Part shown: in pieces, positions 1-48,376 of the stretch
How the letters are laid out: each line of letters opens with the position of its first letter
How positions within the stretch are numbered: the first letter of the stretch is position 1
Source of the DNA: a virus
Length of the DNA: 48,376 nucleotides
IMG/VR virus record: IMGVR_UViG_3300013131_000068
Span: 1-48,376 of that record
Direction: 5' to 3' (one strand)
The notes under the pieces: model-generated
Database searches by the model: none
What the model saw: the letters and a program-made list of their open reading frames with translations, nothing else
Told to the model about the DNA's origin: nothing
Translations under genes and position numbers: made by a program

Positions 1-25
1 GGGTTTGTACACCAAAAAAGTGTGG

Positions 26-487
26 TTAACCCAAAAAATTTGTCCAGGGTACCTGTGCGATGATAAAACCGATGATTGCCGCACCACCCATCACATACCA
101 CTTCCACTTCTCGAGAACTGCAATTCTTCCATCAAGTTCCTTGTGGTTATCTGCTATTTCTTTGATTGCCGCGAGCAACTCCTTGTGGTGTTTCTCGCGG
201 TCAGCATAATTTTCGTCTTTCATATCCGATATTCTTTTGTGTAATAGGTCGACTTGTTTTTCAAAATCAGTTTTTCTTTCCGACATCGAAACCTTTAAGC
301 CATCAATTTGTTGATCATGATTTTGTAACTTATTTTCATGAACAATTAACATCTTTGAAATGCTATTTGAGATTTCTGCCATCTTTTCGATAGCATCATC
401 AATCTTACCGGAAAAGGTTTGAATTGCGCCAACGTCACGCTTAATGACTTCAACATCAGTCTTCAGCTTATTTAAATCATCGACCAT
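26..487 (-). CDS. Coiled-coil protein with C-terminal membrane anchor; holin or holin-associated candidate
   Basis: A 153-residue protein. Most of it (about residues 1-125) is charged and heptad-like, followed by one hydrophobic segment near the C-terminus (YVMGGAAIIGFIIAQV), preceded by a Trp-Lys-Trp. This coiled-coil plus C-tail anchor layout is that of XhlA-type haemolysin/holin-associated proteins. It is the last gene of a lysis cassette (endolysin, i-spanin, o-spanin upstream), and no other holin candidate lies beside them. The start ATG has an AAGG seven bases upstream. A late-type GATAAATA box lies just upstream at 517-524. The lysis role is inferred from position and topology, not from a specific motif. 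Confidence 0.6.
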   Translation of the reverse strand: MVDDLNKLKTDVEVIKRDVGAIQTFSGKIDDAIEKMAEISNSISKMLIVHENKLQNHDQQIDGLKVSMSERKTDFEKQVDLLHKRISDMKDENYADREKHHKELLAAIKEIADNHKELDGRIAVLEKWKWYVMGGAAIIGFIIAQVPWTNFLG

Positions 488-496
488 CTTATTACC

Positions 497-910
497 TTAG
501 TTAGTTGTATTGATGTTATTTATCTCTTCATTCGCAGCATCAATAGCAGCATTACTTTCTTTATAATAACCTTCATACGCAACAATGATTGCCTGTTGTT
601 GTTGAATGAATCCACGAATATCACTCAAGTTCAACACTAGGTTTTCATACCCCTTGTCAGTCAATCCAAAAAGTACAATGGGTTTACCCTTTTTCGCGAG
701 GTCATTAAAGACTTCTTCATAGTTATCAGGCGTAATGATTACCCATTCAATATCACGTGACTTAATTGGATCAGCATACGGTAAAACTAATTCTGGTTTA
801 TCAACTGGTTTTGCCGATATCTGAATCTCTTGTATCGGTGGCTTACCGCATCCACTAATGAGGAAGAGTGTTAAAAAGCCAAGGGCACTCACTATTAAAT
901 GATTTACCAT
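497..910 (-). CDS. Outer-membrane lipoprotein, o-spanin (Rz1-like) candidate
   Basis: A 137-residue protein beginning with a short signal peptide that ends in the lipobox LISGC, with the lipidated Cys at residue 21. The chosen ATG follows AAAGGA at about eight bases; upstream in-frame starts lack this. Its 5' end overlaps the i-spanin gene by 56 bases in another frame, the classic overlapping Rz/Rz1 arrangement. The mature part ends in a Gln/Ala/Asn-rich helical stretch. In the family, the outer-membrane lipoprotein pairs with the inner-membrane i-spanin to fuse the membranes at lysis. It is long for an Rz1 and carries a small folded region, so another lipoprotein role is possible. Confidence 0.62.
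   Translation of the reverse strand: MVNHLIVSALGFLTLFLISGCGKPPIQEIQISAKPVDKPELVLPYADPIKSRDIEWVIITPDNYEEVFNDLAKKGKPIVLFGLTDKGYENLVLNLSDIRGFIQQQQAIIVAYEGYYKESNAAIDAANEEINNINTTN
517..524 (-). promoter_or_regulatory. Late promoter-like GATAAATA before the holin candidate
   Basis: Seven of eight matches to TATAAATA, 30 bases before the ATG at 487, inside the end of the lipoprotein gene. Same variant as at 10186-10193. Confidence 0.4.
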
Positions 911-1316
911 CAGTAGCATTCCTTTCAGCATCAGATAAAGCCGCACCGCTCAAAAGCTCGAAACATCTCGCCGCTTTATCTGATGCGCCATTGACCACTC
1001 TTTGAACTAGACCTGGCTTCTTTGATGCAAGATAAGCTAGATCGTGTTCGCTTAAGCGGTCGGACAATTCACGATTTTGTGCTCTCACCGCCGCAAATGA
1101 TTCATTCACTCTTGTGATTTCAGCGTTTGCAGCAGCAAAGTTTTGTTGAAGAGTCGCGATCGTCTCCTCATTGGTTTTGACCGCGATCTCTAATTTTGCG
1201 TTATTCTCGACTAGTATTGTAATTCGAGCTTGGCTATCTTTGTAATACCAATAGAACCCACCAATCATGGTGAGCATAATCGCGCCCATTATAAGATAAC
1301 CCTTTATTCCTAGCAT
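855..1316 (-). CDS. Inner-membrane i-spanin (Rz-like)
   Basis: A 153-residue type II membrane protein. A hydrophobic segment at about residues 7-24 (YLIMGAIMLTMIGGFYWYY) is followed by a long coiled coil (about 30-95) and a C-terminal region with two cysteines (Cys-Phe-Glu-Leu and Glu-Cys-Pro-Trp). This matches i-spanins, which span the periplasm and work with an o-spanin after peptidoglycan breakdown. The gene starts just after the endolysin stop, with AGGA seven bases before the ATG, and contains the start of the lipoprotein gene. Topology and position make the call fairly firm, although no residue is uniquely diagnostic. Confidence 0.7.
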   Translation of the reverse strand: MLGIKGYLIMGAIMLTMIGGFYWYYKDSQARITILVENNAKLEIAVKTNEETIATLQQNFAAANAEITRVNESFAAVRAQNRELSDRLSEHDLAYLASKKPGLVQRVVNGASDKAARCFELLSGAALSDAERNATDGKSFNSECPWLFNTLPH

Positions 1317-1318
1317 GG

Positions 1319-2194
1319 TTATCCTAGAAGCTTTGCGAGTGTTTTTGGGCCTGCTACGCCATCAGCGGTCAAGCCATTCTTTGCTTGCCATGATTTGAGC
1401 GAAGCTTCAGTGCCAATTCCGAATACACCATCAGCCTTGAGACCAAGAGCAGCTTGAAGCTTCTTCACAGTTTCACCTTGTGATCCACGCTTCACAGTAG
1501 TGGCAGGAGCAGAAGATTCTGTAACTGATGCTTTAGCAGGAGCTGGAGCAACAGAGACCTTTCCACCAAGGATCGCAAGGGCCTTTTCCCAACGTGCTTT
1601 ACGATCTGCAAGACCGATGTCACCGCCGTTGATGATTTTAGTCATCTTTACGATGTCGCCAGAATCAGCAATCGTATTGAGCTTCTTTGCATTCCAGAAC
1701 CAGCATGCTGACTCGATTGCACCCTTTTCAGTTGCAACATATTCAGCTGCCTCTTCTGCTGTCATGTTAACTGTCTTACCAAAGTTAGTATAGTTTTCAC
1801 GACCCGTGAGTTGCTTCAAGCCACGACCACGGAATCTCCAGCCATCGCCTTCTTTTACGTTACCCATCTTTGAGCTACGGAACTCATCCATGTAAACATA
1901 GTTAGCAATCTTTTCTGGATTACGTGCATATTCTTTTGCATTACGCTTTGGCGCTGGCCCAAAATAACGGCCAAACACTTTAAGCAATGTTTCTTCTTTG
2001 TAGTTCAAATTCTCTTCAAGATTATTGAAGTTGTTTGATTCGTGTGCGCACTGAGCAACAAATCCTGCGATGCGATTTGGCGTATTAATTTCATACTTTG
2101 GGAAGATTTCCATCATTGCTTTGTACCATGACGAAACATTCTTGTTTGTTGGAATCATCGCTGCTAGATGTTCTTCTTTAAATTCAAAACTCAT
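1319..2194 (-). CDS. Endolysin: GH19-type muramidase/chitinase-like domain plus peptidoglycan-binding domain
   Basis: A 291-residue lysis enzyme. The N-terminal part (about 1-205) has glycoside hydrolase family 19 hallmarks: AQCAHESNNF with the likely catalytic Glu52, and GWRFRGRGLKQLTGRENY around residues 118-135. An Ala/Pro-rich linker (about 215-232) leads to a C-terminal PG_binding_1-like repeat (GSQGETVKKLQAALG, then DGVFG and DGVAG). It should cut the glycan backbone of peptidoglycan after the holin opens the membrane. The start overlaps the previous stop (ATGA), with GGAG eleven bases upstream. No signal peptide is seen, so release depends on a holin. Confidence 0.9.
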   Translation of the reverse strand: MSFEFKEEHLAAMIPTNKNVSSWYKAMMEIFPKYEINTPNRIAGFVAQCAHESNNFNNLEENLNYKEETLLKVFGRYFGPAPKRNAKEYARNPEKIANYVYMDEFRSSKMGNVKEGDGWRFRGRGLKQLTGRENYTNFGKTVNMTAEEAAEYVATEKGAIESACWFWNAKKLNTIADSGDIVKMTKIINGGDIGLADRKARWEKALAILGGKVSVAPAPAKASVTESSAPATTVKRGSQGETVKKLQAALGLKADGVFGIGTEASLKSWQAKNGLTADGVAGPKTLAKLLG

Positions 2195-2748
2195 TTGTTA
2201 TCTCCTTCAAGTTTACTAAACGTACTAAATCTCTTGATCACTGATGTTTGATCTTTTTGTATTTTCTTTTGTCTCTTTTTCGAAACACCTGGTTCGCCAT
2301 CTGGACCTACACCGATTCCAGCAATATTGCCAGAACCAGCACTGTTGATTGGTGCTTCTTCAAACATCATTTCAAAATTATTGTTGACACTATACGCTTC
2401 TATAGTATAATGAATATATTGGTTTAATCTTGATTCAATTAGATCTTCAGTGAGTGTGTCGCCGTGATCTTCGATCTCTTTATGCTCTTTAATGAGCCAT
2501 AGCGCTGCAGCATAGGTTGCTAGTCGAGTTTGACCAGCTGGAAGCTTAGCAAGTAGCTTCTTAAGTTTCAAGATCATACGGTCATAGATACCATATGCTT
2601 GTCTTTCAGCAACCTTTGTGAAGTCTTTTCTCTTCTTGAGTTCATTGCCCTCAGCATCAATAATGCCAAGTTTATAAGCGTCCCATTGATCAAAAGGTGT
2701 AGTAAGTCTCTTGATGAATTGGTAGACAAGGAATAGATCAACAATCAT
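2191..2748 (-). CDS. Conserved T4-like phage protein, probably virion or assembly related
   Basis: A 185-residue protein I do not recognise by function. The start (VDLFLVYQFIKRLTTPFDQW, then AYKLGIIDAEG) looks like a family found in marine T4-like phages. The middle is helical and the C-terminus has a Gly-rich stretch (GSGNIAGIGVGPDGEPGV) followed by a very basic segment (KKRQKKIQK). It is coupled by ATGA overlaps to the endolysin downstream and to the 124-residue gene upstream. Membership in a late operon suggests a structural or assembly role, but nothing enzymatic is visible. Confidence 0.7.
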   Translation of the reverse strand: MIVDLFLVYQFIKRLTTPFDQWDAYKLGIIDAEGNELKKRKDFTKVAERQAYGIYDRMILKLKKLLAKLPAGQTRLATYAAALWLIKEHKEIEDHGDTLTEDLIESRLNQYIHYTIEAYSVNNNFEMMFEEAPINSAGSGNIAGIGVGPDGEPGVSKKRQKKIQKDQTSVIKRFSTFSKLEGDNK

Positions 2749-3119
2749 ATCTTTCTCAACTCTGATATTATTTGTGGATCGAGCGGTACATCCACCGTTT
2801 TTAATTTAATGTCTTCGTATTCTACCACTTCTGGCAGATAGTTTAAAAATAAGACGAATGGCTTTAACATACTGTGATAATCTTTTAATTTAAAGAATAA
2901 CATATGTGTTGTTTCTGGGCCAAAACAATTATATAGTACAATGATATGATTCAGAATCAATCTTATTTTTAAATCATCTGCTTCTTCATATCGTTTGAAT
3001 AATCTTTTTAGGTATTGAAACCTTTTCAGGTCTTCATAGAATTCTTCTGAGCTCGATGATTTCTTCACATCGTAAGCTTTCGCAGCATATAGTAAAAAAT
3101 TAGAATCGTTCAAGATCAT
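2745..3119 (-). CDS. Conserved phage protein of unknown function
   Basis: A 124-residue, mostly helical protein, neither secreted nor membrane bound. Recognisable conserved-looking stretches are EEFYEDLKRFQYLKRLFKRY and LILNHIIVLYNCFG, the pattern of a small family I associate with large marine myoviruses. It is translationally coupled to the 185-residue gene that follows (overlap of four bases) and lies in the late region. No catalytic motif is seen. The start ATG is the last of a run of overlapping ATGAATGATG triplets with only a weak upstream purine run, so the exact start is less certain than the frame. Confidence 0.65.
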   Translation of the reverse strand: MILNDSNFLLYAAKAYDVKKSSSSEEFYEDLKRFQYLKRLFKRYEEADDLKIRLILNHIIVLYNCFGPETTHMLFFKLKDYHSMLKPFVLFLNYLPEVVEYEDIKLKTVDVPLDPQIISELRKI

Positions 3120-3142
3120 TCATTCACTCTTCATAAAGGTGA

Positions 3143-3164
3143 GAAGGGGGATTTCTCCCCCTTC
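3143..3164 (-). terminator. Hairpin downstream of the 119-residue gene
   Basis: Perfect 8-bp inverted repeat GAAGGGGG / CCCCCTTC with a 6-base loop, just after the stop of the gene ending at 3168. The following bases (TCTCACCTTTATG) are only moderately U-rich, so it is a likely but not ideal intrinsic terminator. Confidence 0.6.
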
Positions 3165-3167
3165 ATA

Positions 3168-3527
3168 TTAGCTATCAGCGACTGTAGCGTCTTCAATAGC
3201 AGTGTTACCAGAAACACCATCATCACCTGCGTCAGCAGCTGATACCTTCATAGGAATCAGCGACTCAACACGACGACGAGTTGCTCCGTTTGCGTCAGTG
3301 TAAGTTGTGAAAAGATTCCAACCAGGTGCGCGAAGACCTGCGTCACGGTTAGATTCGATCGTTGCTTCAGTAGTATCAACAAAGAACGCGTTGTTTAGAT
3401 CAAACTGATCTGGAAGACCTGGATAGTCGCGTGCAGTATTTGCAGTTGGAACAATGCTCGTGTTTGCGCCATCGATTAGATACTTTGGTGCAGAAGCTGC
3501 GGTGTCGGTTTTACCCCATAGTGCCAT
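3168..3527 (-). CDS. Small virion-type structural protein (conserved in marine T4-like phages)
   Basis: A 119-residue protein starting MALWGKTDTAASAPKYL. It has a middle VDTTEATIESNRDAGLRAPGW segment and a following TYTDANGATRRRVESL segment that I associate with a family widespread in cyanophage-type myoviruses, usually reported as structural. It has low charge, many Ala/Thr/Asp residues and no signal peptide or catalytic motif. The ATG has a good ribosome site (AAGGAGAATAAC before ATG). It is a single-gene late unit, with an AATAAATA box upstream at 3559-3566 and a hairpin right after the stop. The virion role is inferred. Confidence 0.7.
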   Translation of the reverse strand: MALWGKTDTAASAPKYLIDGANTSIVPTANTARDYPGLPDQFDLNNAFFVDTTEATIESNRDAGLRAPGWNLFTTYTDANGATRRRVESLIPMKVSAADAGDDGVSGNTAIEDATVADS

Positions 3528-3558
3528 TGTTATTCTCCTTATTATTGGCTAATGGTAT

Positions 3559-3566
3559 TATTTATT
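3559..3566 (-). promoter_or_regulatory. Late promoter-like AATAAATA
   Basis: Seven of eight bases match the T4 late consensus TATAAATA. It lies 32 bases before the ATG of the 119-residue gene, in a non-coding gap. gp55, the late sigma, is encoded in this window. Confidence 0.5.
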
Positions 3567-3591
3567 TGATCATTAAGTTCAGTACGAGTCA

Positions 3592-3900
3592 TTACCACTT
3601 TACCTTATCGGCCCAATACGCAGCAGACATTTTGCCCTTTGCAATATTCTTTGCATGACGAGCTTTAAACGACTTACGTTTCGCTTTCATACGAGCTGAC
3701 TCACCTTCTTTTGGTGCACCAGCAGTCTCTGCGCCTTGTTCACCAAAGCGAATTGTCTTTACTTGATCGCCGTCCTTGGCGACCACGATGTGACTCTTTT
3801 CTGGATGAGAAGGTGTTGCCTTTGGCTTATTGAAACCCTGGACACCGGCTCTTACGAGGCGAGGATCTTTCTCTTCTATGAACTCTCTGAAACCCTGCAT
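3592..3900 (-). CDS. Small basic protein with T4 internal-protein-type leader
   Basis: A 102-residue protein. The start at MQGFREFIEE is chosen because GGAGGATAAG precedes it; longer in-frame starts have none. The leader ends in Ile8-Glu9-Glu10, the position and pattern of the cleaved capsid-targeting leader of T4 internal proteins. The body has a folded-looking stretch (SHIVVAKDGDQVKTIRFGEQG). The very basic C-terminus (RMKAKRKSFKARHAKNIAKG, then Ala-Ala-Tyr-Trp-Ala-Asp) is common in marine T4-like phages. A packaged DNA-associated role is inferred from the leader and the basic charge. Confidence 0.72.
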   Translation of the reverse strand: MQGFREFIEEKDPRLVRAGVQGFNKPKATPSHPEKSHIVVAKDGDQVKTIRFGEQGAETAGAPKEGESARMKAKRKSFKARHAKNIAKGKMSAAYWADKVKW

Positions 3901-3901
3901 C

Positions 3902-4492
3902 TTATCCTCCGAACTCGTGGCCAGCAACACGACGCATCTGCTTGTTGAACTCTTGTTGTGATGGCTTTTCTTTGTAAAGCTTGATCGAGATTTCTGGGCG
4001 TTCTTTACCTTTAATACGCCAGTTATAACCCTTCTCTTTATGCTCGGCTGAAGTAGTTTTTACAACACGACGTTTGTAGCCAGCTTCCCATGATTCAGCT
4101 TCGTCAAGATCAACTTCTTCAGTCTTGTTGTACTTCAAAGCATGAGCAGCTTTCACTTCGCGATCAGCTACCTTATCCATTGCTTTACCGGCATACTTCC
4201 AACGTTTATCAGCTTTAGCTTTGTTTTTGTCTTGAAGCGCGGCTGATGCATAGTCTCTTAGCTTTTCAGTTGATACCTCGTCGATCTGCTCGACTTCTTC
4301 TTGAGCGCTTCTAATTGCTTCTTTTGAAGGATACCCTTTATCTCCAGGTTTCGCGGGTGTCTCTCCACGTTTTCTCTTCGCGTGAATGTTAGTCCATAGG
4401 CCGTTGCCTTCTGTAACTTCGGTTGAACACTCATTACAGCAATTAGGGGTACCACAATTTGGATGTTCAAGGAATAGCTTAAATGATTTCAT
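3902..4492 (-). CDS. Modular basic protein with leader-like start and two LDE/IDE sites
   Basis: A 196-residue protein starting MKSFKLFLEH, like the capsid leaders of neighbouring genes but with His instead of Glu at position 10. A cysteine cluster (Cys13, 18, 19, 22 in NCGTPNCCNEC) could bind a metal. A GLWTNIHAKRKRGETP stretch follows. Ile-Asp-Glu72 and Leu-Asp-Glu131 resemble gp21 protease sites and separate three modules; module 2 begins VSTEKLRDYASAALQD, a repeat also found in the gene at 47638-48376. It has a basic C-terminal part. The stop overlaps the ribosome site of the next gene. Function unknown; packaging is inferred. Confidence 0.7.
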   Translation of the reverse strand: MKSFKLFLEHPNCGTPNCCNECSTEVTEGNGLWTNIHAKRKRGETPAKPGDKGYPSKEAIRSAQEEVEQIDEVSTEKLRDYASAALQDKNKAKADKRWKYAGKAMDKVADREVKAAHALKYNKTEEVDLDEAESWEAGYKRRVVKTTSAEHKEKGYNWRIKGKERPEISIKLYKEKPSQQEFNKQMRRVAGHEFGG

Positions 4493-4797
4493 AACTTACT
4501 CTTTTCTGCTTTGTGCGCCTGAGCTGCTTCCATTGAGTCAAACTCTTTGTGGTATGAACGATCGGCGTTATGTACTGCGTATGTTGCTTTCTTTGGAAAC
4601 TTGTTGTAGACTTTAGTTACGCGAAGATCTGAAGCTTCTTCGAGGCGGCGAGCTTCTTCTGCCTCCAGCATACGAACCATTTGTGTCTGACGCATGTGGT
4701 GTGCTTCGTTTACACCGCGAGATAGATTGCGCTGACGGCGATGAAAGTTAATCGCTTCAGAGAGTTCTTTATCTAATAGTTGTGTTACTTCTGTCAT
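4489..4797 (-). CDS. Conserved small helical phage protein
   Basis: A 102-residue protein with a charged, helical N-terminal two thirds (LLDKELSEAINFHRRQRNLS) and several Leu-x-Glu-Ala stretches (LSEA, LEEA), followed by a short sandwich-like end (YAVHNADRSYHKEFDSMEAA). Function not recognised. It starts 11 bases after the stop of the 86-residue leader protein and overlaps the next gene by four bases (ATGA), so it belongs to the same run of putative internal proteins. The LSEA and LEEA stretches fit the putative protease consensus, but such short motifs also occur by chance. Confidence 0.65.
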   Translation of the reverse strand: MTEVTQLLDKELSEAINFHRRQRNLSRGVNEAHHMRQTQMVRMLEAEEARRLEEASDLRVTKVYNKFPKKATYAVHNADRSYHKEFDSMEAAQAHKAEKSKL

Positions 4798-4808
4798 AAT
4801 TGGTATCC

Positions 4809-5069
4809 TTATTCTGCTGAATCAAAATCTTCTTCGTCGGCCATCTCTGACTCCATATAATCAGCAGCACCTGTGATGTAGTCTGTGGCAAGAACGATGT
4901 TGGCGATCACATGGCCTGGAAGTTCATCATCATCCTCGAGAAGAGTATGCAATCTTTTTGCCGCAGCAATAATCATTCTCAACTGAGACTTGGCCATGCC
5001 GCCTTCTTGGCCGTATTCACCATCGTTCTCGTCTTTGGCTTCAGCCAGCATTTCTTTAAAGCTTTTCAT
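4809..5069 (-). CDS. Acidic protein with perfect capsid-targeting-type leader
   Basis: An 86-residue protein starting MKSFKEMLAEA: Leu8-Ala9-Glu10 followed by Ala11, exactly the spacing of T4 internal-protein leaders and the Leu-x-Glu/Ala site also present in this phage's gp23. The remainder has a conserved-looking EYGQEGGMAKSQLRMI and helical LPGHVIANIVLATDYI, then an acidic tail, a family common in cyanophage-like myoviruses. It lies directly downstream of the 1096-residue polyprotein. Role unknown; predicted to be packaged and processed. Confidence 0.72.
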   Translation of the reverse strand: MKSFKEMLAEAKDENDGEYGQEGGMAKSQLRMIIAAAKRLHTLLEDDDELPGHVIANIVLATDYITGAADYMESEMADEEDFDSAE

Positions 5070-5078
5070 GATTACCTC

Positions 5079-8000
5079 TTAGTACTTAATGACTGGATTC
5101 GGCGTTGAGAAATTCTTCTTACGCATGATGGTCTTTGCTACGATGTCGATCTCATCATTCTTTTCGTCGTACTTGATTACGACTGGCATGTTGAGGTCTG
5201 ACTGAAGATCTTTTACTACAAGTTCAGCACCGGCTTTTCCCTTAAGAGGGTTGCCGTTCTTTGCATAGATCTTTTTGATCAAATCTGCAAGTTCTTTAAG
5301 CTTAATCTTTGGTGAGTTGCGATCATCATTCATACGCTCACCAAAGTGTTTAGTGAACTCAAAGTCAATCTTGAATTTCTCGAACATACGATCGACAAAC
5401 TTTTCGAAGTCTTTCATCTTTGATGCGGTGATTTCAACATCAGCTTCTTCTGACAAAGAACCTTCAACTTCCATCAGAGCTTCAAAGGCCTCGTTGATGC
5501 CATCAGTGATCTTTGGCTTCTTTGGTGTACCCTTTTCGCCGGGAGTTGCGGCTTTATAATTCTGAACAAGAGTATCTGTATTTTCAAATCCAGCGCCATA
5601 TGCTTCATAGTAAGCTCTAAAGTGCTTCATCTTTTTTGCACGCTTAAGAGCTGCATCGATGTGCTTTTCGACATGATCTTCATCGCCATCGTTTGATTCT
5701 GGCGGAATCACTGGAGTAGGAATAGCCTGTTCAAATGCTACACCTTTACGGGTGTGCTTCTTTTCGCCGGAATATTTTTTAAGTAATTTTTTCGTATCAG
5801 CAGGGTCGCCAATTGTCTCGTCTGGGGCCGCGTATTTAAAATCAAACTCATCTACATCACCATCGAGATCTGTATCAATGTGTTTAACATTATCTTTGTA
5901 CTGATGTTTGAATGGAACACCGATACCAAGGTGATGCTTCACCGACATCTTATCTTCTTTTACGGTCTTAGCCGACGCTATCCAATCCTTAGCAGCTGGG
6001 TTTGTTGGAAGAACCTTTGCCCACGTGCTGATCTTACGATACACGCCAGTGACTGCACCTTCGAAGTTAGATCCTTCGGAGTTGTCGATGATATACATGC
6101 GGTTGCCGAAGAAGTTCTGGAACTTACCAAGGTTCTTCTGTACACCGTTCCACATCGTCTCGACTTCTGAGTCTGGAAGCGAGCGAGCGCGCAGACGGTT
6201 ACGAGTCTTTGCGGTGGCGAGGTCGGTGTTAACAAAGATCATTGCAACTTCGTAGCCAAGCTTCTTTAGTTTCTCAGCTTGCTTCTCGATCTTGTCGTAG
6301 TCTTTACCGGTTCCGTCGATTACGAGACCAAGACGACCATTCAGTGCAAGATCTTGCTTCTTCGCCGTAAGAGCTTTTGCTTCACCACGAATCTCTTGAC
6401 CCTTTGCAGAGTAGATGTCTTCTGGGGTTGCCTTAAGTCCTGCCTTTGCAAGTGCTCTTTCGAAGATATCGTCAGAGTTGATCACTTTGAATCCGAGTGC
6501 AGTCAATGCGGTCTTACCTACGATGAACGACTTACCGGATCCTGGGCCACCTGCAAGGAATACTGCCTTGAAGATTGATGGGTCGTTAACACCTTCATCA
6601 AGTAATGTTTCAAACAAATCGTCTGCAGATTCTTTAATGCCGTGCATGTCACGGTACTTACTTGCCAACTGACGACCAGTCAGGCCAATATCGTAAGATT
6701 TTGCGATATCGAAAGCGTATGAGTTTAGGCTTGAACGATTGCCCTTTGATTTGTAGAGTCTATCAAGTGCTTCAAGCGCTCTCTTCATTATCACTTCAGT
6801 TGGTGATGGAAAGTGCTTATCTTCCTTCAGACCTTTTGCAAGGTCTGCGTCTGCAGTTGTGCGAGTCTTACCGCCAGTGATGAACGAATTGACACGTGCA
6901 TATCCCCACTGTTGCGGAGTAGTTCCTGGACGATGACCAGTTCTCCACGCAGCAACACCACGGTCAAATACTTTCTTCAGAGTGCCGTACGAGATGCCAG
7001 ACTTCTCGGCTTTTTTCTTAAGACCTTCCATTGCCTTTGCTTCGTCGAGATTAATTGAGTTATTGATATCTTCTGCAATCATAATCATTTCGAGAAGATC
7101 TGCATCATTCTCTACTTCGATTTCTTCTTGACGAACAATATGGCGGAATGCACGGAAACGGCGATCATATTTAAGCGATCCATCTCCATTATACATCATG
7201 TGATAACGGCGAGTATGGACAGATGGCTTCGTCTTAGCAGTAGCATCTCCAGGTGCAGGCTTATATGCAGCTGGATTATCGTCGTCCATCTTTGCATGTT
7301 TATTGAAGTGAGCTTTACGCTTTGTTGCAGTCGACTTACTTAGACCTGCATAGTAGTCTTCATCAAGGAAAGACTCGAACATCTGATCGATATCCTCTTT
7401 CTGCTGGTGCAGCGAAGCAACTCTTTGTAGTTCAGCCTTGCGTACCTTTGGAAGAAGTCGAGCAGCGATCTTCGCAATTGCGCCTTTTCTCTTCTCGACT
7501 TTTTGATCGATCATGATCTTTTCTGAAGGAGAAAGGTCTGCGTAATTCGCGCCTCGCTCACCTGCTACTCTTTTACGGATAAGTTCAATTGCTTTCTTAC
7601 GTGCTCTCACTGCAAGCTTTTGATTCGAAGCAATCCGATTCTTTAATCTCTCACGAGCCGCTTCCATCTTGCGCTCGTACTTTCTCATTACGAGAGCGCG
7701 CTTTCTACGCTGGGCATATGAGAGAACATATTCGTCAAGCTCAACATCTTCTGATAGTTTCATACCAGCTCTTACCATATCGTAGATGTCTTGAGCATGT
7801 GATTGAAGCTTCTTTGGAAGGCCGGATTTAAACTTTTCTTCTTCACCCTTCGAAGCGGCATCTCTCATCTTCGATGCCGACATGCCTTCAACACCATCAG
7901 CATCAGGATCTCTTTCACCTGCAGAAACAACGGCGATTGATTTCATCGTGTAGTCTTTACCGTTGTACTTGTTAAGAAGAGTTTCAAACTCTTGTACGCG

Positions 8001-8369
8001 ATCTTGTCCAACCACAAGCGTAACATCATCATACTTCGACTGAAGTTGTTTCATGAGGTCAATGATAGTTTTTGCAGGTGAAGACTGAATGATACTGCCA
8101 AATGCTTCTTTGGCAATCATGACTTTATCAGAATATGAAAGTGGATTCTTTTTTGCGTCTTGTGACTGGCTCAAGTAAATTTCGGCTTTGCCACCGATTT
8201 TACGAGCAACGTCTTGAACCTTTTTCACTAGCTTTTCATGACCAATCGTAGGAGGGTTCATTCTTCCCCAAGAGATAACGACTTTTCTCGATGAAGCTTC
8301 CTTAAGAACTGGATTTACTTCAATAACGTTCTTGTTAAGCTTCTCGTCCTTTTTAGACTTCTTTTCCAT
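5079..8369 (-). CDS. 1096-residue modular late protein: nucleotidyltransferase-like, basic, P-loop kinase-like and C-terminal modules
   Basis: Residues about 28-205 look like a nucleotidyltransferase (GRMNPPTIGH with the HxGH-type end, then MSASKMR). Residues 214-337 are extremely Arg/Lys-rich. 338-443 is a second basic module. 444-592 contains a conserved GISYGTLKKVFDRGVAAW segment. About 600-790 is a P-loop kinase-like domain (AGGPGSGKS, Lys613; later LVIDGTG), similar in style to zeta-toxin/polynucleotide kinases. An EF-hand-like DTDLDGDVDEF loop is at 832-842, and the C-terminal module has KHFGERMNDDR. Leu/Ile-x-Glu sites at 24, 213, 337, 443, 592 and 960 fall at the module borders, suggesting gp21 processing. 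The ATG has GGAGAATCTT upstream and follows a late promoter at 8427-8434. Activities are inferred. Confidence 0.85.
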   Translation of the reverse strand: MEKKSKKDEKLNKNVIEVNPVLKEASSRKVVISWGRMNPPTIGHEKLVKKVQDVARKIGGKAEIYLSQSQDAKKNPLSYSDKVMIAKEAFGSIIQSSPAKTIIDLMKQLQSKYDDVTLVVGQDRVQEFETLLNKYNGKDYTMKSIAVVSAGERDPDADGVEGMSASKMRDAASKGEEEKFKSGLPKKLQSHAQDIYDMVRAGMKLSEDVELDEYVLSYAQRRKRALVMRKYERKMEAARERLKNRIASNQKLAVRARKKAIELIRKRVAGERGANYADLSPSEKIMIDQKVEKRKGAIAKIAARLLPKVRKAELQRVASLHQQKEDIDQMFESFLDEDYYAGLSKSTATKRKAHFNKHAKMDDDNPAAYKPAPGDATAKTKPSVHTRRYHMMYNGDGSLKYDRRFRAFRHIVRQEEIEVENDADLLEMIMIAEDINNSINLDEAKAMEGLKKKAEKSGISYGTLKKVFDRGVAAWRTGHRPGTTPQQWGYARVNSFITGGKTRTTADADLAKGLKEDKHFPSPTEVIMKRALEALDRLYKSKGNRSSLNSYAFDIAKSYDIGLTGRQLASKYRDMHGIKESADDLFETLLDEGVNDPSIFKAVFLAGGPGSGKSFIVGKTALTALGFKVINSDDIFERALAKAGLKATPEDIYSAKGQEIRGEAKALTAKKQDLALNGRLGLVIDGTGKDYDKIEKQAEKLKKLGYEVAMIFVNTDLATAKTRNRLRARSLPDSEVETMWNGVQKNLGKFQNFFGNRMYIIDNSEGSNFEGAVTGVYRKISTWAKVLPTNPAAKDWIASAKTVKEDKMSVKHHLGIGVPFKHQYKDNVKHIDTDLDGDVDEFDFKYAAPDETIGDPADTKKLLKKYSGEKKHTRKGVAFEQAIPTPVIPPESNDGDEDHVEKHIDAALKRAKKMKHFRAYYEAYGAGFENTDTLVQNYKAATPGEKGTPKKPKITDGINEAFEALMEVEGSLSEEADVEITASKMKDFEKFVDRMFEKFKIDFEFTKHFGERMNDDRNSPKIKLKELADLIKKIYAKNGNPLKGKAGAELVVKDLQSDLNMPVVIKYDEKNDEIDIVAKTIMRKKNFSTPNPVIKY

Positions 8370-8425
8370 AAGATTCTCCTCACATCGTGGGTTTGCCTTA
8401 GCCTGACCACAAGCTTCTATTTAAC

Positions 8426-9106
8426 CTATTTATAGTTTTGCTGAAATGAATCGATGAATTTGTAGTTTACAGCAGCCGACTTACTCCAAAGCGTCGATTC
8501 ACGAAGCCAACCAATAGCTGGAGTTGGATCCATAATTGCAAGAGGAGTAGCAGTAATTCGTTGATGCCGAATAAAATATGCGTTATCGATACACCCAAGA
8601 ATACCCTTGGTTTCTATTTCTTTCACCATCGCTCTTGCAGTATTTGGAGTCAACGCATATGCATGAGCTCCTTCATGCGCGTCTAATTCTCTTACACCCT
8701 GAGGAGGACCTGCCTTTATGTGGTCATATCTTGAAGTATCTGTTAACTTATAGCCGAGTACTACGATTCTATCATCTGGTATATCAACGCTTGGATTGTG
8801 CAGCATGATTGCATCATGTTCGAGTACCACTGCTGCCTCATTACCGTCTGCGATCTTTTTCCATATTGCTGCATGACCAGCAGAACAACATTGTGGATTA
8901 TTCGGTCTTGTATCGTGTTGAAATAAATGAAGAGTAGCTGTATTGATCTTAGTTTTTGACCAAGCATCATAAACGGACATGTTCGAATAACCTTCGAAAT
9001 ACTCCCAATCTAATCCAACTGCTTCACAGGACTTAGCACAAATCCTTGCGTACTCTCTTGATATTGGATTATCAATCGTTAAAATATAAGCTCTAGTTGG
9101 TTTCAT
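8426..9106 (-). CDS. Glycosyltransferase, family 25-like
   Basis: A 226-residue protein starting MKPTRAYILTID; its ATG overlaps the end of the upstream methyltransferase gene by 14 bases. It has features of GT25 (LPS-type) glycosyltransferases: an N-terminal YILTID strand, the conserved AGHAAIWKKIADG segment, and VVLEHDAIML, where the family usually has a Glu-Asp-Asp metal motif (here Glu-His-Asp). A late YALTPNTARAMV stretch also fits. It probably transfers a sugar to a phage or host glycan; the substrate cannot be told. The last codons, TAT AAA TAG, double as the late promoter of the next gene. The start has a weak ribosome site and is probably translationally coupled. Confidence 0.68.
   Translation of the reverse strand: MKPTRAYILTIDNPISREYARICAKSCEAVGLDWEYFEGYSNMSVYDAWSKTKINTATLHLFQHDTRPNNPQCCSAGHAAIWKKIADGNEAAVVLEHDAIMLHNPSVDIPDDRIVVLGYKLTDTSRYDHIKAGPPQGVRELDAHEGAHAYALTPNTARAMVKEIETKGILGCIDNAYFIRHQRITATPLAIMDPTPAIGWLRESTLWSKSAAVNYKFIDSFQQNYK
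8427..8434 (-). promoter_or_regulatory. Late promoter TATAAATA inside the end of the glycosyltransferase gene
   Basis: Perfect match to the T4 late promoter. It spells Tyr-Lys-stop of the upstream gene and lies about 58 bases before the ATG of the 1096-residue protein gene. Confidence 0.75.
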
Positions 9107-9650
9107 ATTCGATAAGGGCCATCTGCACTGGGTTATTATGATAAGCATACTTGTATGTTTCTACAATCTTAAATCCTTCACACGTAGAAGCGTATGCGCT
9201 TGGTACACCATACATCGCAAAGTCGTCGATAAGAATGTTTTTCAACTTCAGATGTTTAGCCATTTGTATATCATTGATTGCGCCATGTACACTGTGATCG
9301 CCATCGATGTTAATAATATCTACACCTTCTGGAAATTGAAGAGTGCCATTCTTAAGACCTTTATAGTAATCTACAGTATTCATTTCAATATAGCTGAAAC
9401 GATTTCCAAATTTTTCTTTCAGAGATTCAACCGCTACCCGAGTATAAGGATGAGCTCCAATATCAATAGAGGTGACCTTTACATCTTCAAACATCGTCAT
9501 AATGATAGCAGCCGAATGACCCGCATTTGTACCGATTTCAAAAATATGTTGAAAGTTTGTGCGAGCTTTAACATCTTTCCAGAGATTAAGAACCTCAGTA
9601 GATGGTGTCATGTGGCCTTCAGTCGCGTGAGGCAAAAATGATAAATCCAT
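9093..9650 (-). CDS. Class I SAM-dependent methyltransferase
   Basis: A 185-residue protein; start MDLSFLPH chosen because AAGGAGTTATT lies directly upstream. The SAM-binding motif I is FEIGTNAGHSAAII (about 35-48), followed by an acidic strand end SIDIG and a later DIINIDGDHSVHGAINDI. This matches the Methyltransf_24-type (O-/small molecule or sugar) group. It is coupled to a GT25-like glycosyltransferase, so a joint job in glycan decoration is a reasonable inference; the substrate is unknown. Upstream are a late-type AATAAATA box and a hairpin in the leader (9672-9693). Confidence 0.75.
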   Translation of the reverse strand: MDLSFLPHATEGHMTPSTEVLNLWKDVKARTNFQHIFEIGTNAGHSAAIIMTMFEDVKVTSIDIGAHPYTRVAVESLKEKFGNRFSYIEMNTVDYYKGLKNGTLQFPEGVDIINIDGDHSVHGAINDIQMAKHLKLKNILIDDFAMYGVPSAYASTCEGFKIVETYKYAYHNNPVQMALIEYETN

Positions 9651-9671
9651 AATAACTCCTTCATAAAACAA

Positions 9672-9693
9672 AAGGAGAGCCGAAACTCTCCTT
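9672..9693 (-). terminator. Intrinsic terminator-like hairpin between promoter and methyltransferase gene
   Basis: AAGGAGAG / CTCTCCTT stem of 8 bp, loop TTTCGG, followed on the minus strand by TTGTTTTATG. It looks like a strong terminator for the upstream genes, yet the AATAAATA box at 9704-9711 is upstream of it, so it would also lie in the late leader. Confidence 0.7.
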
Positions 9694-9703
9694 GACTCAA
9701 TTC

Positions 9704-9711
9704 TATTTATT
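9704..9711 (-). promoter_or_regulatory. Late promoter-like AATAAATA
   Basis: Seven of eight matches to TATAAATA, in the gap between the 46-residue gene and the methyltransferase gene. The predicted start would be just before the hairpin at 9672-9693. Confidence 0.45.
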
Positions 9712-9719
9712 ATAATCGA

Positions 9720-9860
9720 TCAGTACCAACGGATTTTGCGGCGATCAAGTTCTTGCATTCTGCGCTCAAGGTCGACGTGATCGTATGACTCTGCAAGATA
9801 TTTGTGTGCCCAAGATTTTTCGTCTAATCGTTCGAAAAATTTAACGATTTTCTTCCACAT
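9720..9860 (-). CDS. 46-residue DUF3563-like small protein
   Basis: A small ORF encoding MWKKIVKFFERLDEK at its start, then a YLAES-x-DHVDLERRMQELDRR core. The 'YLA.S.D..DLE.RM.ELDR' pattern is that of a short family (DUF3563-like) seen in proteobacteria and their phages; function unknown. GGTGGCAAG precedes the ATG, which overlaps the stop of a 19-codon ORF. The family link is from memory. If right, it hints at a proteobacterial host. Confidence 0.65.
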   Translation of the reverse strand: MWKKIVKFFERLDEKSWAHKYLAESYDHVDLERRMQELDRRKIRWY

Positions 9861-9919
9861 CACTTGCCACCTTTATTCTTTTCAATGGGTTTAAAATATG
9901 AATGATCTGGATCTATCAT
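9860..9919 (-). CDS. Tiny 19-residue ORF linking two genes
   Basis: Starts MIDPDHSYFKPIEKNKGGK. It overlaps the upstream 76-residue gene by an ATGA and its stop overlaps the next ATG (TGATG), which suits a translational-coupling peptide. It may simply be a link in the ribosome path; coding is uncertain. Confidence 0.35.
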   Translation of the reverse strand: MIDPDHSYFKPIEKNKGGK

Positions 9920-10146
9920 TTGCGACCTGCCTTGTAAATGTTAGCAGCCATATTTGTCACATAATCTAGCGATTCATGTGGATACTCAAACTTGAGTGAG
10001 TGAGCAAGCTCTTTAATTTTTCTTTTGTCTGATTCTTCAGAAGGAAGTGCCTTTAGCATAAACTCGATTGAGCGAAGGATTCCATTTGATATTGAGATGC
10101 TTAATGGGGTAAGCATTTTAGCAGATTCATTTACTGCAGCGAACAT
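9916..10146 (-). CDS. Hypothetical 76-residue protein
   Basis: Start MFAAVNESAKMLTPL with AGAAAAAGAAATG upstream. The helical middle (NGILRSIEFMLKALPSEESD) and C-terminal ESLDYVTNMAANIYKAGRK look like a small globular or helical-bundle protein. Not recognised. It heads a small unit with the 19- and 46-residue ORFs behind a GATAAATA box at 10186-10193, and so is probably late. Confidence 0.55.
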   Translation of the reverse strand: MFAAVNESAKMLTPLSISISNGILRSIEFMLKALPSEESDKRKIKELAHSLKFEYPHESLDYVTNMAANIYKAGRK

Positions 10147-10185
10147 TTCTTTTTCTCCGTATACTGTACCTTTGTCATACGGATA

Positions 10186-10193
10186 TATTTATC
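10186..10193 (-). promoter_or_regulatory. Late promoter-like GATAAATA
   Basis: Seven of eight matches to TATAAATA, 40 bases before the 76-residue gene, in the non-coding gap 10147-10242. The identical variant occurs at 517-524. Confidence 0.45.
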
Positions 10194-10242
10194 ACAAAAA
10201 GTCGACAGTTTACATTGACATTTAGGAATAGCCGGTAGTCAC

Positions 10243-11535
10243 TTAAGTAACTTCTTGCCAACTCATTGAACCAAGTACATCATCTCCAGAACCATTTGAA
10301 CAACACGCTAAGGTAAATGTGAAATAAGTCCCAGTAAAACTGTTTCTCTCTAACTGGTACTTAAATAAATCACTTTGTGAAGGAATTGATCCGGTTGATT
10401 GCGAAGTCGTAGCAAAATATCCTGTATCCGTATCTTCACCGCCGCTCATTGCTGTGCCAGTGATATTATATTGAACGTTACTATCAGCTAAATCAACCCA
10501 AGTGCCAGCCGTGATTGTTGCGTCTTTTGTTAATTTATAACGATAGTTGCCGTTAGTCACCCCAAGTAATGAAAAACTTGTAGGTATTACTATACAATCT
10601 GGTGTAGTCGATTTTAATCTAATAGAGATGATTGGATAAAATGTATTTGCGGAAGTTAGATCTCTGGCTGCATTTGTCGCTAAACCTAATGATCTAGATC
10701 TGCCACGTATCTCGTATCCACCTTCTGAAATTACTGTTGAACATACTTGTTTAAGTGTTGAATTTGATGCAGTTGCTCCAATGTTTTCTATCTCAAACCT
10801 TAATGGTAAACACGCAGTGGTAATATATGTCGTCGTGATTATGTTTGAGTGATGAAAACTGTGACAATGTACAAAAGCACCGTTTATAACAAAGCCCATT
10901 CTAACAGTGCCTAAGCCCAACCATTCTAAATCTGTGAACAAAATCTGTGCTTTAGATATATCTAAGGTAAGACCACTTGGTCCAGTACCATCAAGTTTAT
11001 CAATATTCCAATCGGCCTTTTCAGCAATAGTGTTAACGACACTACCGGTCACTGAACTACGTTCTACAAAGCGAATATTCGATCCATTTAATTCAAGGTA
11101 GTGCCCATTGTTGGTGCCATAATATCCAACACGTTGTCTTAAATTGGCCTTTGCCGCATTCATTACAAATGTTGTTAAGATCAGTAAACTTTTACCTGGC
11201 TGATAAGCAAATACTCTTTTTGATTCTCTGTATACATAGTCACCAGATGCTGTACCTATGCTAAGATCTACAAGTCCTTGATCAGAGTTAAACGTAGCTG
11301 TGCTACTGCCGCCAGCGGTTGCTGTTGCAAACTTGCCATTATCTGAATACCTATGAAAGCTATCGAACAATGTAAATGGATTTGAAACTCTTGCTCGGCC
11401 AAACGCATCAACTGCAACACCAGTTGGGTTCGACGAGCCAACTAGATTACCATACTGATCGGCTAACATTACTGTTTCAAACAGCGTCTTATTATCACTG
11501 GTGTACTGATGAGTATTTTTGTTAAACTGTGCCAT
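10243..11535 (-). CDS. Virion structural protein (beta-rich, fiber/tail-associated type)
   Basis: A 430-residue Ser/Thr/Gly/Asn-rich protein. Near its N-terminus it has GVAVDAFGRARVSNPFTLFD followed by SFHRYSDNG, a sequence I associate with a structural protein of cyanophage-like T4-type phages. The rest is predicted beta-rich with repeated strand-turn patterns and no enzyme motif. The ATG overlaps the upstream stop (TAATG), with AAGGA eleven bases before it; an earlier in-frame ATG at 11547 has no room for a ribosome site. It is expressed from the 14476 late promoter together with three putative packaged proteins. The virion role is inferred from composition and family memory. Confidence 0.7.
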   Translation of the reverse strand: MAQFNKNTHQYTSDNKTLFETVMLADQYGNLVGSSNPTGVAVDAFGRARVSNPFTLFDSFHRYSDNGKFATATAGGSSTATFNSDQGLVDLSIGTASGDYVYRESKRVFAYQPGKSLLILTTFVMNAAKANLRQRVGYYGTNNGHYLELNGSNIRFVERSSVTGSVVNTIAEKADWNIDKLDGTGPSGLTLDISKAQILFTDLEWLGLGTVRMGFVINGAFVHCHSFHHSNIITTTYITTACLPLRFEIENIGATASNSTLKQVCSTVISEGGYEIRGRSRSLGLATNAARDLTSANTFYPIISIRLKSTTPDCIVIPTSFSLLGVTNGNYRYKLTKDATITAGTWVDLADSNVQYNITGTAMSGGEDTDTGYFATTSQSTGSIPSQSDLFKYQLERNSFTGTYFTFTLACCSNGSGDDVLGSMSWQEVT

Positions 11536-12764
11536 TAACGCTGCCATCCTTTGATAATTTCAGGCGAAAAGTTTGCACGGCTAAACTGAAGTCGATCGAC
11601 TAGTTTTACTGCATTTTTGCCCATGTGATCGATTACAACAAATCCTTCTTGCTCTGTGACTTTATAGCCATCAGCAGTTTTAAGGAACGTTCCAATCTGT
11701 TTTGCTTTATCTAGTTTTCGTACAATGAGATGCTTGGCATCAACAATGAGATTATACATATCAAAGATTTTCACAATTTCAGTTTTAGGTGTATTTGCGA
11801 AGTACTTCATGACTTCAGCACGTTTCGCTTCACCTGCGGCCTTTGCCTTATCTGTTGCTTTCTTATCGATCTCTTTCTGATAGAAGTCATGCACGTACTT
11901 CGTAAGACCATCGACAAACTGAGTTGTATTACCAATACGTTCGCCGACTCGCACCTTTGAGTTAATATATGCTTTTACTCGAATGAGCAGATCGTCATTG
12001 TCAGAAATACCATCAAGAGAAGATCTCTTCAAGCCAGAAAAGATCTTTCCAGCTTTCGACAAGAGTTCAGTAATTTCTTTCGTTTCAGCGGCGTTGAAGT
12101 TTGCCGAACCAGAAACGTCTTTATAGGATGCATCTACTGACCAGACCGATTTTGTTTTCTTGAGGCCGCTTGCGATCTCCTCTCCAAAACTCGCTGACAT
12201 TGATTCAAAAGAGTTTCCTCTGTATGTAGTGTGCCAGACCACACCGATTCTTGAGGCAAGGATTTCACGAGCAAGTTGGCTGTTCTTCGGTATCGCGTAA
12301 ACAATCGTGTTAGGATGGAAAGTAATATACGGTTCTCCATCAATATCCACTTCTCGTATATCTTCTTTCGAATATAAGAAGTCACCTTGCACCACTCCTG
12401 TAATGCCGAGCTTTGAAAGTTCTTCAAGAGCAACTTTCAGCTTAGCGTTCAAATCACCTGATGTATCTGCATCAATATCAGCTGGTGTCTTATACACCTT
12501 TGGGTCCTTATTGAAGATACCCTTCTTTGCCACAAAGAATTTACCATCGCTTGGATCAATGCCGGCAAAGACTGCAGGAGCACCATCCCACTTGATCGTT
12601 ACGTTAACAGACTTTGCAGAGCTTCCTGCTAGCATGTCACGAAGAGAACGTAGATAGTTAATAGATTGACGAACACCTTCGACGCCAGCATTTAAGATGT
12701 TATCCTCGAGATGCTCCATGTGAGTGTTCTTTGATTCTACGAGAAACCGGTCGAATGATAGCAT
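11535..12764 (-). CDS. Ligase-superfamily (KxDG) nucleotidyltransferase-like protein with capsid-type leader
   Basis: A 409-residue protein. The leader MLSFDRFLVE ends in Leu8-Val9-Glu10, matching T4 internal-protein leaders; this fixes the second of two adjacent ATGs as the start. The body shows the order of covalent nucleotidyltransferase motifs: TIKWDGAPAVF (motif I, Lys-x-Asp-Gly), VVQGDFLYS (motif III-like, Asp replacing Glu), EQEGFVVIDHMG (motif IV) and NAVKLVDR (motif V). It may be an RNA/DNA ligase or another adenylyltransferase; the Asp substitution makes activity uncertain. It is coupled by TGATG to a HAD phosphatase upstream. Its late promoter is at 14476. Confidence 0.75.
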   Translation of the reverse strand: MLSFDRFLVESKNTHMEHLEDNILNAGVEGVRQSINYLRSLRDMLAGSSAKSVNVTIKWDGAPAVFAGIDPSDGKFFVAKKGIFNKDPKVYKTPADIDADTSGDLNAKLKVALEELSKLGITGVVQGDFLYSKEDIREVDIDGEPYITFHPNTIVYAIPKNSQLAREILASRIGVVWHTTYRGNSFESMSASFGEEIASGLKKTKSVWSVDASYKDVSGSANFNAAETKEITELLSKAGKIFSGLKRSSLDGISDNDDLLIRVKAYINSKVRVGERIGNTTQFVDGLTKYVHDFYQKEIDKKATDKAKAAGEAKRAEVMKYFANTPKTEIVKIFDMYNLIVDAKHLIVRKLDKAKQIGTFLKTADGYKVTEQEGFVVIDHMGKNAVKLVDRLQFSRANFSPEIIKGWQR

Positions 12765-13369
12765 CATACTTTCCTTACTGATCCGTCATGGTGAACGTGA
12801 TATGCCTCGAACGATATGTCCGGATACTGCTTTGCAAGAGCCTTAAACATCGTAATGTTTGACATCGCGTCATCAAAGAAGCGTACTCTCTCGTACTCTC
12901 CCTTGCGTAGATATTTATGGAATATGAAGCGTTTGTTCTTTGCGCTCGATCCTAGACCTAAGTTACCAGCTCTTTCAACATACACCTTATCTATATCTAT
13001 TCCATATCTACGGAATGTGTCAAGGAACTTTTTCTTATCGTCGAAGTCCGATCTAGCAGTCACGATAATAACTCTAGACCCAGCATTTACCGCATTGCGT
13101 ATAATTGCTTTTGCCTTTTGAACCATCTTCATGATAGGAACAGAGGTATTCTGGAAGATCTCAGCTGAAGTAAATTCACCGAAGTCGTATGACTCGCCAT
13201 CCTTAAGCTTATATGTATTAAAAGCTTGGTTATCAAGAGACTGAACTACTTTTCCGTCCTTCACTACCTTAACTAAAGCCTTAGTCTGAAAAAGTGTCTC
13301 ATCTATGTCAAAGATCGTTAGACCTTTACCACGAGCTTGTTCTGTTATAAACGACTTAAATGATAGCAT
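12764..13369 (-). CDS. HAD-superfamily phosphatase with capsid-type leader
   Basis: A 201-residue protein. The leader MLSFKSFITE ends in Ile8-Thr9-Glu10, again the spacing of T4 internal-protein leaders, and Ile-Thr-Glu also occurs at the gp21 N-terminal site. HAD motifs follow: IFDIDETLF (motif I, nucleophile and acid/base Asp), IIVTARSDF (motif II), a Lys-rich segment NKRFIFHKYL (motif III), and RFFDDAMSN (motif IV). Such compact HAD proteins include polynucleotide 3'-phosphatases and nucleotidases; the substrate is unknown. It lies between a nuclease-like gene and the ligase-like gene with TAATG and TGATG overlaps. Confidence 0.75.
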   Translation of the reverse strand: MLSFKSFITEQARGKGLTIFDIDETLFQTKALVKVVKDGKVVQSLDNQAFNTYKLKDGESYDFGEFTSAEIFQNTSVPIMKMVQKAKAIIRNAVNAGSRVIIVTARSDFDDKKKFLDTFRRYGIDIDKVYVERAGNLGLGSSAKNKRFIFHKYLRKGEYERVRFFDDAMSNITMFKALAKQYPDISFEAYHVHHDGSVRKV

Positions 13370-14451
13370 TATGATACAACCCTAAATTTAATGTCGTTTG
13401 GATACTCACCACCCTTTGAGTTTCGAATCTCAATAAGATATTTTTGATGAGCGTTTTCGCAATGAATGCGAGTTGATTTCGATGTGATTCCTGGATAGTC
13501 GATTCGTGTCACTTTTATGCTTTGAGATAACTCATCGAGTTTAGCACGGTCGAGCCAGAACACTTTCCAACCACCAGGTTTTTTACGAACATAGAAGTAG
13601 TTCAAGCCCCATACTTGCTCAAAGATCTTTTGAATTTTTGAGGAATCTACCGCAGGGGTCTTGAATTTCTTGCGAGTATCAGGATTGATATTATTTCGGA
13701 TATCAAACCCGCTTTGAACTTTATTCAGATCAACTCCAAATGTACGAAGAAATTCTGCGCCTTCAGAATCTTCGACAAGATCACCCTTTGAATTGAATAA
13801 ACTTTCACCGCCCGGCCACGCACTTACAGTTGCACCGCTTATATCCTTAAGCGAGATGTACCATTTCTTTCCTGTGCTATCAGTAAGAACGATATCGCCA
13901 ATAACAGCATTCAAATCTTCAAGTGGTATACCAGTCTTTCGTGTCGATCCCTTGCGCTGATTTACTTTTACAATTTCCGTATTTGCGAATGGTGGGTAAG
14001 CTTCTTCCATCTGTCTTACGAGCTTAACAAAGCTTTGTTCAGACGCGCCCATGAAAAACATATTGAGGTTTTCAACTGTTTTAGTCTCGAAGTTTTCACC
14101 TTTGTTTGCCCCGCGAGCAATGACAGCATCAACGATTACACCCTTATAGGTAAACGTATAGCTTGGGTATTTTGAACTGTTCGGAGATATATCGTTGTAT
14201 TTAGCGTCGAAGATCTTATTACCGCGTAAACCAGCTTTCAGATGAGCTACAAATGATTCAGATGTATCAACGGTCTTTACGATCAATTGCATTCTGAATT
14301 CGCGCGTAGTTTTATCTTTACCAGCCTTTCCCATCGGCAAAGCTGGCGCCACTTGATAGTTCTTGTTTTTCCCGATATTATTCAAAAGATCGGCGATCTC
14401 TTTATAAACATCAGATTTTGATTTAGCAAAGCTAGAAAAGGGCTTAACCAT
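13369..14451 (-). CDS. Putative PD-(D/E)XK-type nuclease or related protein
   Basis: A 360-residue protein. The segment VIGDIVLTDSTGKKWYISLKD (read from about residue 177) has the Asp ... strand ... Ser-x-Lys pattern of PD-(D/E)XK nucleases, with Glu residues in an earlier GENFETKTVENL helix. It lacks other recognisable motifs. The C-terminal third is basic and aromatic (NYFYVRKKPGGWKVFWLDR). The start MVKPFSSFAKSK only loosely resembles the neighbouring leaders and lacks the Glu10. GAGAGG before the ATG and a perfect TATAAATA at 14476-14483 mark it as first gene of a late unit. The nuclease call is tentative. Confidence 0.55.
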   Translation of the reverse strand: MVKPFSSFAKSKSDVYKEIADLLNNIGKNKNYQVAPALPMGKAGKDKTTREFRMQLIVKTVDTSESFVAHLKAGLRGNKIFDAKYNDISPNSSKYPSYTFTYKGVIVDAVIARGANKGENFETKTVENLNMFFMGASEQSFVKLVRQMEEAYPPFANTEIVKVNQRKGSTRKTGIPLEDLNAVIGDIVLTDSTGKKWYISLKDISGATVSAWPGGESLFNSKGDLVEDSEGAEFLRTFGVDLNKVQSGFDIRNNINPDTRKKFKTPAVDSSKIQKIFEQVWGLNYFYVRKKPGGWKVFWLDRAKLDELSQSIKVTRIDYPGITSKSTRIHCENAHQKYLIEIRNSKGGEYPNDIKFRVVS

Positions 14452-14475
14452 AACGACCTCTCATTTCCTTTGAAG

Positions 14476-14483
14476 TATTTATA
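14476..14483 (-). promoter_or_regulatory. Late promoter TATAAATA
   Basis: Perfect T4 late consensus, 25 bases before the 360-residue gene and directly after the terminator at 14490-14511. It drives the nuclease-like, HAD, ligase-like and structural genes. Confidence 0.8.
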
Positions 14484-14489
14484 AAACAA

Positions 14490-14511
14490 AGGAGGAACCT
14501 CAGTTCCTCCT
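14490..14511 (-). terminator. Intrinsic terminator
   Basis: AGGAGGAAC / GTTCCTCCT, 9-bp perfect stem, 4-base loop, followed on the minus strand by TTGTTTTATAAATA. The U-rich tail runs into the late promoter. Confidence 0.8.
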
Positions 14512-14820
14512 CATTTGCGATACTTCAATCGCTTGTTCGCCACTCATGATAGGCACAGCATTCGACTTATGCATGGTAGCAATGCCCATAATGTAATCGC
14601 CCGTGTATACTTTAGCTTCTTTCTTTGTACCGTTACCAGCAATACCATTCGTGAGCTGTGCGTTCTCAACAATACCTTCACGAAGATTTACGTGTTCAAC
14701 GCCTTTCAGCGTCTTGCGGCCATTCACTCCAATCGAGGCAAGCCATTCGTCATGGCGTGCTTGTGCTTCGATCATCCTCTTGGTCGGTTTCCTCTTTTTT
14801 GTCTTCGAGTGTATAGTCAT
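14500..14820 (-). CDS. Hypothetical basic protein
   Basis: A 106-residue protein beginning MTIHSKTKKRKPTKRMIEAQ, then ARHDEWLASIGV, a basic-helical start I associate with small conserved proteins of T4-like phages. The rest has no motif. It overlaps the 3' end of the upstream gene by 71 bases in another frame, which is long for this genome. The codon pattern looks coding in both. The ATG at 14820 is preferred over 14829 because the family-like sequence starts there; neither has a strong ribosome site, so coupling is likely. Confidence 0.55.
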   Translation of the reverse strand: MTIHSKTKKRKPTKRMIEAQARHDEWLASIGVNGRKTLKGVEHVNLREGIVENAQLTNGIAGNGTKKEAKVYTGDYIMGIATMHKSNAVPIMSGEQAIEVSQMRRN

Positions 14821-15073
14821 AAAAGCCAAGGGCGACTCCTGTGAAGAACGTACGGCTATCAGCTGGAATATAATTTATGTGAAGATAAAAGTCAATCTCT
14901 TCTTCATCGGTAAGAATCATTCCACGAGAAGGATACGGCATAAAGCCATCCATGTCCCAGTTGATCGCATCTTGCATTGATAGGTTGTAATCACGCATCA
15001 TCTCAAGAATGCGCTTATAATAGATATCAGTAGGATCGCGGCTTTTAGTGAATGTAGCACCAAAGTAGTTCAT
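14750..15073 (-). CDS. Hypothetical acidic-tailed protein
   Basis: A 107-residue protein starting MNYFGATFTKSRDPTDIYY. The middle is acidic (TDEEEIDFYLHINYIP) and the tail highly charged (EDKKEETDQEDDRS). It starts by ATGA overlap with the 54-residue gene. Not recognised. The charged tail lies exactly in the overlap with the next gene, so it may be under less constraint than the N-terminal part. Confidence 0.55.
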   Translation of the reverse strand: MNYFGATFTKSRDPTDIYYKRILEMMRDYNLSMQDAINWDMDGFMPYPSRGMILTDEEEIDFYLHINYIPADSRTFFTGVALGFYDYTLEDKKEETDQEDDRSTSTP

Positions 15074-15234
15074 GCGGATGCTCGCTCGTATACAGTTTCG
15101 ACAAAGGAATACGGTGCACCACTCAAGCGCATTGCGGTGAGCAGCATATTATCTACATCGAATACTTCTCGAGCAGCCTCCATGATGCGAGCTTCGGTGA
15201 TAGCTTCTTCGATAAGTTCACGTACAGTTTGCAT
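15070..15234 (-). CDS. Hypothetical 54-residue protein
   Basis: Start MQTVRELIEEAITEA chosen because AAGGAACAACGA precedes it, while the longer in-frame start lies inside the previous gene's end. All-helical, acidic, with no motif (EAAREVFDVDNMLLTAMRL). The stop overlaps the next ATG (ATGA). It belongs to the run of small genes behind the 15447-15475 promoter. Confidence 0.55.
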   Translation of the reverse strand: MQTVRELIEEAITEARIMEAAREVFDVDNMLLTAMRLSGAPYSFVETVYERASA

Positions 15235-15244
15235 TCGTTGTTCC

Positions 15245-15418
15245 TTAGTACCCAGGTTCCATGACGATAACACTGAACCGATTAACTTCTACAATATTAC
15301 CACCTTCCCACTGAATCGTCAACTGCGAACCGTTAGTTGCGACAACCTTTCCGCGTGCATTCTTATTGAGAAATGCACGAACGTTTTGGCCGACGGTAAC
15401 AGACATATCGAGTAGCAT
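15245..15418 (-). CDS. 57-residue beta-rich protein
   Basis: Encodes MLLDMSVTVGQNVRAFLNKN and then ARGKVVATNGSQLTIQWEG, ending VIVMEPGY. It looks like a small SH3/KOW-like beta barrel (alternating strands with a turn Asn-Gly), the type of small nucleic-acid or protein binding domain common in phage early regions. GAGG precedes the ATG by about eight bases. It is the first gene after the strong sigma70-like promoter at 15447-15475. Function unknown. Confidence 0.6.
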   Translation of the reverse strand: MLLDMSVTVGQNVRAFLNKNARGKVVATNGSQLTIQWEGGNIVEVNRFSVIVMEPGY

Positions 15419-15446
15419 GGCTTTTCCTCTTTGCTTCTATTAGATC

Positions 15447-15475
15447 TATATAAGCTACTTCAAACCGAATGTCAA
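15447..15475 (-). promoter_or_regulatory. Sigma70-like promoter
   Basis: TTGACA, 17-base spacer, TATATA on the minus strand, in a non-coding gap just before the 57-residue gene. Likely early, read by host polymerase. Confidence 0.75.
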
Positions 15476-15483
15476 CTCTTATT

Positions 15484-15540
15484 TTAGGTATATTGCACTT
15501 TTGTTGCAGCAATCAGATCACGAAGTTCTTGTTTGGTCAT
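15484..15540 (-). CDS. Possible 18-residue peptide
   Basis: Encodes MTKQELRDLIAATKVQYT. It fills most of the gap between the 53-residue gene and the next promoter, and the helical charged sequence is not random-looking. The ribosome site (GGTAACCAAAG) is weak, so coding is uncertain. Confidence 0.25.
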   Translation of the reverse strand: MTKQELRDLIAATKVQYT

Positions 15541-15555
15541 CTTTGGTTACCGCAT

Positions 15556-15717
15556 TCAGTCGTAATCAACGATGTATTCAGCCCAGACAGAATCGTAGCC
15601 GATATCCATCTGAGCTTTCCATTGACCGATGGTTGCAGGCTCAGTTACTGCAATCATGAACATGATGAACCCAATGAACTTGTAGATCTGGTTCAGAATA
15701 AGGCTATACTCAAACAT
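15556..15717 (-). CDS. 53-residue membrane protein
   Basis: Encodes MFEYSLILNQIYKFIGFIMF and continues MIAVTEPATIG, giving one hydrophobic segment (about residues 11-25) and a charged, aromatic C-terminal tail (YDSVWAEYIVDYD). The ATG overlaps the stop of the 29-residue gene (TAATG) and has GGAG upstream. Together with that gene it forms a pair of tiny early membrane proteins; in T4 such genes often act on host membrane functions or superinfection, but no specific role can be given. Confidence 0.6.
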   Translation of the reverse strand: MFEYSLILNQIYKFIGFIMFMIAVTEPATIGQWKAQMDIGYDSVWAEYIVDYD

Positions 15718-15806
15718 TAGTTTTTCTCCTCAAAGAAGGTTTCGATGATAGCACCAGCAAACACAATTACCACCAAAAAGACAACAGGGATGATTGCAGC
15801 AGTCAT
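15717..15806 (-). CDS. 29-residue single-span membrane peptide
   Basis: Encodes MTAAIIPVVFLVVIVFAGAI and a short charged tail (ETFFEEKN). Nearly the whole protein is one transmembrane helix. It is coupled at both ends by TAATG overlaps, which argues for translation. Function unknown; a membrane-acting early peptide is inferred. Confidence 0.6.
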   Translation of the reverse strand: MTAAIIPVVFLVVIVFAGAIIETFFEEKN

Positions 15807-16024
15807 TAGAAGTCACTCCAGTTCATTGCCATACCGACGTTGCATTCTGCGTTACGCTTAGCCGATTCGAAGTCTACGAAAGGACCAGCCGAGGTGAAGT
15901 TGTCGAGCAGGCGACCTTCGGGGGTAAACAGCATATACTGGTTAGCATAGTTCTTGTTGATGATAACCGGCTTGATCGAGTTGGTGGCGGTGAAGACGGT
16001 TCCGGTTTGTTCGAAGGTCATCAT
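15806..16024 (-). CDS. Hypothetical 72-residue protein
   Basis: Start MMTFEQTGTVFTATNSIKPV; two adjacent ATGs, with AAAGG about eleven bases upstream. Probably a small alpha/beta domain (PVIINKNYANQYMLFTPEGR, then a helical FESAKRNAECNVG). Not recognised. It is the first gene after the promoter at 16057-16084 and is coupled to two tiny membrane proteins. Confidence 0.55.
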   Translation of the reverse strand: MMTFEQTGTVFTATNSIKPVIINKNYANQYMLFTPEGRLLDNFTSAGPFVDFESAKRNAECNVGMAMNWSDF

Positions 16025-16056
16025 GATCGTTCTACCTTTGCTCTGTTTATATTAGT

Positions 16057-16084
16057 AATATAAGTATTTTTTTACAAATGTCAA
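16057..16084 (-). promoter_or_regulatory. Sigma70-like promoter with upstream A-tract
   Basis: TTGACA, 16-base spacer, TATATT, with AAAAAAGTGCGCT just upstream of the -35. The same A-tract plus GTGCGC element precedes the promoter at 35893-35921. Confidence 0.7.
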
Positions 16085-16105
16085 TAGGCCAAGCGCACTT
16101 TTTTG

Positions 16106-16113
16106 TATAAATA
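16106..16113 (+). promoter_or_regulatory. Plus-strand late promoter TATAAATA
   Basis: Perfect late consensus followed after three bases by GTATGGGT. It lies 31 bases before the GTG start of the endonuclease-like gene and is the only perfect plus-strand one seen. Confidence 0.75.
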
Positions 16114-16143
16114 ATCGTATGGGTAGGAAACTTGGAGTAGATC

Positions 16144-16791
16144 GTGGTAGAGCATTCGCCATATACATATTTAGTGGGTTGGACCAAACATGATCTTTGG
16201 TACTATGGCGTGCAGTATAATTCAAAGGCTCGACCAGAGAATCTTTGGACTACATATTTTACATCTTCTAAGATAGTCAAGACCATAAGAGAAAAATATG
16301 GCGAACCTGATGTAATTGAAGTACGAAAAATCTTTAGTAATAAAGACGACGCAAGATTGTGGGAACATAAAGTCTTACGTAGAATTGGTGCAAGAAAGTC
16401 TAAACGATGGTTGAACCAAACCGACAATTTACATCATTATCCTAGAAGTCCAAAATCACCTTGGAATAAGGGTAAAAAACTATCGGCCGAGCAAAAAGAA
16501 AAGATCCGTGATAGTCTTAAAGGTCGAACTCTGTCAGACGAACACAAAGCAAAGATGTCAGTTGCACAACAAAAACGTGACAAGTCTATATCAGATGAAA
16601 CCAGACTCAAAATGAGAAATTCAAAGGTCGGAAAGAATACGACACCCGAGACAAAGGAAAAGATGAGAATTGCAAAACTTGGGATAAAGAAAGAACTAGT
16701 TAAATGCCCATACTGTGATAAAGGTGTCTCACCACATCTTTTTAATCGCTGGCACAACAAAAAATGCAAATTTTTTGAAGCGATTACGTAA
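16144..16791 (+). CDS. Homing-endonuclease-like protein (degenerate GIY-YIG plus NUMOD-type repeats)
   Basis: A 215-residue protein, the only sizeable plus-strand gene. N-terminal YTYLVGWTKHDLWYYGVQY resembles a divergent GIY...YIG core, followed by an Arg, a TSSKIV segment and DDARLWEHKVL with the expected Glu. The C-terminal half has repeated SAEQKEKIRDSLKGRTLSDE-type segments and SDEHKAKMS, SDETRLKM, TPETKEKM, typical NUMOD3-like DNA-contacting repeats. It ends with CPYCDKGVSPHLFNRWHNKKC, a Cys/His zinc-finger-like motif. The GTG start has GGAG eight bases upstream. The family are free-standing mobile nucleases of T4-like phages. Activity is unproven because the catalytic core is degenerate. 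Confidence 0.75.
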   Translation: MVEHSPYTYLVGWTKHDLWYYGVQYNSKARPENLWTTYFTSSKIVKTIREKYGEPDVIEVRKIFSNKDDARLWEHKVLRRIGARKSKRWLNQTDNLHHYPRSPKSPWNKGKKLSAEQKEKIRDSLKGRTLSDEHKAKMSVAQQKRDKSISDETRLKMRNSKVGKNTTPETKEKMRIAKLGIKKELVKCPYCDKGVSPHLFNRWHNKKCKFFEAIT

Positions 16792-16797
16792 AATCAT

Positions 16798-16805
16798 AAT
16801 AAATA
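16798..16805 (+). promoter_or_regulatory. Plus-strand late promoter-like AATAAATA
   Basis: Seven of eight matches, followed after three bases by GTATGGGT exactly as at 16106-16124. It lies seven bases after the endonuclease stop and 46 bases before the 30-residue ORF. Confidence 0.55.
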
Positions 16806-16826
16806 CTTGTATGGGTGCGTGTAATC

Positions 16827-16840
16827 ACGTTAATTAACGT
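16827..16840. repeat. 14-bp perfect palindrome ACGTTAATTAACGT
   Basis: A fully self-complementary 14-mer in the leader of the 30-residue plus-strand ORF, just downstream of the AATAAATA box. It could be an operator or nuclease site; no loop, so not a terminator. Confidence 0.6.
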
Positions 16841-16850
16841 AGAGGCAAGT

Positions 16851-16943
16851 GTGATAGCATACAAAAACACAGATGGAACAGTTGGGGTCGCATCAAGAAT
16901 GCCGGTGGGGTTCCGCCCAACATTCACGTATCGTGCACGGTGA
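16851..16943 (+). CDS. Putative 30-residue late peptide
   Basis: GTG start with GAGG five bases upstream; encodes MIAYKNTDGTVGVASRMPVG and ends RPTFTYRAR. It is flanked by its own AATAAATA box and by the terminator at 16943-16970, so it forms a complete small transcription unit on the plus strand. Not recognised. The alternative is a small RNA of about 150 bases. Confidence 0.45.
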   Translation: MIAYKNTDGTVGVASRMPVGFRPTFTYRAR

Positions 16944-16970
16944 AAAGCCGCTCAGTTTTGGGCGGCTTTT
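16943..16970. terminator. Bidirectional intrinsic terminator between convergent genes
   Basis: AAAAGCCGC / GCGGCTTTT, 9-bp perfect stem with a 10-base loop and T-runs in both directions. The minus-strand gene's stop codon lies in the loop, and the plus-strand ORF stop touches the left arm. Confidence 0.85.
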
Positions 16971-17161
16971 CCTTTTGCAGGATCATCTGGATACTTAAGA
17001 GTAAAGAACGGTGGAGTGAATCCATCGAACCCAGATCCAAGGTTAAGCGAACGACATAGCTTGACTGCAGAATCTTTATCTACACGGCGTGCTACGATGA
17101 GTTCGGATCCTTTTTCAACGATCTCGTACGCGTTTTTGTTTTCATTTACTCGGTAACCCAT
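16952..17161 (-). CDS. Hypothetical 69-residue protein after the helicase gene
   Basis: Start MGYRVNENKNAYEIVEKGSE; the ATG follows GGAGG at nine bases and overlaps the gp41 stop (TGATG). The middle (LIVARRVDKDSAVKLCRSLN) has an alpha/beta feel; the end is basic. Not recognised, but it resembles short proteins often found next to helicase genes in T4-like phages. It ends inside the bidirectional terminator. Confidence 0.6.
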   Translation of the reverse strand: MGYRVNENKNAYEIVEKGSELIVARRVDKDSAVKLCRSLNLGSGFDGFTPPFFTLKYPDDPAKGKAAQN

Positions 17162-18612
17162 CAATTAAGTCCTCCAAAATTCGGTTTCTTTTTCTTAAAG
17201 CTGCTTAGCCGCTGTGGTTCAAGCTCATAGCCTGGCTGAAAATCTGCTTCTTGCATCATCGACGAACCATCAAAGAGAGGTCGATCTCTTTGCTCGATCT
17301 GCTTAGGTCCACCAGTGATACCTTCTTGTGCAGACTCTTCGACATCAAAGAGGCGCATCTTCGAACGGTCAATACCAACCACGAAGCGCTTAGGACTGTC
17401 AACACTACCCCAACGATTCTTTAGCTGTTTGACGAGAAGCTGTCCACGACTTTCATGATCTTCTGTTGAGATGAGAGCAAACATGAAGTCAGCAGTTGCA
17501 GGTAGACCAAACGATTCTGATGTATCTGTTAGTTCAACATCAGAGTTACCATAGCCAGAACGAGTGGTTTGTGTCGCAGTCATAACTGGAACATTGAACT
17601 CCATTGCAAGGCCACGAAGCTCTTCTGCGATCGCTTTAATCATCATATAAGAGTTCATGTTAGCGCCGTGCTTCAACCGAGCACTCATACAGATGTTCAA
17701 GTAATCGATAAAGATAACATCAGGCGCAAAGTTCTTCTTCAACTTCAATTCATTCAACAGATGACGGAAGTGGTTTGCACCAGCAGAACTCGTAGGATAT
17801 TCTTTTACGATTAGTTTGCCCACTGTTCTTGCTTTTATTTTTGCGATCTTCGAGTTATAGATAGGCTTTGGCAGTAAACGAAGATCATCAAGAGTCACAT
17901 CAAGAAGATTTGAATCGATGCGTTCTGCAATACGCTCTTCAGCCATTTCCATTGTAATATACAGAACGTTCTTACCAGCAGATAGAGATGCAGCAGCACA
18001 ATGAGTCATGAACAAAGTCTTACCAACACCGGTGCCGGCAAGAGCAACCGATAACGATTTCTTACTCAAGCCACCCTTTGTAATCTTGTTGAAGTACTCA
18101 AGATCAAACTCGAGCTTCTCTTCTACTCGATGATAGAAGTCAAAGCGTTCATCTGCGTTCTCAAGAAAGTCGTGACCAACATTCGTATCAAAGCTTACGC
18201 CGAGTGCGGTACTCAATAGCTCTGGGATTGCTCCTTTGTCGAGATCTTTAATCTTTCCATCGAGAACAAGAATCGATTGACGAACGGCATTATAGATCGC
18301 TTTGTCTTGACAGAACTTTTCGGTGGTATTGACCAACCAAGTCATATCAGTCTTTTCGTCGTAAGTCAGCGAATCAAGAGTTGCATTGACTTGTTTGTAT
18401 CGTTCTTCGTTCAGCGAATTTGATGCATCGACTGCGATCTTAAGAGCAGCAATCGTAGGCAATCCATTATACTGGTCGATATATGATTTGATTGTAGAGT
18501 AGATAAACTTTTCGTTCTGGTCTTCGAAATATTCATCTTTGAGAAACGGTAGAACAGTTCTTACATACCCCTCATTATGAATCATGCCTGCTAAGATTGT
18601 CTGTTCGATCAT
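17161..18612 (-). CDS. 41: Replicative DNA helicase gp41 (DnaB-like)
   Basis: A 483-residue protein, close to T4 gp41 in length. The N-terminal DnaB-like domain is followed by a RecA-like core with Walker A LAGTGVGKT (Lys198), Walker B VIFIDYLNI and a downstream TATQTTRSGYG segment typical of DnaB family motif. It unwinds DNA 5'-3' ahead of the phage polymerase and loads the primase. It is the last replication gene after uvsX, separated by a hairpin (18633-18659). The ATG at 18612 follows GAGGTACGT. Confidence 0.95.
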   Translation of the reverse strand: MIEQTILAGMIHNEGYVRTVLPFLKDEYFEDQNEKFIYSTIKSYIDQYNGLPTIAALKIAVDASNSLNEERYKQVNATLDSLTYDEKTDMTWLVNTTEKFCQDKAIYNAVRQSILVLDGKIKDLDKGAIPELLSTALGVSFDTNVGHDFLENADERFDFYHRVEEKLEFDLEYFNKITKGGLSKKSLSVALAGTGVGKTLFMTHCAAASLSAGKNVLYITMEMAEERIAERIDSNLLDVTLDDLRLLPKPIYNSKIAKIKARTVGKLIVKEYPTSSAGANHFRHLLNELKLKKNFAPDVIFIDYLNICMSARLKHGANMNSYMMIKAIAEELRGLAMEFNVPVMTATQTTRSGYGNSDVELTDTSESFGLPATADFMFALISTEDHESRGQLLVKQLKNRWGSVDSPKRFVVGIDRSKMRLFDVEESAQEGITGGPKQIEQRDRPLFDGSSMMQEADFQPGYELEPQRLSSFKKKKPNFGGLN

Positions 18613-18632
18613 ACGTACCTCATATAAATTGA

Positions 18633-18659
18633 ACTGGTGGCAGCGGATCTGCCACCAGT
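18633..18659 (-). terminator. Strong hairpin between uvsX and gp41
   Basis: ACTGGTGGCAG / CTGCCACCAGT, 11-bp perfect stem, 5-base loop. The sequence after it (TTCAATTTATATG) is only partly U-rich, so it may be a leaky terminator or a processing site. Confidence 0.65.
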
Positions 18660-18669
18660 GATATCACGC

Positions 18670-19749
18670 TTATTCGTCTTCAAGATCTTCGTCGTCAATG
18701 TCAACTTGCGCCTCGTCATCGTTGATGAGAGTACGAGTTGCGACAGTGTATTTGTTCTTAATATATTCTGCAAATCCAGTTTTGTCAAACATCATTTTCC
18801 AGAATACACCGTTGTCAGCGATTTCTTTTGCACGAAGAAGTTTATCGGAAAGGACTTCACCAGTCTCAGGATCAAACGCTTCATACCAGCCGACCTTTGG
18901 CTTACGAAGGTAACCACCTTCTTCAGCGACCTCCATCAAGCCTGACCACTTAGCAATACCACCTTCAAAAGTAACAGTGATCGGAATCTTCGACTTTTCA
19001 CGAACGTGACGAGACTTCTCGATGTTGATGACGAAGTGGTAGCCTTTGATCTCGGTGCCTTCCTTCTCCTGCTGACGACCAAGAATCCAGATATTGTCAG
19101 CCGACAGGTAGATACCAGTACCACCCGAGACGATTGCTTTTGGATACAGACCTTGTTCCATGTAGATGTGGTTGACCACGACCATTGGAATGTCTTTCAG
19201 GTTCAGGTGAGGAGTGACGATACGGAATACCGACTTCAGCTGTTTTGCACGAGACATGTCAGCGACCGACTTACCGTCAGCAGCATCGTCGACTTCTTTC
19301 TTCGATGCAAGGTTACCAATCGAGTCGATAACGATAATGACATGATCTTTCTTCTCGATTGCTTCGAGTTGCTGAACGATGTCGAACTTGAGCTCTTCGA
19401 TGTTCGTGATAGGAGTATGAATTACTCGGGCCATGTCGACACCAAAAGCTTCGAAGTATGCTTGAGGCGTACCAAATTCTGAGTCATAGAAAAGAATAAT
19501 AGCGTCGTCATACTTCTTTTGATAAGCCGCAGCCATAAGCAGAGCGAATGCTGACTTAAAGTGTTTCGATGGACCTGCGAGCATGGTCAGACCCGGCAAG
19601 AGGCCTCCATCCACACTACCGGATAGCGCAACGTTCACCATCGGAACCTGCGTCGGTACCATTTCTTTTTTACCAAATACTTTTGAGTCAAGCAACGGTG
19701 CGGTCATTTTGACCGTCGACGCCTTAAGCAATTTATCCATTAGCGACAT
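18670..19749 (-). CDS. uvsX: UvsX RecA-like recombinase
   Basis: A 359-residue RecA-family strand-exchange protein. The Walker A motif GPSKHFKS (59-66, Lys65) differs from RecA in the same way as T4 UvsX; Walker B VIIVIDSIGNL and an L2-like VVNHIYMEQGLYP region follow. The acidic C-terminus (DDEDLEDE) is typical. It drives recombination-dependent replication with UvsY and UvsW, also in the window. TAATG overlap with the upstream 91-residue gene, plus AAGGAGAAGAATA before the ATG. An internal sigma70-like promoter (19947-19975) can express uvsX apart from the polymerase gene. Confidence 0.95.
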   Translation of the reverse strand: MSLMDKLLKASTVKMTAPLLDSKVFGKKEMVPTQVPMVNVALSGSVDGGLLPGLTMLAGPSKHFKSAFALLMAAAYQKKYDDAIILFYDSEFGTPQAYFEAFGVDMARVIHTPITNIEELKFDIVQQLEAIEKKDHVIIVIDSIGNLASKKEVDDAADGKSVADMSRAKQLKSVFRIVTPHLNLKDIPMVVVNHIYMEQGLYPKAIVSGGTGIYLSADNIWILGRQQEKEGTEIKGYHFVINIEKSRHVREKSKIPITVTFEGGIAKWSGLMEVAEEGGYLRKPKVGWYEAFDPETGEVLSDKLLRAKEIADNGVFWKMMFDKTGFAEYIKNKYTVATRTLINDDEAQVDIDDEDLEDE

Positions 19750-20024
19750 TATTCTTCTCCTTTACGAATGCGTTCTAGCTTGAGACGAAACTCTGCGATT
19801 CGCTCAAGTCTGTTCGGCCACTTAATTAACTCTTGTTGCGGATTTTTTGACAGATTTGTAAGTAGTTTATCAATAGCGGTTTGCATCTTTTCGAGCCTAG
19901 ATTTTAAATCTTCGTTCTCGACTAAAAGATTGTCTATTTCTGATTGATTATAACTCAGGATCTCCTCGGTGTCAACCGTTGAGAAGCCGAAGTCGTCGTC
20001 GAAGTCTTTGATTGTATTAGACAA
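19749..20024 (-). CDS. Conserved coiled-coil protein between polymerase and UvsX, TTG start
   Basis: A 91-residue protein. I read its start as TTG at 20024 (MSNTIKDFDDDFGFSTVDTE) because GGAGAG lies four bases upstream and the sequence from here on looks like a conserved family in marine T4-like phages. A longer ATG reading would be buried deeper in the polymerase gene. The remainder is a coiled coil (LLVENEDLKSRLEKMQTAID) with a basic end. It overlaps gp43 by eight bases and couples to uvsX. Codons about 17-27 double as a consensus promoter. Function unknown. Confidence 0.7.
   Translation of the reverse strand: MSNTIKDFDDDFGFSTVDTEEILSYNQSEIDNLLVENEDLKSRLEKMQTAIDKLLTNLSKNPQQELIKWPNRLERIAEFRLKLERIRKGEE
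19947..19975 (-). promoter_or_regulatory. Consensus sigma70 promoter inside a coding sequence, upstream of uvsX
   Basis: TTGACA, 17-base spacer, TATAAT: full consensus at both boxes. It lies within the 91-residue gene and encodes Val-Asp-Thr ... Tyr-Asn there. Confidence 0.8.
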
Positions 20025-22533
20025 AGAAACTCTCCAGTGTGTTACGGTATTCAAGTTCCCAGTTGATAGCATCAGATACGAGCTTCAGAGGTTCTTTGAA
20101 TGTTTTGTTGAATTGAGTATCATAGTCAATATAGCGATGAGCATTCAATTCTTTCGGTAGAAACTGTGGGAATGCAATCACATTTGATCCAAGAGTATTC
20201 GGCATCTTCAAATAACAGAACTTCACTTTGTTGCCGTCTTTGATCTCATCATCCCGAAGTTTTAGTTCTTTCACATGATGATTGTAAACAATAGCACCTC
20301 GAACATGAATAGGGCACCCGCTCTTTACAAGAGCACCGCTGTCGCGCCACTTAGCGATTTCACTTACACCACGAGGGAAACTGACTTCTTCTGGTGCGAG
20401 ACCTTTAAACACTTCGTAGAAGTTAGAAACGAACTTTTGAAGATCACTTTCAGATCCACTCAACATGATACGATAAGCTTCTTTGAACTTACCACGAACG
20501 ACTGCTGGAGTTGAAGATTTAACAGCTTCGATGCCCATGATCTTGAGTTTAGGCTCAGCGTATTGAACGCCTTCTGAGTTATGAACATTCAGGATGTAAC
20601 GCTTCTTTGCAGTCCAGATACCAGCATCTGCAATTGCTTCTCGCTTCATCACCATCGTATTCTTAAAAGCATTCTGTTGTTCGAACAGAATACCGTAAGC
20701 GTTCTCAAGAACCTTTTCAAACTTTTGGTCACATGCTTTATCGAGGAAAGCCACTGCATCTGCAGGTTTCACTTGCTTAACGAGTGGTGCCATGTTGAGA
20801 TACAGAGAGTCGGTGTCCATATACAAAACATAATCAACTGCAGTGGTATTCATGATTTTGTTCATAGCAATATTCATGTGCTTCTCAGCCCAGCGAATAG
20901 ACAGCTGGCCAGAAAGAGTAATTCCTTCTGCAATACGAATATCGAAGTACCTAAAGTATTTATTACCCAAAGCGCCATAAAGCGAGTTCATAAGAATTTT
21001 AATTGCTTGCTGTGTATTATCAAGCTGGTTCATCTCTCGCTTTAGATCTTCGGCATGAGTCTCTTCATACTTTTGCTTTACTCCAAGCATTTGCTTCTTT
21101 GTTGCTTTACGTTCGGCATAGTAGCTTTCAATGATCTCTGGTAGGAATCCTTGCTTGTCTTTCCTGAACATAGCACCGTTTGCAGCAACTGCTACGTTCA
21201 TATCACGAATCTCTTGAGGCAGATCAACGCCCTTCAGATAGAAGTCAACGTCGCACGGCATGCCATATGAAGCGTTTTCAACAATCGTCTCAGGCGACAT
21301 GTTGTATTGGACAATCGTCATCGGATATAGAGAGTTCAAGTCAAACGATACAACCCACTCGTGACGACCAACCTGAGGATCTTTCACATAACCACCAGGA
21401 TACTCTGGGCGATGCTTTTCAGTTGATGGAGGAATAGCAATATTCTTTTCACTCAGATATCGATAGATGATCGAATCCCAGATAGCAGTTGTGCCAAGAG
21501 TATCAGGATAGTTTACACCACCTTTATATGCGATAATCAAAGCTAGTGCGAGAAGCCCGGTTTGTTCTTCGAGTTTGTCGACAAGAACGACGTCTCGAAT
21601 GTTATAGTCGATAAACTTCTGGTGATCTCGTTCATACAGATTATGCAGCGAACCGTACTCTTCATACGATAGTTTTTTCTCGCCGAGGATTACGTGACAG
21701 ATATGGTTCAACGAATATGACTCTTGTGGGCCGTATACATAACCAAACTTTTGGAACAGATCCATGTAGTCGAGTTGCTGCACGCCATAGATCTCGAAGG
21801 TATCAAGCGACTTACCCTTTACGCCGATCTGACGGTAGTTTACAATGTTCCAAGGCGATAGCTTCTTTGACCAATCCTCATTGAGAATACGTTTGATTCG
21901 ATTAATCAGATACGGAATATCGAAGAGTCGGACGTTCCAACCGGTGATAACATCTGGATAGTGTTCTTCCCAGTAAGTCAAGAACTTCATGAGAAGCTCG
22001 GCTTCGTTTGCACATTTCACATAACGAACCATACAACCTTCCGGCACGGTTTCGCACTTAGACGAATCGTAGTTCTTCAAGCCCCATACGTGATAGATTG
22101 AGCTCTTGCTGTTCTTCATTGCAATAGAAGTAACAGGATACGCTGCTTGTTCTGGATATGGAAAGCCATCGTTAGATTGAACTTCGATGTCGATGTTACC
22201 AATCGCAACATGGCGAAGATCCGGCTTAATGTTTCCTGGAAACCGTTCATTGATGAACTGAGCTACATAGTTGCTATTGCCAAAGACTTTGAAGTTAGCA
22301 ACATCGCTGTTCGTATCGATGAACTCTTTTGCATCATTAATCGAGTCAAATTGAATCGGTTCGACTCGAGTCCCATCTAGAGCAGTCCATTCACCAGACC
22401 ATCGGTCAGCAGACGTGCTTACATAGAATGTCGGAGAAAACTTTACTTTTTCATGAATACGAGAACCGTTGTCGGTGTATCCGCGATACAGAATGCTGCC
22501 ACCCATGCGATGGACTGAAGTATAAAACGACAT
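20017..22533 (-). CDS. 43: DNA polymerase gp43 (family B)
   Basis: An 838-residue family B polymerase (T4 gp43 is 898). 3'-5' exonuclease motifs: NIDIE (Asp115, Glu117), NVRLFDIPYL (Asp205) and YNIRDVVLVD (Tyr310, Asp314). Polymerase motifs: A SFDLNSLYP (Asp398), B QAIKILMNSLYG (Lys512, Tyr519) and C YMDTDS (Asp573, Asp575). All key residues are present, so it should be active and proofreading. It has AGGAGTTTGA before the ATG and its own sigma70-like promoter (22561-22589), preceded by a UUCG hairpin. RegA, encoded just upstream, is a translational repressor of early genes in T4. Confidence 0.97.
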   Translation of the reverse strand: MSFYTSVHRMGGSILYRGYTDNGSRIHEKVKFSPTFYVSTSADRWSGEWTALDGTRVEPIQFDSINDAKEFIDTNSDVANFKVFGNSNYVAQFINERFPGNIKPDLRHVAIGNIDIEVQSNDGFPYPEQAAYPVTSIAMKNSKSSIYHVWGLKNYDSSKCETVPEGCMVRYVKCANEAELLMKFLTYWEEHYPDVITGWNVRLFDIPYLINRIKRILNEDWSKKLSPWNIVNYRQIGVKGKSLDTFEIYGVQQLDYMDLFQKFGYVYGPQESYSLNHICHVILGEKKLSYEEYGSLHNLYERDHQKFIDYNIRDVVLVDKLEEQTGLLALALIIAYKGGVNYPDTLGTTAIWDSIIYRYLSEKNIAIPPSTEKHRPEYPGGYVKDPQVGRHEWVVSFDLNSLYPMTIVQYNMSPETIVENASYGMPCDVDFYLKGVDLPQEIRDMNVAVAANGAMFRKDKQGFLPEIIESYYAERKATKKQMLGVKQKYEETHAEDLKREMNQLDNTQQAIKILMNSLYGALGNKYFRYFDIRIAEGITLSGQLSIRWAEKHMNIAMNKIMNTTAVDYVLYMDTDSLYLNMAPLVKQVKPADAVAFLDKACDQKFEKVLENAYGILFEQQNAFKNTMVMKREAIADAGIWTAKKRYILNVHNSEGVQYAEPKLKIMGIEAVKSSTPAVVRGKFKEAYRIMLSGSESDLQKFVSNFYEVFKGLAPEEVSFPRGVSEIAKWRDSGALVKSGCPIHVRGAIVYNHHVKELKLRDDEIKDGNKVKFCYLKMPNTLGSNVIAFPQFLPKELNAHRYIDYDTQFNKTFKEPLKLVSDAINWELEYRNTLESFFV

Positions 22534-22560
22534 TCAAACTCCTATGATGTAATTAGTACC

Positions 22561-22589
22561 ACTATACACCATCATTCAAGAGGTGTCAA
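22561..22589 (-). promoter_or_regulatory. Sigma70-like promoter of the polymerase gene
   Basis: TTGACA, 17-base spacer, TATAGT, 28 bases before the gp43 ATG. The -35 box begins a few bases after the hairpin at 22593-22616. Confidence 0.8.
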
Positions 22590-22592
22590 CTA

Positions 22593-22616
22593 CTTAGGGG
22601 ACCGAAGCCCCCTAAG
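22593..22616 (-). terminator. UUCG-loop hairpin after hsp20
   Basis: CTTAGGGG / CCCCTAAG stem; on the minus strand GC-UUCG-GU closes it with a stable UUCG tetraloop, giving about 10 pairs. There is no clear U-tract (TAGTTGAC follows), so it may mainly stabilise the 3' end. Confidence 0.6.
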
Positions 22617-22636
22617 ATTTAGTCTTTTGATTTTTG

Positions 22637-23089
22637 TTATTCGCTAAGATAGCCGTAAGAACCTTGGCTTGAATCACTCGGTTCTGTGATATTTACTTTA
22701 CGCGGCTTCTTCTCTGGAAGAATGTTATCAAGCCATACACGAAGCATACCGTTGATAAGCTCGGCGTTCTTGATTTCAACAGTGTCAGCAAGCGTAAAGG
22801 TGCGGCTGAATGGGCGTTCAGCGATTCCTTTAAAGAGATAGTTCTTTTCGTCAGCTTCGTCTCGCTTAACGTGACCATCGATCTTTAGGATATTTTCGTC
22901 AAGAGTAATCTCGATATCGTGCTTACCAAAGCCAGCAACTGCCATCTCGATAACATATGTGTTATCTCCGGTCTTCTTAATGTTGTACGGCGGGTAAGTG
23001 ATAGCCTTGGCGGTTTGAGACTGGATTTCTTTGAATCGATCAAAGAACTTGTCAAAGCCAATAGCAAATGGGTCGAATTGATTAGTCAT
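22637..23089 (-). CDS. hsp20: Small heat shock protein, Hsp20 family
   Basis: A 150-residue alpha-crystallin-type chaperone. Start MTNQFDPFAIGFDKFF is set by GGAGGCTTTT before the ATG. The crystallin domain runs about 40-135: TYVIEMAVAGFGKHDIEI, LKIDGH, FSRTFTLAD and GMLRVWL with the conserved Leu. A C-terminal NITEPS tail replaces a clear I-x-I motif. Hsp20 between the polymerase/RegA region and uvsX/gp41 is a hallmark of cyanophage-like T4 relatives. It probably protects phage replication or assembly proteins. Promoters for both early (23146-23174) and late (23144-23151) reading overlap upstream. Confidence 0.92.
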   Translation of the reverse strand: MTNQFDPFAIGFDKFFDRFKEIQSQTAKAITYPPYNIKKTGDNTYVIEMAVAGFGKHDIEITLDENILKIDGHVKRDEADEKNYLFKGIAERPFSRTFTLADTVEIKNAELINGMLRVWLDNILPEKKPRKVNITEPSDSSQGSYGYLSE

Positions 23090-23143
23090 AAAAGCCTCCA
23101 ATTAGCAAGGATAAAGGTGGGACCCATTATGGCATCCCACATT

Positions 23144-23151
23144 TATTTATA
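23144..23151 (-). promoter_or_regulatory. Late promoter TATAAATA before hsp20
   Basis: Perfect late consensus; its first six bases also act as the -10 of the sigma70-like promoter 23146-23174. This suggests expression both early and late. Confidence 0.65.
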
Positions 23152-23174
23152 TACCAAATGGCTCAAAATGTCAA
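23146..23174 (-). promoter_or_regulatory. Sigma70-like promoter overlapping a late promoter
   Basis: TTGACA, 17-base spacer, TATAAA, in the regA-hsp20 gap. Confidence 0.65.
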
Positions 23175-23177
23175 CAA

Positions 23178-23573
23178 TTATTTTCTTTTGCCAATACTGT
23201 ATTTGGCGACAAGCGACCATTCGTCTTTTTCTTTATGAGGCAGCACTTTAATCTGCGACAGAGCAGCTACTGGATCCTGAACCTTTTCAGGATTTACAGC
23301 CTTTACAAGACCCCACTCTTCAAGAAGATTTACGATCGTGTTTCTGCGAGCTGCGTCTTCTTCAGAAAGGGTGTTCGCCTTTCCATCAAGAATAAAAAGT
23401 TCTTTAAAATGTACGATATAATATTTGCCTTGCTTGTGCAATATATGACAAGACTGATACAAGATCTTATCTTTCTTTGAGGCAACACCAATACGGGTCA
23501 GTGTTTCTTTTACCTTTAAGAAAGAATCTTGTGATGGCAGAGTAACCTCTACAAGATCATCAACGATATTCAT
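23178..23573 (-). CDS. regA: RegA translational repressor
   Basis: A 131-residue protein of RegA length and layout: LVEVTLPSQDSFLKVKETLT, TRIGVASKKDKILYQSCHIL, then KGKYYIVHFKELFILDG and a C-terminal helix-rich part. In T4, RegA binds start regions of early mRNAs, including the clamp and clamp-loader messages, and its own. It sits downstream of gp62 as in T4 (order gp45-gp44-gp62-regA), three bases from the gp62 stop. The ribosome site is weak (AAGG adjoining the ATG), which fits self-repression. Confidence 0.93.
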   Translation of the reverse strand: MNIVDDLVEVTLPSQDSFLKVKETLTRIGVASKKDKILYQSCHILHKQGKYYIVHFKELFILDGKANTLSEEDAARRNTIVNLLEEWGLVKAVNPEKVQDPVAALSQIKVLPHKEKDEWSLVAKYSIGKRK

Positions 23574-23575
23574 CC

Positions 23576-23968
23576 TTATGTTCCACCTTTGTGTCGCTGT
23601 TTTCTCAGCGATTCTAATTGTTCGGCGCTCAATAAAGATAGATACTCGTTTCCTACTGTTCGGTTACATTTATAAACTTCACATACGAGATCTAAGTCTT
23701 CACTGACCGTTGTTTTAGCCCATTTATGAAACTGTCGTTTCTTGGGTCTAACCATATTTATAAGGATGTCGTATTGTGCAAACTTTGGTAGATGATGCAA
23801 GCCGTTTACAAGATTTGCCATCAAGATGGTATCGGCATGATATGATAGAGCTGTATTTGTGAGCCACGGATTATAATCACTCTCAGCGAGTTTATCATTC
23901 TCGGTGCCACGCATCATATGTGTTTTCGTCTGAAGAATACTTGTCACATAATCAAATGGGTTCGTCAT
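23576..23968 (-). CDS. 62: Clamp loader small subunit gp62
   Basis: A 130-residue protein, shorter than T4 gp62 (187) but with the characteristic SDYNPWLTNTALSYHADTI and NLVNGLHHLPKFAQYDILI stretches. It joins four gp44 ATPases to load the gp45 clamp. It overlaps the zinc-finger-like small gene by 17 bases (ATG within GAGTATGACG) and is followed closely by regA. The short C-terminus is like that of cyanophage homologues. Confidence 0.88.
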   Translation of the reverse strand: MTNPFDYVTSILQTKTHMMRGTENDKLAESDYNPWLTNTALSYHADTILMANLVNGLHHLPKFAQYDILINMVRPKKRQFHKWAKTTVSEDLDLVCEVYKCNRTVGNEYLSLLSAEQLESLRKQRHKGGT

Positions 23969-24149
23969 ACTCTTCTACCTCTTGATTACTGTACTTATCA
24001 TTGCAAGTATTGCACATATGTGCGGTGCCAATTGTGCCTTCACCTCCGCCGTATCTGTATTTGATTTCGATCATATCTTTATGTTGATATTTCTTCTCAC
24101 AAATCAGGCAAGGTATTTTCTTTTTCTTAAAGTTGCTGAACCAAGACAT
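23952..24149 (-). CDS. Small zinc-ribbon-like protein between gp44 and gp62
   Basis: A 65-residue protein with two Cys pairs, CLICEKKY and CNTCNDKY, spaced about 32 residues apart, plus a His in the second region, as in a zinc ribbon. Start MSWFSNFKKKK is basic. Not recognised as a named family. Its place inside the clamp-loader operon (GGAAATGAT before the ATG, 17-base overlap with gp62) suggests a replication- or nucleic-acid-related accessory. Confidence 0.65.
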   Translation of the reverse strand: MSWFSNFKKKKIPCLICEKKYQHKDMIEIKYRYGGGEGTIGTAHMCNTCNDKYSNQEVEEYDEPI

Positions 24150-24150
24150 A

Positions 24151-25092
24151 TCATTTCCAATCAGATAATTCAGCCATCAGCGTAGCCATGGCTGCAGCTC
24201 GGTTGATCTCTGGATTTGCTACAAATGCTTCTTTGTATTCGTATTCGGCCAGAATGATGATAGCATTTGCAATTGAGGATGTGCTAACGATTTTAGTTGG
24301 GAGAATATCATACAATGCTCGATAGAGAGTCGAAGAATCAATATCAGAGTTCTCGCCGACCCATTTACGGACATCATTAAAACGCTTCTCTTTCAGTAGA
24401 CCGATAAGAGATTCGATCGATTCAGAACCCTTGTTACGAAGGATACCTGCATCAATACGACCTGTTGCAGCATACCGCTGCAACTCGTTTAGCACTCGAC
24501 GCCAGTCCGGAAAGTAAGTGTTGATGAGTTCGGCTACAGCTTTCTGTTCATACTCGACATTCTCAGCATCGAGAATGGTTAGCACTCGTTTAAAGAACTG
24601 TGCAGCAAGCTTAGGCCGATCACTCGTATTAATACTAAAGTTCACCACAGAGCATCGAGACTGAAGAGGCTCGATGATACGATTTGCAAAGTTACAAGTA
24701 AGAATAAAGCCGCAGTTCTTCGAGAACTCTTCCATAAAGTTACGAAGTGCTGGCTGAGTTGAGTTTGCATTGAGGTAGTCTGCCTCATCAAGGATGACGT
24801 ATTTACGGCCACCAGAGAATGAAACAGTCGAAGCAAAGTTTTGAATATCAACTCGAAGTGTATCGATATTGCCGTTCATCGAGCCGTTGATGATGATATA
24901 ATCGGCACCAAGCTCATCAAGCATTGCTCGAGCGACTGTCGTCTTACCTACACCTGCTCGACCAGACAACAACAGGTTAGGCACGTTTCGGTCGTCAACA
25001 AACTTCTGAAAAGTATCCTTCAGATCTTTAGGTAGAATAGCTTCCTCGACGGTACGAGGACGGTACTTTTGCACCCACAAAAATTCTTCCAT
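24151..25092 (-). CDS. 44: Clamp loader ATPase gp44
   Basis: A 313-residue AAA+ clamp loader subunit. Start MEEFLWVQKYRPRTVEE, chosen for GGAGTGAAC upstream. Walker A is SGRAGVGKT (Lys50), Walker B VILDEADYL, sensor 1 ILTCNFANRI, and the arginine finger region is PLQSRCSVVNF (SRC). With gp62 it opens and loads the gp45 sliding clamp. Upstream are a sigma70-like promoter (25158-25186) and a hairpin (25121-25144) in the leader. Confidence 0.96.
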   Translation of the reverse strand: MEEFLWVQKYRPRTVEEAILPKDLKDTFQKFVDDRNVPNLLLSGRAGVGKTTVARAMLDELGADYIIINGSMNGNIDTLRVDIQNFASTVSFSGGRKYVILDEADYLNANSTQPALRNFMEEFSKNCGFILTCNFANRIIEPLQSRCSVVNFSINTSDRPKLAAQFFKRVLTILDAENVEYEQKAVAELINTYFPDWRRVLNELQRYAATGRIDAGILRNKGSESIESLIGLLKEKRFNDVRKWVGENSDIDSSTLYRALYDILPTKIVSTSSIANAIIILAEYEYKEAFVANPEINRAAAMATLMAELSDWK

Positions 25093-25120
25093 GTTCACTC
25101 CAATCATAATAAAAGATAAA

Positions 25121-25144
25121 GCGACTACGCCGAAACGTAGTCGC
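25121..25144 (-). terminator. Terminator-like hairpin in the gp44 leader
   Basis: GCGACTACG / CGTAGTCGC, 9-bp perfect stem, loop TTTCGG on the minus strand, then TTTATCTTTTATTATG. A good terminator for transcripts from upstream, but also the first structure in transcripts starting from the 25158-25186 promoter. Confidence 0.75.
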
Positions 25145-25157
25145 TGCAGTATAGTTT

Positions 25158-25186
25158 ATATTACTCTGCTTCTGCAGAGGTGTCAA
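25158..25186 (-). promoter_or_regulatory. Sigma70-like promoter before gp44
   Basis: TTGACA, 17-base spacer, TAATAT. The -35 lies inside the last codons of the 66-residue gene, again reading Val-Asp-Thr. Confidence 0.65.
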
Positions 25187-25361
25187 CTGCTTCTTCAGCC
25201 GACTGAGCTTCTTGGCTCGCTTGGCTCGCTTTCACGAAGGCTGCAAGCTTATCACGAAGTGCACCAACTTGAGAAAGCTCATCTCCGCGGAAGGCTCCTC
25301 TAGAGGTTACGATGTCGATAACCTGTAGAGCAGCGGCGATATCATTGATGGTAAGTTGCAT
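25161..25361 (-). CDS. Small acidic protein between gp45 and gp44
   Basis: A 66-residue protein starting MQLTINDIAAALQVIDIVTS, with a later RGDELSQVGALRDKLAAFV and an Ala/Glu/Gln-rich acidic tail. AAGGAGTTACT precedes the ATG. In T4 this position holds rpbA, an RNA polymerase binding protein of 129 residues. The present protein is half that size and not recognisably related, so only position links them. Similar small proteins sit here in marine T4-like phages. Confidence 0.65.
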   Translation of the reverse strand: MQLTINDIAAALQVIDIVTSRGAFRGDELSQVGALRDKLAAFVKASQASQEAQSAEEAVDTSAEAE

Positions 25362-25370
25362 AGTAACTCC

Positions 25371-26021
25371 TTATTTTGCTTCGAGGGCGATAAAATATTC
25401 GGCTTTGCTCGACTTAAAATGAGCAAGACCTTTTGCTGAAAGTGAAACTTCATAGTCATGTGGCATGAGCTTCAGATTTTCGACCTTTACGATCATTCTG
25501 AACGGAGCAGCACCGGTGTTCTCAGCAATAATAACACTGTATGAGTCAGCCGTCGGATTTTTCGAGTCAACCGCAGACAAGGAAACATTCGACCCATCGC
25601 TGGTAAAAGCAACCTCAGACAGCTTAAGAACGCCGGATGCTTTAATAACAGAATCAAGGTCTTTCCACTTAACTGGAACTACTGCTTCTGGTGACGGGAA
25701 ATTGATTTCTTTTTCGGGTGGAGCCACAACCATTGCTTCTGCCGCATAGGTATAAGATACTTTGCTTTTGCCTGAAGAGATAATAAATTTATCATCGGTG
25801 AACTCGACATCGGGGTCGTCAAACAAAGACAATGTTGCAAGGAACCGAGATAGGTCGTAAACCCGAGCAGAACCTTCGATATTCTCAGACACTGTAGCAG
25901 AAGCCATTACAGTCTTTTGTGGATGCATGGTGCGAATAACAGACCCGGGTTTAAATACAAGCCCAGGATTAATCATCGAAAAGTTTTTCAATACACTAAT
26001 AGTTTCATTACTAAATTTCAT
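25371..26021 (-). CDS. 45: Sliding clamp gp45
   Basis: A 216-residue processivity clamp (T4: 228). Start MKFSNETISVLKNFSMINP; the in-frame GTG six bases upstream overlaps the previous stop and is not needed. Recognisable: VMASATVSENIEGSARVYDL, YDLSRFLATLSLF and the late SKAEYFIALEAK end. It forms a trimeric ring that tethers gp43 and, in T4, activates late transcription with gp55 and gp33. A sigma70-like promoter lies in the upstream gene at 26085-26113. Confidence 0.95.
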   Translation of the reverse strand: MKFSNETISVLKNFSMINPGLVFKPGSVIRTMHPQKTVMASATVSENIEGSARVYDLSRFLATLSLFDDPDVEFTDDKFIISSGKSKVSYTYAAEAMVVAPPEKEINFPSPEAVVPVKWKDLDSVIKASGVLKLSEVAFTSDGSNVSLSAVDSKNPTADSYSVIIAENTGAAPFRMIVKVENLKLMPHDYEVSLSAKGLAHFKSSKAEYFIALEAK

Positions 26022-26023
26022 AA

Positions 26024-26956
26024 TCACTTACCCTTCTTCATGGCAGCGCGACGTTGCTGCCGGTTTAATTGTTGCATAGGTTTCACTATATCATCATTTT
26101 CTTTTGGTGTCAAATAGTTCTTTTGATTAGACGCAGCGCTTGCAGTCGGAGAAGTCTGAATCGCTGCCATTGCTGCAAGCGAACCACCAAAGGTATATGA
26201 ACCAACGTGCTTCAACTGGATCCATGGGCAAAGCCATACGTTAATACCAATTGCTCGAGCGTATTGACTAAACATGTAGTCTTCTGACAGATAACGCTTA
26301 CTCTTCGGATCAATCACGCAGTCAAAGAACGCAGTGATTTCACGACTGCCGTCAAAGTGTTCGGTGCGTACGTGGTCTGGAATATAGCTAAGTTCTGGGT
26401 ATGCTGCTGCATACTTCTCGAATACACTACGATGAATCATCATGAAACCATTACCGCCTTCACGGATCTTTACGGGCTCATCAATTCGAAACGAAGTAGA
26501 GTTCTCATCGGGATTAAAGACATAATCGCCGACAAAGTTGTCAAGTTGGAACGGATTCGGGTCAGCAAATCCTTTTTCAACTGCAGTCTTAATCTTTTCC
26601 CAGGCGATCGTCTTTTTCGGATACGCCCCGGTAATTACGCCATACTCATCTGCCGATTCACAAAGATGCATAAGAGTATAGACATCTTTATAATGGAATC
26701 CAATATCAGAATCGATAAACATAAGATGTGTGTAGTCTGACCGAAGGAATTCATCGACACAATAGTTACGAGCACGAGTAATGAGAGACTCATTAAACAA
26801 GTAGTAGAACTTTACATCAATATCATACTTAGCACAACTCATCGCCAAATCATTTGTCGATTTAGTATACAACCCAGCGCAAGCACCGCCGTACATAGGT
26901 GTAGCAATAAAGAGCTTCTTCTTACGAAGCTTTTCGATTTCAATCTTAATTTCCAT
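26024..26956 (-). CDS. GT-A-type glycosyltransferase, candidate DNA-sugar transferase
   Basis: A 310-residue protein. KKLFIATPMYGGACAGLY and YYLFNESLITRARNYCVDEF lead to THLMFIDSDIGF with a DxD-type metal motif (Asp82-Ser-Asp84), then EGGNGFMMIHRSVFEKY and YLSEDYMFSQYARAIG with a catalytic-type Glu-Asp; this is the order of a GT-A (GT2-like) fold. The C-terminal part is an Ala/Ser-rich linker and a basic end (NRQQRRAAMKKGK) that could contact DNA. It lies in the operon with dCMP hydroxymethylase, GalE and Glf, so transfer of a sugar to hydroxymethylcytosine is inferred, not shown. Acting on a cell-surface or virion glycan is the alternative. Confidence 0.72.
   Translation of the reverse strand: MEIKIEIEKLRKKKLFIATPMYGGACAGLYTKSTNDLAMSCAKYDIDVKFYYLFNESLITRARNYCVDEFLRSDYTHLMFIDSDIGFHYKDVYTLMHLCESADEYGVITGAYPKKTIAWEKIKTAVEKGFADPNPFQLDNFVGDYVFNPDENSTSFRIDEPVKIREGGNGFMMIHRSVFEKYAAAYPELSYIPDHVRTEHFDGSREITAFFDCVIDPKSKRYLSEDYMFSQYARAIGINVWLCPWIQLKHVGSYTFGGSLAAMAAIQTSPTASAASNQKNYLTPKENDDIVKPMQQLNRQQRRAAMKKGK
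26085..26113 (-). promoter_or_regulatory. Sigma70-like promoter inside the glycosyltransferase gene, upstream of gp45
   Basis: TTGACA, 17-base spacer, TATAGT; it lies in the variable linker/C-terminal part of the coding sequence, 64 bases before gp45. Confidence 0.7.
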
Positions 26957-27378
26957 TATTTACCTTTCACTGGTCTTGAATTCTCAAGTTGCCCTTTAAT
27001 AAATTTGGCGCATTGTTTCGCAGATAGCGCATGTTCATCCGTGGCGATAAGTCGGTCATCTACACCAATGCCACGAATGACTGAAGCTGAAAGCATCATA
27101 GCCGAAGCCATAATCATGCATACTTGGTGAAGATCTGATCCATCTTCACCGTTATCATAGTCATGCCCTCGCTCAAAATCCTCAACGTGTCGCTTCAGAC
27201 TATCAATCATCTGCTGCCATGGGAGACCTTTCTCCCAATTACGATCCGAGTATTTTTTCGCGCCGTACTCAAGAGAAGCTGCTGCTGCAGCGATTGCTTC
27301 AAGAGGAATGTGCCGAGTATATGGCATACCGAGAGCTTCGCGAACAGCTCCGGTTTCAGTTTCATTATATTTATTCAT
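26956..27378 (-). CDS. dATP/dGTP diphosphohydrolase-like protein (MazG-type, DUF5664-like)
   Basis: A 140-residue helical protein with ETGAVREALGMPYTRHIPLE, LEYGAKKYSDRNWEKG and DSLKRHVEDFERGHDYD followed by GSDLHQVCMIMASAMML. The acidic residues in these helices match a phage family annotated as dATP/dGTP diphosphohydrolase N-terminal. Members of this group hydrolyse dNTPs to dNMPs. In this operon it may tune the nucleotide pool together with dCMP hydroxymethylase and the deaminase. ATGA overlap with dexA upstream and TAATG with the glycosyltransferase downstream. Substrate unproven. Confidence 0.7.
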   Translation of the reverse strand: MNKYNETETGAVREALGMPYTRHIPLEAIAAAAASLEYGAKKYSDRNWEKGLPWQQMIDSLKRHVEDFERGHDYDNGEDGSDLHQVCMIMASAMMLSASVIRGIGVDDRLIATDEHALSAKQCAKFIKGQLENSRPVKGK

Positions 27379-28013
27379 CGTGTAGGTTGTTCCATATCAT
27401 TTTCGAGTCGAGCAATTGTTTGCAAACGAAGAATGTCCGCAGCAATATCGAAGCGGCTGTCATGATGGACAAATGTGCTGTTCCAATATTCCTCGTCAGC
27501 AAGAGGAATAAACCCGTTCTTCTTTGGGAAATTCAGCTTTGCATCAATCCATGTACGAGTATCACGAACAAGCCAAAACTTCAGAAGTTCACCGATTTCA
27601 TCTTGGCGGCCAAAAACAGATGCCCATCTCTGGAGAATAATAGGATCGAATGAATTTGATCGAGACCACCAGTAGTTGATCTTACCTGCTTCCTTCAGAT
27701 ATTCGATGAAGTTGTCGATGAAAGTTTCGGCTCGTATATCTGATTTGCTTGGGCGTAGTACTTTCTTTGCTTCTTCAGACTGAGACAACCACCAATCAAG
27801 ATCACGCTGAGTATATTTAGCACCATGCTCTTGAACTTGGTGAGCCATTTCAAGTTTGTCTTTGCGAGCAAGACTTACGATTTCTTCTAGAGTGTACGGG
27901 TTGTCAGAAGTAAAACGATCCCAATCAAATGCTACATAAGAGCATTCAAGCATTGGAATTTGAAACACATCCTGACCAAGGGTTTCAAAGTCGAAAATAA
28001 AGTGTTGGTTCAT
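27375..28013 (-). CDS. dexA: Exonuclease A (DexA-like)
   Basis: A 212-residue DEDD-type exonuclease (T4 DexA 227). FIFDFETLGQ carries the first Asp-Glu pair; LDWWLSQSEEAKKVLRPS matches the T4 TIEWWKNQSPEARK region; SNSFDPIILQRW, DTRTWIDA and HHDSRFDIAADILRL supply the later acidic and His residues. It degrades DNA or RNA 3'-5'; in T4 it is an early non-essential gene. It overlaps the C5-methyltransferase-like gene by four bases and can be read from the promoter inside that gene. Confidence 0.9.
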   Translation of the reverse strand: MNQHFIFDFETLGQDVFQIPMLECSYVAFDWDRFTSDNPYTLEEIVSLARKDKLEMAHQVQEHGAKYTQRDLDWWLSQSEEAKKVLRPSKSDIRAETFIDNFIEYLKEAGKINYWWSRSNSFDPIILQRWASVFGRQDEIGELLKFWLVRDTRTWIDAKLNFPKKNGFIPLADEEYWNSTFVHHDSRFDIAADILRLQTIARLENDMEQPTR

Positions 28014-29212
28014 TCGAAAAAGCTCTCAAGGGTGTTTTCAGCAGCGGTGAATTCCTCTGTCTGAGTTCCATTATACTGCAAAATATAATCAGTGTCAACC
28101 ATTTTTCTTTGGCCATTGAGCACAGCAAGAACTTCCGTCGCCATATCAGTAGCAGTCTGAACAGGAACGTTTTGGCAGATGTGGTTAGCATTCTTTGGGC
28201 TAGCATCTACAAGCTCAAAGTTCTCCGGAAGACCCATAATAGTCATGGCTTCGCGGTAGGTAATGAAGCGATCTTCATCAGGATGTGTAAGCATGATCGG
28301 ATAGTGTCCTACAAAAGCGCCGATGCGATCCTTAGGGACAATTACACCTCTCCGCATGATGCTTCCGCCTTCTTCAAGCTTCTTGTACTTATAGAGGCAC
28401 TTCTCAACTTCATCAGGGAATCCATTTGCTTTCATCCAATCAGCAACTTGCTTGTAGTTGTGACCCATCTTTTCGATGTAACCGAAAGCGTCATTGCCAC
28501 GAGCTGACGACGGATCAATCTCATGTGAGTGCTGTACGTGAGTACGACCACCATGAATAGCCTCGAGGATGTACTTGTAGTACGGATTTTCAGATGGCTT
28601 CTTCTTATTGATCGGCTCATGCTGGAAGTTAGACTTCACATTACGAATGACTTCTTCAATTGGAGTGTAAGGACGATTGTAGTAATGCAAAAGTGGAGTC
28701 TGATTACCTTTCCAGAAGAAGTAGAAAGAACGTTCACGAATCTGTGGAACGCCATGAAGCAAAGACTTCGTACGATAGACTGTCATCGTGTAGCCGTTCT
28801 CTTGTCCGATCTTTTTCAGGTTCTCACGAACGTTCTTACCGATCTTACCAGCAAAGCCGGGAGCATTCTCTCCCCAGAACACTTTTGGCTTATATTCGCC
28901 AAGGATGTACTTTGCAGTAATGTCCATCCACTTGTTGTTTTCATTATGATCGCCATAGCCATGGGACATCATAGACAACCCCGCGCACGGGCACACGGAC
29001 GCAACCACATCCGCGCGCTCGGAAGGTGCTTGGCCTTTATCAAGAACGTAGTATGGAATAAGATTTTCGTAGTGATTCAGAATATGAGAGTCGTTTGCAG
29101 CAAAAGCTTCATATGACATGAAGTGGATAGGAGGAGAGCCGAAAGCTCTTTCCGATCCAATGGTTTCGCCGCCGATAAGAGGAACGATTGAAGCGTGGGT
29201 GAAGTTACTCAT
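28010..29212 (-). CDS. Cytosine C5-methyltransferase-like protein
   Basis: A 400-residue protein with the order of C5-MTase motifs: VPLIGGETIGSERAF (motif I-like), ASVCPCAGLS with Pro75-Cys76 (motif IV, catalytic Cys), WGENAPGF (motif VI, Glu115-Asn), HGVPQIRERSFYFFW (motif VIII), a long variable target region, and NHICQNVPVQTATDMATEVL (motif X). It could methylate cytosine, or act on cytosine in a modified-base pathway; a hydroxymethyl group at C5 would block ordinary methylation. Start ATG overlaps the Glf gene by eight bases. A perfect consensus promoter lies near its 3' end. Confidence 0.82.
   Translation of the reverse strand: MSNFTHASIVPLIGGETIGSERAFGSPPIHFMSYEAFAANDSHILNHYENLIPYYVLDKGQAPSERADVVASVCPCAGLSMMSHGYGDHNENNKWMDITAKYILGEYKPKVFWGENAPGFAGKIGKNVRENLKKIGQENGYTMTVYRTKSLLHGVPQIRERSFYFFWKGNQTPLLHYYNRPYTPIEEVIRNVKSNFQHEPINKKKPSENPYYKYILEAIHGGRTHVQHSHEIDPSSARGNDAFGYIEKMGHNYKQVADWMKANGFPDEVEKCLYKYKKLEEGGSIMRRGVIVPKDRIGAFVGHYPIMLTHPDEDRFITYREAMTIMGLPENFELVDASPKNANHICQNVPVQTATDMATEVLAVLNGQRKMVDTDYILQYNGTQTEEFTAAENTLESFFE
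28070..28098 (-). promoter_or_regulatory. Perfect consensus sigma70 promoter inside the methyltransferase gene
   Basis: TTGACA, 17-base spacer, TATAAT, 57 bases before dexA. It is translated as Val-Asp-Thr-Asp-Tyr-Ile-Leu-Gln-Tyr-Asn in the host gene. Confidence 0.8.
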
Positions 29213-30215
29213 TCTTAAATTTTCTCGCTATAGCTAAGGCCGAGTTGACCGCTTGATGCATATCGAGATAAGCATAGAGGCCACAACGACCAATAAAGGT
29301 CGTATTGCTCGGAGTCATGGATTTGTACTTCTCATACAACTCTCGGTTCTTACCATCACGGTCTTTCACTGGATAGAACCGTTCGCGGTTGTTATCACGG
29401 TAATCGCATGGCTCTTCGTAAGTCAGAGTTGTGCAATATTTATTGTCTCCGTGATGAGGCAGTTTCTTCCATTCAGTCACGCGAGTATATGAACCATCAT
29501 TCGTGAAGTTGACGGTTGCAGTCGGCAAAACATGAGGGTTCGGCAGTGTCGTGGTATGAAACTTAATCGAACGATACGGAAGTTCACCATGAACGAAGTC
29601 AAAGTATTCATCAATCGGCATAGAGTTAAAAATATGATCAAATAGATGGTCATAGTCTTTTGAATATTCGGTGTTAAGCTTAACAATGATGTTTGGGTGA
29701 TCTAGTATGCTTGCAACCATCTCAGTGTAGCCATCTTTCGGCATAGCCTGATACTGATCATCGGGAAAGTACAGCTCGTTCATGTCATTACGAATCGGTA
29801 CGCGATTGATGATGTCAGGATTCAGCTCGTCAAGTTCCATTCCCCACATCTTCTTAGTGTAAGGACGGAAGAAGATGTCAAGAACATTCTCTTCACCTAC
29901 GATCTCTTTAGTTTCCTTATTCACTGGAAGCGTAACGTATCGGCCATCGTCAAGTTGAGCCTTTACTTTATGTTTGTACTCTACCCACTCTGTAAAGCGG
30001 CTTAGATAATCAAACACTTCTTTGTTGTTTGTATGGAACAAGTGAGGACCGTATTCATGAACACGAATGCCATGAATGTTGGTGTAGTCATACGCGTTAC
30101 CTGCAATATGACTACGCTTATCGAACACCCAGACTTTGTATTGCTCAGTTTCTGCAAGCTCACGAGCAATAGTGGCGCCGGACAAGCCAGCGCCAACTAC
30201 GAGAATCTGTTTCAT
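29205..30215 (-). CDS. glf: UDP-galactopyranose mutase
   Basis: A 336-residue flavoprotein. FAD-binding motif VVGAGLSGATIARELA (about 6-21), then DKRSHIAGNAYDY, HEYGPHLFHTNN (conserved His loop) and PYTKKMWGMELDEL. Also present are VPIRNDMNELYFPD and a C-terminal FIGRCGLYAYLDMHQAVNSA that closes the FAD site. It converts UDP-galactopyranose to UDP-galactofuranose. Length is slightly under bacterial Glf (about 370), with all landmark segments kept. Directly downstream of GalE and a glycosyltransferase-like gene, coupled by ATGA. It suggests the phage makes UDP-Galf for its own use, probably in DNA or virion glycosylation. Confidence 0.95.
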   Translation of the reverse strand: MKQILVVGAGLSGATIARELAETEQYKVWVFDKRSHIAGNAYDYTNIHGIRVHEYGPHLFHTNNKEVFDYLSRFTEWVEYKHKVKAQLDDGRYVTLPVNKETKEIVGEENVLDIFFRPYTKKMWGMELDELNPDIINRVPIRNDMNELYFPDDQYQAMPKDGYTEMVASILDHPNIIVKLNTEYSKDYDHLFDHIFNSMPIDEYFDFVHGELPYRSIKFHTTTLPNPHVLPTATVNFTNDGSYTRVTEWKKLPHHGDNKYCTTLTYEEPCDYRDNNRERFYPVKDRDGKNRELYEKYKSMTPSNTTFIGRCGLYAYLDMHQAVNSALAIARKFKNE

Positions 30216-31315
30216 GCTTCAAGGATCTTTCTCAGTTCTTCACGCTGAACTGCTTTATCAAGAGGATGGTTAGCATACAGTGCTTCTTTCTGAGCAGCGG
30301 CTGTAGCTTTCAGCTGAGTAACATCCATCGCTTCGATATCAAGAACACGTAGACCGGCAATGGCTTCATCTTTATAATACACCATCATCTCTGGCTTGTC
30401 ACCAATAATGATTGATCCAGCATCAGCAACCTGCAGAGGTCGAGCTCGCCACCAGCCAGAACCGGCATGGAAGTAACCTGGCATCAGACAACCCCATTGC
30501 TGTTCGAACACTTTCACCATCTCAGGTTCGGTCTTACGCTCAGACTTGTACTTACCACGCTTTGCACCGAAGTACTCGATTTCCCATTGCCACTTCTCAG
30601 GGTTCTGTAGCTTCAGCCACTTACGAGTCTTCTCTTGAACAAGAGAAGCAAAGTTCCAGCGGAACAGTTTCTCTGGCTCTTCATTGAAGAACGAATCAAG
30701 CGTCGAAGTAACTACACCGGTGCCGTATCCGTTGTCAGCACGACGGTTCAAGTGATAAGGGTTCGGGTTGAACACATGAACCTTTGATTCTTCCCATCCA
30801 AGGTTCAGCAGAGAGATGTTTCCACCAGCAAAAGCACTGACCAACAGTCGGTTCTGTTTCGACACGATGATTTTGCATGCATCAATATATGACTGATGAT
30901 ACTTCTTTACAGTCTCACGATCTTCTTTGCCTGCCCACAGATCGAACAGATAGTCACGATAGACTGAGTCGTCGCCGGCTACAAGGTCGTCGTGATACGT
31001 CTGGATAGCGCCATAAATCTGATTAAATTGCCAGTCATCAAATGCAATAATGCAATTCGGACGTGCGGCAACAGCATATAAACCGGACCAAATATGTTGG
31101 CAAAACGCTTGAATGCTGTGGATGTAAACGATTACTTCATCATACGAGGATAGATCTTCACCAAGAGCAACTTCGCGTTGCTCGACTTCGTATCCCATAT
31201 CTTCAAGGCAACGAATAACCGAATAATGGGATGGAACAACTTGTAGTTGCTGCTTCAGATAGAAGTCTTTATTGCACTGCAACCGGTTCATACCGGTAAT
31301 CAGAATCTTTTTCAT
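30212..31315 (-). CDS. GT-B-like glycosyltransferase candidate
   Basis: A 367-residue protein I do not recognise outright. Start MKKILITGMNRLQCNKDFYL is set by GGAG five bases before the ATG. The N-terminal part has a Rossmann-like strand pattern and SYDEVIVYIHSIQAFCQHI; the middle has LLVSAFAGGNISLLNLGW and VFNPNPYHLNRRADNG. The C-terminal third has WWRARPLQVADAGSIIIGDK, much like the donor-binding Arg-Pro-Leu ... Ala-Gly end of GT-B transferases. It lies between galE and glf, so a transferase using UDP-Gal or UDP-Galf is the natural inference. Lack of a firm family match keeps confidence moderate. Confidence 0.65.
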   Translation of the reverse strand: MKKILITGMNRLQCNKDFYLKQQLQVVPSHYSVIRCLEDMGYEVEQREVALGEDLSSYDEVIVYIHSIQAFCQHIWSGLYAVAARPNCIIAFDDWQFNQIYGAIQTYHDDLVAGDDSVYRDYLFDLWAGKEDRETVKKYHQSYIDACKIIVSKQNRLLVSAFAGGNISLLNLGWEESKVHVFNPNPYHLNRRADNGYGTGVVTSTLDSFFNEEPEKLFRWNFASLVQEKTRKWLKLQNPEKWQWEIEYFGAKRGKYKSERKTEPEMVKVFEQQWGCLMPGYFHAGSGWWRARPLQVADAGSIIIGDKPEMMVYYKDEAIAGLRVLDIEAMDVTQLKATAAAQKEALYANHPLDKAVQREELRKILEA

Positions 31316-32172
31316 TTCAACTCCATAGTGTACGCCGAACGGCACATATCTTTCAAATCATGATCAATCTTAACATACTTTGATACAGTGTCAACAAGAA
31401 GTTTCGCTGGATCTCCAGAACGTCGAGGACCGAACTCTACAGGAAAGTCGATACCAGTGACTTCCTTCATTGTATTTATGACCTCAAGATTTGAATATCC
31501 ACGGCCAGAACCGATGCATTCGTATTTTGAATTTGCAGCGAGAGGAACACTTCTTACAATCGCTTCAGCAAGATCAATAACATGTACATAATCACGAACA
31601 CACGTACCATCGTGTGTATCATAATCATTTCCAAAGATTACCATCTTGTCTCTCTTGCCAGCTGCAGCTTCTGCAGCAATTCGAATGATGTGGCTCGCTG
31701 GATATGGTTGGCCGAGCTCTCCGTCATTGCCCGCAACGTTAAAAAACCGAAAGATAGAATATTCGGGCGCGATCTGTCGTACTGCTTCTTCGGCAATGAT
31801 CTTCGACTTAGCGTAGGGTGAAATAGGATCGAACGCGCCGCCGGTCGAAGCAAAGATAAAATGATTGTACTTGAGACTCTGAAGAAGCTTAAGTGTACCA
31901 TTCGTATTTACATCATAGTAAGACTCAGGCATTCTCATCGACTCTTCGACCGAAATAAGCGCAGCACAGTGAATTACAGCGTCATAATGATCAGTAATGT
32001 GAATATGTTCAGTGATATCTCCGTGGTGAATCGCATTCACCATATGCTGAATCATTCCAGTATTCGGAGTAATGCGCTGATCGAGAGTATCGATAGTATA
32101 ACCCTTACTATGAAGAGCTTTTACGATATGTGATCCAATATATCCACTTGCGCCAGTTACAAGTACTTTCAT
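31312..32172 (-). CDS. galE: UDP-glucose 4-epimerase
   Basis: A 286-residue short-chain dehydrogenase-type epimerase. Start MKVLVTGASGYIGSHIVKAL (NAD-binding Gly motif), set by GGAG six bases upstream; the longer TTG reading is unnecessary. Then VIHCAALISVEESM, SPYAKSKIIAEE (Tyr-x3-Lys catalytic pair), FRFFNVAGNDGELG and DGTCVRDYVHVIDLAEAI, all GalE landmarks. It interconverts UDP-Glc and UDP-Gal using NAD. It is somewhat shorter than E. coli GalE (338). Its product is the substrate of Glf two genes on. Confidence 0.93.
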   Translation of the reverse strand: MKVLVTGASGYIGSHIVKALHSKGYTIDTLDQRITPNTGMIQHMVNAIHHGDITEHIHITDHYDAVIHCAALISVEESMRMPESYYDVNTNGTLKLLQSLKYNHFIFASTGGAFDPISPYAKSKIIAEEAVRQIAPEYSIFRFFNVAGNDGELGQPYPASHIIRIAAEAAAGKRDKMVIFGNDYDTHDGTCVRDYVHVIDLAEAIVRSVPLAANSKYECIGSGRGYSNLEVINTMKEVTGIDFPVEFGPRRSGDPAKLLVDTVSKYVKIDHDLKDMCRSAYTMELK

Positions 32173-32173
32173 G

Positions 32174-32539
32174 TTATTCTCCAATAAATGCTTTACACTT
32201 CATCAAACATTCGTGTTCAAATACGTTGTCATTCAACTGTCGGTTCAGAGGCGACGGATGGGGAAGTGTAAAGTGGTTGATGTGTGCTCTATTTAGTGAT
32301 TTTGAAACAAAGGGGCCTAGAGCAATAATCTTATTAGCGTCTGACGTGAACGATATCAGTGTTTCAAAATCAACAAGATCTTGTGCGTACTTTCCAGCTG
32401 TATGGATCACGTTTGTAAACGAATAGTGTTTCACATGAAGAAAGTCCATCCAGCGGTTAAGTCGCTGGATGGTTGCGCTGGTCTTGTTCGGTTTACCACT
32501 CGAGGGATTAATGCCCAGGATCAAAATCGATGAAGTCAA
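32174..32539 (-). CDS. Uracil-DNA glycosylase superfamily-like mini-protein
   Basis: A 121-residue protein with the two end motifs of the UDG fold: ILILGINPSSGK (motif 1, Gly-x-Asn-Pro-Ser) and LPHPSPLNRQLND (motif 2, His94-Pro-Ser-Pro-Leu-Asn), plus a central KIIALGPFVSKSL strand. It is far shorter than usual UDGs (about 200). The motif 1 catalytic Asp/Asn position is occupied by Asn. The start is uncertain: TTG at 32539 or TTG at 32524, both overlapping the deaminase gene; no clear ribosome site. It lies among modified-nucleotide genes, so it may read, protect or edit modified DNA rather than remove uracil. Confidence 0.68.
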   Translation of the reverse strand: MTSSILILGINPSSGKPNKTSATIQRLNRWMDFLHVKHYSFTNVIHTAGKYAQDLVDFETLISFTSDANKIIALGPFVSKSLNRAHINHFTLPHPSPLNRQLNDNVFEHECLMKCKAFIGE

Positions 32540-32960
32540 AATCTACTCCGGCTTCTGTAAAGAAAGATTCGCTTTGCATCCATGAATCAAGCCACTTACC
32601 GTCGATTTTTTGGTTTGGCATAACTACTCGGCGAATGCCAACTTGAATAATACCTTTGGCACACTCAAAGCAAGTTGGAAGACCGTACACATACAACGTA
32701 GCACCATCAAGAGATACACCATTGTATGTAGCGTTATAGATAGCATTCATCTCAGCATGAACTACATAACGGTACTTCGTCTCTCTATCGTTCAGGCGAG
32801 TAGGATCGTCTTTCAGACCACGAGGGAATCCGTTGAATCCTTGAGACAAGACCTGCCCCTTAGATCCAACGGTGACTGCACCGATCTTACTCGATGGATC
32901 TTTCGACCATTGAGCGATCTGATAAGCGAGTTTAAGATAACGGTGATCCCACTTGTTCAT
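32508..32960 (-). CDS. cd: dCMP deaminase
   Basis: A 150-residue zinc deaminase. DHRYLKLAYQIAQWSKDPSS with GAVTVG is the usual start; VVHAEMNAI gives His68 and Glu70, and LPTCFECAKGI gives Cys97 and Cys100, completing the zinc site. It converts dCMP to dUMP, feeding thymidylate synthesis and competing with dCMP hydroxymethylase for substrate. Shorter than T4 Cd (193). ATGA overlap with the hydroxymethylase gene upstream. Confidence 0.93.
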   Translation of the reverse strand: MNKWDHRYLKLAYQIAQWSKDPSSKIGAVTVGSKGQVLSQGFNGFPRGLKDDPTRLNDRETKYRYVVHAEMNAIYNATYNGVSLDGATLYVYGLPTCFECAKGIIQVGIRRVVMPNQKIDGKWLDSWMQSESFFTEAGVDFDFIDFDPGH

Positions 32961-33628
32961 TCAACTAATCCAAAGTGTCTTTCGTAGATGTGAAGGCTGC
33001 CAGCGGCCCAGATGATGTCACCTGGAGCATAACCAGTATCTTGAGCAACTTTATTCAACACATGTTCTTGCCATGCACGATCATTCTTGTAGCCAAAGAT
33101 GGCGTCATTTGATCGCATCTGAACAATGGCATGAACCTTGTCGTTGCGAACAAGATACTGTACAGAGTTCGTGCACATGAAGTCAGAGCGACCATTCTTA
33201 TTGTAATCATACCACATTTGTGGCCGAGTGTAAATCATAATTGCACGACGTGAGTCACGATTTTTCTTCAACTCAGCAACACAGTGTTCGTATTGATCAC
33301 AATTGTCTTTGTGCCAGATTGCCCAGCCATAATTCGAATTGATCAGGCCGTCAGGATCGGCAACAGACATCCAGATCTGAGGAGGATTCGTTTCCTGTTT
33401 TACGCCGCCGGGAATGTCATTCACGTTAAGCGACATAGACTTATACCACTCGAGCTCACGCTCGACGTAATCCCAGTTCACTTGACCAAAGATAGCGTCT
33501 TCGTCTGCAATGAAACTGGTGCCAATGAGTTCGATCGTCTTCACACCGGTCTTATCAGTGACAAAGTCTCGTTTGTGTAGCTTGTCACGAAGCGCGATAC
33601 GGATGTCTTGTACTCTATACTGTTTCAT
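32957..33628 (-). CDS. 42: dCMP hydroxymethylase (T4 gp42-like)
   Basis: A 223-residue member of the thymidylate synthase superfamily, clearly closer to T4 gp42 than to thymidylate synthase: DFVTDKTGVKTIELIGTSF, INSNYGWAIW, SRRAIMIYTRP and DFMCTNSVQYLV with catalytic Cys152 (T4 Cys148). The substrate-selecting Asp is kept: FGYKND, Asp183 (T4 Asp179), where thymidylate synthases have Asn, so dCMP is the expected substrate. It uses methylene-tetrahydrofolate to make hydroxymethyl-dCMP. It lacks about 20 residues of the T4 C-terminus. It implies hydroxymethylcytosine in the phage DNA. Confidence 0.93.
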   Translation of the reverse strand: MKQYRVQDIRIALRDKLHKRDFVTDKTGVKTIELIGTSFIADEDAIFGQVNWDYVERELEWYKSMSLNVNDIPGGVKQETNPPQIWMSVADPDGLINSNYGWAIWHKDNCDQYEHCVAELKKNRDSRRAIMIYTRPQMWYDYNKNGRSDFMCTNSVQYLVRNDKVHAIVQMRSNDAIFGYKNDRAWQEHVLNKVAQDTGYAPGDIIWAAGSLHIYERHFGLVE

Positions 33629-34176
33629 GTTCTTACTCCGTTAAGAAACCGAGTCACGGTGTCATAAGTATTCTTGAACCCACCGTTCTCAGTGATATTG
33701 ATGTGAAGTTTATTTGGAATGATCGATCGTTTAAATGCTTCTTCGAAAGACTGACGTGTTTCATCAAACTCTGAAGCAGATGATTCGAGTGACTCATCGT
33801 CGTCGCGTTCAAGAATAGCCGAAGTATGATCAGTCAGAAGCACAAGAGCGATCTCATCGTTCGGATAGATGTACATGTTTTCGATTGCATAAATGTCTTC
33901 GGGATCTGCGTTGCGATACTTCTTACCATAGACGATAGCACCGAGGTGGAAGCGATCATAGATTACGTCAAATTCATGAGCATAGTTCAGCATGTAGCTC
34001 GCATCAAATAGTGACTTGTAGTGATGCACTTCCCACTCGTTGGGGTTCTCTACCTTAGGCGGAGAAGACGAGTGGTGTACAAGCACTCGGGTGTTATTCA
34101 GAAAATATCGCTTACGCAGTTGTTCGACGAGTGTCGACTTACCGCAACGATCCATGCCTTCGATGATTAGAATCAT
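33625..34176 (-). CDS. Deoxynucleoside monophosphate / thymidylate kinase-like protein
   Basis: A 183-residue P-loop kinase: LIIEGMDRCGKSTLVEQL (Walker A with Lys-Ser-Thr) and DVIYDRFHLGAIVYGKKY (the DR-x-H motif of dTMP-type kinases), then LVLLTDHTSAILERDDDE lid-like segment. In T4 the equivalent step, hydroxymethyl-dCMP phosphorylation, is done by the gp1 dNMP kinase, so this enzyme may serve that role here. It is not a gp1 sequence match. ATGA coupling to the gene before and the hydroxymethylase after supports a joint pathway. Confidence 0.8.
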   Translation of the reverse strand: MILIIEGMDRCGKSTLVEQLRKRYFLNNTRVLVHHSSSPPKVENPNEWEVHHYKSLFDASYMLNYAHEFDVIYDRFHLGAIVYGKKYRNADPEDIYAIENMYIYPNDEIALVLLTDHTSAILERDDDESLESSASEFDETRQSFEEAFKRSIIPNKLHINITENGGFKNTYDTVTRFLNGVRT

Positions 34177-34934
34177 GTAAACCTCGGAACAGTTGAAATT
34201 TCTTTCGAGTACTTCAGCAACAAAGAAGACTCTTCATCTCCTAGTATAAACTGAAATAGGCAATTTGTCAACGGATATTCTCGAAGTGTCTTACCTTCGT
34301 GTTTAATCGTGTTGAACACAGAAGTATCGTAGTAGAGATAAGCAGTTGCGTTCTCGCCATCTTTCTCAGGTACTTTCACGAAGTACAAAAGATCTACGCC
34401 GTCGAGCTTATTCCACTGAGACGGTTTGATCCAAAACGCCTTTTTCATCTGAATCAAGCGTTGTGTCTTAACTTCGAATGTGATGTGGTCGTTGATGAGT
34501 CCGTCTTTTTTGTGGTCATACCGATTTTCGCTGAGTAGACCATTGGTGAAGCGTGCCACAGCGTTTTCACCAATATCTCCCATCAGTTTTTTGTAATCGA
34601 TTTCAGGCTCAACATACTGTTCAACGTGTGTGATCGGGTTAGATAGCGGAATCGTTCCCTTGCGAGTCACTTGGAATCGTTCGTCATACAGCTTGAGCGC
34701 GCCGGACTTATACAAAGCCCACGTCGGTAGCCAAACCTCAGAATACTTTGTGTATTGCTCGTACACGAATGGGTTTGTCATGACTACGTCGTATGGTTCA
34801 AATATAGCAACGAGCTTGCTACCATCCTTGATAACAAGCTTCTCGCCGCTTTTTGCCCAAGCCTTAGCTTTGTCTTTGTAGTGATAGAAGATGTTTGTGA
34901 TCTCAGTAAGCTTTGGTGGAAGTTGTAGTTCCAT
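34173..34934 (-). CDS. Putative PD-(D/E)XK-type nuclease
   Basis: A 253-residue protein. The core IGENAVARF helix (Glu), DGLINDHITFEVKTQRLIQM with an Asp ... Glu-x-Lys catalytic pattern, and following strand-helix KKAFWIKPSQWNKL and YFVKVPE fit the PD-(D/E)XK fold of restriction-like nucleases. The N-terminal 130 residues are unfamiliar. The ATG at 34934 comes after the previous stop. It heads the modified-nucleotide operon, so a nuclease against unmodified DNA is an attractive inference. A sigma70-like promoter lies inside its 3' end. Confidence 0.58.
   Translation of the reverse strand: MELQLPPKLTEITNIFYHYKDKAKAWAKSGEKLVIKDGSKLVAIFEPYDVVMTNPFVYEQYTKYSEVWLPTWALYKSGALKLYDERFQVTRKGTIPLSNPITHVEQYVEPEIDYKKLMGDIGENAVARFTNGLLSENRYDHKKDGLINDHITFEVKTQRLIQMKKAFWIKPSQWNKLDGVDLLYFVKVPEKDGENATAYLYYDTSVFNTIKHEGKTLREYPLTNCLFQFILGDEESSLLLKYSKEISTVPRFT
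34243..34271 (-). promoter_or_regulatory. Sigma70-like promoter inside the nuclease-like gene
   Basis: TTGACA, 17-base spacer, TATACT, about 70 bases before the kinase gene. It can start the kinase-hydroxymethylase-deaminase-sugar operon independently. Confidence 0.7.
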
Positions 34935-34936
34935 GT

Positions 34937-35185
34937 TCAAATTCCGTTATAATGTTGTTTCCAAGAAGAGTTAATTACACCATAGCCAGTGCCAGACATG
35001 TAAGTATACCACATAATACGCGTAACTTCTTTTGCGGTTCGCGCCTTCGTGATGTCATACACCAAGCGGTTCATTGGAGCCGGTTTTGTCTTACTGGCTT
35101 TGACAATGCCAATAGAAACTGATTGAGCCTCTTTAAGAGAAAGCTTTTCAAGGTCACGCAGGATGTCAAGATCAAAGGTTGCCAT
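34937..35185 (-). CDS. Hypothetical 82-residue protein
   Basis: Start MATFDLDILRDLEKLSLKEA, then SVSIGIVKASKTKPAPMNRL and a C-terminal TRIMWYTYMSGTGYGVINSSW. Probably mixed alpha/beta. Not recognised; it lies two bases before the nuclease-like gene and three bases after the 77-residue gene, and so is part of the same early operon. Confidence 0.55.
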   Translation of the reverse strand: MATFDLDILRDLEKLSLKEAQSVSIGIVKASKTKPAPMNRLVYDITKARTAKEVTRIMWYTYMSGTGYGVINSSWKQHYNGI

Positions 35186-35187
35186 GA

Positions 35188-35421
35188 TTAGTTCCGTTCG
35201 TAAATGTAGACGTCAGCGGTTTTTGCAAGAGGAAGCGGAAGCGACTGATTGTAACGACGGTTGCCGAGACGAGGGCCACGACCCTGCAGCTTCACGTACT
35301 TTTTCGAACCAGTGTACTTGTTCTCAAGACGAACGAGCATCTTCACGAGGTTCAGAACTTCGTCGTTGGCTTTGCCATTTTCGAGTTCGACGGTCATAAC
35401 GTAGTTGGAAGTGCGGGTCAT
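35188..35421 (-). CDS. Hypothetical 77-residue protein
   Basis: Start MTRTSNYVMTVELENGKAND, with later LVKMLVRLENKYTGSKKYVK and a basic LQGRGPRLGNRRYNQSLPL region, ending in a beta strand VYIYERN. The basic loop suggests nucleic-acid contact, but no family is recognised. First gene after the promoter at 35451-35479; GAACATT gap before the ATG with AGAGA as ribosome site. Confidence 0.55.
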   Translation of the reverse strand: MTRTSNYVMTVELENGKANDEVLNLVKMLVRLENKYTGSKKYVKLQGRGPRLGNRRYNQSLPLPLAKTADVYIYERN

Positions 35422-35450
35422 AATGTTCTCTTTCTGTTGGTTACCAGATA

Positions 35451-35479
35451 GATATAAGTTAAGAGGGGAAGAATGTCAA
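35451..35479 (-). promoter_or_regulatory. Sigma70-like promoter with -35 in a hairpin loop
   Basis: TTGACA, 17-base spacer, TATATC. The -35 box lies in the loop of the inverted repeat at 35461-35487. Confidence 0.75.
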
Positions 35480-35487
35480 CCCCTCTT
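35461..35487. terminator. Hairpin overlapping a promoter
   Basis: AAGAGGGG / CCCCTCTT, 8-bp perfect stem with an 11-base loop that ends with the -35 box. It follows the stop of the gene ending at 35496. A T-run (TTTTCAC) lies on the plus-strand side only. Confidence 0.6.
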
Positions 35488-35495
35488 TTCACAAA

Positions 35496-35858
35496 TTAAG
35501 CAGCGAACCGCATTTTCGCCATACGCTCGTCGCACTTGTAACGCTTACCGTCAGCAGCGTTGGTATAGACGAAGGGCATCTTGTGAGCGCGAGTGTTGTA
35601 GTCGACGAGCTCGTCGCCGAATTTGTTTTTGATCTTCAAGCCGAGAGCAGCGACGCGAGACTCGAGGATCACATTCGTGAAAGTCTTGGCACCGGTAACT
35701 TTCGCTTTCACTTTGATTTCGACTTCAGCTTCGCTGAACTTCATGTTACCGACTTCGAACTCGAGGTTAGAGTCGATACCGTACTTGCTCAAGAGAGCGC
35801 TCATTTCAGCGCGAAGGGCGGTGAGATTCTTACGGTCAAATTTGGAGAACTTCGTCAT
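35496..35858 (-). CDS. Conserved hypothetical protein, 120 residues
   Basis: Starts MTKFSKFDRKNLTALRAEMS, then an alternating strand region (LEFEVGNMKFSEAEVEIKVK), and a C-terminal basic-aromatic segment ending KMRFAA. The pattern 'LR.EM.ALLKKYG' and the beta-rich middle recur in phages of several groups, but I know no function. Single-gene unit between two promoter/hairpin elements (35893-35921 upstream, 35461-35487 downstream), hence likely early and independently controlled. Confidence 0.65.
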   Translation of the reverse strand: MTKFSKFDRKNLTALRAEMSALLSKYGIDSNLEFEVGNMKFSEAEVEIKVKAKVTGAKTFTNVILESRVAALGLKIKNKFGDELVDYNTRAHKMPFVYTNAADGKRYKCDERMAKMRFAA

Positions 35859-35892
35859 TTTCGTTACCTTCTCTGTTTTGCCTTACTATATG

Positions 35893-35921
35893 TATATAGT
35901 ACATCGCTCAGCCAATGTCAA
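35893..35921 (-). promoter_or_regulatory. Sigma70-like promoter with -35 in a hairpin loop and phased A-tracts upstream
   Basis: TTGACA, 17-base spacer, TATATA. The -35 box sits in the loop of the hairpin 35905-35932; A6 tracts every 10 bases lie directly upstream (35939-35970). Confidence 0.8.
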
Positions 35922-35932
35922 CTGGCTGAGCG
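35905..35932. terminator. Hairpin enclosing a -35 box
   Basis: CGCTCAGCCA / TGGCTGAGCG, 10-bp perfect stem with an 8-base loop holding TGTCAA (TTGACA on the minus strand). On the plus strand it is followed by CACTTTTTT, a proper terminator tail, although no plus-strand gene precedes it. Confidence 0.65.
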
Positions 35933-35940
35933 CACTTTTT

Positions 35941-35970
35941 TCACATTTTTTCACATTTTTTCACATTTTG
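35941..35970. repeat. Three 10-bp repeats TCACATTTTT
   Basis: Three tandem copies (the last ending in G), giving T6/A6 tracts in phase with the DNA helix. They overlap the 3' end of the 110-residue gene and abut the promoter at 35893-35921. Confidence 0.8.
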
Positions 35971-36293
35971 TCGTAAGGTTGCGGCCAAAGATTTGTGGGA
36001 GTGTAATTGCAGTTATAAGGTATGGGTTCCAAAGATTGTTTGAAAGATTTTTTGATTTTTCCGGTAGGAGTCCAAATGTCGTGAGGGAATGCGATGACAG
36101 AATATTTGTATTTTCCGTCGATAGTATATTCCGCGATGACTAAATTTCCGTTAATCTCAGCCGTTTGGGGGTCGATGGATGTGATGTAGTCAAGAATTTG
36201 TTGAGATGTGAAAGGAGTTTTGTCAGTGTCGAGTTGGGGGTTATAGGGGTTGTCAATGAAAAAACGATTGGTAGGAGTGTAGGTATAGTACAT
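35961..36293 (-). CDS. Hypothetical 110-residue protein
   Basis: Starts MYYTYTPTNRFFIDNPYNPQ; Tyr/Pro/Asn-rich, with NGNLVIAEYTIDGKYKYSVI beta strands in the middle and a second YTPTNLWPQPY at the end, so the YTPTN motif occurs at both termini. Not recognised. Its T-rich coding sequence differs from neighbours (Gly codons GGG and Thr ACT used more), which hints at separate origin. Promoter at 36321-36349. Confidence 0.55.
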   Translation of the reverse strand: MYYTYTPTNRFFIDNPYNPQLDTDKTPFTSQQILDYITSIDPQTAEINGNLVIAEYTIDGKYKYSVIAFPHDIWTPTGKIKKSFKQSLEPIPYNCNYTPTNLWPQPYDKM

Positions 36294-36320
36294 GTGATTT
36301 CCTTTTCACGTTAGAGTATA

Positions 36321-36349
36321 CCTATAAACTACGCTTCTCTAAATGTCAA
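36321..36349 (-). promoter_or_regulatory. Sigma70-like promoter
   Basis: TTGACA, 17-base spacer, TATAGG, in the gap before the 110-residue gene. Shares AGGGGTTGACATT with the promoter at 35451-35479. Confidence 0.65.
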
Positions 36350-36367
36350 CCCCTAAAATGTGTTATT

Positions 36368-36784
36368 TTACAATTTTCCCATGATCGAGTGATTGTCTTC
36401 ATGAGAAGGAGCAGTCCACCCTTCAGGCTTGATCAGATCTGGTAGACCAAGAGGGTTAGGGCGAGAAGGCTTCACACCAGGTTCCTTACTCATATTGGCC
36501 GCATGAACCGCATCCCATGCTTTATGAGCATCCACACCAAAGGCATCAAGTGTACCGATAGCAACAACACAGAGATCGATGAGACCATCTACGATCTCTT
36601 CGGCGTCGTATGTATTAAATGCCTTTTCAGTTTCTGTTAGTTCTTCTTTGAGAAAATCGATACGAAACTGCATGAACTTACGAAGAGACTCGATGTCGCC
36701 TTCAGCAACCTTTTGACCTACCCACTTATGAACGCCAAACTTAGCATGCATATCGTTGATGTCTTGAACCCAGTTAGTCGACAT
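36368..36784 (-). CDS. MazG-like nucleotide pyrophosphohydrolase
   Basis: A 138-residue helical protein with the MazG-type metal site: RIDFLKEELTETEKAF (Glu-Glu-x-x-Glu) and EEIVDGLIDLCVVAIGTLDA (Glu-x-x-Asp). The ending NPLGLPDLIKPEGW is typical of phage MazG-like proteins. It would cut (d)NTPs or alarmones to monophosphates. With no gp56 dCTPase seen in the window, it is a candidate to remove dCTP in a hydroxymethylcytosine phage. It overlaps the nucleotidyltransferase gene by 11 bases. Confidence 0.85.
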   Translation of the reverse strand: MSTNWVQDINDMHAKFGVHKWVGQKVAEGDIESLRKFMQFRIDFLKEELTETEKAFNTYDAEEIVDGLIDLCVVAIGTLDAFGVDAHKAWDAVHAANMSKEPGVKPSRPNPLGLPDLIKPEGWTAPSHEDNHSIMGKL

Positions 36785-37217
36785 TCTTTAATTTCTCCAT
36801 ATCATAAATTCGTTTGCGCAGACCCGAGCTGCTGAAGCGGTGGTCTCGCTTATTGAAGTACAAATCGATGCCACGAGCTTGACACACATCCTTACCCGTG
36901 AAGTCTTTGTCTTTATACTCGTCACCAAGTATCCTTACATTTATATCATACATCTGAAGAATGTCAACAAGATCTTGCTCGGTCACATAACATACGATCT
37001 CATCGACATACTTTACTGCAGACAGTTGAACGTACCGTTCTACGAGTGTTTGTACCGGTTTATTCTTTTCTTTACGATCGATAGAAGGATCTACCTGTAG
37101 AGCAGCAATCAGATACGTGCAATGCTCCTTTGCTTCTCGTAGCATCGAGATGTGACCAGCATGAAGAAGGTCAAACGTTGATGCAGTAAATCCTACGATC
37201 TTTTCAGATGGTGCCAT
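36774..37217 (-). CDS. Cytidylyltransferase-like protein (glycerol-3-phosphate/ADP-heptose type)
   Basis: A 147-residue protein; start MAPSEKIVGFTASTFDLLHA set by GGAGAGAGAC. The motif FDLLHAGHISMLREAK contains the HxGH signature, with LIAALQVDPSIDRKEKNKPV and a late RFSSSGLRKRIY (Ser-Ser-Gly-Leu-Arg) matching the RTEGISTT-type end. It transfers a CMP or AMP from NTP to a sugar- or polyol-phosphate. Overlaps a HAD phosphatase gene by 25 bases; the two could form a small sugar-nucleotide pathway. Substrate unknown. Confidence 0.82.
   Translation of the reverse strand: MAPSEKIVGFTASTFDLLHAGHISMLREAKEHCTYLIAALQVDPSIDRKEKNKPVQTLVERYVQLSAVKYVDEIVCYVTEQDLVDILQMYDINVRILGDEYKDKDFTGKDVCQARGIDLYFNKRDHRFSSSGLRKRIYDMEKLKNVD
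36940..36967 (-). promoter_or_regulatory. Possible sigma70-like promoter inside the cytidylyltransferase-like gene
   Basis: TTGACA, 16-base spacer, TATAAA; encodes Val-Asp-Ile ... Tyr-Asp-Ile-Asn. Could drive the MazG-like gene. Confidence 0.45.
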
Positions 37218-37894
37218 GTCTCTCTCCAATCTCTCACACTGTAAACACTACCGCTTTTTTTGATTACTTCTGTAGCAAGAGTATAATCATTACCACCAGG
37301 CATAATTTTATCACCAAAGAAGTGTAGCCTATCATCTGAAGCGAAGTCACGAATGATCTGAGACTTGTCTTCTCCAGCTCTCATAATATCGATACCCGTC
37401 TCACCTGCTACTTGAGCAACGAATCCAGGCCGAAAGTAGTTATTAAACGCTTCAGTAATCGTACGACGCTCGTTGTGTTCTTCGTCGTACTTCACATAAG
37501 CTGAACGTTGATCCCTTGTTGCACCACGTCCAAGAATACTAAAGTTGATAAGCCCTGGACGTACATCGACATGTTGGCCAGTCCGTACTGAATAGTTGCT
37601 CAGATTCAACCACACTGAGAAGAATTTGTTCATATCATCAGTCGGTTCGAACGAGTTCACTCGAATGTTCTGGTCTTGTTCCCATACATCATTGCCAGAG
37701 CACTGATACACTCGAGCACAAGCATGCCAGACATCCTCTCCAATCTGCTCGATCGTCTTTGCTTTATCACTACCAGTCACAATGTATACTGCGTTGTTTA
37801 GGCAAAAACGCAAAAACCAAGTTTTGAAGATAGGATCGATCACGTCACGAGATGGCGTAAGAGTGCCATCTACATCAAAAATAAATCTATTCAT
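37193..37894 (-). CDS. HAD-superfamily hydrolase (phosphomannomutase-type)
   Basis: A 233-residue protein: FIFDVDGTLTPSRDVIDP (motif I, DxDGT), YIVTGSDKAKTIEQIG (motif II Thr/Ser), a Lys region, and LHFFGDKIMPGGNDYTLA (motif IV, Gly-Asp-Lys ... Asn-Asp). The last motif is the style of eukaryote-type phosphomannomutase / sucrose-phosphatase HAD proteins. It could be a sugar-phosphate phosphatase or mutase working with the cytidylyltransferase-like neighbour. The start overlaps a 49-residue ORF by eight bases. Confidence 0.82.
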   Translation of the reverse strand: MNRFIFDVDGTLTPSRDVIDPIFKTWFLRFCLNNAVYIVTGSDKAKTIEQIGEDVWHACARVYQCSGNDVWEQDQNIRVNSFEPTDDMNKFFSVWLNLSNYSVRTGQHVDVRPGLINFSILGRGATRDQRSAYVKYDEEHNERRTITEAFNNYFRPGFVAQVAGETGIDIMRAGEDKSQIIRDFASDDRLHFFGDKIMPGGNDYTLATEVIKKSGSVYSVRDWRETWHHLKRS

Positions 37895-38036
37895 TGGTCT
37901 CCCACCATTTTTGAATCATTTTTGACCGCTCAGTGTAGAGCGGCTGAATATATTTTTCATTTACCTTTTCGGTCTCAAGAACCACAATGCGGTCTGTGAT
38001 ATTTTTTAGTTCTTCTTCAAATTGTTTCTTCGACAT
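37887..38036 (-). CDS. 49-residue charged helical protein
   Basis: Encodes MSKKQFEEELKNITDRIVVL followed by ETEKVNEKYIQPLYTERSKM and a Trp-Trp end. Coiled-coil like. AGGATAAC before the ATG, eight bases after the gp46 stop, and an eight-base overlap with the HAD gene support translation. Function unknown. Confidence 0.6.
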   Translation of the reverse strand: MSKKQFEEELKNITDRIVVLETEKVNEKYIQPLYTERSKMIQKWWETNE

Positions 38037-38043
38037 GTTATCC

Positions 38044-39753
38044 TCATGCTGCTATTTGACTGAAGTTCTTTTTCTTTTCAAATTTAATTACATGGTCAAA
38101 CTTGTCGTGTAGAGAGTCTCCCTTATGGCTAATGATGAAAACGTTCGAGTCAGCAGTGATCTCGTTCACGATCTTCAGGAACTCGTCAGTGCCAGCTTGG
38201 TCAAGAGAACCATCAAGCACCTCGTCCATGATAAGAAGGTTTGTTGTCACAGAGTTACGGAGCTTTGAAACTGCTCGCCAAGTAAACATCAAAGCCAAGT
38301 CGATGCGAAGCTTTTCACCTTCACTGAACGAAGCATATGAAAACTCATCACGAAACCGAGACAGAATCTTTTCGTTGAAGCTTTCATCGAGCTGAAAATC
38401 AACGAAGAATTCCATGGCGGCAAGGTATTTATTAATCAACTTATTCATGATAGGAACATATTGTTTAATAATACGAGTCTTGATGCCGCCGTCTTTCAGC
38501 ATCGAACCAACTACAGCAAGAGTTTCTTTATCTTCAGATAACTCTTTTGCTTTATCCATAAGAGCCTTTAGCTCTTCCTTGTATCCGATGATCTTACTAG
38601 TGTCGATTTCAGCAACGTTCTTTTCTGCTTCGTCAAGCTCATTTTTAAGTCCAACAATCGTCGACTTTGCGATTCGTATGTTCGCGGTATGCTCATTTCG
38701 AGCGAGACTGAGTCTATGTATTTCCGTTTCAATCTCGGCAATATCGGACAACCGTTCTTCGACTTTCGCTGCCTTGTCATCAAGGACCAGTATGGCGTTT
38801 TCGATCTCAGAAATTTTTCCAGACTTTTCGCTAATGGTCGATACTTTAAAGTCGTGTTCAATTCCTTGTCGACAAGTGGGACAATTGTCATGCGCATGAT
38901 AAAATTTAACATCCTTATGAAGAGTGCTCAACTTCGTATTCAGGTCGCCTCTAAGAGTCTTAAACTGTTGCAGTTTGCTTAGAGTATCAGGTTTATCAGA
39001 AACTGTGCCGATAAGTGCGGTTACTTGTTCTTCGAGCTCTTCTGATCGGCTCTCTTCGCCTTCAATAAACTCAATACGCTCTCGCATCTTCTCTTTAATG
39101 CGAGACACTTCGCTTTCCTTCAACTTACGAATAGACTCATTATGTTCTTTTGCAGAATCGATCTTTGTCTTTACAAGATCAACATCGTACTTAATCTGCA
39201 TCAGATCGGCCTTGTTCGTATTTACTTTCTCTTTTAAGAGATTGTTCATCGTGCTAAAGATCTGAATATCAAGAAGATCTTCGATTACTTCTCGACGGTG
39301 CTGAGCTGGAAGTTGCATGAAAGGAACAAACGTAGAACTACCGAGCACAACAACTTGCCCAAAGGACTTGTAGTTCATCTTAAGAATATTATCTTCAAGG
39401 TATGCCTGATAGTCACGAGCAGATGCGTCTTGATTGAGAAGCTCGCCATTCTTCCAGATCTCAAAGATGTTTGGCTTCATACCACGTTTGATTACAAACT
39501 CGGCGCCGTTGGAGGAAAAGTAAACTTCAACTGCGAGATCTCGCTGGTTAATCGAGTTCATTAACTGCGGTTTATTGATCTTACGAAAAGCTTTACCATA
39601 CAGAGCAAAAGAGATGGCGTCAAGGATAGTTGACTTACCTGCGCCATTTTCGCCGACTATCAGCGTACTTTTATTACGATTGAGTTCGATTGTCGTCCAA
39701 GCATTACCTGTCGACAGAATGTTTTTATATTTTACTTGTGTAAAGGTTAACAT
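38044..39753 (-). CDS. 46: Recombination endonuclease subunit gp46 (Rad50/SbcC-like)
   Basis: A 569-residue SMC-type ATPase (T4 560). Walker A VGENGAGKST (Lys40), long coiled coils on each side of a zinc hook CPTCRQG (about residue 290), ABC signature FSEGEKLRIDLAL and Walker B LLIMDEVLDGSLD. With gp47 it resects DNA ends for recombination-dependent replication and host DNA breakdown. TAATG overlap with gp47. An internal promoter inside gp47 (40003-40031) can add transcripts. Confidence 0.96.
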   Translation of the reverse strand: MLTFTQVKYKNILSTGNAWTTIELNRNKSTLIVGENGAGKSTILDAISFALYGKAFRKINKPQLMNSINQRDLAVEVYFSSNGAEFVIKRGMKPNIFEIWKNGELLNQDASARDYQAYLEDNILKMNYKSFGQVVVLGSSTFVPFMQLPAQHRREVIEDLLDIQIFSTMNNLLKEKVNTNKADLMQIKYDVDLVKTKIDSAKEHNESIRKLKESEVSRIKEKMRERIEFIEGEESRSEELEEQVTALIGTVSDKPDTLSKLQQFKTLRGDLNTKLSTLHKDVKFYHAHDNCPTCRQGIEHDFKVSTISEKSGKISEIENAILVLDDKAAKVEERLSDIAEIETEIHRLSLARNEHTANIRIAKSTIVGLKNELDEAEKNVAEIDTSKIIGYKEELKALMDKAKELSEDKETLAVVGSMLKDGGIKTRIIKQYVPIMNKLINKYLAAMEFFVDFQLDESFNEKILSRFRDEFSYASFSEGEKLRIDLALMFTWRAVSKLRNSVTTNLLIMDEVLDGSLDQAGTDEFLKIVNEITADSNVFIISHKGDSLHDKFDHVIKFEKKKNFSQIAA

Positions 39754-40814
39754 TAAAGACTCACTGCCTCTTGGTAAAGATCATGTAAAAATGTATTGAT
39801 TCGTTCTTTATTCGTCTTTACTTCAAGGCTATCTACATAGACACGGAGCAAAGACAATGTATCCTGTGCCTCATCAACAAGCTCGCCTTCATCGATGATG
39901 TCAAAGTTAAGGTGGTCTTCAACAACTTTGATGTCAGCAGCTCCGGCCGATTGAAGCTTGTCGATGAACAAATCAAAGATGTATGGGTTGTTCTTCTTCT
40001 TAACTATAACCTTAACGTAGGCAGATGTCAACATCGAAACATCAAGAGAGTCAATATCTTCAACGGTAAGGTCTGCATCATCATAGTCCAGCTTGTGGAA
40101 GATCGAGAATGGATTCTGAATGAACTCCATCTCAAGTGTTTCAGTATCAAAAATATGGAATCCGCGTTTACCTGCGTAGTCAGTCCAAGTCATCTCATAC
40201 GGTGCACCGAGGTATGTGATGTTCTCGTGGCTTGATGGGTGGTGATAGTGGCCAGAGTACACTGCAAGAAACTTCTTGAATTCACCTCGATCGAGACCGT
40301 GATCTGATACTTGTCCCTTCATCATCTCAAAACCAGCAAATTCGAAGTGACCCATTACGATCTTCGCCGTAGTTTCTTTGAAAGTTTTGAAAGAAACTTC
40401 CGCGTTGCTGGGGCAGATCCAAGGCGATAGCAGAACATCACAAGTTCCAAGAGTAACAGTAACCGGCTCATGAGTGTAAACATTGTAGTTGTCATACTCC
40501 TTGAGTAGTAACTCCATCGTGTTGATTTCGTTCGTGTTCTTAAAATAAGTGGTATGATTGCCGACAACAGAATGTACAGTGATGCTACGTTCTTTCAGAG
40601 GCTCAAAGTACATTTGTTTGGCCCTGCGCAGAGTAACGAAATTTATGTATTTGCGGCGGTCGAACGTGTCTCCAAGATCGAGAACCGTGTCAATACCACG
40701 AGCATCAAGTGTCGGGAAGAACACTTCGCGGTAAAACTTTTCGTAGTAATCAAGGAACAGCAGGCTATCACCTCGAACACCAAAGTGTTGGTCAGTAATG
40801 ACTGCTACCTTCAT
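39753..40814 (-). CDS. 47: Recombination endonuclease subunit gp47 (Mre11/SbcD-like)
   Basis: A 353-residue metallophosphoesterase. Motifs in order: VITDQHFGVR (Asp8, His10), DLGDTFDRR, SVVGNHTTYF (Asn-His), MGHFEFAG and VYSGHYHHPS. These are the Mre11 metal ligands. Partner of gp46. Start ATG overlaps the gp55 stop by four bases. Confidence 0.96.
   Translation of the reverse strand: MKVAVITDQHFGVRGDSLLFLDYYEKFYREVFFPTLDARGIDTVLDLGDTFDRRKYINFVTLRRAKQMYFEPLKERSITVHSVVGNHTTYFKNTNEINTMELLLKEYDNYNVYTHEPVTVTLGTCDVLLSPWICPSNAEVSFKTFKETTAKIVMGHFEFAGFEMMKGQVSDHGLDRGEFKKFLAVYSGHYHHPSSHENITYLGAPYEMTWTDYAGKRGFHIFDTETLEMEFIQNPFSIFHKLDYDDADLTVEDIDSLDVSMLTSAYVKVIVKKKNNPYIFDLFIDKLQSAGAADIKVVEDHLNFDIIDEGELVDEAQDTLSLLRVYVDSLEVKTNKERINTFLHDLYQEAVSL
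40003..40031 (-). promoter_or_regulatory. Sigma70-like promoter inside gp47
   Basis: TTGACA, 17-base spacer, TATAGT, about 250 bases before gp46. In-gene location makes function less certain. Confidence 0.5.
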
Positions 40815-41374
40815 TCTTCGTCACCCATGAACTTTTCAAGACCCTTCTTCTTCGTAGAAGTCTTCTTCTTGCTTTCAATCTTTGCTTCATACTTTTCAAC
40901 AAAGTCGTTCATACGGTCATTTGACATTTCACGCATCGAGGCAGCGTTGAAGTCACTATCAACTCCGCGTTCGAATGCAGTATCTGAGATGAGAGAATTT
41001 TCCATCACTTTGTGACGAATGTATGTTTGCTTCTTTTCTTTATGAATGCGACGAATAAAAGCAAACCAAATGACCTGAGTGAAATATGCGAATGGGTTGC
41101 TCGACTTCTCAGGATCAAAGTTGTTAACACACATTATCGCGTTCTCTAAACCATCTGCAATCATATCGTCACGATAAGTGTAGTTAATGAAGTTTGGCTT
41201 ATATGCGAGTCTGTTTGCAATCTGGTAGAGGCATTCACCAATGTAGTTTGGAATACGTGGTGGCTCTTCACCACTGTCTTCTGCCTCACGTACAGCCTTT
41301 TTGTACCTGATCATTGCTTCAAGGAACTCAGCGTTGTTCACATAGTTCCGCTTTTTTCTCGGTGTAAGGGTCAT
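40811..41374 (-). CDS. 55: Late transcription sigma factor gp55
   Basis: A 187-residue minimal sigma (T4 185). Start MTLTPRKKRNYVNNAEFLEA, set by GGAGGGAGA; the longer reading has no ribosome site. The sigma region 2-like core is seen in LAYKPNFINYTYRDDMIADG and NFDPEKSSNPFAYFTQVIWF with the aromatic DNA-melting face. The basic C-terminus would hold the clamp-binding peptide. It directs host RNA polymerase to TATAAATA promoters, of which many are seen in this window. Own sigma70-like promoter at 41404-41432. Confidence 0.94.
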   Translation of the reverse strand: MTLTPRKKRNYVNNAEFLEAMIRYKKAVREAEDSGEEPPRIPNYIGECLYQIANRLAYKPNFINYTYRDDMIADGLENAIMCVNNFDPEKSSNPFAYFTQVIWFAFIRRIHKEKKQTYIRHKVMENSLISDTAFERGVDSDFNAASMREMSNDRMNDFVEKYEAKIESKKKTSTKKKGLEKFMGDEE

Positions 41375-41403
41375 TCTCCCTCCTTTTCTTGTTGTATTGA
41401 CTA

Positions 41404-41432
41404 AGTATATCACGTACAAACAAAAATGTCAA
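41404..41432 (-). promoter_or_regulatory. Sigma70-like promoter of gp55
   Basis: TTGACA, 17-base spacer, TATACT, 30 bases before the gp55 ATG. Its -35 is one arm of a 10-bp inverted repeat with the plus-strand -35 at 41458-41463. Confidence 0.8.
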
Positions 41433-41457
41433 CAAGTCTTTTCTTTCAACTTTTTTG

Positions 41458-41485
41458 TTGACATCTTCGCAGAAGTGAGTATAAT
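41458..41485 (+). promoter_or_regulatory. Divergent plus-strand sigma70-like promoter
   Basis: TTGACA, 16-base spacer, TATAAT on the plus strand. It would transcribe antisense into the 3' end of the 121-residue gene; no plus-strand gene follows. Confidence 0.55.
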
Positions 41486-41505
41486 GAATTTATGGTATTG
41501 AAATA

Positions 41506-41871
41506 TTAATTCTTAGTAGCTGTCTTGGACTCTACTAAGGCTGCAAAGAGTTCTTCTAGCTCAGAAGTAAATTCTGAGTCTTCTTCCATTTGTTTGATCT
41601 GTGATTTCTCATGAATACGGTGCATAAACTCTTCGTAATAATCAATAGCTTTACTGGAAGCTTTGCTTGCAAAGATTACAAAGTCCATGGGTATAAGAAT
41701 ACTATTTCCATCGGTGAGTAGCAACCAGCTTTTTGCAAAAAGTCCGAGGGTCGGATCGATCTGCACAGAGATCGGAGCATGCAGCTCTACCTGATTTCCT
41801 TTGTAAGCAACAAAGGACAGTAGATCTTCTCCGTTTTTTAATTTGACGTGCTGTAAAACTTGATCTTTCAT
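41506..41871 (-). CDS. Conserved hypothetical protein between UvsW and gp55
   Basis: A 121-residue protein. Start MKDQVLQHVKLKNGEDLLSF, with AAAGGA five bases upstream of the second ATG. The N-terminal half has the strand pattern of a small LSm/Sm-like barrel (VKLKNGEDLLSFVAYKGNQV, then ELHAPISVQIDP), followed by a helix KASSKAIDYYEEFMHRIHEK and an acidic tail. The same kind of gene lies beside uvsW in marine T4-like phages. Function unknown; an RNA-binding role is only a fold guess. Confidence 0.65.
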   Translation of the reverse strand: MKDQVLQHVKLKNGEDLLSFVAYKGNQVELHAPISVQIDPTLGLFAKSWLLLTDGNSILIPMDFVIFASKASSKAIDYYEEFMHRIHEKSQIKQMEEDSEFTSELEELFAALVESKTATKN

Positions 41872-41873
41872 GT

Positions 41874-43331
41874 TCATCCTTTCACATCCACATTGTAGAT
41901 CTTAAATTCAAAACCCTCTTCACTATAGATTTTTACTCTTTCCATGAAGTGCTTAACAGCAAAGTTTTGAGTATTCTTCCACTGTAAGTCGTCAACGACA
42001 TCATACAATACTGCAGATGATTTGTCTTTACCTTTACGAAGTACTCGGCCGATTGATTGAAGATTCCGAATTCGACCTTTTGAAGGAGAAGCAAAGATAA
42101 GATTATCCAACTCTGGAATATTTATACCTGTAGAAAACGTGCCATACGAGGCACAGATGATGTTGCCTTTCGTCTTTCGTACGTCATGTCGAATCGATTC
42201 ACGGTCATCAGTTTTTACACCGCCGTGCACAAAGTAGACGTTGTGTTCTTCAGATTTGTTGAGCATGTCAAACAGTGCTTGGCCATGTTTATCCACATAC
42301 TGAAACAGTATGAGAGTATTGCCAGGTAAATTCCAAGCAAGGTTTCGAATGAATAGATTACGAGATTGGTTTCTTACAATCCAGTCAATTTCTTCCTGAT
42401 ATGACTTACCTTTGTTCGCTTTCTTTACGTCATCCGGGTATTTGAGTACTAATGCTTTGATCTTGAAGCTTGCGAGAACGTTGTCGTCGATCAGCTTCTT
42501 TGTCTTTGTCACAGTAAATACTGTACCAAATAATCCTTCAAGAACAAGCTTGTGCGTCTGAGTGCCGTCAAGTGTACCAGTAAGACCATAACGATATTTT
42601 ACATGCGGCATCTTCTCGAGAATCGAAGTAAGAGACTTTGCTTTAAAGTTGTGAGCTTCATCGCCGAATACAACATCAAATTTTTCAAAGAATGTCTTAG
42701 GCATCTTGTATACAGACTGCCATGTCGTAATTGTAATCTCAGCATCTACATTCTTATCAATACCACCTCGAATCTTATGAATATCTAACTTCTTTCCCTT
42801 ATTATATTCGATAAAGTCAGAAGCCATCTGATCAACAAGAGACGTAGTCGGCACTACAATCAGAATCTTACGGTCAAACATAAGATGATGTGCCATAATG
42901 AGATAAATGATAAATGATTTACCAGAAGCCGTTGGCGAGAGAAATAAAGCTCTATTTTGTCGAATGGCATGCACAATCGCATCATTTTGATAATCACGAA
43001 CTTCAAATGCTGCATCTACCTGTTTTGCTAGATCATACCCGTAATCATCAGGTACTGCTTCTGTTTCTCCAAGCTCTTTTGCTACAGAGCATTCATAGCC
43101 TCTTTGATCACAAAACTTTTTGATGTATGGGACTAGACCTGCATATATGTAGCCAGTCATAGTATTTAATAGTCGAACTTTGCCGTCCCAAACTTTGTTC
43201 CGAACGGCTGGCATAAATTTAGCTCCAGGTACTTCAAACGTGAAGTACTCTGACATTTCCATTTTCAGTGAAGGTTCTGCTAGAACACGCACAAACACCT
43301 CATTCACTTTTTCAACAGTTACTAAATCCAT
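41874..43331 (-). CDS. uvsW: UvsW helicase
   Basis: A 485-residue superfamily 2 helicase (T4 about 500). Start MDLVTVEKVNEVFVRVLAEP, set by GGAGCATA and TAATG overlap with uvsY. Motif I SPTASGKSF, motif II GDEAHNF (DEAH), motif III LTGTLDGT, motif VI QSIGRVLRKG. It unwinds branched recombination intermediates and R-loops, switching replication from origin to recombination mode. The N-terminal region (about 1-100) carries the substrate-binding part. Confidence 0.95.
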   Translation of the reverse strand: MDLVTVEKVNEVFVRVLAEPSLKMEMSEYFTFEVPGAKFMPAVRNKVWDGKVRLLNTMTGYIYAGLVPYIKKFCDQRGYECSVAKELGETEAVPDDYGYDLAKQVDAAFEVRDYQNDAIVHAIRQNRALFLSPTASGKSFIIYLIMAHHLMFDRKILIVVPTTSLVDQMASDFIEYNKGKKLDIHKIRGGIDKNVDAEITITTWQSVYKMPKTFFEKFDVVFGDEAHNFKAKSLTSILEKMPHVKYRYGLTGTLDGTQTHKLVLEGLFGTVFTVTKTKKLIDDNVLASFKIKALVLKYPDDVKKANKGKSYQEEIDWIVRNQSRNLFIRNLAWNLPGNTLILFQYVDKHGQALFDMLNKSEEHNVYFVHGGVKTDDRESIRHDVRKTKGNIICASYGTFSTGINIPELDNLIFASPSKGRIRNLQSIGRVLRKGKDKSSAVLYDVVDDLQWKNTQNFAVKHFMERVKIYSEEGFEFKIYNVDVKG

Positions 43332-43765
43332 TATGCTCCAGTTCTGAACTTCTCCCAATCAACGATTGTTTTAAGCAGAAAGTTTCTATTACTAATATGT
43401 TTAATGATTGATTCGAGATATGCTACGATCTCTTCTTGAAGTCCTATCTTTAAAGATAGTTTGATCACTTCTGGATCTGCTTCAAGATAGGAAGGTACAT
43501 CAGCGCGAAGAATTTTAAGAGGCTGAGGTTTCCACCCATGCTCTTTCAGTTCTTCATCGTCAAGTTCTCCTCGGTACCACTCGCCTTTGCGCTTGTAGAG
43601 AACTTTGTATTCGGCTTTTAGTTTCTTCAGCTTTAAGCCTTCTTCAACATACCATCTGAAGTATTTATTGTGAAGCTTCGGGATATCTGTAGTTGACTTT
43701 GAGATGTTAGCTTGATCAATCTCACCATCTTTTGCCCATTCATTATATAGCGTTTCAATATCCAT
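43331..43765 (-). CDS. uvsY: UvsY recombination mediator
   Basis: A 144-residue protein (T4 137). Start MDIETLYNEWAKDGEIDQAN, set by GGAGATTGGTT upstream. LHNKYFRWYVEEGLKLKKLK and KVLYKRKGEWYRGELDDEEL are UvsY-like, and the C-terminal helix (EIVAYLESIIKHISNRNFLL) would form the oligomer. It loads UvsX on gp32-coated DNA. Promoter 43793-43821 starts this recombination unit. Confidence 0.9.
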   Translation of the reverse strand: MDIETLYNEWAKDGEIDQANISKSTTDIPKLHNKYFRWYVEEGLKLKKLKAEYKVLYKRKGEWYRGELDDEELKEHGWKPQPLKILRADVPSYLEADPEVIKLSLKIGLQEEIVAYLESIIKHISNRNFLLKTIVDWEKFRTGA

Positions 43766-43792
43766 AACCAATCTCCTTCGCGTTTACATAAC

Positions 43793-43821
43793 ATACTATC
43801 ACACGTTAGAAAGAATGTCAA
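43793..43821 (-). promoter_or_regulatory. Sigma70-like promoter of the uvsY-uvsW unit
   Basis: TTGACA, 17-base spacer, TAGTAT. The -35 box contains the TGA stop of the upstream structural gene. Confidence 0.7.
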
Positions 43822-44309
43822 CCACTGATTCTCTTTACAGTATGCCCGTTGTGTTCGAAAGTGATATCACAGGTGACGTAGTTGATCGAAGATTGAGTTG
43901 TATCAAACCGAATATCACTTATTGATACTGGAAATACATCCTTGTAGTATACTTCGAGGGCAGGATTTTGTCTGCTATTCAGTACGATTAGAGAAGCATC
44001 AGAGTAGATTCCGTATTCGCCAGATTCGAGAGCAGCAAACTGCGAATATGATTCATTCTTCGTGAGTGCAACCATCCAATTGTATATTTCGTTATACGAT
44101 TCCATGTATTCATCTACACGAATAGTCACAGTAAATGAGTCATGATTTAGTTTATCACCAGCGAACTTAAGTGTTTTAAAGGGTGTAGGAGAAGGAGTGA
44201 ATCCCATGCTCATACCTGGAATACTTGCAGACTGAATATAAAATGAAACGTTTGGCAGTCTTTTGACCACAAATCTAAATCCAGTTGGAGAAAGAAAGTT
44301 TTGCTGCAT
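43818..44309 (-). CDS. Tail tube-fold protein, probably gp3-like tail completion protein
   Basis: A 163-residue protein: MQQNFLSPTGFRFVVKRLPN, then SASIPGMSMGFTPSPTPFK, DSFTVTIRVDEYMESYNEIY and a final strand-rich YVTCDITFEHNGHTVKRISG. This beta pattern (SIPGM loop, TV-x-IRVDE strand) is that of T4-like tail tube/gp3/gp54-type proteins. Its place between gp23 and uvsY matches where cyanophage-like genomes carry gene 3, so I favour gp3 (tail completion). gp19-like is the alternative. Perfect late promoter at 44335-44342. Confidence 0.65.
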   Translation of the reverse strand: MQQNFLSPTGFRFVVKRLPNVSFYIQSASIPGMSMGFTPSPTPFKTLKFAGDKLNHDSFTVTIRVDEYMESYNEIYNWMVALTKNESYSQFAALESGEYGIYSDASLIVLNSRQNPALEVYYKDVFPVSISDIRFDTTQSSINYVTCDITFEHNGHTVKRISG

Positions 44310-44334
44310 AGTTTACCTCAGTTGATACTTACTA

Positions 44335-44342
44335 TATTTATA
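44335..44342 (-). promoter_or_regulatory. Late promoter TATAAATA
   Basis: Perfect consensus 26 bases before the tail protein gene, just after the gp23 terminator. Confidence 0.8.
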
Positions 44343-44356
44343 GCACCAAAGAAAAA

Positions 44357-44374
44357 GGGAGCCCGAAGGCTCCC
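44357..44374 (-). terminator. Intrinsic terminator of gp23
   Basis: GGGAGCC-TTCG-GGCTCCC followed by TTTTTCTTT: 7-bp GC-rich stem, UUCG tetraloop and a full U-tract, downstream of the capsid gene stop. Confidence 0.92.
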
Positions 44375-44404
44375 AGTTCTGGTAGGTTATCCCTACTCTT
44401 TTTA

Positions 44405-45688
44405 TTAGAGGATGTTGGTAACGCGAACGCGACGGTAGTACTTGTTCGAGTTAGCGGTGAGACCGGAGTCACCATCGCCGTCAACCCACTTGGTCGAACC
44501 TTTTGCGAATGGGTTAGCAACCATGCCGTAGCGGGTTTTGAAGCCGATTTTAGCCTGGAAGCTGTTCTCGCCAACTGCACGAACCATCTGTAGTGGGACG
44601 TATGGGCAGTAGAACATACCTGCGTCGAAAGGTGAAGAGCCCTTGTAACCAACGACCATGTAGTTTGCACCAGCATATGGGTCGATGTATACACGGAAGC
44701 GACCATTGAGAACACCTGCGAAGGTATTGCCAGTGTCGTCTACGTTAAGAGCGTTGCTGTTAAGTGCTGGGGTATAGTCAAGGATACCAGCCATCTGAAG
44801 AGCAGATGCAACATCTGACGAGCAGATGATGATGTTACCCTTACCACGACGGGTGTCTTTTGCAAGCTGGTTAGCTTCGCGCTCGATCTGGAACATAAGA
44901 CCCTTGAACTTCTCAACTGACCAGCGGCCATTTGCGTCAACGTCAAGGTCGAAGATACCAGCAGTTGCGGTACCAGTTTGTGCACCGGTGACTGCAGTGT
45001 TGTAGACTGTGCGAACAACTTCACGGTTGATTTCTGCAAGAAGCTCAGCCTGAAGCATATTTGCAAGCTCAGTCTCTGCGTCAAGGCCGTGAATTGCTTT
45101 CAAGTCCTGTGCAAGTTCACTGGTGTATTCTGCTTTAAGCGCACGGCTCTTAGCAGTAACCGAAACCTTCGAAATGTCGAATGACATTTGTGCGAAGTCA
45201 GTGCCAGCGCCGTCGCCAAGAGCTTCAGCAGCTGCGGTTGACATACCAGTACCGGTGTTTGCAGTATCTGCAGTACCAGTTGTACCAGCCATTGTGCCGG
45301 TGCCTGAGAAGTCGGTGTCAGCTTCGCCGTAGAAAGCTTCTGCTGTTGCAGCAGTGGTGTTTGCGTAGTTTGAACGCATTGCGAAGATCAAGCCGGTTGG
45401 GCCAGTCATTGGCTGAACGCCAGCAATATCGTATGCGATCAAGTTAGGCATTGCACGACGAACGAGGCTAATAAGCACTGGGTCGTAGTTTGCAGCAACA
45501 CCTGTGGCATTCACTGGTGCTTCTGTTAGGAAAGAACCGGAACCGTATGTCTGACCTTCCTTGATAGCGACTTCGGTGTTCTCGAGAAGCTGAGCGGTGA
45601 CAGCTTTACGATGCGCATCCTTGATCGATGGAAGAGCAGTGTGCTCAAGCACTGGGCCCCACTTCTTCAATAGTTCTTCGTTTCTCAT
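44405..45688 (-). CDS. 23: Major capsid protein gp23
   Basis: A 427-residue HK97-fold capsid protein (T4 521; marine forms are shorter). Recognisable: LISLVRRAMPNLIAYDIAGV and QPMTGPTGLIFAMRSNYANT near the N-terminus, KSRALKAEYTSELAQDLKAI in the middle, and IDPYAGANYMVVGYKGSSPF with YCPYVPLQMVRAV near the end. The prohead protease site is visible: GSFLTE/APVNA, Leu54-Thr-Glu56 before Ala57 (T4 cuts at Glu65). AGGAG ribosome site, late promoter at 45724-45731, strong terminator after. The codon use is the most biased in the window (abundant GCA/GCT Ala, GGT Gly), as expected for its high expression. Confidence 0.97.
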   Translation of the reverse strand: MRNEELLKKWGPVLEHTALPSIKDAHRKAVTAQLLENTEVAIKEGQTYGSGSFLTEAPVNATGVAANYDPVLISLVRRAMPNLIAYDIAGVQPMTGPTGLIFAMRSNYANTTAATAEAFYGEADTDFSGTGTMAGTTGTADTANTGTGMSTAAAEALGDGAGTDFAQMSFDISKVSVTAKSRALKAEYTSELAQDLKAIHGLDAETELANMLQAELLAEINREVVRTVYNTAVTGAQTGTATAGIFDLDVDANGRWSVEKFKGLMFQIEREANQLAKDTRRGKGNIIICSSDVASALQMAGILDYTPALNSNALNVDDTGNTFAGVLNGRFRVYIDPYAGANYMVVGYKGSSPFDAGMFYCPYVPLQMVRAVGENSFQAKIGFKTRYGMVANPFAKGSTKWVDGDGDSGLTANSNKYYRRVRVTNIL

Positions 45689-45723
45689 TTTTTATGATCT
45701 CCTTTGATGGATTTAATCTAGTA

Positions 45724-45731
45724 TATTTATA
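45724..45731 (-). promoter_or_regulatory. Late promoter TATAAATA of gp23
   Basis: Perfect T4 late consensus, 36 bases before the gp23 ATG. Confidence 0.88.
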
Positions 45732-45735
45732 TAAA

Positions 45736-46653
45736 TTAAGATTTACTAAATTTGTTTAGCGATGCGACGTAAGCCGAAACCGAAGGATCGAGTACAGGAG
45801 TTTTTACTTCTTCTACTTCCTCTTCAAGGACTTCTGCTTGATCTTCTGCACGAACAACTTGCTCGGTGAAGTATGATTCTTTGATGGTTTCAAGCTTCTT
45901 TGCAAAGTCATCAACTGACTCATAAGAAACACCTTCTGCAAGAACCTTAAAGCGCTCTGCATCAGTAGCTACCATGCCTTCAGTGAAGTGTGCAAGTGCT
46001 GCATTCTTCTGAAGCTCTTCTTTTTCTGCACGCTCTGCAAGAAGCTCTTCGAATAGAGCATTGTACTTAGCGTTTGACTGAGCAACTTCTTCTTCCATTG
46101 CAGCAAGTGCTTCAAGCTCTTCGTCTGCAACTTCGATATTATGATCTTCAACAAGTGACTTAAGACCAGCGATGATCGACTCAGCTACTTCAACTTTGTA
46201 GCCAGACTCAAGAGCGACTTCGTTTTCTTTCATCCAGTTCTCAACTACGTAGTCAAGGTATGAATCAACTTTGTCGGTAAGGTCTTCTACAATCGCTTCA
46301 ACCTGCTCAGCAAGATCAGCTTCGAACTGCTCTTCAAGCTCTGCGCGGGCTGCTTCTACTTTCTCGTGAAGTGCTGCTTCAAAAATAGTAGTAGTCTTAG
46401 TCTTGAAGTCTTCGGAAAGATCTGCATCACCAAAGATAGCTTCGATCATTTCATGAAGACCGGCATTGTTGCTACCCTGTGGGGTCTTAACATTCTTTTC
46501 AATGTTGTCTGCTTGTGCAGTCGAGTCAGATTTGAAAGCATCTGCTTTGCGCTTTTTTACAGCGCCGCCAGCTGGTGTAACTGGATCGGCTGACATGGAG
46601 TCTTCGCCAGTTGCTTTTGCTTCTTCTAACCCTTTTTCTAGATTTACATCCAT
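45736..46653 (-). CDS. 22: Prohead core scaffold protein gp22
   Basis: A 305-residue, very acidic, Glu/Ala-rich coiled-coil protein directly before gp23, as T4 gp22 (269). MDVNLEKGLEEAKA carries a Leu9-Glu-Glu11/Ala site near the start, and SVSAYVASLNKFSKS ends the protein like other gp22 C-termini. It forms the inner scaffold and is cut to small peptides by gp21. AAAGGAG ribosome site, late promoter at 46692-46699. Confidence 0.88.
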   Translation of the reverse strand: MDVNLEKGLEEAKATGEDSMSADPVTPAGGAVKKRKADAFKSDSTAQADNIEKNVKTPQGSNNAGLHEMIEAIFGDADLSEDFKTKTTTIFEAALHEKVEAARAELEEQFEADLAEQVEAIVEDLTDKVDSYLDYVVENWMKENEVALESGYKVEVAESIIAGLKSLVEDHNIEVADEELEALAAMEEEVAQSNAKYNALFEELLAERAEKEELQKNAALAHFTEGMVATDAERFKVLAEGVSYESVDDFAKKLETIKESYFTEQVVRAEDQAEVLEEEVEEVKTPVLDPSVSAYVASLNKFSKS

Positions 46654-46691
46654 TTAAGGTTCTCCTTTGTGATGATTCAAATAATCAATAT

Positions 46692-46699
46692 TATTTATA
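46692..46699 (-). promoter_or_regulatory. Late promoter TATAAATA of gp22
   Basis: Perfect consensus, 39 bases before the gp22 ATG, in the gp21-gp22 gap. Confidence 0.85.
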
Positions 46700-46719
46700 A
46701 TATTTCAAATTTGGTTAAA

Positions 46720-47379
46720 TTACATGCTCTTTAAGAATTTTTCGAACATCTTTAAAGCAGCGGCTTCATCGATCTGCTTCGATTTTTTTACTTCTTCTTC
46801 AATTTGATCAAATGTGTTTGCCACTGTCCATGAAGAAGCCGCAACGTCGTAGATCCATTCTACGCCTTCCATGATACCTTTTACAAAAGCATCTGGAGCT
46901 GAAGGATCTGCGACAATATCACCTGCCGTAGCAAGCATAAAGTCATTTTGTACTTCCATGATGCCCTTTTCATTTGGCTTCACAGATCCCATTCCACGGG
47001 AAGAAATTCCTAATTGCGCACCACTATCGATAAGTCCTTTTACGACATCACCCATAGGGGTTTTAGTAATTTTAGCTCTACCTACAACGTTCGAACCATC
47101 AGCTTTTAATTCTGTGAATAGGTGTGAAACTCTGTCGAGGTTAATAGTTGGTCCTTGTGGGTGACCAAGTTCACCAAAGGCGCGATTCTTCGATACATAG
47201 TTTTCATTGTAGCGATTCATTTCGCGCATTAAAACGTTTGATGGGTAAATACGACCATTACGGTTCTTAATATCACCCTGCATGATGATACCTTCGATGT
47301 AATAGTTCTTTTCACCCTTTTCGGTCGCTTCAGTAATATAATGAACTTCTTCGACAATATCTTTAATGAGTAAGGCCAT
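46720..47379 (-). CDS. 21: Prohead core protease gp21
   Basis: A 219-residue serine protease (T4 212). Catalytic-region landmarks: NRAFGELGHPQGP with His73 and AQLGISSRGMGSV with Ser126/127 and following Arg-Gly; GDIVADPSAPDAFV carries the conserved Asp. The N-terminus EVHYITE/ATEKG shows an Ile15-Thr-Glu17/Ala self-processing site. It cleaves gp23, gp22 and internal proteins after Leu/Ile-x-Glu during head maturation. AAGGAG ribosome site; late promoter in the end of the upstream gene. Confidence 0.95.
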   Translation of the reverse strand: MALLIKDIVEEVHYITEATEKGEKNYYIEGIIMQGDIKNRNGRIYPSNVLMREMNRYNENYVSKNRAFGELGHPQGPTINLDRVSHLFTELKADGSNVVGRAKITKTPMGDVVKGLIDSGAQLGISSRGMGSVKPNEKGIMEVQNDFMLATAGDIVADPSAPDAFVKGIMEGVEWIYDVAASSWTVANTFDQIEEEVKKSKQIDEAAALKMFEKFLKSM

Positions 47380-47396
47380 ATTGATCTCCTTTTTCT

Positions 47397-47645
47397 TTAT
47401 TTATAAGCCAATGGAGTAGCCCATACTGTTGTATTAGCCGAGAGTTTATCTGTTCGAAGTTTTTCCATAATCTCAACAAATCCTGCCGGAATTGTAATAG
47501 TACCAATTACTGTATCAGCAGAATCAGAATAAGTAACAAGAGCTTCTGTTGGTGCGTAAACACGCACCAACGTTGAGTTATGAACGGTATTCGCAGTCGA
47601 GATATTTACTTGCGTACCAGTCGGCTTGAGGATAATATCAACCAT
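47397..47645 (-). CDS. Small beta-rich structural protein upstream of gp21
   Basis: An 82-residue protein starting MVDIILKPTGTQVNISTANT, with VIGTITIPAGFVEIMEKLRT and TTVWATPLAYK. Alternating strands and no charge bias; a family seen beside head genes in cyanophage-like myoviruses, function unknown. The ATG overlaps the upstream gene by eight bases. Its final codons TAT AAA TAA are also the gp21 late promoter. Confidence 0.65.
   Translation of the reverse strand: MVDIILKPTGTQVNISTANTVHNSTLVRVYAPTEALVTYSDSADTVIGTITIPAGFVEIMEKLRTDKLSANTTVWATPLAYK
47398..47405 (-). promoter_or_regulatory. Late promoter TATAAATA of gp21, built from Tyr-Lys-stop codons
   Basis: Perfect late consensus coinciding with the last two codons and stop of the 82-residue gene; 19 bases before the gp21 ATG. 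Confidence 0.8.
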
Positions 47646-48376
47646 GCTGCACCGCTTCCTTTGCAAATGCTAGGATTTGATTAAATTCTTTTTTACTAGA
47701 TAACACTTGATCCTGCATTTTGGATTGATTAGCGCTATTAAGAAGTTTAGACAAGTCATTTAGTGCATCAACATCTTCACGACTAAGAGTTACTGAAGAA
47801 CCATCTTTGAGCTTCATCACACCGATCTTGAAAGCTTCATCAAGTTCGACTTCTTCTTTTGTAGCAAGAACCTTTGCTCTACCAGTCTGCTTAGCAAATG
47901 CTAGGTCACGACCAAACTTACGCTTACGATACTTATCAGAACCATCGTCACCTGATGGCTGATCCGCAAAAGCTTTCTGACGGTATGCGTCGAGCTTCTT
48001 ATCGGATACTTCGTCAAGCTCTACAGACTCTCTAGCAGGAACTTTTGCCTTACCACCAATGTCATATGCTTTCTTACCAGCAGTCTCAATACCTTTTTCA
48101 CGAGACTTCATTTTCTTGTACTGAGAAACGTTCTTATCCATATCCTTTGAATTGAACGGTTTCATCACCTCTGATCTACGCTCTTTATTATCAGCAGTAG
48201 CTTTACGGATATATGAACGAGCAAGGTCGCGTGAGATTTCATCGAGACCTTCAGCTTCTTCTTTAGTAAGACGATCAGTTGCCTTTTTTATGTTTCTAAG
48301 TCTGTCCATAGACTTAGAAAATGTCTTAGAACTTCCAGTGTGGCCGTATTCAGCTGCACGACTTGCTGCATCAGAA
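47638..48376 (-). CDS. 5'-truncated modular basic protein with repeated LDE-x-S modules
   Basis: The reading frame is open to the window edge, so the start is outside; at least 245 residues are seen (SDAASRAAEYG ... at the edge). From the first Met (48309) onward, Leu-Asp-Glu sites at 24, 100 and 158 separate modules; two modules begin ISRDLARSYIRKATAD and VSDKKLDAYRQKAFAD, the same repeat as in the gene at 3902-4492. The last module, after EEVELDEAF, is a small alpha/beta domain. Sites fit gp21 processing (Leu-x-Glu). Location next to gp21 suggests a core or internal head protein. Function unknown. Confidence 0.72.
   Translation of the reverse strand, partial: SDAASRAAEYGHTGSSKTFSKSMDRLRNIKKATDRLTKEEAEGLDEISRDLARSYIRKATADNKERRSEVMKPFNSKDMDKNVSQYKKMKSREKGIETAGKKAYDIGGKAKVPARESVELDEVSDKKLDAYRQKAFADQPSGDDGSDKYRKRKFGRDLAFAKQTGRAKVLATKEEVELDEAFKIGVMKLKDGSSVTLSREDVDALNDLSKLLNSANQSKMQDQVLSSKKEFNQILAFAKEAVQHG

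Follow-up and report, generated by a model that had tools for sequence, protein, structure and literature searches.

Ten-residue leaders of probable T4 capsid-targeting type on enzymes and small proteins of a viral genome fragment

The window, i.e., the whole stretch of DNA analysed here (48,376 nucleotides), is a 48 kb IMG/VR fragment of a T4-like phage (IMGVR_UViG_3300013131_000068). Megablast of the window against phages returned no match; the nearest annotated relative by the DUF6267 protein was the complete phage C48C1 (55% identity), which was used with others for the motif counts. Five genes, all on the minus strand, start with a common ten-residue leader followed by unrelated bodies (Table 1). 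Residues 4 and 7 were aromatic or bulky in all five leaders (F4; F/M7), and F4, F/M7, L/I8 and E10 occurred together in four. The initial annotation had placed [LI]-x-E at residue 10 in four of the five leaders, and this was confirmed; the exception is gene 3902-4492. The coordinates and peptides of that annotation for the five genes were also right, while the weak candidate at 15070-15231 and the polyprotein at 5079-8369 had been overlooked. It reads E9-H10 there, so the cleavage glutamate of gene 3902-4492 is not in register; H10 is retained in the close relative L004, and the product is predicted to be targeted to the head but uncut at residue 10. The leader of gene 3592-3900 is retained in L017; the body, besides phrog_7595, matched a "minor head protein and DNA pilot" family less strongly. 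The 360-residue product of 13369-14451 contains a conserved GDIVL...W-ISLKD stretch with a nuclease-like look, and its AF2 model was poor (pLDDT 53).

Table 1. Leader genes, head genes and late promoter words of the window (a slash marks the predicted or calibrating cut).
Position	Strand	Feature	Details
3592..3900	-	leader MQGFREFIEE/K + small basic body	phrog_7595
3902..4492	-	leader MKSFKLFLEH; F4, F7, L8 kept, E10 absent	body sites QIDE/V, DLDE/A
4809..5069	-	leader MKSFKEMLAE/A + acidic body, 76 residues	kept in L004, L058, L223
5079..8369	-	putative cargo polyprotein, 1096 residues	between leader genes
8427..8434	-	T4-type late promoter word YATAAATA	65 bases upstream of polyprotein operon (ends 5069-3592)
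11535..12764	-	leader MLSFDRFLVE/S + DUF6267 body	PF19782
12764..13369	-	leader MLSFKSFITE/Q + HAD phosphatase	
13369..14451	-	first gene of HAD/DUF6267 operon	leader MVKPFSSFAK, degenerate, no L/I-x-E
14476..14483	-	T4-type late promoter word	32 bases upstream of 14451, operon holding 13369-11535
15070..15231	-	weak extra candidate leader MQTVRELIEE/A	V4/L7/I8/E10; ORF of 54 residues
44405..45688	-	gp23 major head protein	GSFLTE/A, calibrates the motif
45736..46653	-	gp22 scaffold	gene order; GLEE/A close to N-terminus
46720..47379	-	gp21 prohead protease	Peptidase_S77, PF03420, E 3.6e-34

The cleavage sites proposed to calibrate the motif internally, FLTE/A in gp23, YITE/A in gp21 and GLEE/A in gp22, are all present in the window, and the gp23 site has the same residues as that of T4 gp23 (GSFLTE/A). 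The T4-type late promoter word YATAAATA was found 11 times on the minus strand and once on the plus strand. These words lie 26-46 bases upstream of gp21, gp22 and gp23 and also precede both leader operons, which supports the earlier description of the leader genes as probably late. The sole plus-strand word, at 16106, is 38 bases before a plus-strand gene (16144-16791) within a minus-strand region, whose product has, by eye, the look of a GIY-YIG/NUMOD-type homing endonuclease. Among leader contigs, to which the count is confined, the S77 protease was present in all six of at least 131 kb; shorter leader fragments were often without it, as expected.

In T4, the internal proteins IPI, IPII and IPIII carry a capsid-targeting sequence that is cut by gp21 (PMC9026906; PMC12373910), and they block type IV restriction (PMC12373910). 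According to amber-suppressor work on IPIII, targeting depends mainly on residues 4 and 7 and processing on residues 8 and 10; D10 stops processing and leaves targeting unaffected, and the gp21 cleavage motif is L/I-x-E (reviewed in PMC9026906). An alignment of 40 DUF6267 proteins followed the same register: only F/L at position 4, only F/Y at 7, only L/I at 8 and E10 in all 40, with positions 2, 3, 5, 6, 9 and 11 variable and the conserved body beginning at K12-N13. In the AF2 model of the DUF6267 protein, residues 1-15 had very low confidence and the body was folded. Synonymous codons differed at leader positions 4, 7, 8 and 10, so selection acts on the protein rather than on the DNA. The leaders thus share with those of the T4 internal proteins a ten-residue N-terminal form, aromatic residues at 4 and 7, L/I8, E10, unrelated bodies and a gp21-type protease; in contrast to T4, they appear on large enzymes too and mostly have F rather than Y at position 4. 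Leaders of this kind are also common among T4-like phages from the sea and from fresh water. T4 Alt is a packaged enzyme as well, a head-borne and ejected ADP-ribosyltransferase with cleaved ends, but it has a shorter propeptide of its own (7 residues) and no ten-residue leader. In phiKZ and SPN3US, many head proteins are cut after E by the prohead protease; the propeptide motif differs from the present leader, and these phages are not known to have a shared ten-residue leader at the protein start.

Several bodies occur elsewhere without the leader. Homologs of the 3592-3900 body in podophage P12053L (VPSKKKDPRL...) and siphophage S-CBS2 (MAPKKDARL...) start at the predicted cut of the window protein, MQGFREFIEE/KDPRL, and a leaderless DUF6267 protein in L162 starts with MKNTHLEH. 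The leader is absent from the DUF6267 gene of cyanophages S-SM1 and Syn9 but present on the adjacent cytidylyltransferase gene; the proposal that all DUF6267 proteins are tagged was dropped because of these two phages. The slot upstream of the DUF6267 gene is variable, its products being mostly leader-bearing with different bodies. Judged from these comparisons, the leader is an add-on to bodies that exist elsewhere without it and begin there at the predicted cut.

The motif was found at 71 of 865 distinct gene starts compared with 3 of 4200 internal methionines, in a set consisting of the window and 80 loci fetched with the DUF6267 protein and thus picked by one tagged family. When the DUF6267 family was left out and sequence from cyanophages and C48C1 was included, E10 was present in 46 of 65 gene starts showing the hydrophobic pattern against a background of 8.6% (p 2e-34), and a chance origin of the leader pattern is therefore excluded. 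When 2.9 million viral contigs were scanned at the DNA level with equal degeneracy for E10 and K10, TAAGGAG-ATG-leader gave 25 stretches with E10 and 1 with K10, and GGAG-ATG-leader gave at least 120 and 18, respectively. The scan yielded at least 122 leader ORFs; among the matches listed, 115 were of at least 40 residues and the leader preceded at least 57 unrelated body families. A control scan of T4 returned IPII, IPIII and gp61.1, the latter a 54-residue protein (L086:18966-19130) with the perfect leader MKTFKEFIKE/D. The first 50 kb of HTVC008M contained no strict leader.

The leader-bearing bodies in the window and its relatives include several enzymes. The DUF6267 body has the ligase-like motifs KWDGAP (motif I, KxDG), EG and KLVDR, of which KWDGAP is invariant in all 40 proteins, as are EG and K387, and it likely belongs to the nucleotidyltransferase/ligase superfamily. 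RNA and DNA ligases aligned to the DUF6267 model from residue 58 (K of KWDG) with middling VIA scores (Z 4-6) that did not exceed those of unrelated helical proteins; Foldseek of the model gave nothing significant, and the sequence had no match in PDB. The product of 12764-13369 contains HAD motif I (DxDxT) as FDIDETLF and matched phrog_415 (polynucleotide kinase; PNK-type phosphatase family) at E 2.5e-10, and its Pfam HAD matches were weak. A tblastn search with this protein in phages found one remote match only, and phmmer against PDB found nothing. On other contigs, the leader was found on the anti-CBASS protein Acb1 (PF23474, 2.8e-23, L117), a CCA-adding enzyme (PF01743, 1.1e-18, L206), a zeta-type kinase, a cytidylyltransferase and a protein of L162 with a weak RNA 2'-phosphotransferase/ART match. 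These assignments suggest a repair and counter-defence theme of the tagged cargo. The Acb1 leader is MKTFREYLAE/A (L117:2104-2571, on a 21.8 kb contig), and the T4 homolog (57B) has none. The CCA-adding enzyme/poly(A) polymerase belongs to a run of adjacent leader or leader-like genes (L206:136-6075, minus strand) beside T4-like helicase and recombinase genes. The annotated start of the C48C1 cytidylyltransferase (L083:13448-14857), MNPPTIGH, seems too late, and an in-frame upstream GTG adds the leader IKNFSQYLLE.

The product of 5079-8369 comprises an NMNAT-like cytidylyltransferase, a basic helical module, DUF5824, a P-loop kinase of the zeta-toxin type and C-terminal modules. Phmmer of the kinase against PDB gave weak adenylate kinase matches only. 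In C48C1, L105 and L110, the cytidylyltransferase, basic module, DUF5824 and kinase are separate leader-bearing genes. These stand-alone genes predict junctions after window residues 25, 214, 443 and 592, each within one residue of an L/I-x-E end (residues 24, 213, 443 and 592); 4.4% of the residues of the protein lie this close to such an end. For the DUF5824 gene of C48C1 and the basic-module gene of Melnitz, the junction alignment was 2-3 residues off. At the kinase junction, different kinases share L/I-x-E/G[VI]xDP even where the preceding sequence is unrelated. The protein has the appearance of a polyprotein, with modules that other genomes encode as individual tagged genes joined here at L/I-x-E sites, and gp21 could separate them. 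The other possibility, somewhat less probable and still a serious one, is that it acts uncut as a single multidomain protein with L/I-x-E sites present by chance. The motif is short and common (16 sites in 1096 residues), so single sites prove little, and multidomain "polyvalent" head proteins offer a precedent (Iyer et al., PMC5512222). Less easily reconciled with an uncut protein are four independent module boundaries within one residue of a site, at a chance of about 4% each, and the retention of L/I-x-E at the kinase junction in unrelated contexts. Polyvalent proteins resemble the present product in having several domains, a role in conflict and predicted packaging; in contrast, gp21 leaders or L/I-x-E module junctions are not described for them in those parts of the source (PMC5512222).

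Leader-bearing proteins were also looked up in the published virion proteomes of relatives, which list detected proteins and do not report N-termini. In S-CREM2, 52 of 219 genes were detected in the virion (PMC10665884), including all four genes with a leader in the exact T4 register (P 0.003): a SAM hydrolase (MKDFDSFLEE), an APH-like kinase with a GTG start (MKRFDAFLTE), a cytidylyltransferase (MKNFSSFLTE) and gp136 (MQTFSMFFSE). The gp13 protein (MKDLHSFLTE) was detected as well. When the motif was relaxed by one residue, an undetected S-CREM2 gene (MNFKKWFKE, "pectate lyase") was also picked (Fisher p 0.012). All four detected enzymes of this phage that are neither structural nor lytic carry the motif somewhere in residues 1-32 (P 1e-5, a post hoc test). 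One of them, the Cas9-annotated nuclease gp12 (L093:7704-10313), has it at residue 19 (LRFASFMAE/A) and not at the start. The S-SM1 virion holds the T4-GC190 cytidylyltransferase (PMC3037559), which starts with MKKFSAFLNE/A. Cytidylyltransferase/NMNAT and kinases recur in the virions of S-CREM2, S-SM1 and S-SCSM1, and the S-CREM2 and S-SM1 proteins bear the leader. Packaging of tagged enzymes in S-CREM2 and S-SM1 is supported by published MS; the cyanophage proteome studies differ in that their authors named no targeting signal, encapsidation having been proposed for S-CREM2 without one and contamination or co-purification left possible (PMC10665884).

The residue-by-residue match, the gp21-type (S77) protease and the leader enzymes in the virions of relatives support the initial reading of the leaders as T4-type capsid-targeting sequences. 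Very probably, they bind the core, are cut by gp21 after E10 and let the body enter the host with the DNA. Late in infection, the leader helix would dock on the scaffold core through its F4/F7 face, and the tagged proteins would thereby be incorporated as the prohead assembles. Cleavage by gp21 after E10 would then free the body inside the head, and by analogy with T4 the freed body would enter the host with the DNA. Within this phage group, the tag would be an exchangeable unit carried by enzymes as well as by small proteins (the HAD phosphatase, the nucleotidyltransferase-like DUF6267 protein and others), and the neighbouring polyprotein would provide more enzyme modules with L/I-x-E joints that gp21 could split. 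Cutting at E10, ejection, polyprotein processing and an early anti-host or repair function are what we infer.

It is unlikely that the leader targets without being cut, staying on as a core-binding helix while E10 does something else. Such a role would suit gene 3902-4492, which keeps F4, F7 and L8 but lacks E10, and agrees with the separate effect of D10 in T4, which blocks processing and not targeting (PMC9026906); against it, no residue is more strongly conserved than E10 (40/40 DUF6267 proteins), the leader site equals the gp23 site of the same genome, and leaderless homologs begin at the predicted cut. Very unlikely is an intracellular role of the leader, with the tagged proteins in published virion preparations being contaminants: contamination was named as possible by the S-CREM2 authors, but contaminants would not be expected to segregate with a ten-residue motif, and the exact-register genes were all detected compared with 52 of 219 overall. 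The resemblance among leaders and the clustering of tagged genes would also be expected of a shared N-terminus derived from recent duplication or exon-like shuffling and functionless now; this is highly improbable, given conservation only at positions 4, 7, 8 and 10 with other positions and codons differing, at least 57 unrelated body families, and an E10 to K10 ratio of 25:1. Translation control through the nucleotide sequence around the start codon (e.g., RegA sites), instead of a peptide signal, is barely credible: T4 has known signals at gene starts, but synonymous codons vary at the four key positions and the same residues occur at polyprotein module junctions, away from any start.

Knowledge of leaders on small T4 internal proteins goes back to the 1990s, and T4 also provides the leader mechanism; new in this variant are the enzyme-rich cargo and the putative polyprotein form. 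Searches of the open-access literature found no paper besides the T4 review linking "capsid targeting" to cyanophages, none applying T4-type leaders to cyanophage or other marine enzymes, and none naming DUF6267. We consider it an evenly balanced question whether capsid targeting by these leaders extends to a general, swappable head-loading tag by which marine and lake phages of the T4 type arm their particles with preformed enzymes for counter-defence and RNA repair (Acb1, an NMNAT-like NAD enzyme, a kinase, a phosphatase, a ligase-like protein, a CCA-adding enzyme and a SAM hydrolase), in part joined in a head polyprotein that is split by gp21. A tag of this kind would give a sequence-only rule for head-carried phage proteins that enter the cell first, and would account for the recurrent enzymes found without explanation by others in cyanophage virions. 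Hundreds of uncharacterised genes would become candidates for proteins acting before phage gene expression, the stage at which defences such as restriction, CBASS, NAD depletion or tRNA cleavage act. If true, the splitting of a polyprotein by the prohead protease would be an unusual route for the simultaneous delivery of several enzymes.

Two minus-strand genes of the window, 47638-48375 in the slot upstream of gp21 and 3902-4492, contain repeated ELDE-[VI]S-x-K-x-L-x-x-Y modules beside L-D-E or I-D-E, and their products may be multiply cut core proteins.

Follow-up and report, generated by a model that had tools for sequence, protein, structure and literature searches.

The locus and its predicted late genes

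The window analysed here, a stretch of 48,376 nt from a marine T4-like virus of bacteria, contains an open reading frame (5079-8369) whose product has 1096 aa, 123 kDa and a pI of 9.3 (Table 1). The first-pass annotation had described this frame correctly as a gene of 1096 residues, and the strand is here corrected to minus (8369 to 5079). The same annotation had called the product a late protein, a label backed by a match to the T4-type late promoter TATAAATA upstream of the start codon. Across the window this promoter has 10 matches, compared to 1.85 expected, and promoters of the same type also precede gp21, gp22, gp23 and the DUF6267 cassette. The promoter shared with gp21, gp22 and gp23 suggests that the gene is expressed late.

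The window also carries the prohead protease gp21; among the related contigs, gp21 is present in all six longer than 130 kb and in 17 of the 24 that were searched. Several genes that flank the 1096-aa gene open with a capsid-targeting peptide (CTS). One of them encodes a DUF6267 protein, for which the invariant KWDGAPA and EG[YF]V suggested a ligase; sequence profiles do not support this identification, and in a Foldseek search several ligase adenylation domains ranked high but no hit was significant (best E 0.14), hence we keep it only as a lead. Our literature search found neither DUF6267 nor DUF5824 named in any paper. No match to the defence-system models was found.

Table 1. Features of the 1096-aa protein, its gene and other genes in the window (residue numbers refer to the 1096-aa protein).
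Feature	Position	Strand	Remarks
T4-type late promoter TATAAATA	8427..8434	-	57 nt upstream of the ATG of the 1096-aa gene
Putative polyprotein gene, 1096 aa	5079..8369	-	ATG at 8369, stop 5081-5079
Putative basic N-terminal propeptide, residues 1-24	8298..8369	-	ends LKE/A; pLDDT<50 over 1-26
NT module, residues 25-213, nucleotidyltransferase	7731..8297	-	motifs GRMNPPTIGH, MSASKMR
BAS module, residues 214-337	7359..7730	-	helical, 27% K+R, pI 10.5
YKP/RYH segment, residues 338-443	7041..7358	-	mostly low-confidence in the model
DUF5824 module, residues 444-516	6822..7040	-	'GISYGTL' module, Pfam E=3e-19
H4b helical module, residues 517-592	6594..6821	-	sites 580, 587, LDE/592
KIN module, residues 593-805, P-loop polynucleotide-kinase/zeta-like kinase	5955..6593	-	GGPGSGKS
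EFH and IPT segments, residues 806-960	5490..5954	-	largely disordered; DTDLDGDVDEFDF motif
Spacer, residues 961-974	5448..5489	-	sites LME/967, LSE/974
CT module, residues 975-1096	5082..5447	-	TKHFGERMNDDRN...KTIMRKKNF; PHROG 14518
86-aa gene directly downstream of the 1096-aa gene	4809..5069	-	CTS MKSFKEMLAE/A
Small gene	3592..3900	-	CTS MQGFREFIEE, start at internal ATG
DUF6267 gene	11535..12764	-	CTS MLSFDRFLVE/S; first 15 residues pLDDT<50
HAD-phosphatase-like gene	12764..13369	-	CTS MLSFKSFITE/Q
gp23 major capsid protein	44405..45688	-	maturation-type site FLTE/A at residue 56
gp22 scaffold	45736..46653	-	14 L/I-x-E sites vs 5.7 expected
gp21 prohead protease, Peptidase_S77	46720..47379	-	E=3.6e-34; TATAAATA ahead at 47398-47405

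Modular anatomy of the protein

The nucleotidyltransferase, Arg/Lys-rich, GISYGTL, P-loop kinase and C-terminal modules recognized in the first-pass annotation are matched by Pfam, PHROG, the structural model or composition. The protein holds at least two functionally disparate domains (NTase, kinase, DUF5824, basic and CT modules), and no peptidase domain is found among its Pfam or PHROG matches. The NT module matches PHROG 3041/395 and, below the cut-off, Pfam CTP_transf_like; because its comparison with PDB sequences gave no significant match, its assignment to an enzyme class relies on PHROG, Pfam and motifs. The KIN module matches Zeta_toxin/AAA_33 (Pfam Zeta_toxin E=4e-12), and the Foldseek matches of its model (4gp6, 4mde, 1ly1) assign it the P-loop kinase fold of the PNK/zeta group.

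The DUF5824 and CT modules occur as stand-alone genes in relatives, and so does BAS in Melnitz and C48C1. The conservation pattern of BAS was unusable for a scan of the collection, so that this module was studied solely in loci retrieved through other modules. H4b is missing in the near-identical relatives L002 and L003, and the order of the EFH and IPT segments is permuted in L009.

Placement of the L/I-x-E sites

Sites of the type cut by gp21, L/I-x-E, had been proposed at six positions, and all six exist: 24 (LKE/A), 213 (LDE/Y), 337 (LDE/D), 443 (LDE/A), 592 (LDE/G) and 960 (INE/A). Ten more are found at 207, 427, 433, 516, 580, 587, 637, 967, 974 and 1026. The total of 16, compared to 10.1 expected from composition, is only mildly above chance (z=2.1, p=0.03), so that the count alone proves little, and we relied on placement and on homologues instead. 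In the AlphaFold2 (AF2) model, segments with pLDDT<50 make up 27.5% of the protein, and 12 of the 16 sites lie in them or at most 3 residues away (binomial p=1e-4). When the short internal pLDDT dips are considered alone, they take in 11 of the 16 sites, compared to 3.3 expected from in-place shuffles, of which 0 out of 5000 reach 11. The control motif L/I-x-D gives 2 of 8. Thus, structure prediction places most of the sites in flexible linkers.

The earlier proposal that the sites coincide with domain borders holds for most of them. Tandem sites are found at several borders (207+213, 580+587+592 and 960+967+974): the NT module terminates with LSE/207 and LDE/213, and the YKP/RYH segment with 427, 433 and LDE/443. 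The DUF5824 module ends with LKE/516, which, like other border sites, had not been listed. The first site after the kinase is INE/960, located outside the strict pLDDT<50 segments (ITDGINE / AFEALMEVEGSLSEEADVEITASK). The sequence reads ESADDLFETLLDE / GVNDPSIFK around site 592 and continues with YVLSYAQR after site 213. On the other side, site 337 (EDIDQMFESFLDE / DYYAGLSK) is unconserved, being FNE in L003 and absent in L005; the border between KIN and EFH (EF-hand) carries VKE rather than L/I-x-E; sites 637 and 1026 sit within folded modules; and the long disordered stretch 806-897 is devoid of sites. It must be noted that gp21 cleavage has few known determinants, and a match to the motif is therefore not a proof of a cut.

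Shuffled modules and conserved borders in relatives

The same modules are found in about 340 related loci, where ten modules are arranged in more than 55 complete architectures, including single-module genes. Among cultured relatives, fused versions are carried by Pelagibacter phage HTVC008M (NT-YKP-DUF5824), Methylophilales phage Melnitz (NT-DUF5824) and Sinorhizobium phage phiM12 (NT-BAS-CT), and gp053 of Atu_ph07 bears the kinase. After clustering at 70%, which still leaves the sequences non-independent, L/I-x-E is found at the borders of NT in 62% of cases (29% in shuffled borders), BAS in 82% (48%), DUF5824 in 76% (37%), KIN in 85% (32%) and CT in 62% (29%), with z from 4.7 to 9.1, while L/I-x-D is enriched at none of them. 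Among 274 inter-module linkers, 208 contain L/I-x-E, compared to 144 expected, and 103 contain the control L/I-x-D, compared to 103.1. In T4, processing is prevented when aspartate takes the place of the glutamate.

It could be argued that the protein is a late multidomain enzyme of the cytoplasm rather than of the virion, and that its border motifs are a by-product of acidic, helix-ending linkers, which are indeed E-rich upstream of the sites; a total site count mildly above chance would fit as well. However, shuffles that keep the composition of the linkers give far fewer sites, L/I-x-D shows no excess, relatives of the NTase are present in virions, CTS genes flank the locus and the late promoter is common to head genes. 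We regard this explanation as very unlikely.

The stand-alone versions of the modules often open with a T4-type CTS ending in L/I-x-E. Among the ORFs that begin with the kinase, 40 of 67 start with M-x-[FY]-x-[LI]xE, compared to 3% of shuffled N-termini, and this start has the form of MKTYQEFIAE/A in T4 IPII/IPIII. The sequence at the start of the kinase module is MKSFQQYLDE/GVNDP in a single gene and ETLLDE/GVNDP when fused. The N-terminal site of the 1096-aa protein is conserved, as LKE or IKE, in relatives L002-L006 and L009, and its leader is basic instead of having the MK[ST]F..[FY][LI]xE form of the stand-alone homologues.

Such single-module genes, ending their CTS in the same site, raise the possibility that the inner motifs are merely CTS relics of fused genes, left in an intact, injected multidomain protein of the polyvalent kind, which would lose no more than its N-terminal propeptide. 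Relics of this kind are what fusion would leave behind, F at -6 is kept in 7 of 32 internal kinase borders as a possible CTS remnant, and polyvalent proteins are already a known class (PMC5512222). On the other hand, the fused versions keep L/I and E while most upstream residues are not conserved: most columns upstream of the kinase junction show a pairwise identity of 5-12%, which rises to 33% at L/I and 76% at E. The alignment of homologues thus reveals a motif conserved at borders despite unrelated sequence upstream. Moreover, P1' is A, G or S in 41% of border sites, compared to 5% inside modules and 21% in the background, extra tandem sites are present at borders, and L/I-x-D is not enriched there. 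We consider an intact protein improbable, albeit less so than a cytoplasmic enzyme.

The same conservation bears on the idea that the border motifs serve assembly rather than cutting, either as docking peptides that bind the scaffold or core, with each module helping to recruit the chain, or that they are favoured joints of recombination. In T4, the targeting peptide is indeed bound to the core prior to its cleavage (PMC9026906). However, its targeting determinants are positions 4 and 7, upstream of the cut residues, while processing needs positions 8 and 10 (PMC9026906), and what the fused versions conserve are the residues needed for processing rather than those upstream. A role restricted to assembly or recombination seems to us hardly probable.

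A proposed protease-cut chain of head cargo

We propose, with good though not full confidence, that the 1096-aa gene encodes a late head-cargo polyprotein processed by gp21. It would be made late in infection from the T4-type promoter and taken up by the assembling prohead, where gp21 would cut the chain C-terminally to L/I-x-E within the flexible joints. The predicted products are a nucleotidyltransferase, a very basic DNA-binding-like piece, the DUF5824 protein, the kinase with its tail, and the C-terminal protein. The pieces would stay beside the DNA inside the head and would probably be ejected into the host, where each may have a role of its own. The chain would have originated by fusion and reshuffling of single internal-protein genes with capsid-targeting peptides.

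It is tempting to extend this scenario to a widespread, recombining 'cargo chain' system of marine T4-like phages, in which the modules are either encoded by individual CTS genes or linked into chains through prohead-protease sites, and one late gene yields equimolar injected enzymes. The kinase, together with the CTS-tagged HAD-phosphatase and DUF6267, could then be a pre-packaged nucleic-acid repair kit acting at the first moment of infection. For this broader proposal we see the chances as about even.

A hallmark of RNA viruses is the polyprotein from which several mature, delivered proteins are cut. Our literature search revealed no report of a phage head-cargo chain cut by the capsid protease gp21. 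If our proposal is true, one gene could fill the virus head with several separate proteins, a natural design for loading them in a fixed ratio into a T4-type head. It would also account for many genes of abundant ocean phages that are annotated as 'hypothetical' or, wrongly, as 'cytidyltransferase', and would provide a sequence rule (L/I-x-E at module borders, CTS-like starts) by which injected proteins could be found in metagenomes.

Comparison with known systems

A close parallel is provided by the internal proteins IPI, IPII and IPIII and by Alt of T4, with which the chain appears to share late expression and head cargo (here judged from sequence), basic proteins and the gp21-type L/I-x-E; CTS-like N-termini are seen here in the stand-alone versions and the neighbours. 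However, T4 makes one cargo protein per gene with terminal propeptides and a typical CTS, whereas the 1096-aa chain joins several modules, with sites at most of the joints, behind a basic leader that ends in NPVLKE. The inner-body and ejection proteins of phiKZ and SPN3US are likewise cut at x-x-E, by the gp21-related gp175 and gp245 (PMC5694885, PMC10052503), but the processing reported there removes N-terminal propeptides in pieces at A/S-x-E, leaving one mature product per gene.

Among individual modules, NT belongs to the same family as the cyanophage core cytidylyltransferase (T4-GC190), which has been detected by mass spectrometry in virions of S-SM1 (PMC3037559) and S-CREM2 (PMC10665884). 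The S-CREM2 form starts with the CTS MKNFSSFLTE/A and is a protein of 286 aa rather than a chain of modules. KIN shares the P-loop fold with PNKs and zeta toxins (Foldseek TM 0.67-0.70 for the PNK of C. thermocellum and 0.74 for that of T4) at a low identity of about 20%; it differs from them in being embedded in a chain.

Polyvalent proteins, described from phages and from conjugative elements, combine many disparate domains, are thought to be delivered together with DNA and have been likened to polyproteins by the authors who described them (Iyer et al. 2017; PMC5512222). The 1096-aa chain resembles them in uniting disparate domains in a single phage polypeptide, but the sets of modules differ, and the release of domains, ascribed in many (not all) polyvalent proteins to embedded peptidases, would here be carried out by the separate gp21. 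In this respect, a protease-cut cargo chain would be a variation on both the T4 internal proteins and the polyvalent proteins.

Modular organization and predicted late expression of a putative polyprotein gene

The putative polyprotein gene lies on the same strand of the 48-kb virus fragment as the T4-type head genes gp23, gp22 and gp21 (Peptidase_S77), and its product is a succession of distinct modules, among which the kinase has a predicted structure similar to polynucleotide kinases (4gp6/4mde and T4 PNK, 1ly1).

The polyprotein, its modules from the N- to the C-terminus, and neighboring genes (window coordinates; CTS, capsid-targeting peptide)
Feature	Position	Strand	Remarks
Polyprotein	5079-8369	-	1096 aa, 123 kDa, pI 9.3
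Basic leader	residues 1-24		N-terminus
Nucleotidyltransferase-like module (NT)	after leader		PHROG 3041/395; Pfam CTP_transf_like just under cut-off
Helical basic module (BAS)	after NT		27% K+R
YKPAPGD/RYH segment (YKP)	after BAS		low-complexity
DUF5824	after YKP		
H4b	after DUF5824		small helical module
P-loop kinase (KIN)	after H4b		Zeta_toxin, AAA_33
EF-hand-like stretch (EFH)	after KIN		disordered
C-terminal module (CT)	chain end		PHROG 14518
CTS-like gene	3592-3900	-	MQGFREFIEE, from internal ATG (3900)
CTS-like gene	4809-5069		
CTS-like gene, DUF6267	11535-12764	-	
CTS-like gene, HAD-phosphatase-like	12764-13369	-	MLSFKSFITE/Q
~350-aa gene	13369-14451	-	upstream of DUF6267
Unit string	3902-4492	-	short basic helical units
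Unit string	47638-48309	-	short basic helical units

Across the public phage collection, matches to the chain are piecemeal, and no phage spans 80% of it at a single locus. HTVC008M encodes the kinase separately, next to an NT-YKP-DUF5824 gene; Melnitz and C48C1 have a gene for the basic module alone; and the phiM12 chain reads NT-BAS-CT. Five scans of viral contigs yielded 492 distinct module-bearing ORFs for comparison, and in the complete ones ten modules are arranged in >55 different orders. H4b is cleanly absent from two near-identical relatives (L002, L003), and another relative (L009) carries the EF-hand and IPTPVIPP segments in reversed order. A single profile, PHROG 455, spans DUF6267 and NT, which implies that some phages carry a fusion of the two.

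The prediction of a late protein in the first-pass annotation is supported by the T4 late-promoter core TATAAATA. The window has 10 copies of it (1.85 expected), with copies 57 nt upstream of the polyprotein gene, directly in front of gp21, gp22 and gp23, and ahead of the cassette of the ~350-aa, HAD and DUF6267 genes. The window also has a candidate sigma-like gp55. All six relatives above 130 kb have the protease gene gp21, as do 17 of the 24 contigs that were searched; fragments <100 kb account for most of the seven in which it had no match.

Placement of the predicted protease sites

The same annotation regarded the chain as cut by the prohead protease at six L/I-x-E sites on domain borders. 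All six are present, among 16 in total (10.1 after shuffling; z=2.1, p=0.03), a number that is weak evidence when taken alone. The gp22 scaffold of the window, whose T4 counterpart is a natural gp21 substrate, contains 14 sites (5.7 expected), and the replication proteins of the window match expectation. It is the placement in the predicted structure that is decisive. In the AlphaFold2 model built from 32 relatives (pTM 0.33, so that the modules are not rigidly placed), pLDDT falls below 50 at residues 1-26, 206-216, 334-340, 433-441, 517-520, 583-590, 968-976 and in several further short or long segments, and 12/16 sites lie within or <=3 residues from these flexible joints, which make up 27.5% of the chain (p=1e-4). 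Restricted to the short internal dips, the count is 11 sites versus 3.3 expected (in-place shuffling of the same residues; 0/5000 shuffles). The control motif L/I-x-D is found there in just 2/8 cases and L/I-x-E is absent from the long disordered region 806-897, so the placement is specific to the motif rather than a general feature of disorder.

The evidence is weaker for some sites: 637 and 1026 fall in folded modules, 960 is outside any strict low-confidence segment, and 337 is missing in two relatives (L003, with FNE, and L005). The KIN/EFH border reads VKE, and IKE in L032 and L047, in which a single gene with a CTS or CTS-like start encodes KIN-EFH; kinase and EF-hand tail would thus probably remain one piece.

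Among homologues clustered at 70% identity, L/I-x-E is enriched at the borders of NT (62% vs 29% with shuffled borders), BAS (82% vs 48%), DUF5824 (76% vs 37%), KIN (85% vs 32%) and CT (62% vs 29%), with z from 4.7 to 9.1. Windows drawn at random from these proteins have it in 15-24% of cases, and L/I-x-D is enriched at none of the five borders. Likewise, 208 of 274 distinct inter-module linkers contain L/I-x-E (144 expected) and 103 contain L/I-x-D (103.1 expected).

The most serious alternative is that a packaged polyvalent protein stays intact and the sites are relics of former targeting peptides. We disfavor it, as L/I and E are kept without most upstream CTS residues: at the kinase junction, pairwise identity is 5-12% over most upstream columns and reaches 33% at L/I, 76% at the E and 40-66% across most columns of the module, so the conserved element is the joint itself. 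Tandem extra sites also argue against it, as does the bias at P1', the residue after the predicted cut: A/G/S occupies this position in 41% of sites at borders and in 5% of those within modules, and makes up 21% of all residues.

Single-gene counterparts and proposed packaging

Cleavage by gp21 occurs after L/I-x-E, and residues 1-10 of T4 IPIII suffice for capsid targeting (PMC9026906). IPII and IPIII start with MKTYQEFIAE/A, and IPI with MKTFKEF, followed by ITE/A at residue 19. Single kinase genes start in the same manner (MKSFQQYLDE/GVNDP in L007, MKTFHQIQE/GVYDP in L010, MIPFILKE/GLYDP in HTVC008M, MKTFAELQE/GVYDP in Melnitz), and their joint is that of the internal kinase, ETLLDE/GVNDP. 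An M-x-[FY]-x-[LI]xE start is found in 40/67 ORFs with an N-terminal kinase, versus 3% of shuffled N-termini. The remote kinase of Cronobacter phage S13 has it (MNFKEFCQLDE/A) despite different subsequent residues, and the motif is therefore more than a feature of the kinase fold. Four more genes with CTS-like starts cluster around the polyprotein; for one, mechanical ORF calling chose a GTG start (3592-3930) that is probably wrong, and the internal ATG gives a clean CTS.

Mass spectrometry of purified virions detected the NTase of the relatives S-SM1 (as T4-GC190; PMC3037559) and S-CREM2 (PMC10665884), and the S-CREM2 protein starts with MKNFSSFLTE/A; the authors of the S-CREM2 study propose that such enzymes travel in the virion and warn of possible co-purification (PMC10665884).

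We propose that gp21 would cut the chain inside the prohead, and that the pieces would remain in the head, be ejected and have tasks in the host. A reasonable guess is that they repair nucleic-acid ends as infection begins, given the likeness of KIN to polynucleotide kinases and the adjoining CTS-tagged HAD protein, which matches a PHROG named polynucleotide kinase. DUF6267 has a near-invariant CTS glutamate and an invariant KWDGAPA...EG[FY]V...K (59 aligned sequences), reminiscent of covalent nucleotidyltransferases (ligases); several ligase adenylation domains were among its top Foldseek matches, none significant. These three might form a packaged repair set. The cassette of the ~350-aa gene, then DUF6267, upstream of the NTase gene is syntenic in L017, L019 and L021 and adjoins the chain in phages whose hosts differ widely; judged by eye only, the proteins of ~350 aa may be PD-(D/E)xK-like.

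The unit strings of the window, in which the units alternate with E-E-[VI]-E-[LI]-[DE]-E ('EEVELDE', 'EEVEQIDEVS'), recur in L006 (9383-11434) and L009 (9826-11016) and are apparently further chains with gp21 sites. S-CREM2 gp160, found in virions, has similar spacing.

Elements of this scheme are known: T4 has CTS/gp21 internal proteins and a scaffold cut into multiple products, phiKZ and SPN3US have processed ejection proteins, and polyvalent proteins with embedded peptidases have been described (PMC5512222). The literature searched had no counterpart to the proposed chain, in which the capsid protease would separate different cargo proteins.

Follow-up and report, generated by a model that had tools for sequence, protein, structure and literature searches.

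Chains of small basic proteins, joined by protease-site-like linkers, are apparently built into the forming head core by many aquatic relatives of phage T4

The window analyzed here (48,376 bases) covers an entire virus record, which represents a genome fragment. The genes for the major capsid protein gp23, the scaffold gp22, and the prohead protease gp21 are followed, toward the high-numbered end, by a small conserved gene and by the 3' part of a gene that encodes a chain of small basic modules, hereafter termed beads (Table 1); the portal gene gp20 falls outside the window. The location of this bead gene directly upstream of the 47397-47666 gene and gp21 is the same in the related loci L002, L003, and L006. 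The gene is open at position 48375, the contig end, and its copy count given here covers the beads seen only. A second bead gene (3902-4492) lies near the other end of the window, in the vicinity of two small genes and a fusion of nucleotidyltransferase, DUF5824, and zeta-like kinase domains (5079-8369). The fusion itself has inner EDVELDE and INLDEA sites and a VLKE/A motif close to its N-terminus, and thus may be a candidate gp21 substrate (here and below, a slash marks the position of a gp21-type cut, which is predicted in our sequences).

Table 1. Bead genes, predicted linker sites, and neighboring genes in the window
Feature	Coordinates	Strand	Remarks
gp23 major capsid protein	44405..45688	(-)	FLTE/A in propeptide
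gp22 scaffold (T4_CASP)	45736..46653	(-)	Window copy without bead
gp21 prohead protease (Peptidase_S77)	46720..47379	(-)	Own C-terminal part bears KQIDE/AAALKMF
Small conserved gene between bead gene and gp21	47397..47666	(-)	Overlaps end of bead gene
Bead-chain prohead-core gene (predicted), 3' part	47638..48376	(-)	245 codons seen, 5' end past contig
Partial bead (C-terminal part, cut by contig end; residues 4-40)	~48256..48366	(-)	Held-out profile 20.7 bits, i-E 9.7e-6
Linker site 1, KEEAEG-LDE/IS	48238..48246	(-)	
Bead 1, from predicted cut to next site	48010..48237	(-)	Held-out profile 44.9 bits
Linker site 2, ARESVE-LDE/VS	48010..48018	(-)	
Bead 2	47836..48009	(-)	
Linker site 3, TKEEVE-LDE/AF	47836..47844	(-)	Precedes a segment outside the bead family
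Conserved C-terminal domain of 47638 gene	47641..47835	(-)	Common to bead-free phiN3 gp65, E 2e-7; phrog_26626
Second bead gene	3902..4492	(-)	Starts MKSFKLFLEH, targeting-like
Bead of second gene	4100..4276	(-)	After QIDE/V, before DLDE/A
Neighbor gene	4489..4797	(-)	C-terminal 48 residues (4492-4635) form a small bead of another kind
Neighbor gene	3592..3930	(-)	Probable start near 3900; MQGFREFIEE, targeting-like, I-E-E at residues 8-10
1096-aa fusion: nucleotidyltransferase, DUF5824, zeta-like kinase	5079..8369	(-)	Inner SEDVELDE linker

An earlier note on this sequence had quoted three segments of the two bead genes as copies of one module, and all three are present where it had placed them. 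The strict pattern in which it had summarized them, [LI]DE[VIL]Sx3Lx2Yx3A, holds for two of these segments (4238-4285 and 47971-48018, both on the minus strand), but not for the third, LDEISRDLARSYIRKATAD, which has no Leu at the spacing demanded by the pattern. In the window ORFs the pattern occurs twice, compared with a mean of 0.0 in 300 shuffles. A held-out profile was built from 227 beads of other records, which were reduced to 195 by removing those with at least 40% identity to a window copy and then thinned to 133. It identified four window copies at 44.9, 20.7, 15.5, and 14.0 bits (three full copies and one cut by the contig end), compared with a best score of 8.6 bits among 20 shuffles of all 359 window ORFs; the partial copy at the contig edge is an addition to the three quoted segments. 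The weakest copy is that of the 3902-4492 gene, with an i-E value of 0.0012 when only the 359 ORFs of the window are counted, and with E-values of 0.063 and 1.5 when the profile came from either of two smaller training sets and the database size was nominally set to 100,000. The search for the strict pattern that the earlier note had proposed revealed 173 occurrences in 120 ORFs of the fetched loci, including 39 ORFs with at least two. The note had held that the similarity would be coincidental if there were no further copies and no periodicity in homologues; hundreds of copies exist elsewhere. Thus, the repeated module is confirmed, and it is larger than had been described.

Three scans of IMG/VR returned 63, 80, and 80 loci, and our collection comprised 225 loci or records after dropping same-contig repeats. 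Linker peptides were among the search patterns in all three scans, therefore the linker counts reported below are inflated and should not be read as population frequencies. We identified 302 beads in 161 ORFs of this collection at an E-value of 1e-3 or better; 84 of these ORFs have a single bead, 37 have two, 21 have three, 15 have four, three have five, and one has six. A whole-record search in a 218-kb record revealed nine beads over two genes, seven of them in one gene. The bead sequence consists of KEEVEQ[LI]DELSKxTLGSYxKKA, a variable stretch, and RxxGIxxAxxKLTKEE, and the segment length is ~72 residues (interquartile range 62-89). In 266 segments, the core has a median charge of +8 and is positive in 93% of cases, and the nine-residue linker has a charge of -4; per 60 residues, the bead proteins carry +2.0, compared with -0.26 for 1,671 other ORFs. 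The AlphaFold model of bead 1 has two helices (mean pLDDT 72), for which a fold search found a single PDB match with an E-value of 5.9, i.e., no real match. No Pfam family reached its cut-off in seven bead-chain proteins or in ten single segments; a weak match of the RNase H1 N-terminal domain (E-values of 0.005 and 0.048) is below the cut-off. Four PHROG families (phrog_5709, phrog_22379, phrog_11470, and phrog_9737) match portions of bead-chain proteins, and thus the borders of these families may be artefacts of shared segments. A segment with an EF-hand-like loop, e.g., GNQHKLDKNKNGKLDAQDF, recurs in the bead chains of L012:9501-11633, L133, and L181, and it matches the Pfam EF-hand below the cut-off only.

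In a tblastn search against named phages, the window protein had no match, and one canonical bead as a query matched nine records, with neither S-CREM2 nor S-SZBM1 among them. The only locus matched in bacterial genomes, L261, belongs to a GTDB metagenome-assembled genome (MAG) contig labelled Thermoleophilia; this locus itself bears T4-like gp20, gp21, gp22, and gp23, and is a phage contig binned into the MAG.

The acidic linker EE[VA]Ex[LI]DE is separable from the basic bead and is also found between unrelated segments. We counted 206 occurrences of the pattern EE[VA]Ex?[LIV]DE among 133 representative bead proteins, a count biased upward by the use of linker peptides for fetching, compared with 0.0 in shuffles; of 17,697 ORFs in which no bead was scored, 54 have the pattern as well. 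Within the window, it is confined to the two bead genes and the 5079-8369 fusion. For instance, the 47638 gene has TKEEVELDE/AFKIG and the 3902-4492 gene has TEEVDLDE/AESWEAG, where unrelated segments follow the linker. In the collection, 339 unique segments other than Y-beads follow a linker, and they form 12 clusters of four or more members. The linkers separate a wide variety of unrelated segments rather than copies of a single peptide. One such segment, of 48 residues, closes the 4489-4797 gene, where it is preceded by RRLEE; in L007, L011, and L178 it is preceded by KEE-ELDE-type linkers. AlphaFold predicts a beta-beta-beta-alpha arrangement for it (mean pLDDT 86), without a Foldseek match at an E-value of 0.001 or better. 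In a second fold search, the best match (E. coli yaiA, Z 5.8, 48 aligned, rmsd 1.9) and several double-stranded-RNA-binding domains (Z ~2.3-3.6) were too weak to assign a function.

The beads have two genomic homes. Of the 135 bead-containing loci, 52 include gp21, and a bead gene ends at most 1.5 kb upstream of it in 47 of these; the second home is marked by a relative of the 5079-8369 fusion, which is present in 60 of the 135 loci. Near-identical contigs enter these counts separately (e.g., L014-L017; L135, L139, and L143; L148 and L151). Where the contig includes gp20, the bead gene is located between gp20 and gp21 (e.g., L002, L015, and L020). Near copies of one and the same bead occupy both homes in different phages: those of bead 2 are encoded upstream of gp21 in L002 and L008 and beside the nucleotidyltransferase gene in L007, L010, and L011/L012.

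Several phages have two consecutive bead genes, the first of which starts like T4 gp67 and in some cases shares its acidic stretch too. A profile of nine such N-termini, taken from bead genes of other phages and not from the window gene, matched T4 gp67 with an E-value of 8.4e-6 and a probability of 83. The prohead family phrog_1064 matched L002:1856-2299 and L126:9638-10978 (E-value of 1.4e-6 each), which again are neighboring bead genes rather than the window gene; a plain BLASTP comparison of L002 with T4 gp67 gave no match. In L099 and L126, beads are located inside the gp22 scaffold itself. Among the matches listed, the top named phage for gp21 is Sinorhizobium phage phiN3 (60.5%). Its gp65 gene has 135 codons and no bead. 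The product matches the L002 chain protein at both ends, with E-values of 4e-12 and 1e-6; in L002, which is closely related to the window, ~510 residues are inserted between the two matches. A search for beads in T4, phiN3, and Syn1 found none. Homology of this gene to T4 gp68 was considered and rejected: the bead-free phiN3 gp65 has no match to T4 gp68, and the two belong to different PHROGs. By their position and fusions, the bead genes are classified as prohead-core genes.

In T4, gp21 cuts after L/I-X-E (PMC9026906). The bead linker fits this rule, and such sites are located at domain borders. Each of the 20 large records encodes a Peptidase_S77, and beads are found in 15 of them; the records were selected among T4-like phages, and thus the association of beads with gp21 is not independent of descent. 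The N-termini of 44 capsid proteins from the fetched loci share one L-x-E column, with Leu in 42 and Glu in 43 of them, followed mostly by Ala or Thr. The fetched loci contain 116 distinct starts that fit M[KRQ][STRKNG][FYL]xx[FYLIV][ILVTMF]; Glu is found at residue 10 in 78 of them, at residue 9 in 31, and at residue 11 in 7; the T4 targeting sequence MKTYQEFIAE/A has its Glu at residue 10 as well. The strict targeting-like start is present in 23 of 126 bead representatives whose start is inside the locus, the others being gp67-like or of other kinds, and also in 83 of 2,327 other ORFs, including nucleotidyltransferase, kinase, and HAD proteins (functions read by eye). The product of the 3902-4492 gene has Glu9 rather than Glu10, and the start of the 47638 gene lies past the contig. 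MKSFxxFIxE-type starts were also observed on nucleotidyltransferase-like (GRFNPPT), P-loop kinase-like, HAD-like, and HMTHLED-family genes (L113, L109, L145, L185, L245, L132, and others). The genes with targeting-like starts provide a possible list of candidate head-packaged enzymes.

Relatives of the second home are found in published cyanophage virion proteomes, as given in the cited parts of these papers. In S-CREM2 virions, the ORF154 cytidylyltransferase and the ORF155, ORF156, and ORF160 products were detected by mass spectrometry (PMC10665884); as translated here, ORF154 starts with MKNFSSFLTE/A, and ORF160, with a net charge of +30, matches part of the P-TIM68 bead protein and has predicted cut sites at ENLEE and ISE. 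S-SM1 virions also contain the cytidylyltransferase (PMC3037559), and those of S-SZBM1 contain the cytidylyltransferase and the 457-aa protein of the next gene (PMC9146016). The S-CREM2 authors considered that such enzymes may ride in the capsid or may merely have co-purified, unseparated, with the virions (PMC10665884). The cited parts of the S-CREM2, S-SM1, and S-SZBM1 virion papers report no cuts between segments. By eye, Ala/Lys-rich stretches in L266:989-2362 (S-SZBM1_139), L066:7471-9519 (S-SKS1), and P-TIM68 gp159 resemble histone H1 tails; these cyanophage proteins either adjoin the cytidylyltransferase gene or carry beads, and S-SZBM1_139 was detected in virions (PMC9146016). Residues ~359-454 of P-TIM68 gp159 (DACYHKVK..VWPSAYASGALVKCR) are among stretches that drew 367 phage records, nearly all of cyanophages, in one search.

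In many aquatic relatives of T4, the core of the forming head apparently incorporates chains of small basic proteins, and the protease-site-like linkers suggest a polyprotein route of loading cargo into the virus particle. The arrangement proposed from the window alone, beads strung together and separated by gp21-type sites, is well supported by the chains in many genomes and their position in the core operon, and further by the fusions with gp67-type and gp22 proteins, the presence of Peptidase_S77 in all large records, and the basic charge. The accompanying comparison was with the gp22-derived peptides of T4; T4 gp67, the gp68 position, and the targeted internal proteins compare better than these peptides alone. 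We consider it probable that the two window genes encode bead-chain cargo proteins of a T4-type prohead core, which would be cut by gp21, partly retained, and ejected. In each chain, small domains, most of them basic, would be connected by acidic linkers, each with the predicted gp21 site [LI]-D-E at its end. It would enter the prohead by fusion to core proteins (of the gp67 type, the gene at the gp68 position, and sometimes gp22) or by a T4-like N-terminal targeting sequence. Cutting by gp21 after each [LI]-x-E would produce basic peptides of ~50-80 residues inside the head, at least some of which would stay with the DNA and enter the next cell. The sequences directly show the repeated chains and their linkers, where the genes sit, what they are fused to, the insertion seen by comparison with phiN3, the Glu10 of the targeting-like starts, and the basic charge; cleavage, release as internal peptides, retention, ejection, and any role of an individual bead are inferred. 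In a wider and more tentative proposal, which we hold to be somewhat less likely than not, aquatic T4-like phages would have a combinatorial cargo polyprotein, in which interchangeable mini-proteins, swapped at a common linker and attached to core proteins or to targeting-tagged genes, are cut by gp21 within the closed head and co-delivered with the DNA as a mixture of small host-acting or DNA-binding factors, and tagged enzymes (nucleotidyltransferases, kinases, and HAD proteins) would take the same route.

It is possible, if rather unlikely, that the chains are filler of the core, which provides prohead volume and charge balance. In this case gp21 would use the same sites to shred the chains, and the fragments would be lost before or during DNA packaging, so that the beads have no later role. 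Beads are indeed fused to exactly the core proteins concerned (gp67, the gene at the gp68 position, and gp22), and the charge alternates between acidic linkers and basic beads. The T4 head loses the majority of its gp22, gp67, and gp68 fragments, and therefore the retention of beads may not hold; the T4 fragments that stay amount to 139 copies for a gp67 fragment and 115 for a gp22 fragment in the table of the same source (PMC9026906). However, the variety of segments other than Y-beads, as well as the predicted well-folded beta-beta-beta-alpha segment, would be superfluous for filler, and the second bead locus is located away from the core genes and has cyanophage relatives that were found in virions.

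Less likely still, the linkers are left uncut and serve as acidic spacers or recombination seams for segment exchange, in which case the chain would work as one long core or internal protein. Of 499 unique alignment ends, 30.7% are located within 10 residues of a linker, compared with 14.6% expected by chance, an excess to which conserved linkers alone contribute by drawing alignment ends toward themselves. Moreover, the same codon is used in 72.8% of 1,158 linker codon pairs within a gene, compared with 59.2% expected from codon use, hence part of the sameness of linkers reflects shared DNA ancestry. Yet [LI]xE with Asp or Asn stays constant even where the remaining linker differs (ENLNE and MINE in Cr30), the capsid protein keeps its L-x-E, and the Glu10 of the T4 targeting sequence recurs in the targeting-like starts. 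Cutting and the exchange of segments at seams are mutually compatible, and under the bead-chain cargo reading the linkers may also serve as exchange seams. A chance similarity among acidic, helical phage proteins has practically no probability left: the motif is short and the 3902-4492 copy is weak alone, but the held-out profile, the shuffles, and the hundreds of copies in other genomes already refute it.

If the bead-chain cargo reading is true, it assigns a function class and an in-head location to many unannotated genes of aquatic T4-like phages, describes a viral polyprotein that has a structural scaffold as its base and is processed by the maturation protease, and offers a readable code (a targeting start plus [LI]DE linkers) by which head cargo could be predicted from genome sequences. 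Culturable isolates with beads allow a direct test; among them are Synechococcus phage BUCT-ZZ01 (host PCC 7942), whose gp67-type protein UTS52006 has a bead, Caulobacter phage Cr30, whose gp064 has four, and P-TIM68. We found no description of such bead chains in the open-licence literature, the scope of our search. Several known systems are similar in part. The T4 proteins IPI, IPII, IPIII, and Alt share the short N-terminal MK[ST][FY]xxF[IL]xE, the gp21-type site, and, as small basic proteins, the general character of the beads (PMC9026906), and in IPII and IPIII the Glu is at residue 10, as in most targeting-like starts described here. However, the T4 internal proteins have one protein per gene and one N-terminal cut, whereas the bead genes encode several unrelated small domains with a site between each. 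The T4 core proteins gp67, gp68, and gp22 share with the bead genes the position between gp20 and gp23, the gp67-type N-terminus with its acidic stretch, and the gp22 scaffold domain; gp21 cuts them into pieces, as is predicted from the sites for the chains. In contrast, T4 has no beads, and its gp68 shows no similarity to the gene at the corresponding position. The phiN3 gp65 protein (phrog_26626) is homologous to the L002 chain protein at both ends and to the window gene at the C-terminus, but it is only 135 aa long and bead-free. Polyvalent proteins of phages and conjugative elements are likewise packaged multi-domain polypeptides that have been compared with polyproteins; they differ in having large enzyme domains and often their own peptidase (PMC5512222), whereas the beads are very small and would be released by a separate gp21. 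The giant phages SPN3US and phiKZ have a prohead protease of a related kind, which cuts after A-X-E in SPN3US, and long propeptides that are cut several times; these repeated cuts remove propeptides, and the cited parts of the papers describe no bead-linker chain (PMC10052503, PMC5694885). The core proteins, the targeting sequence, and the gp21 sites are of kinds already known; it is their serial, mixed, and exchangeable form for which we found no precedent in the literature searched.
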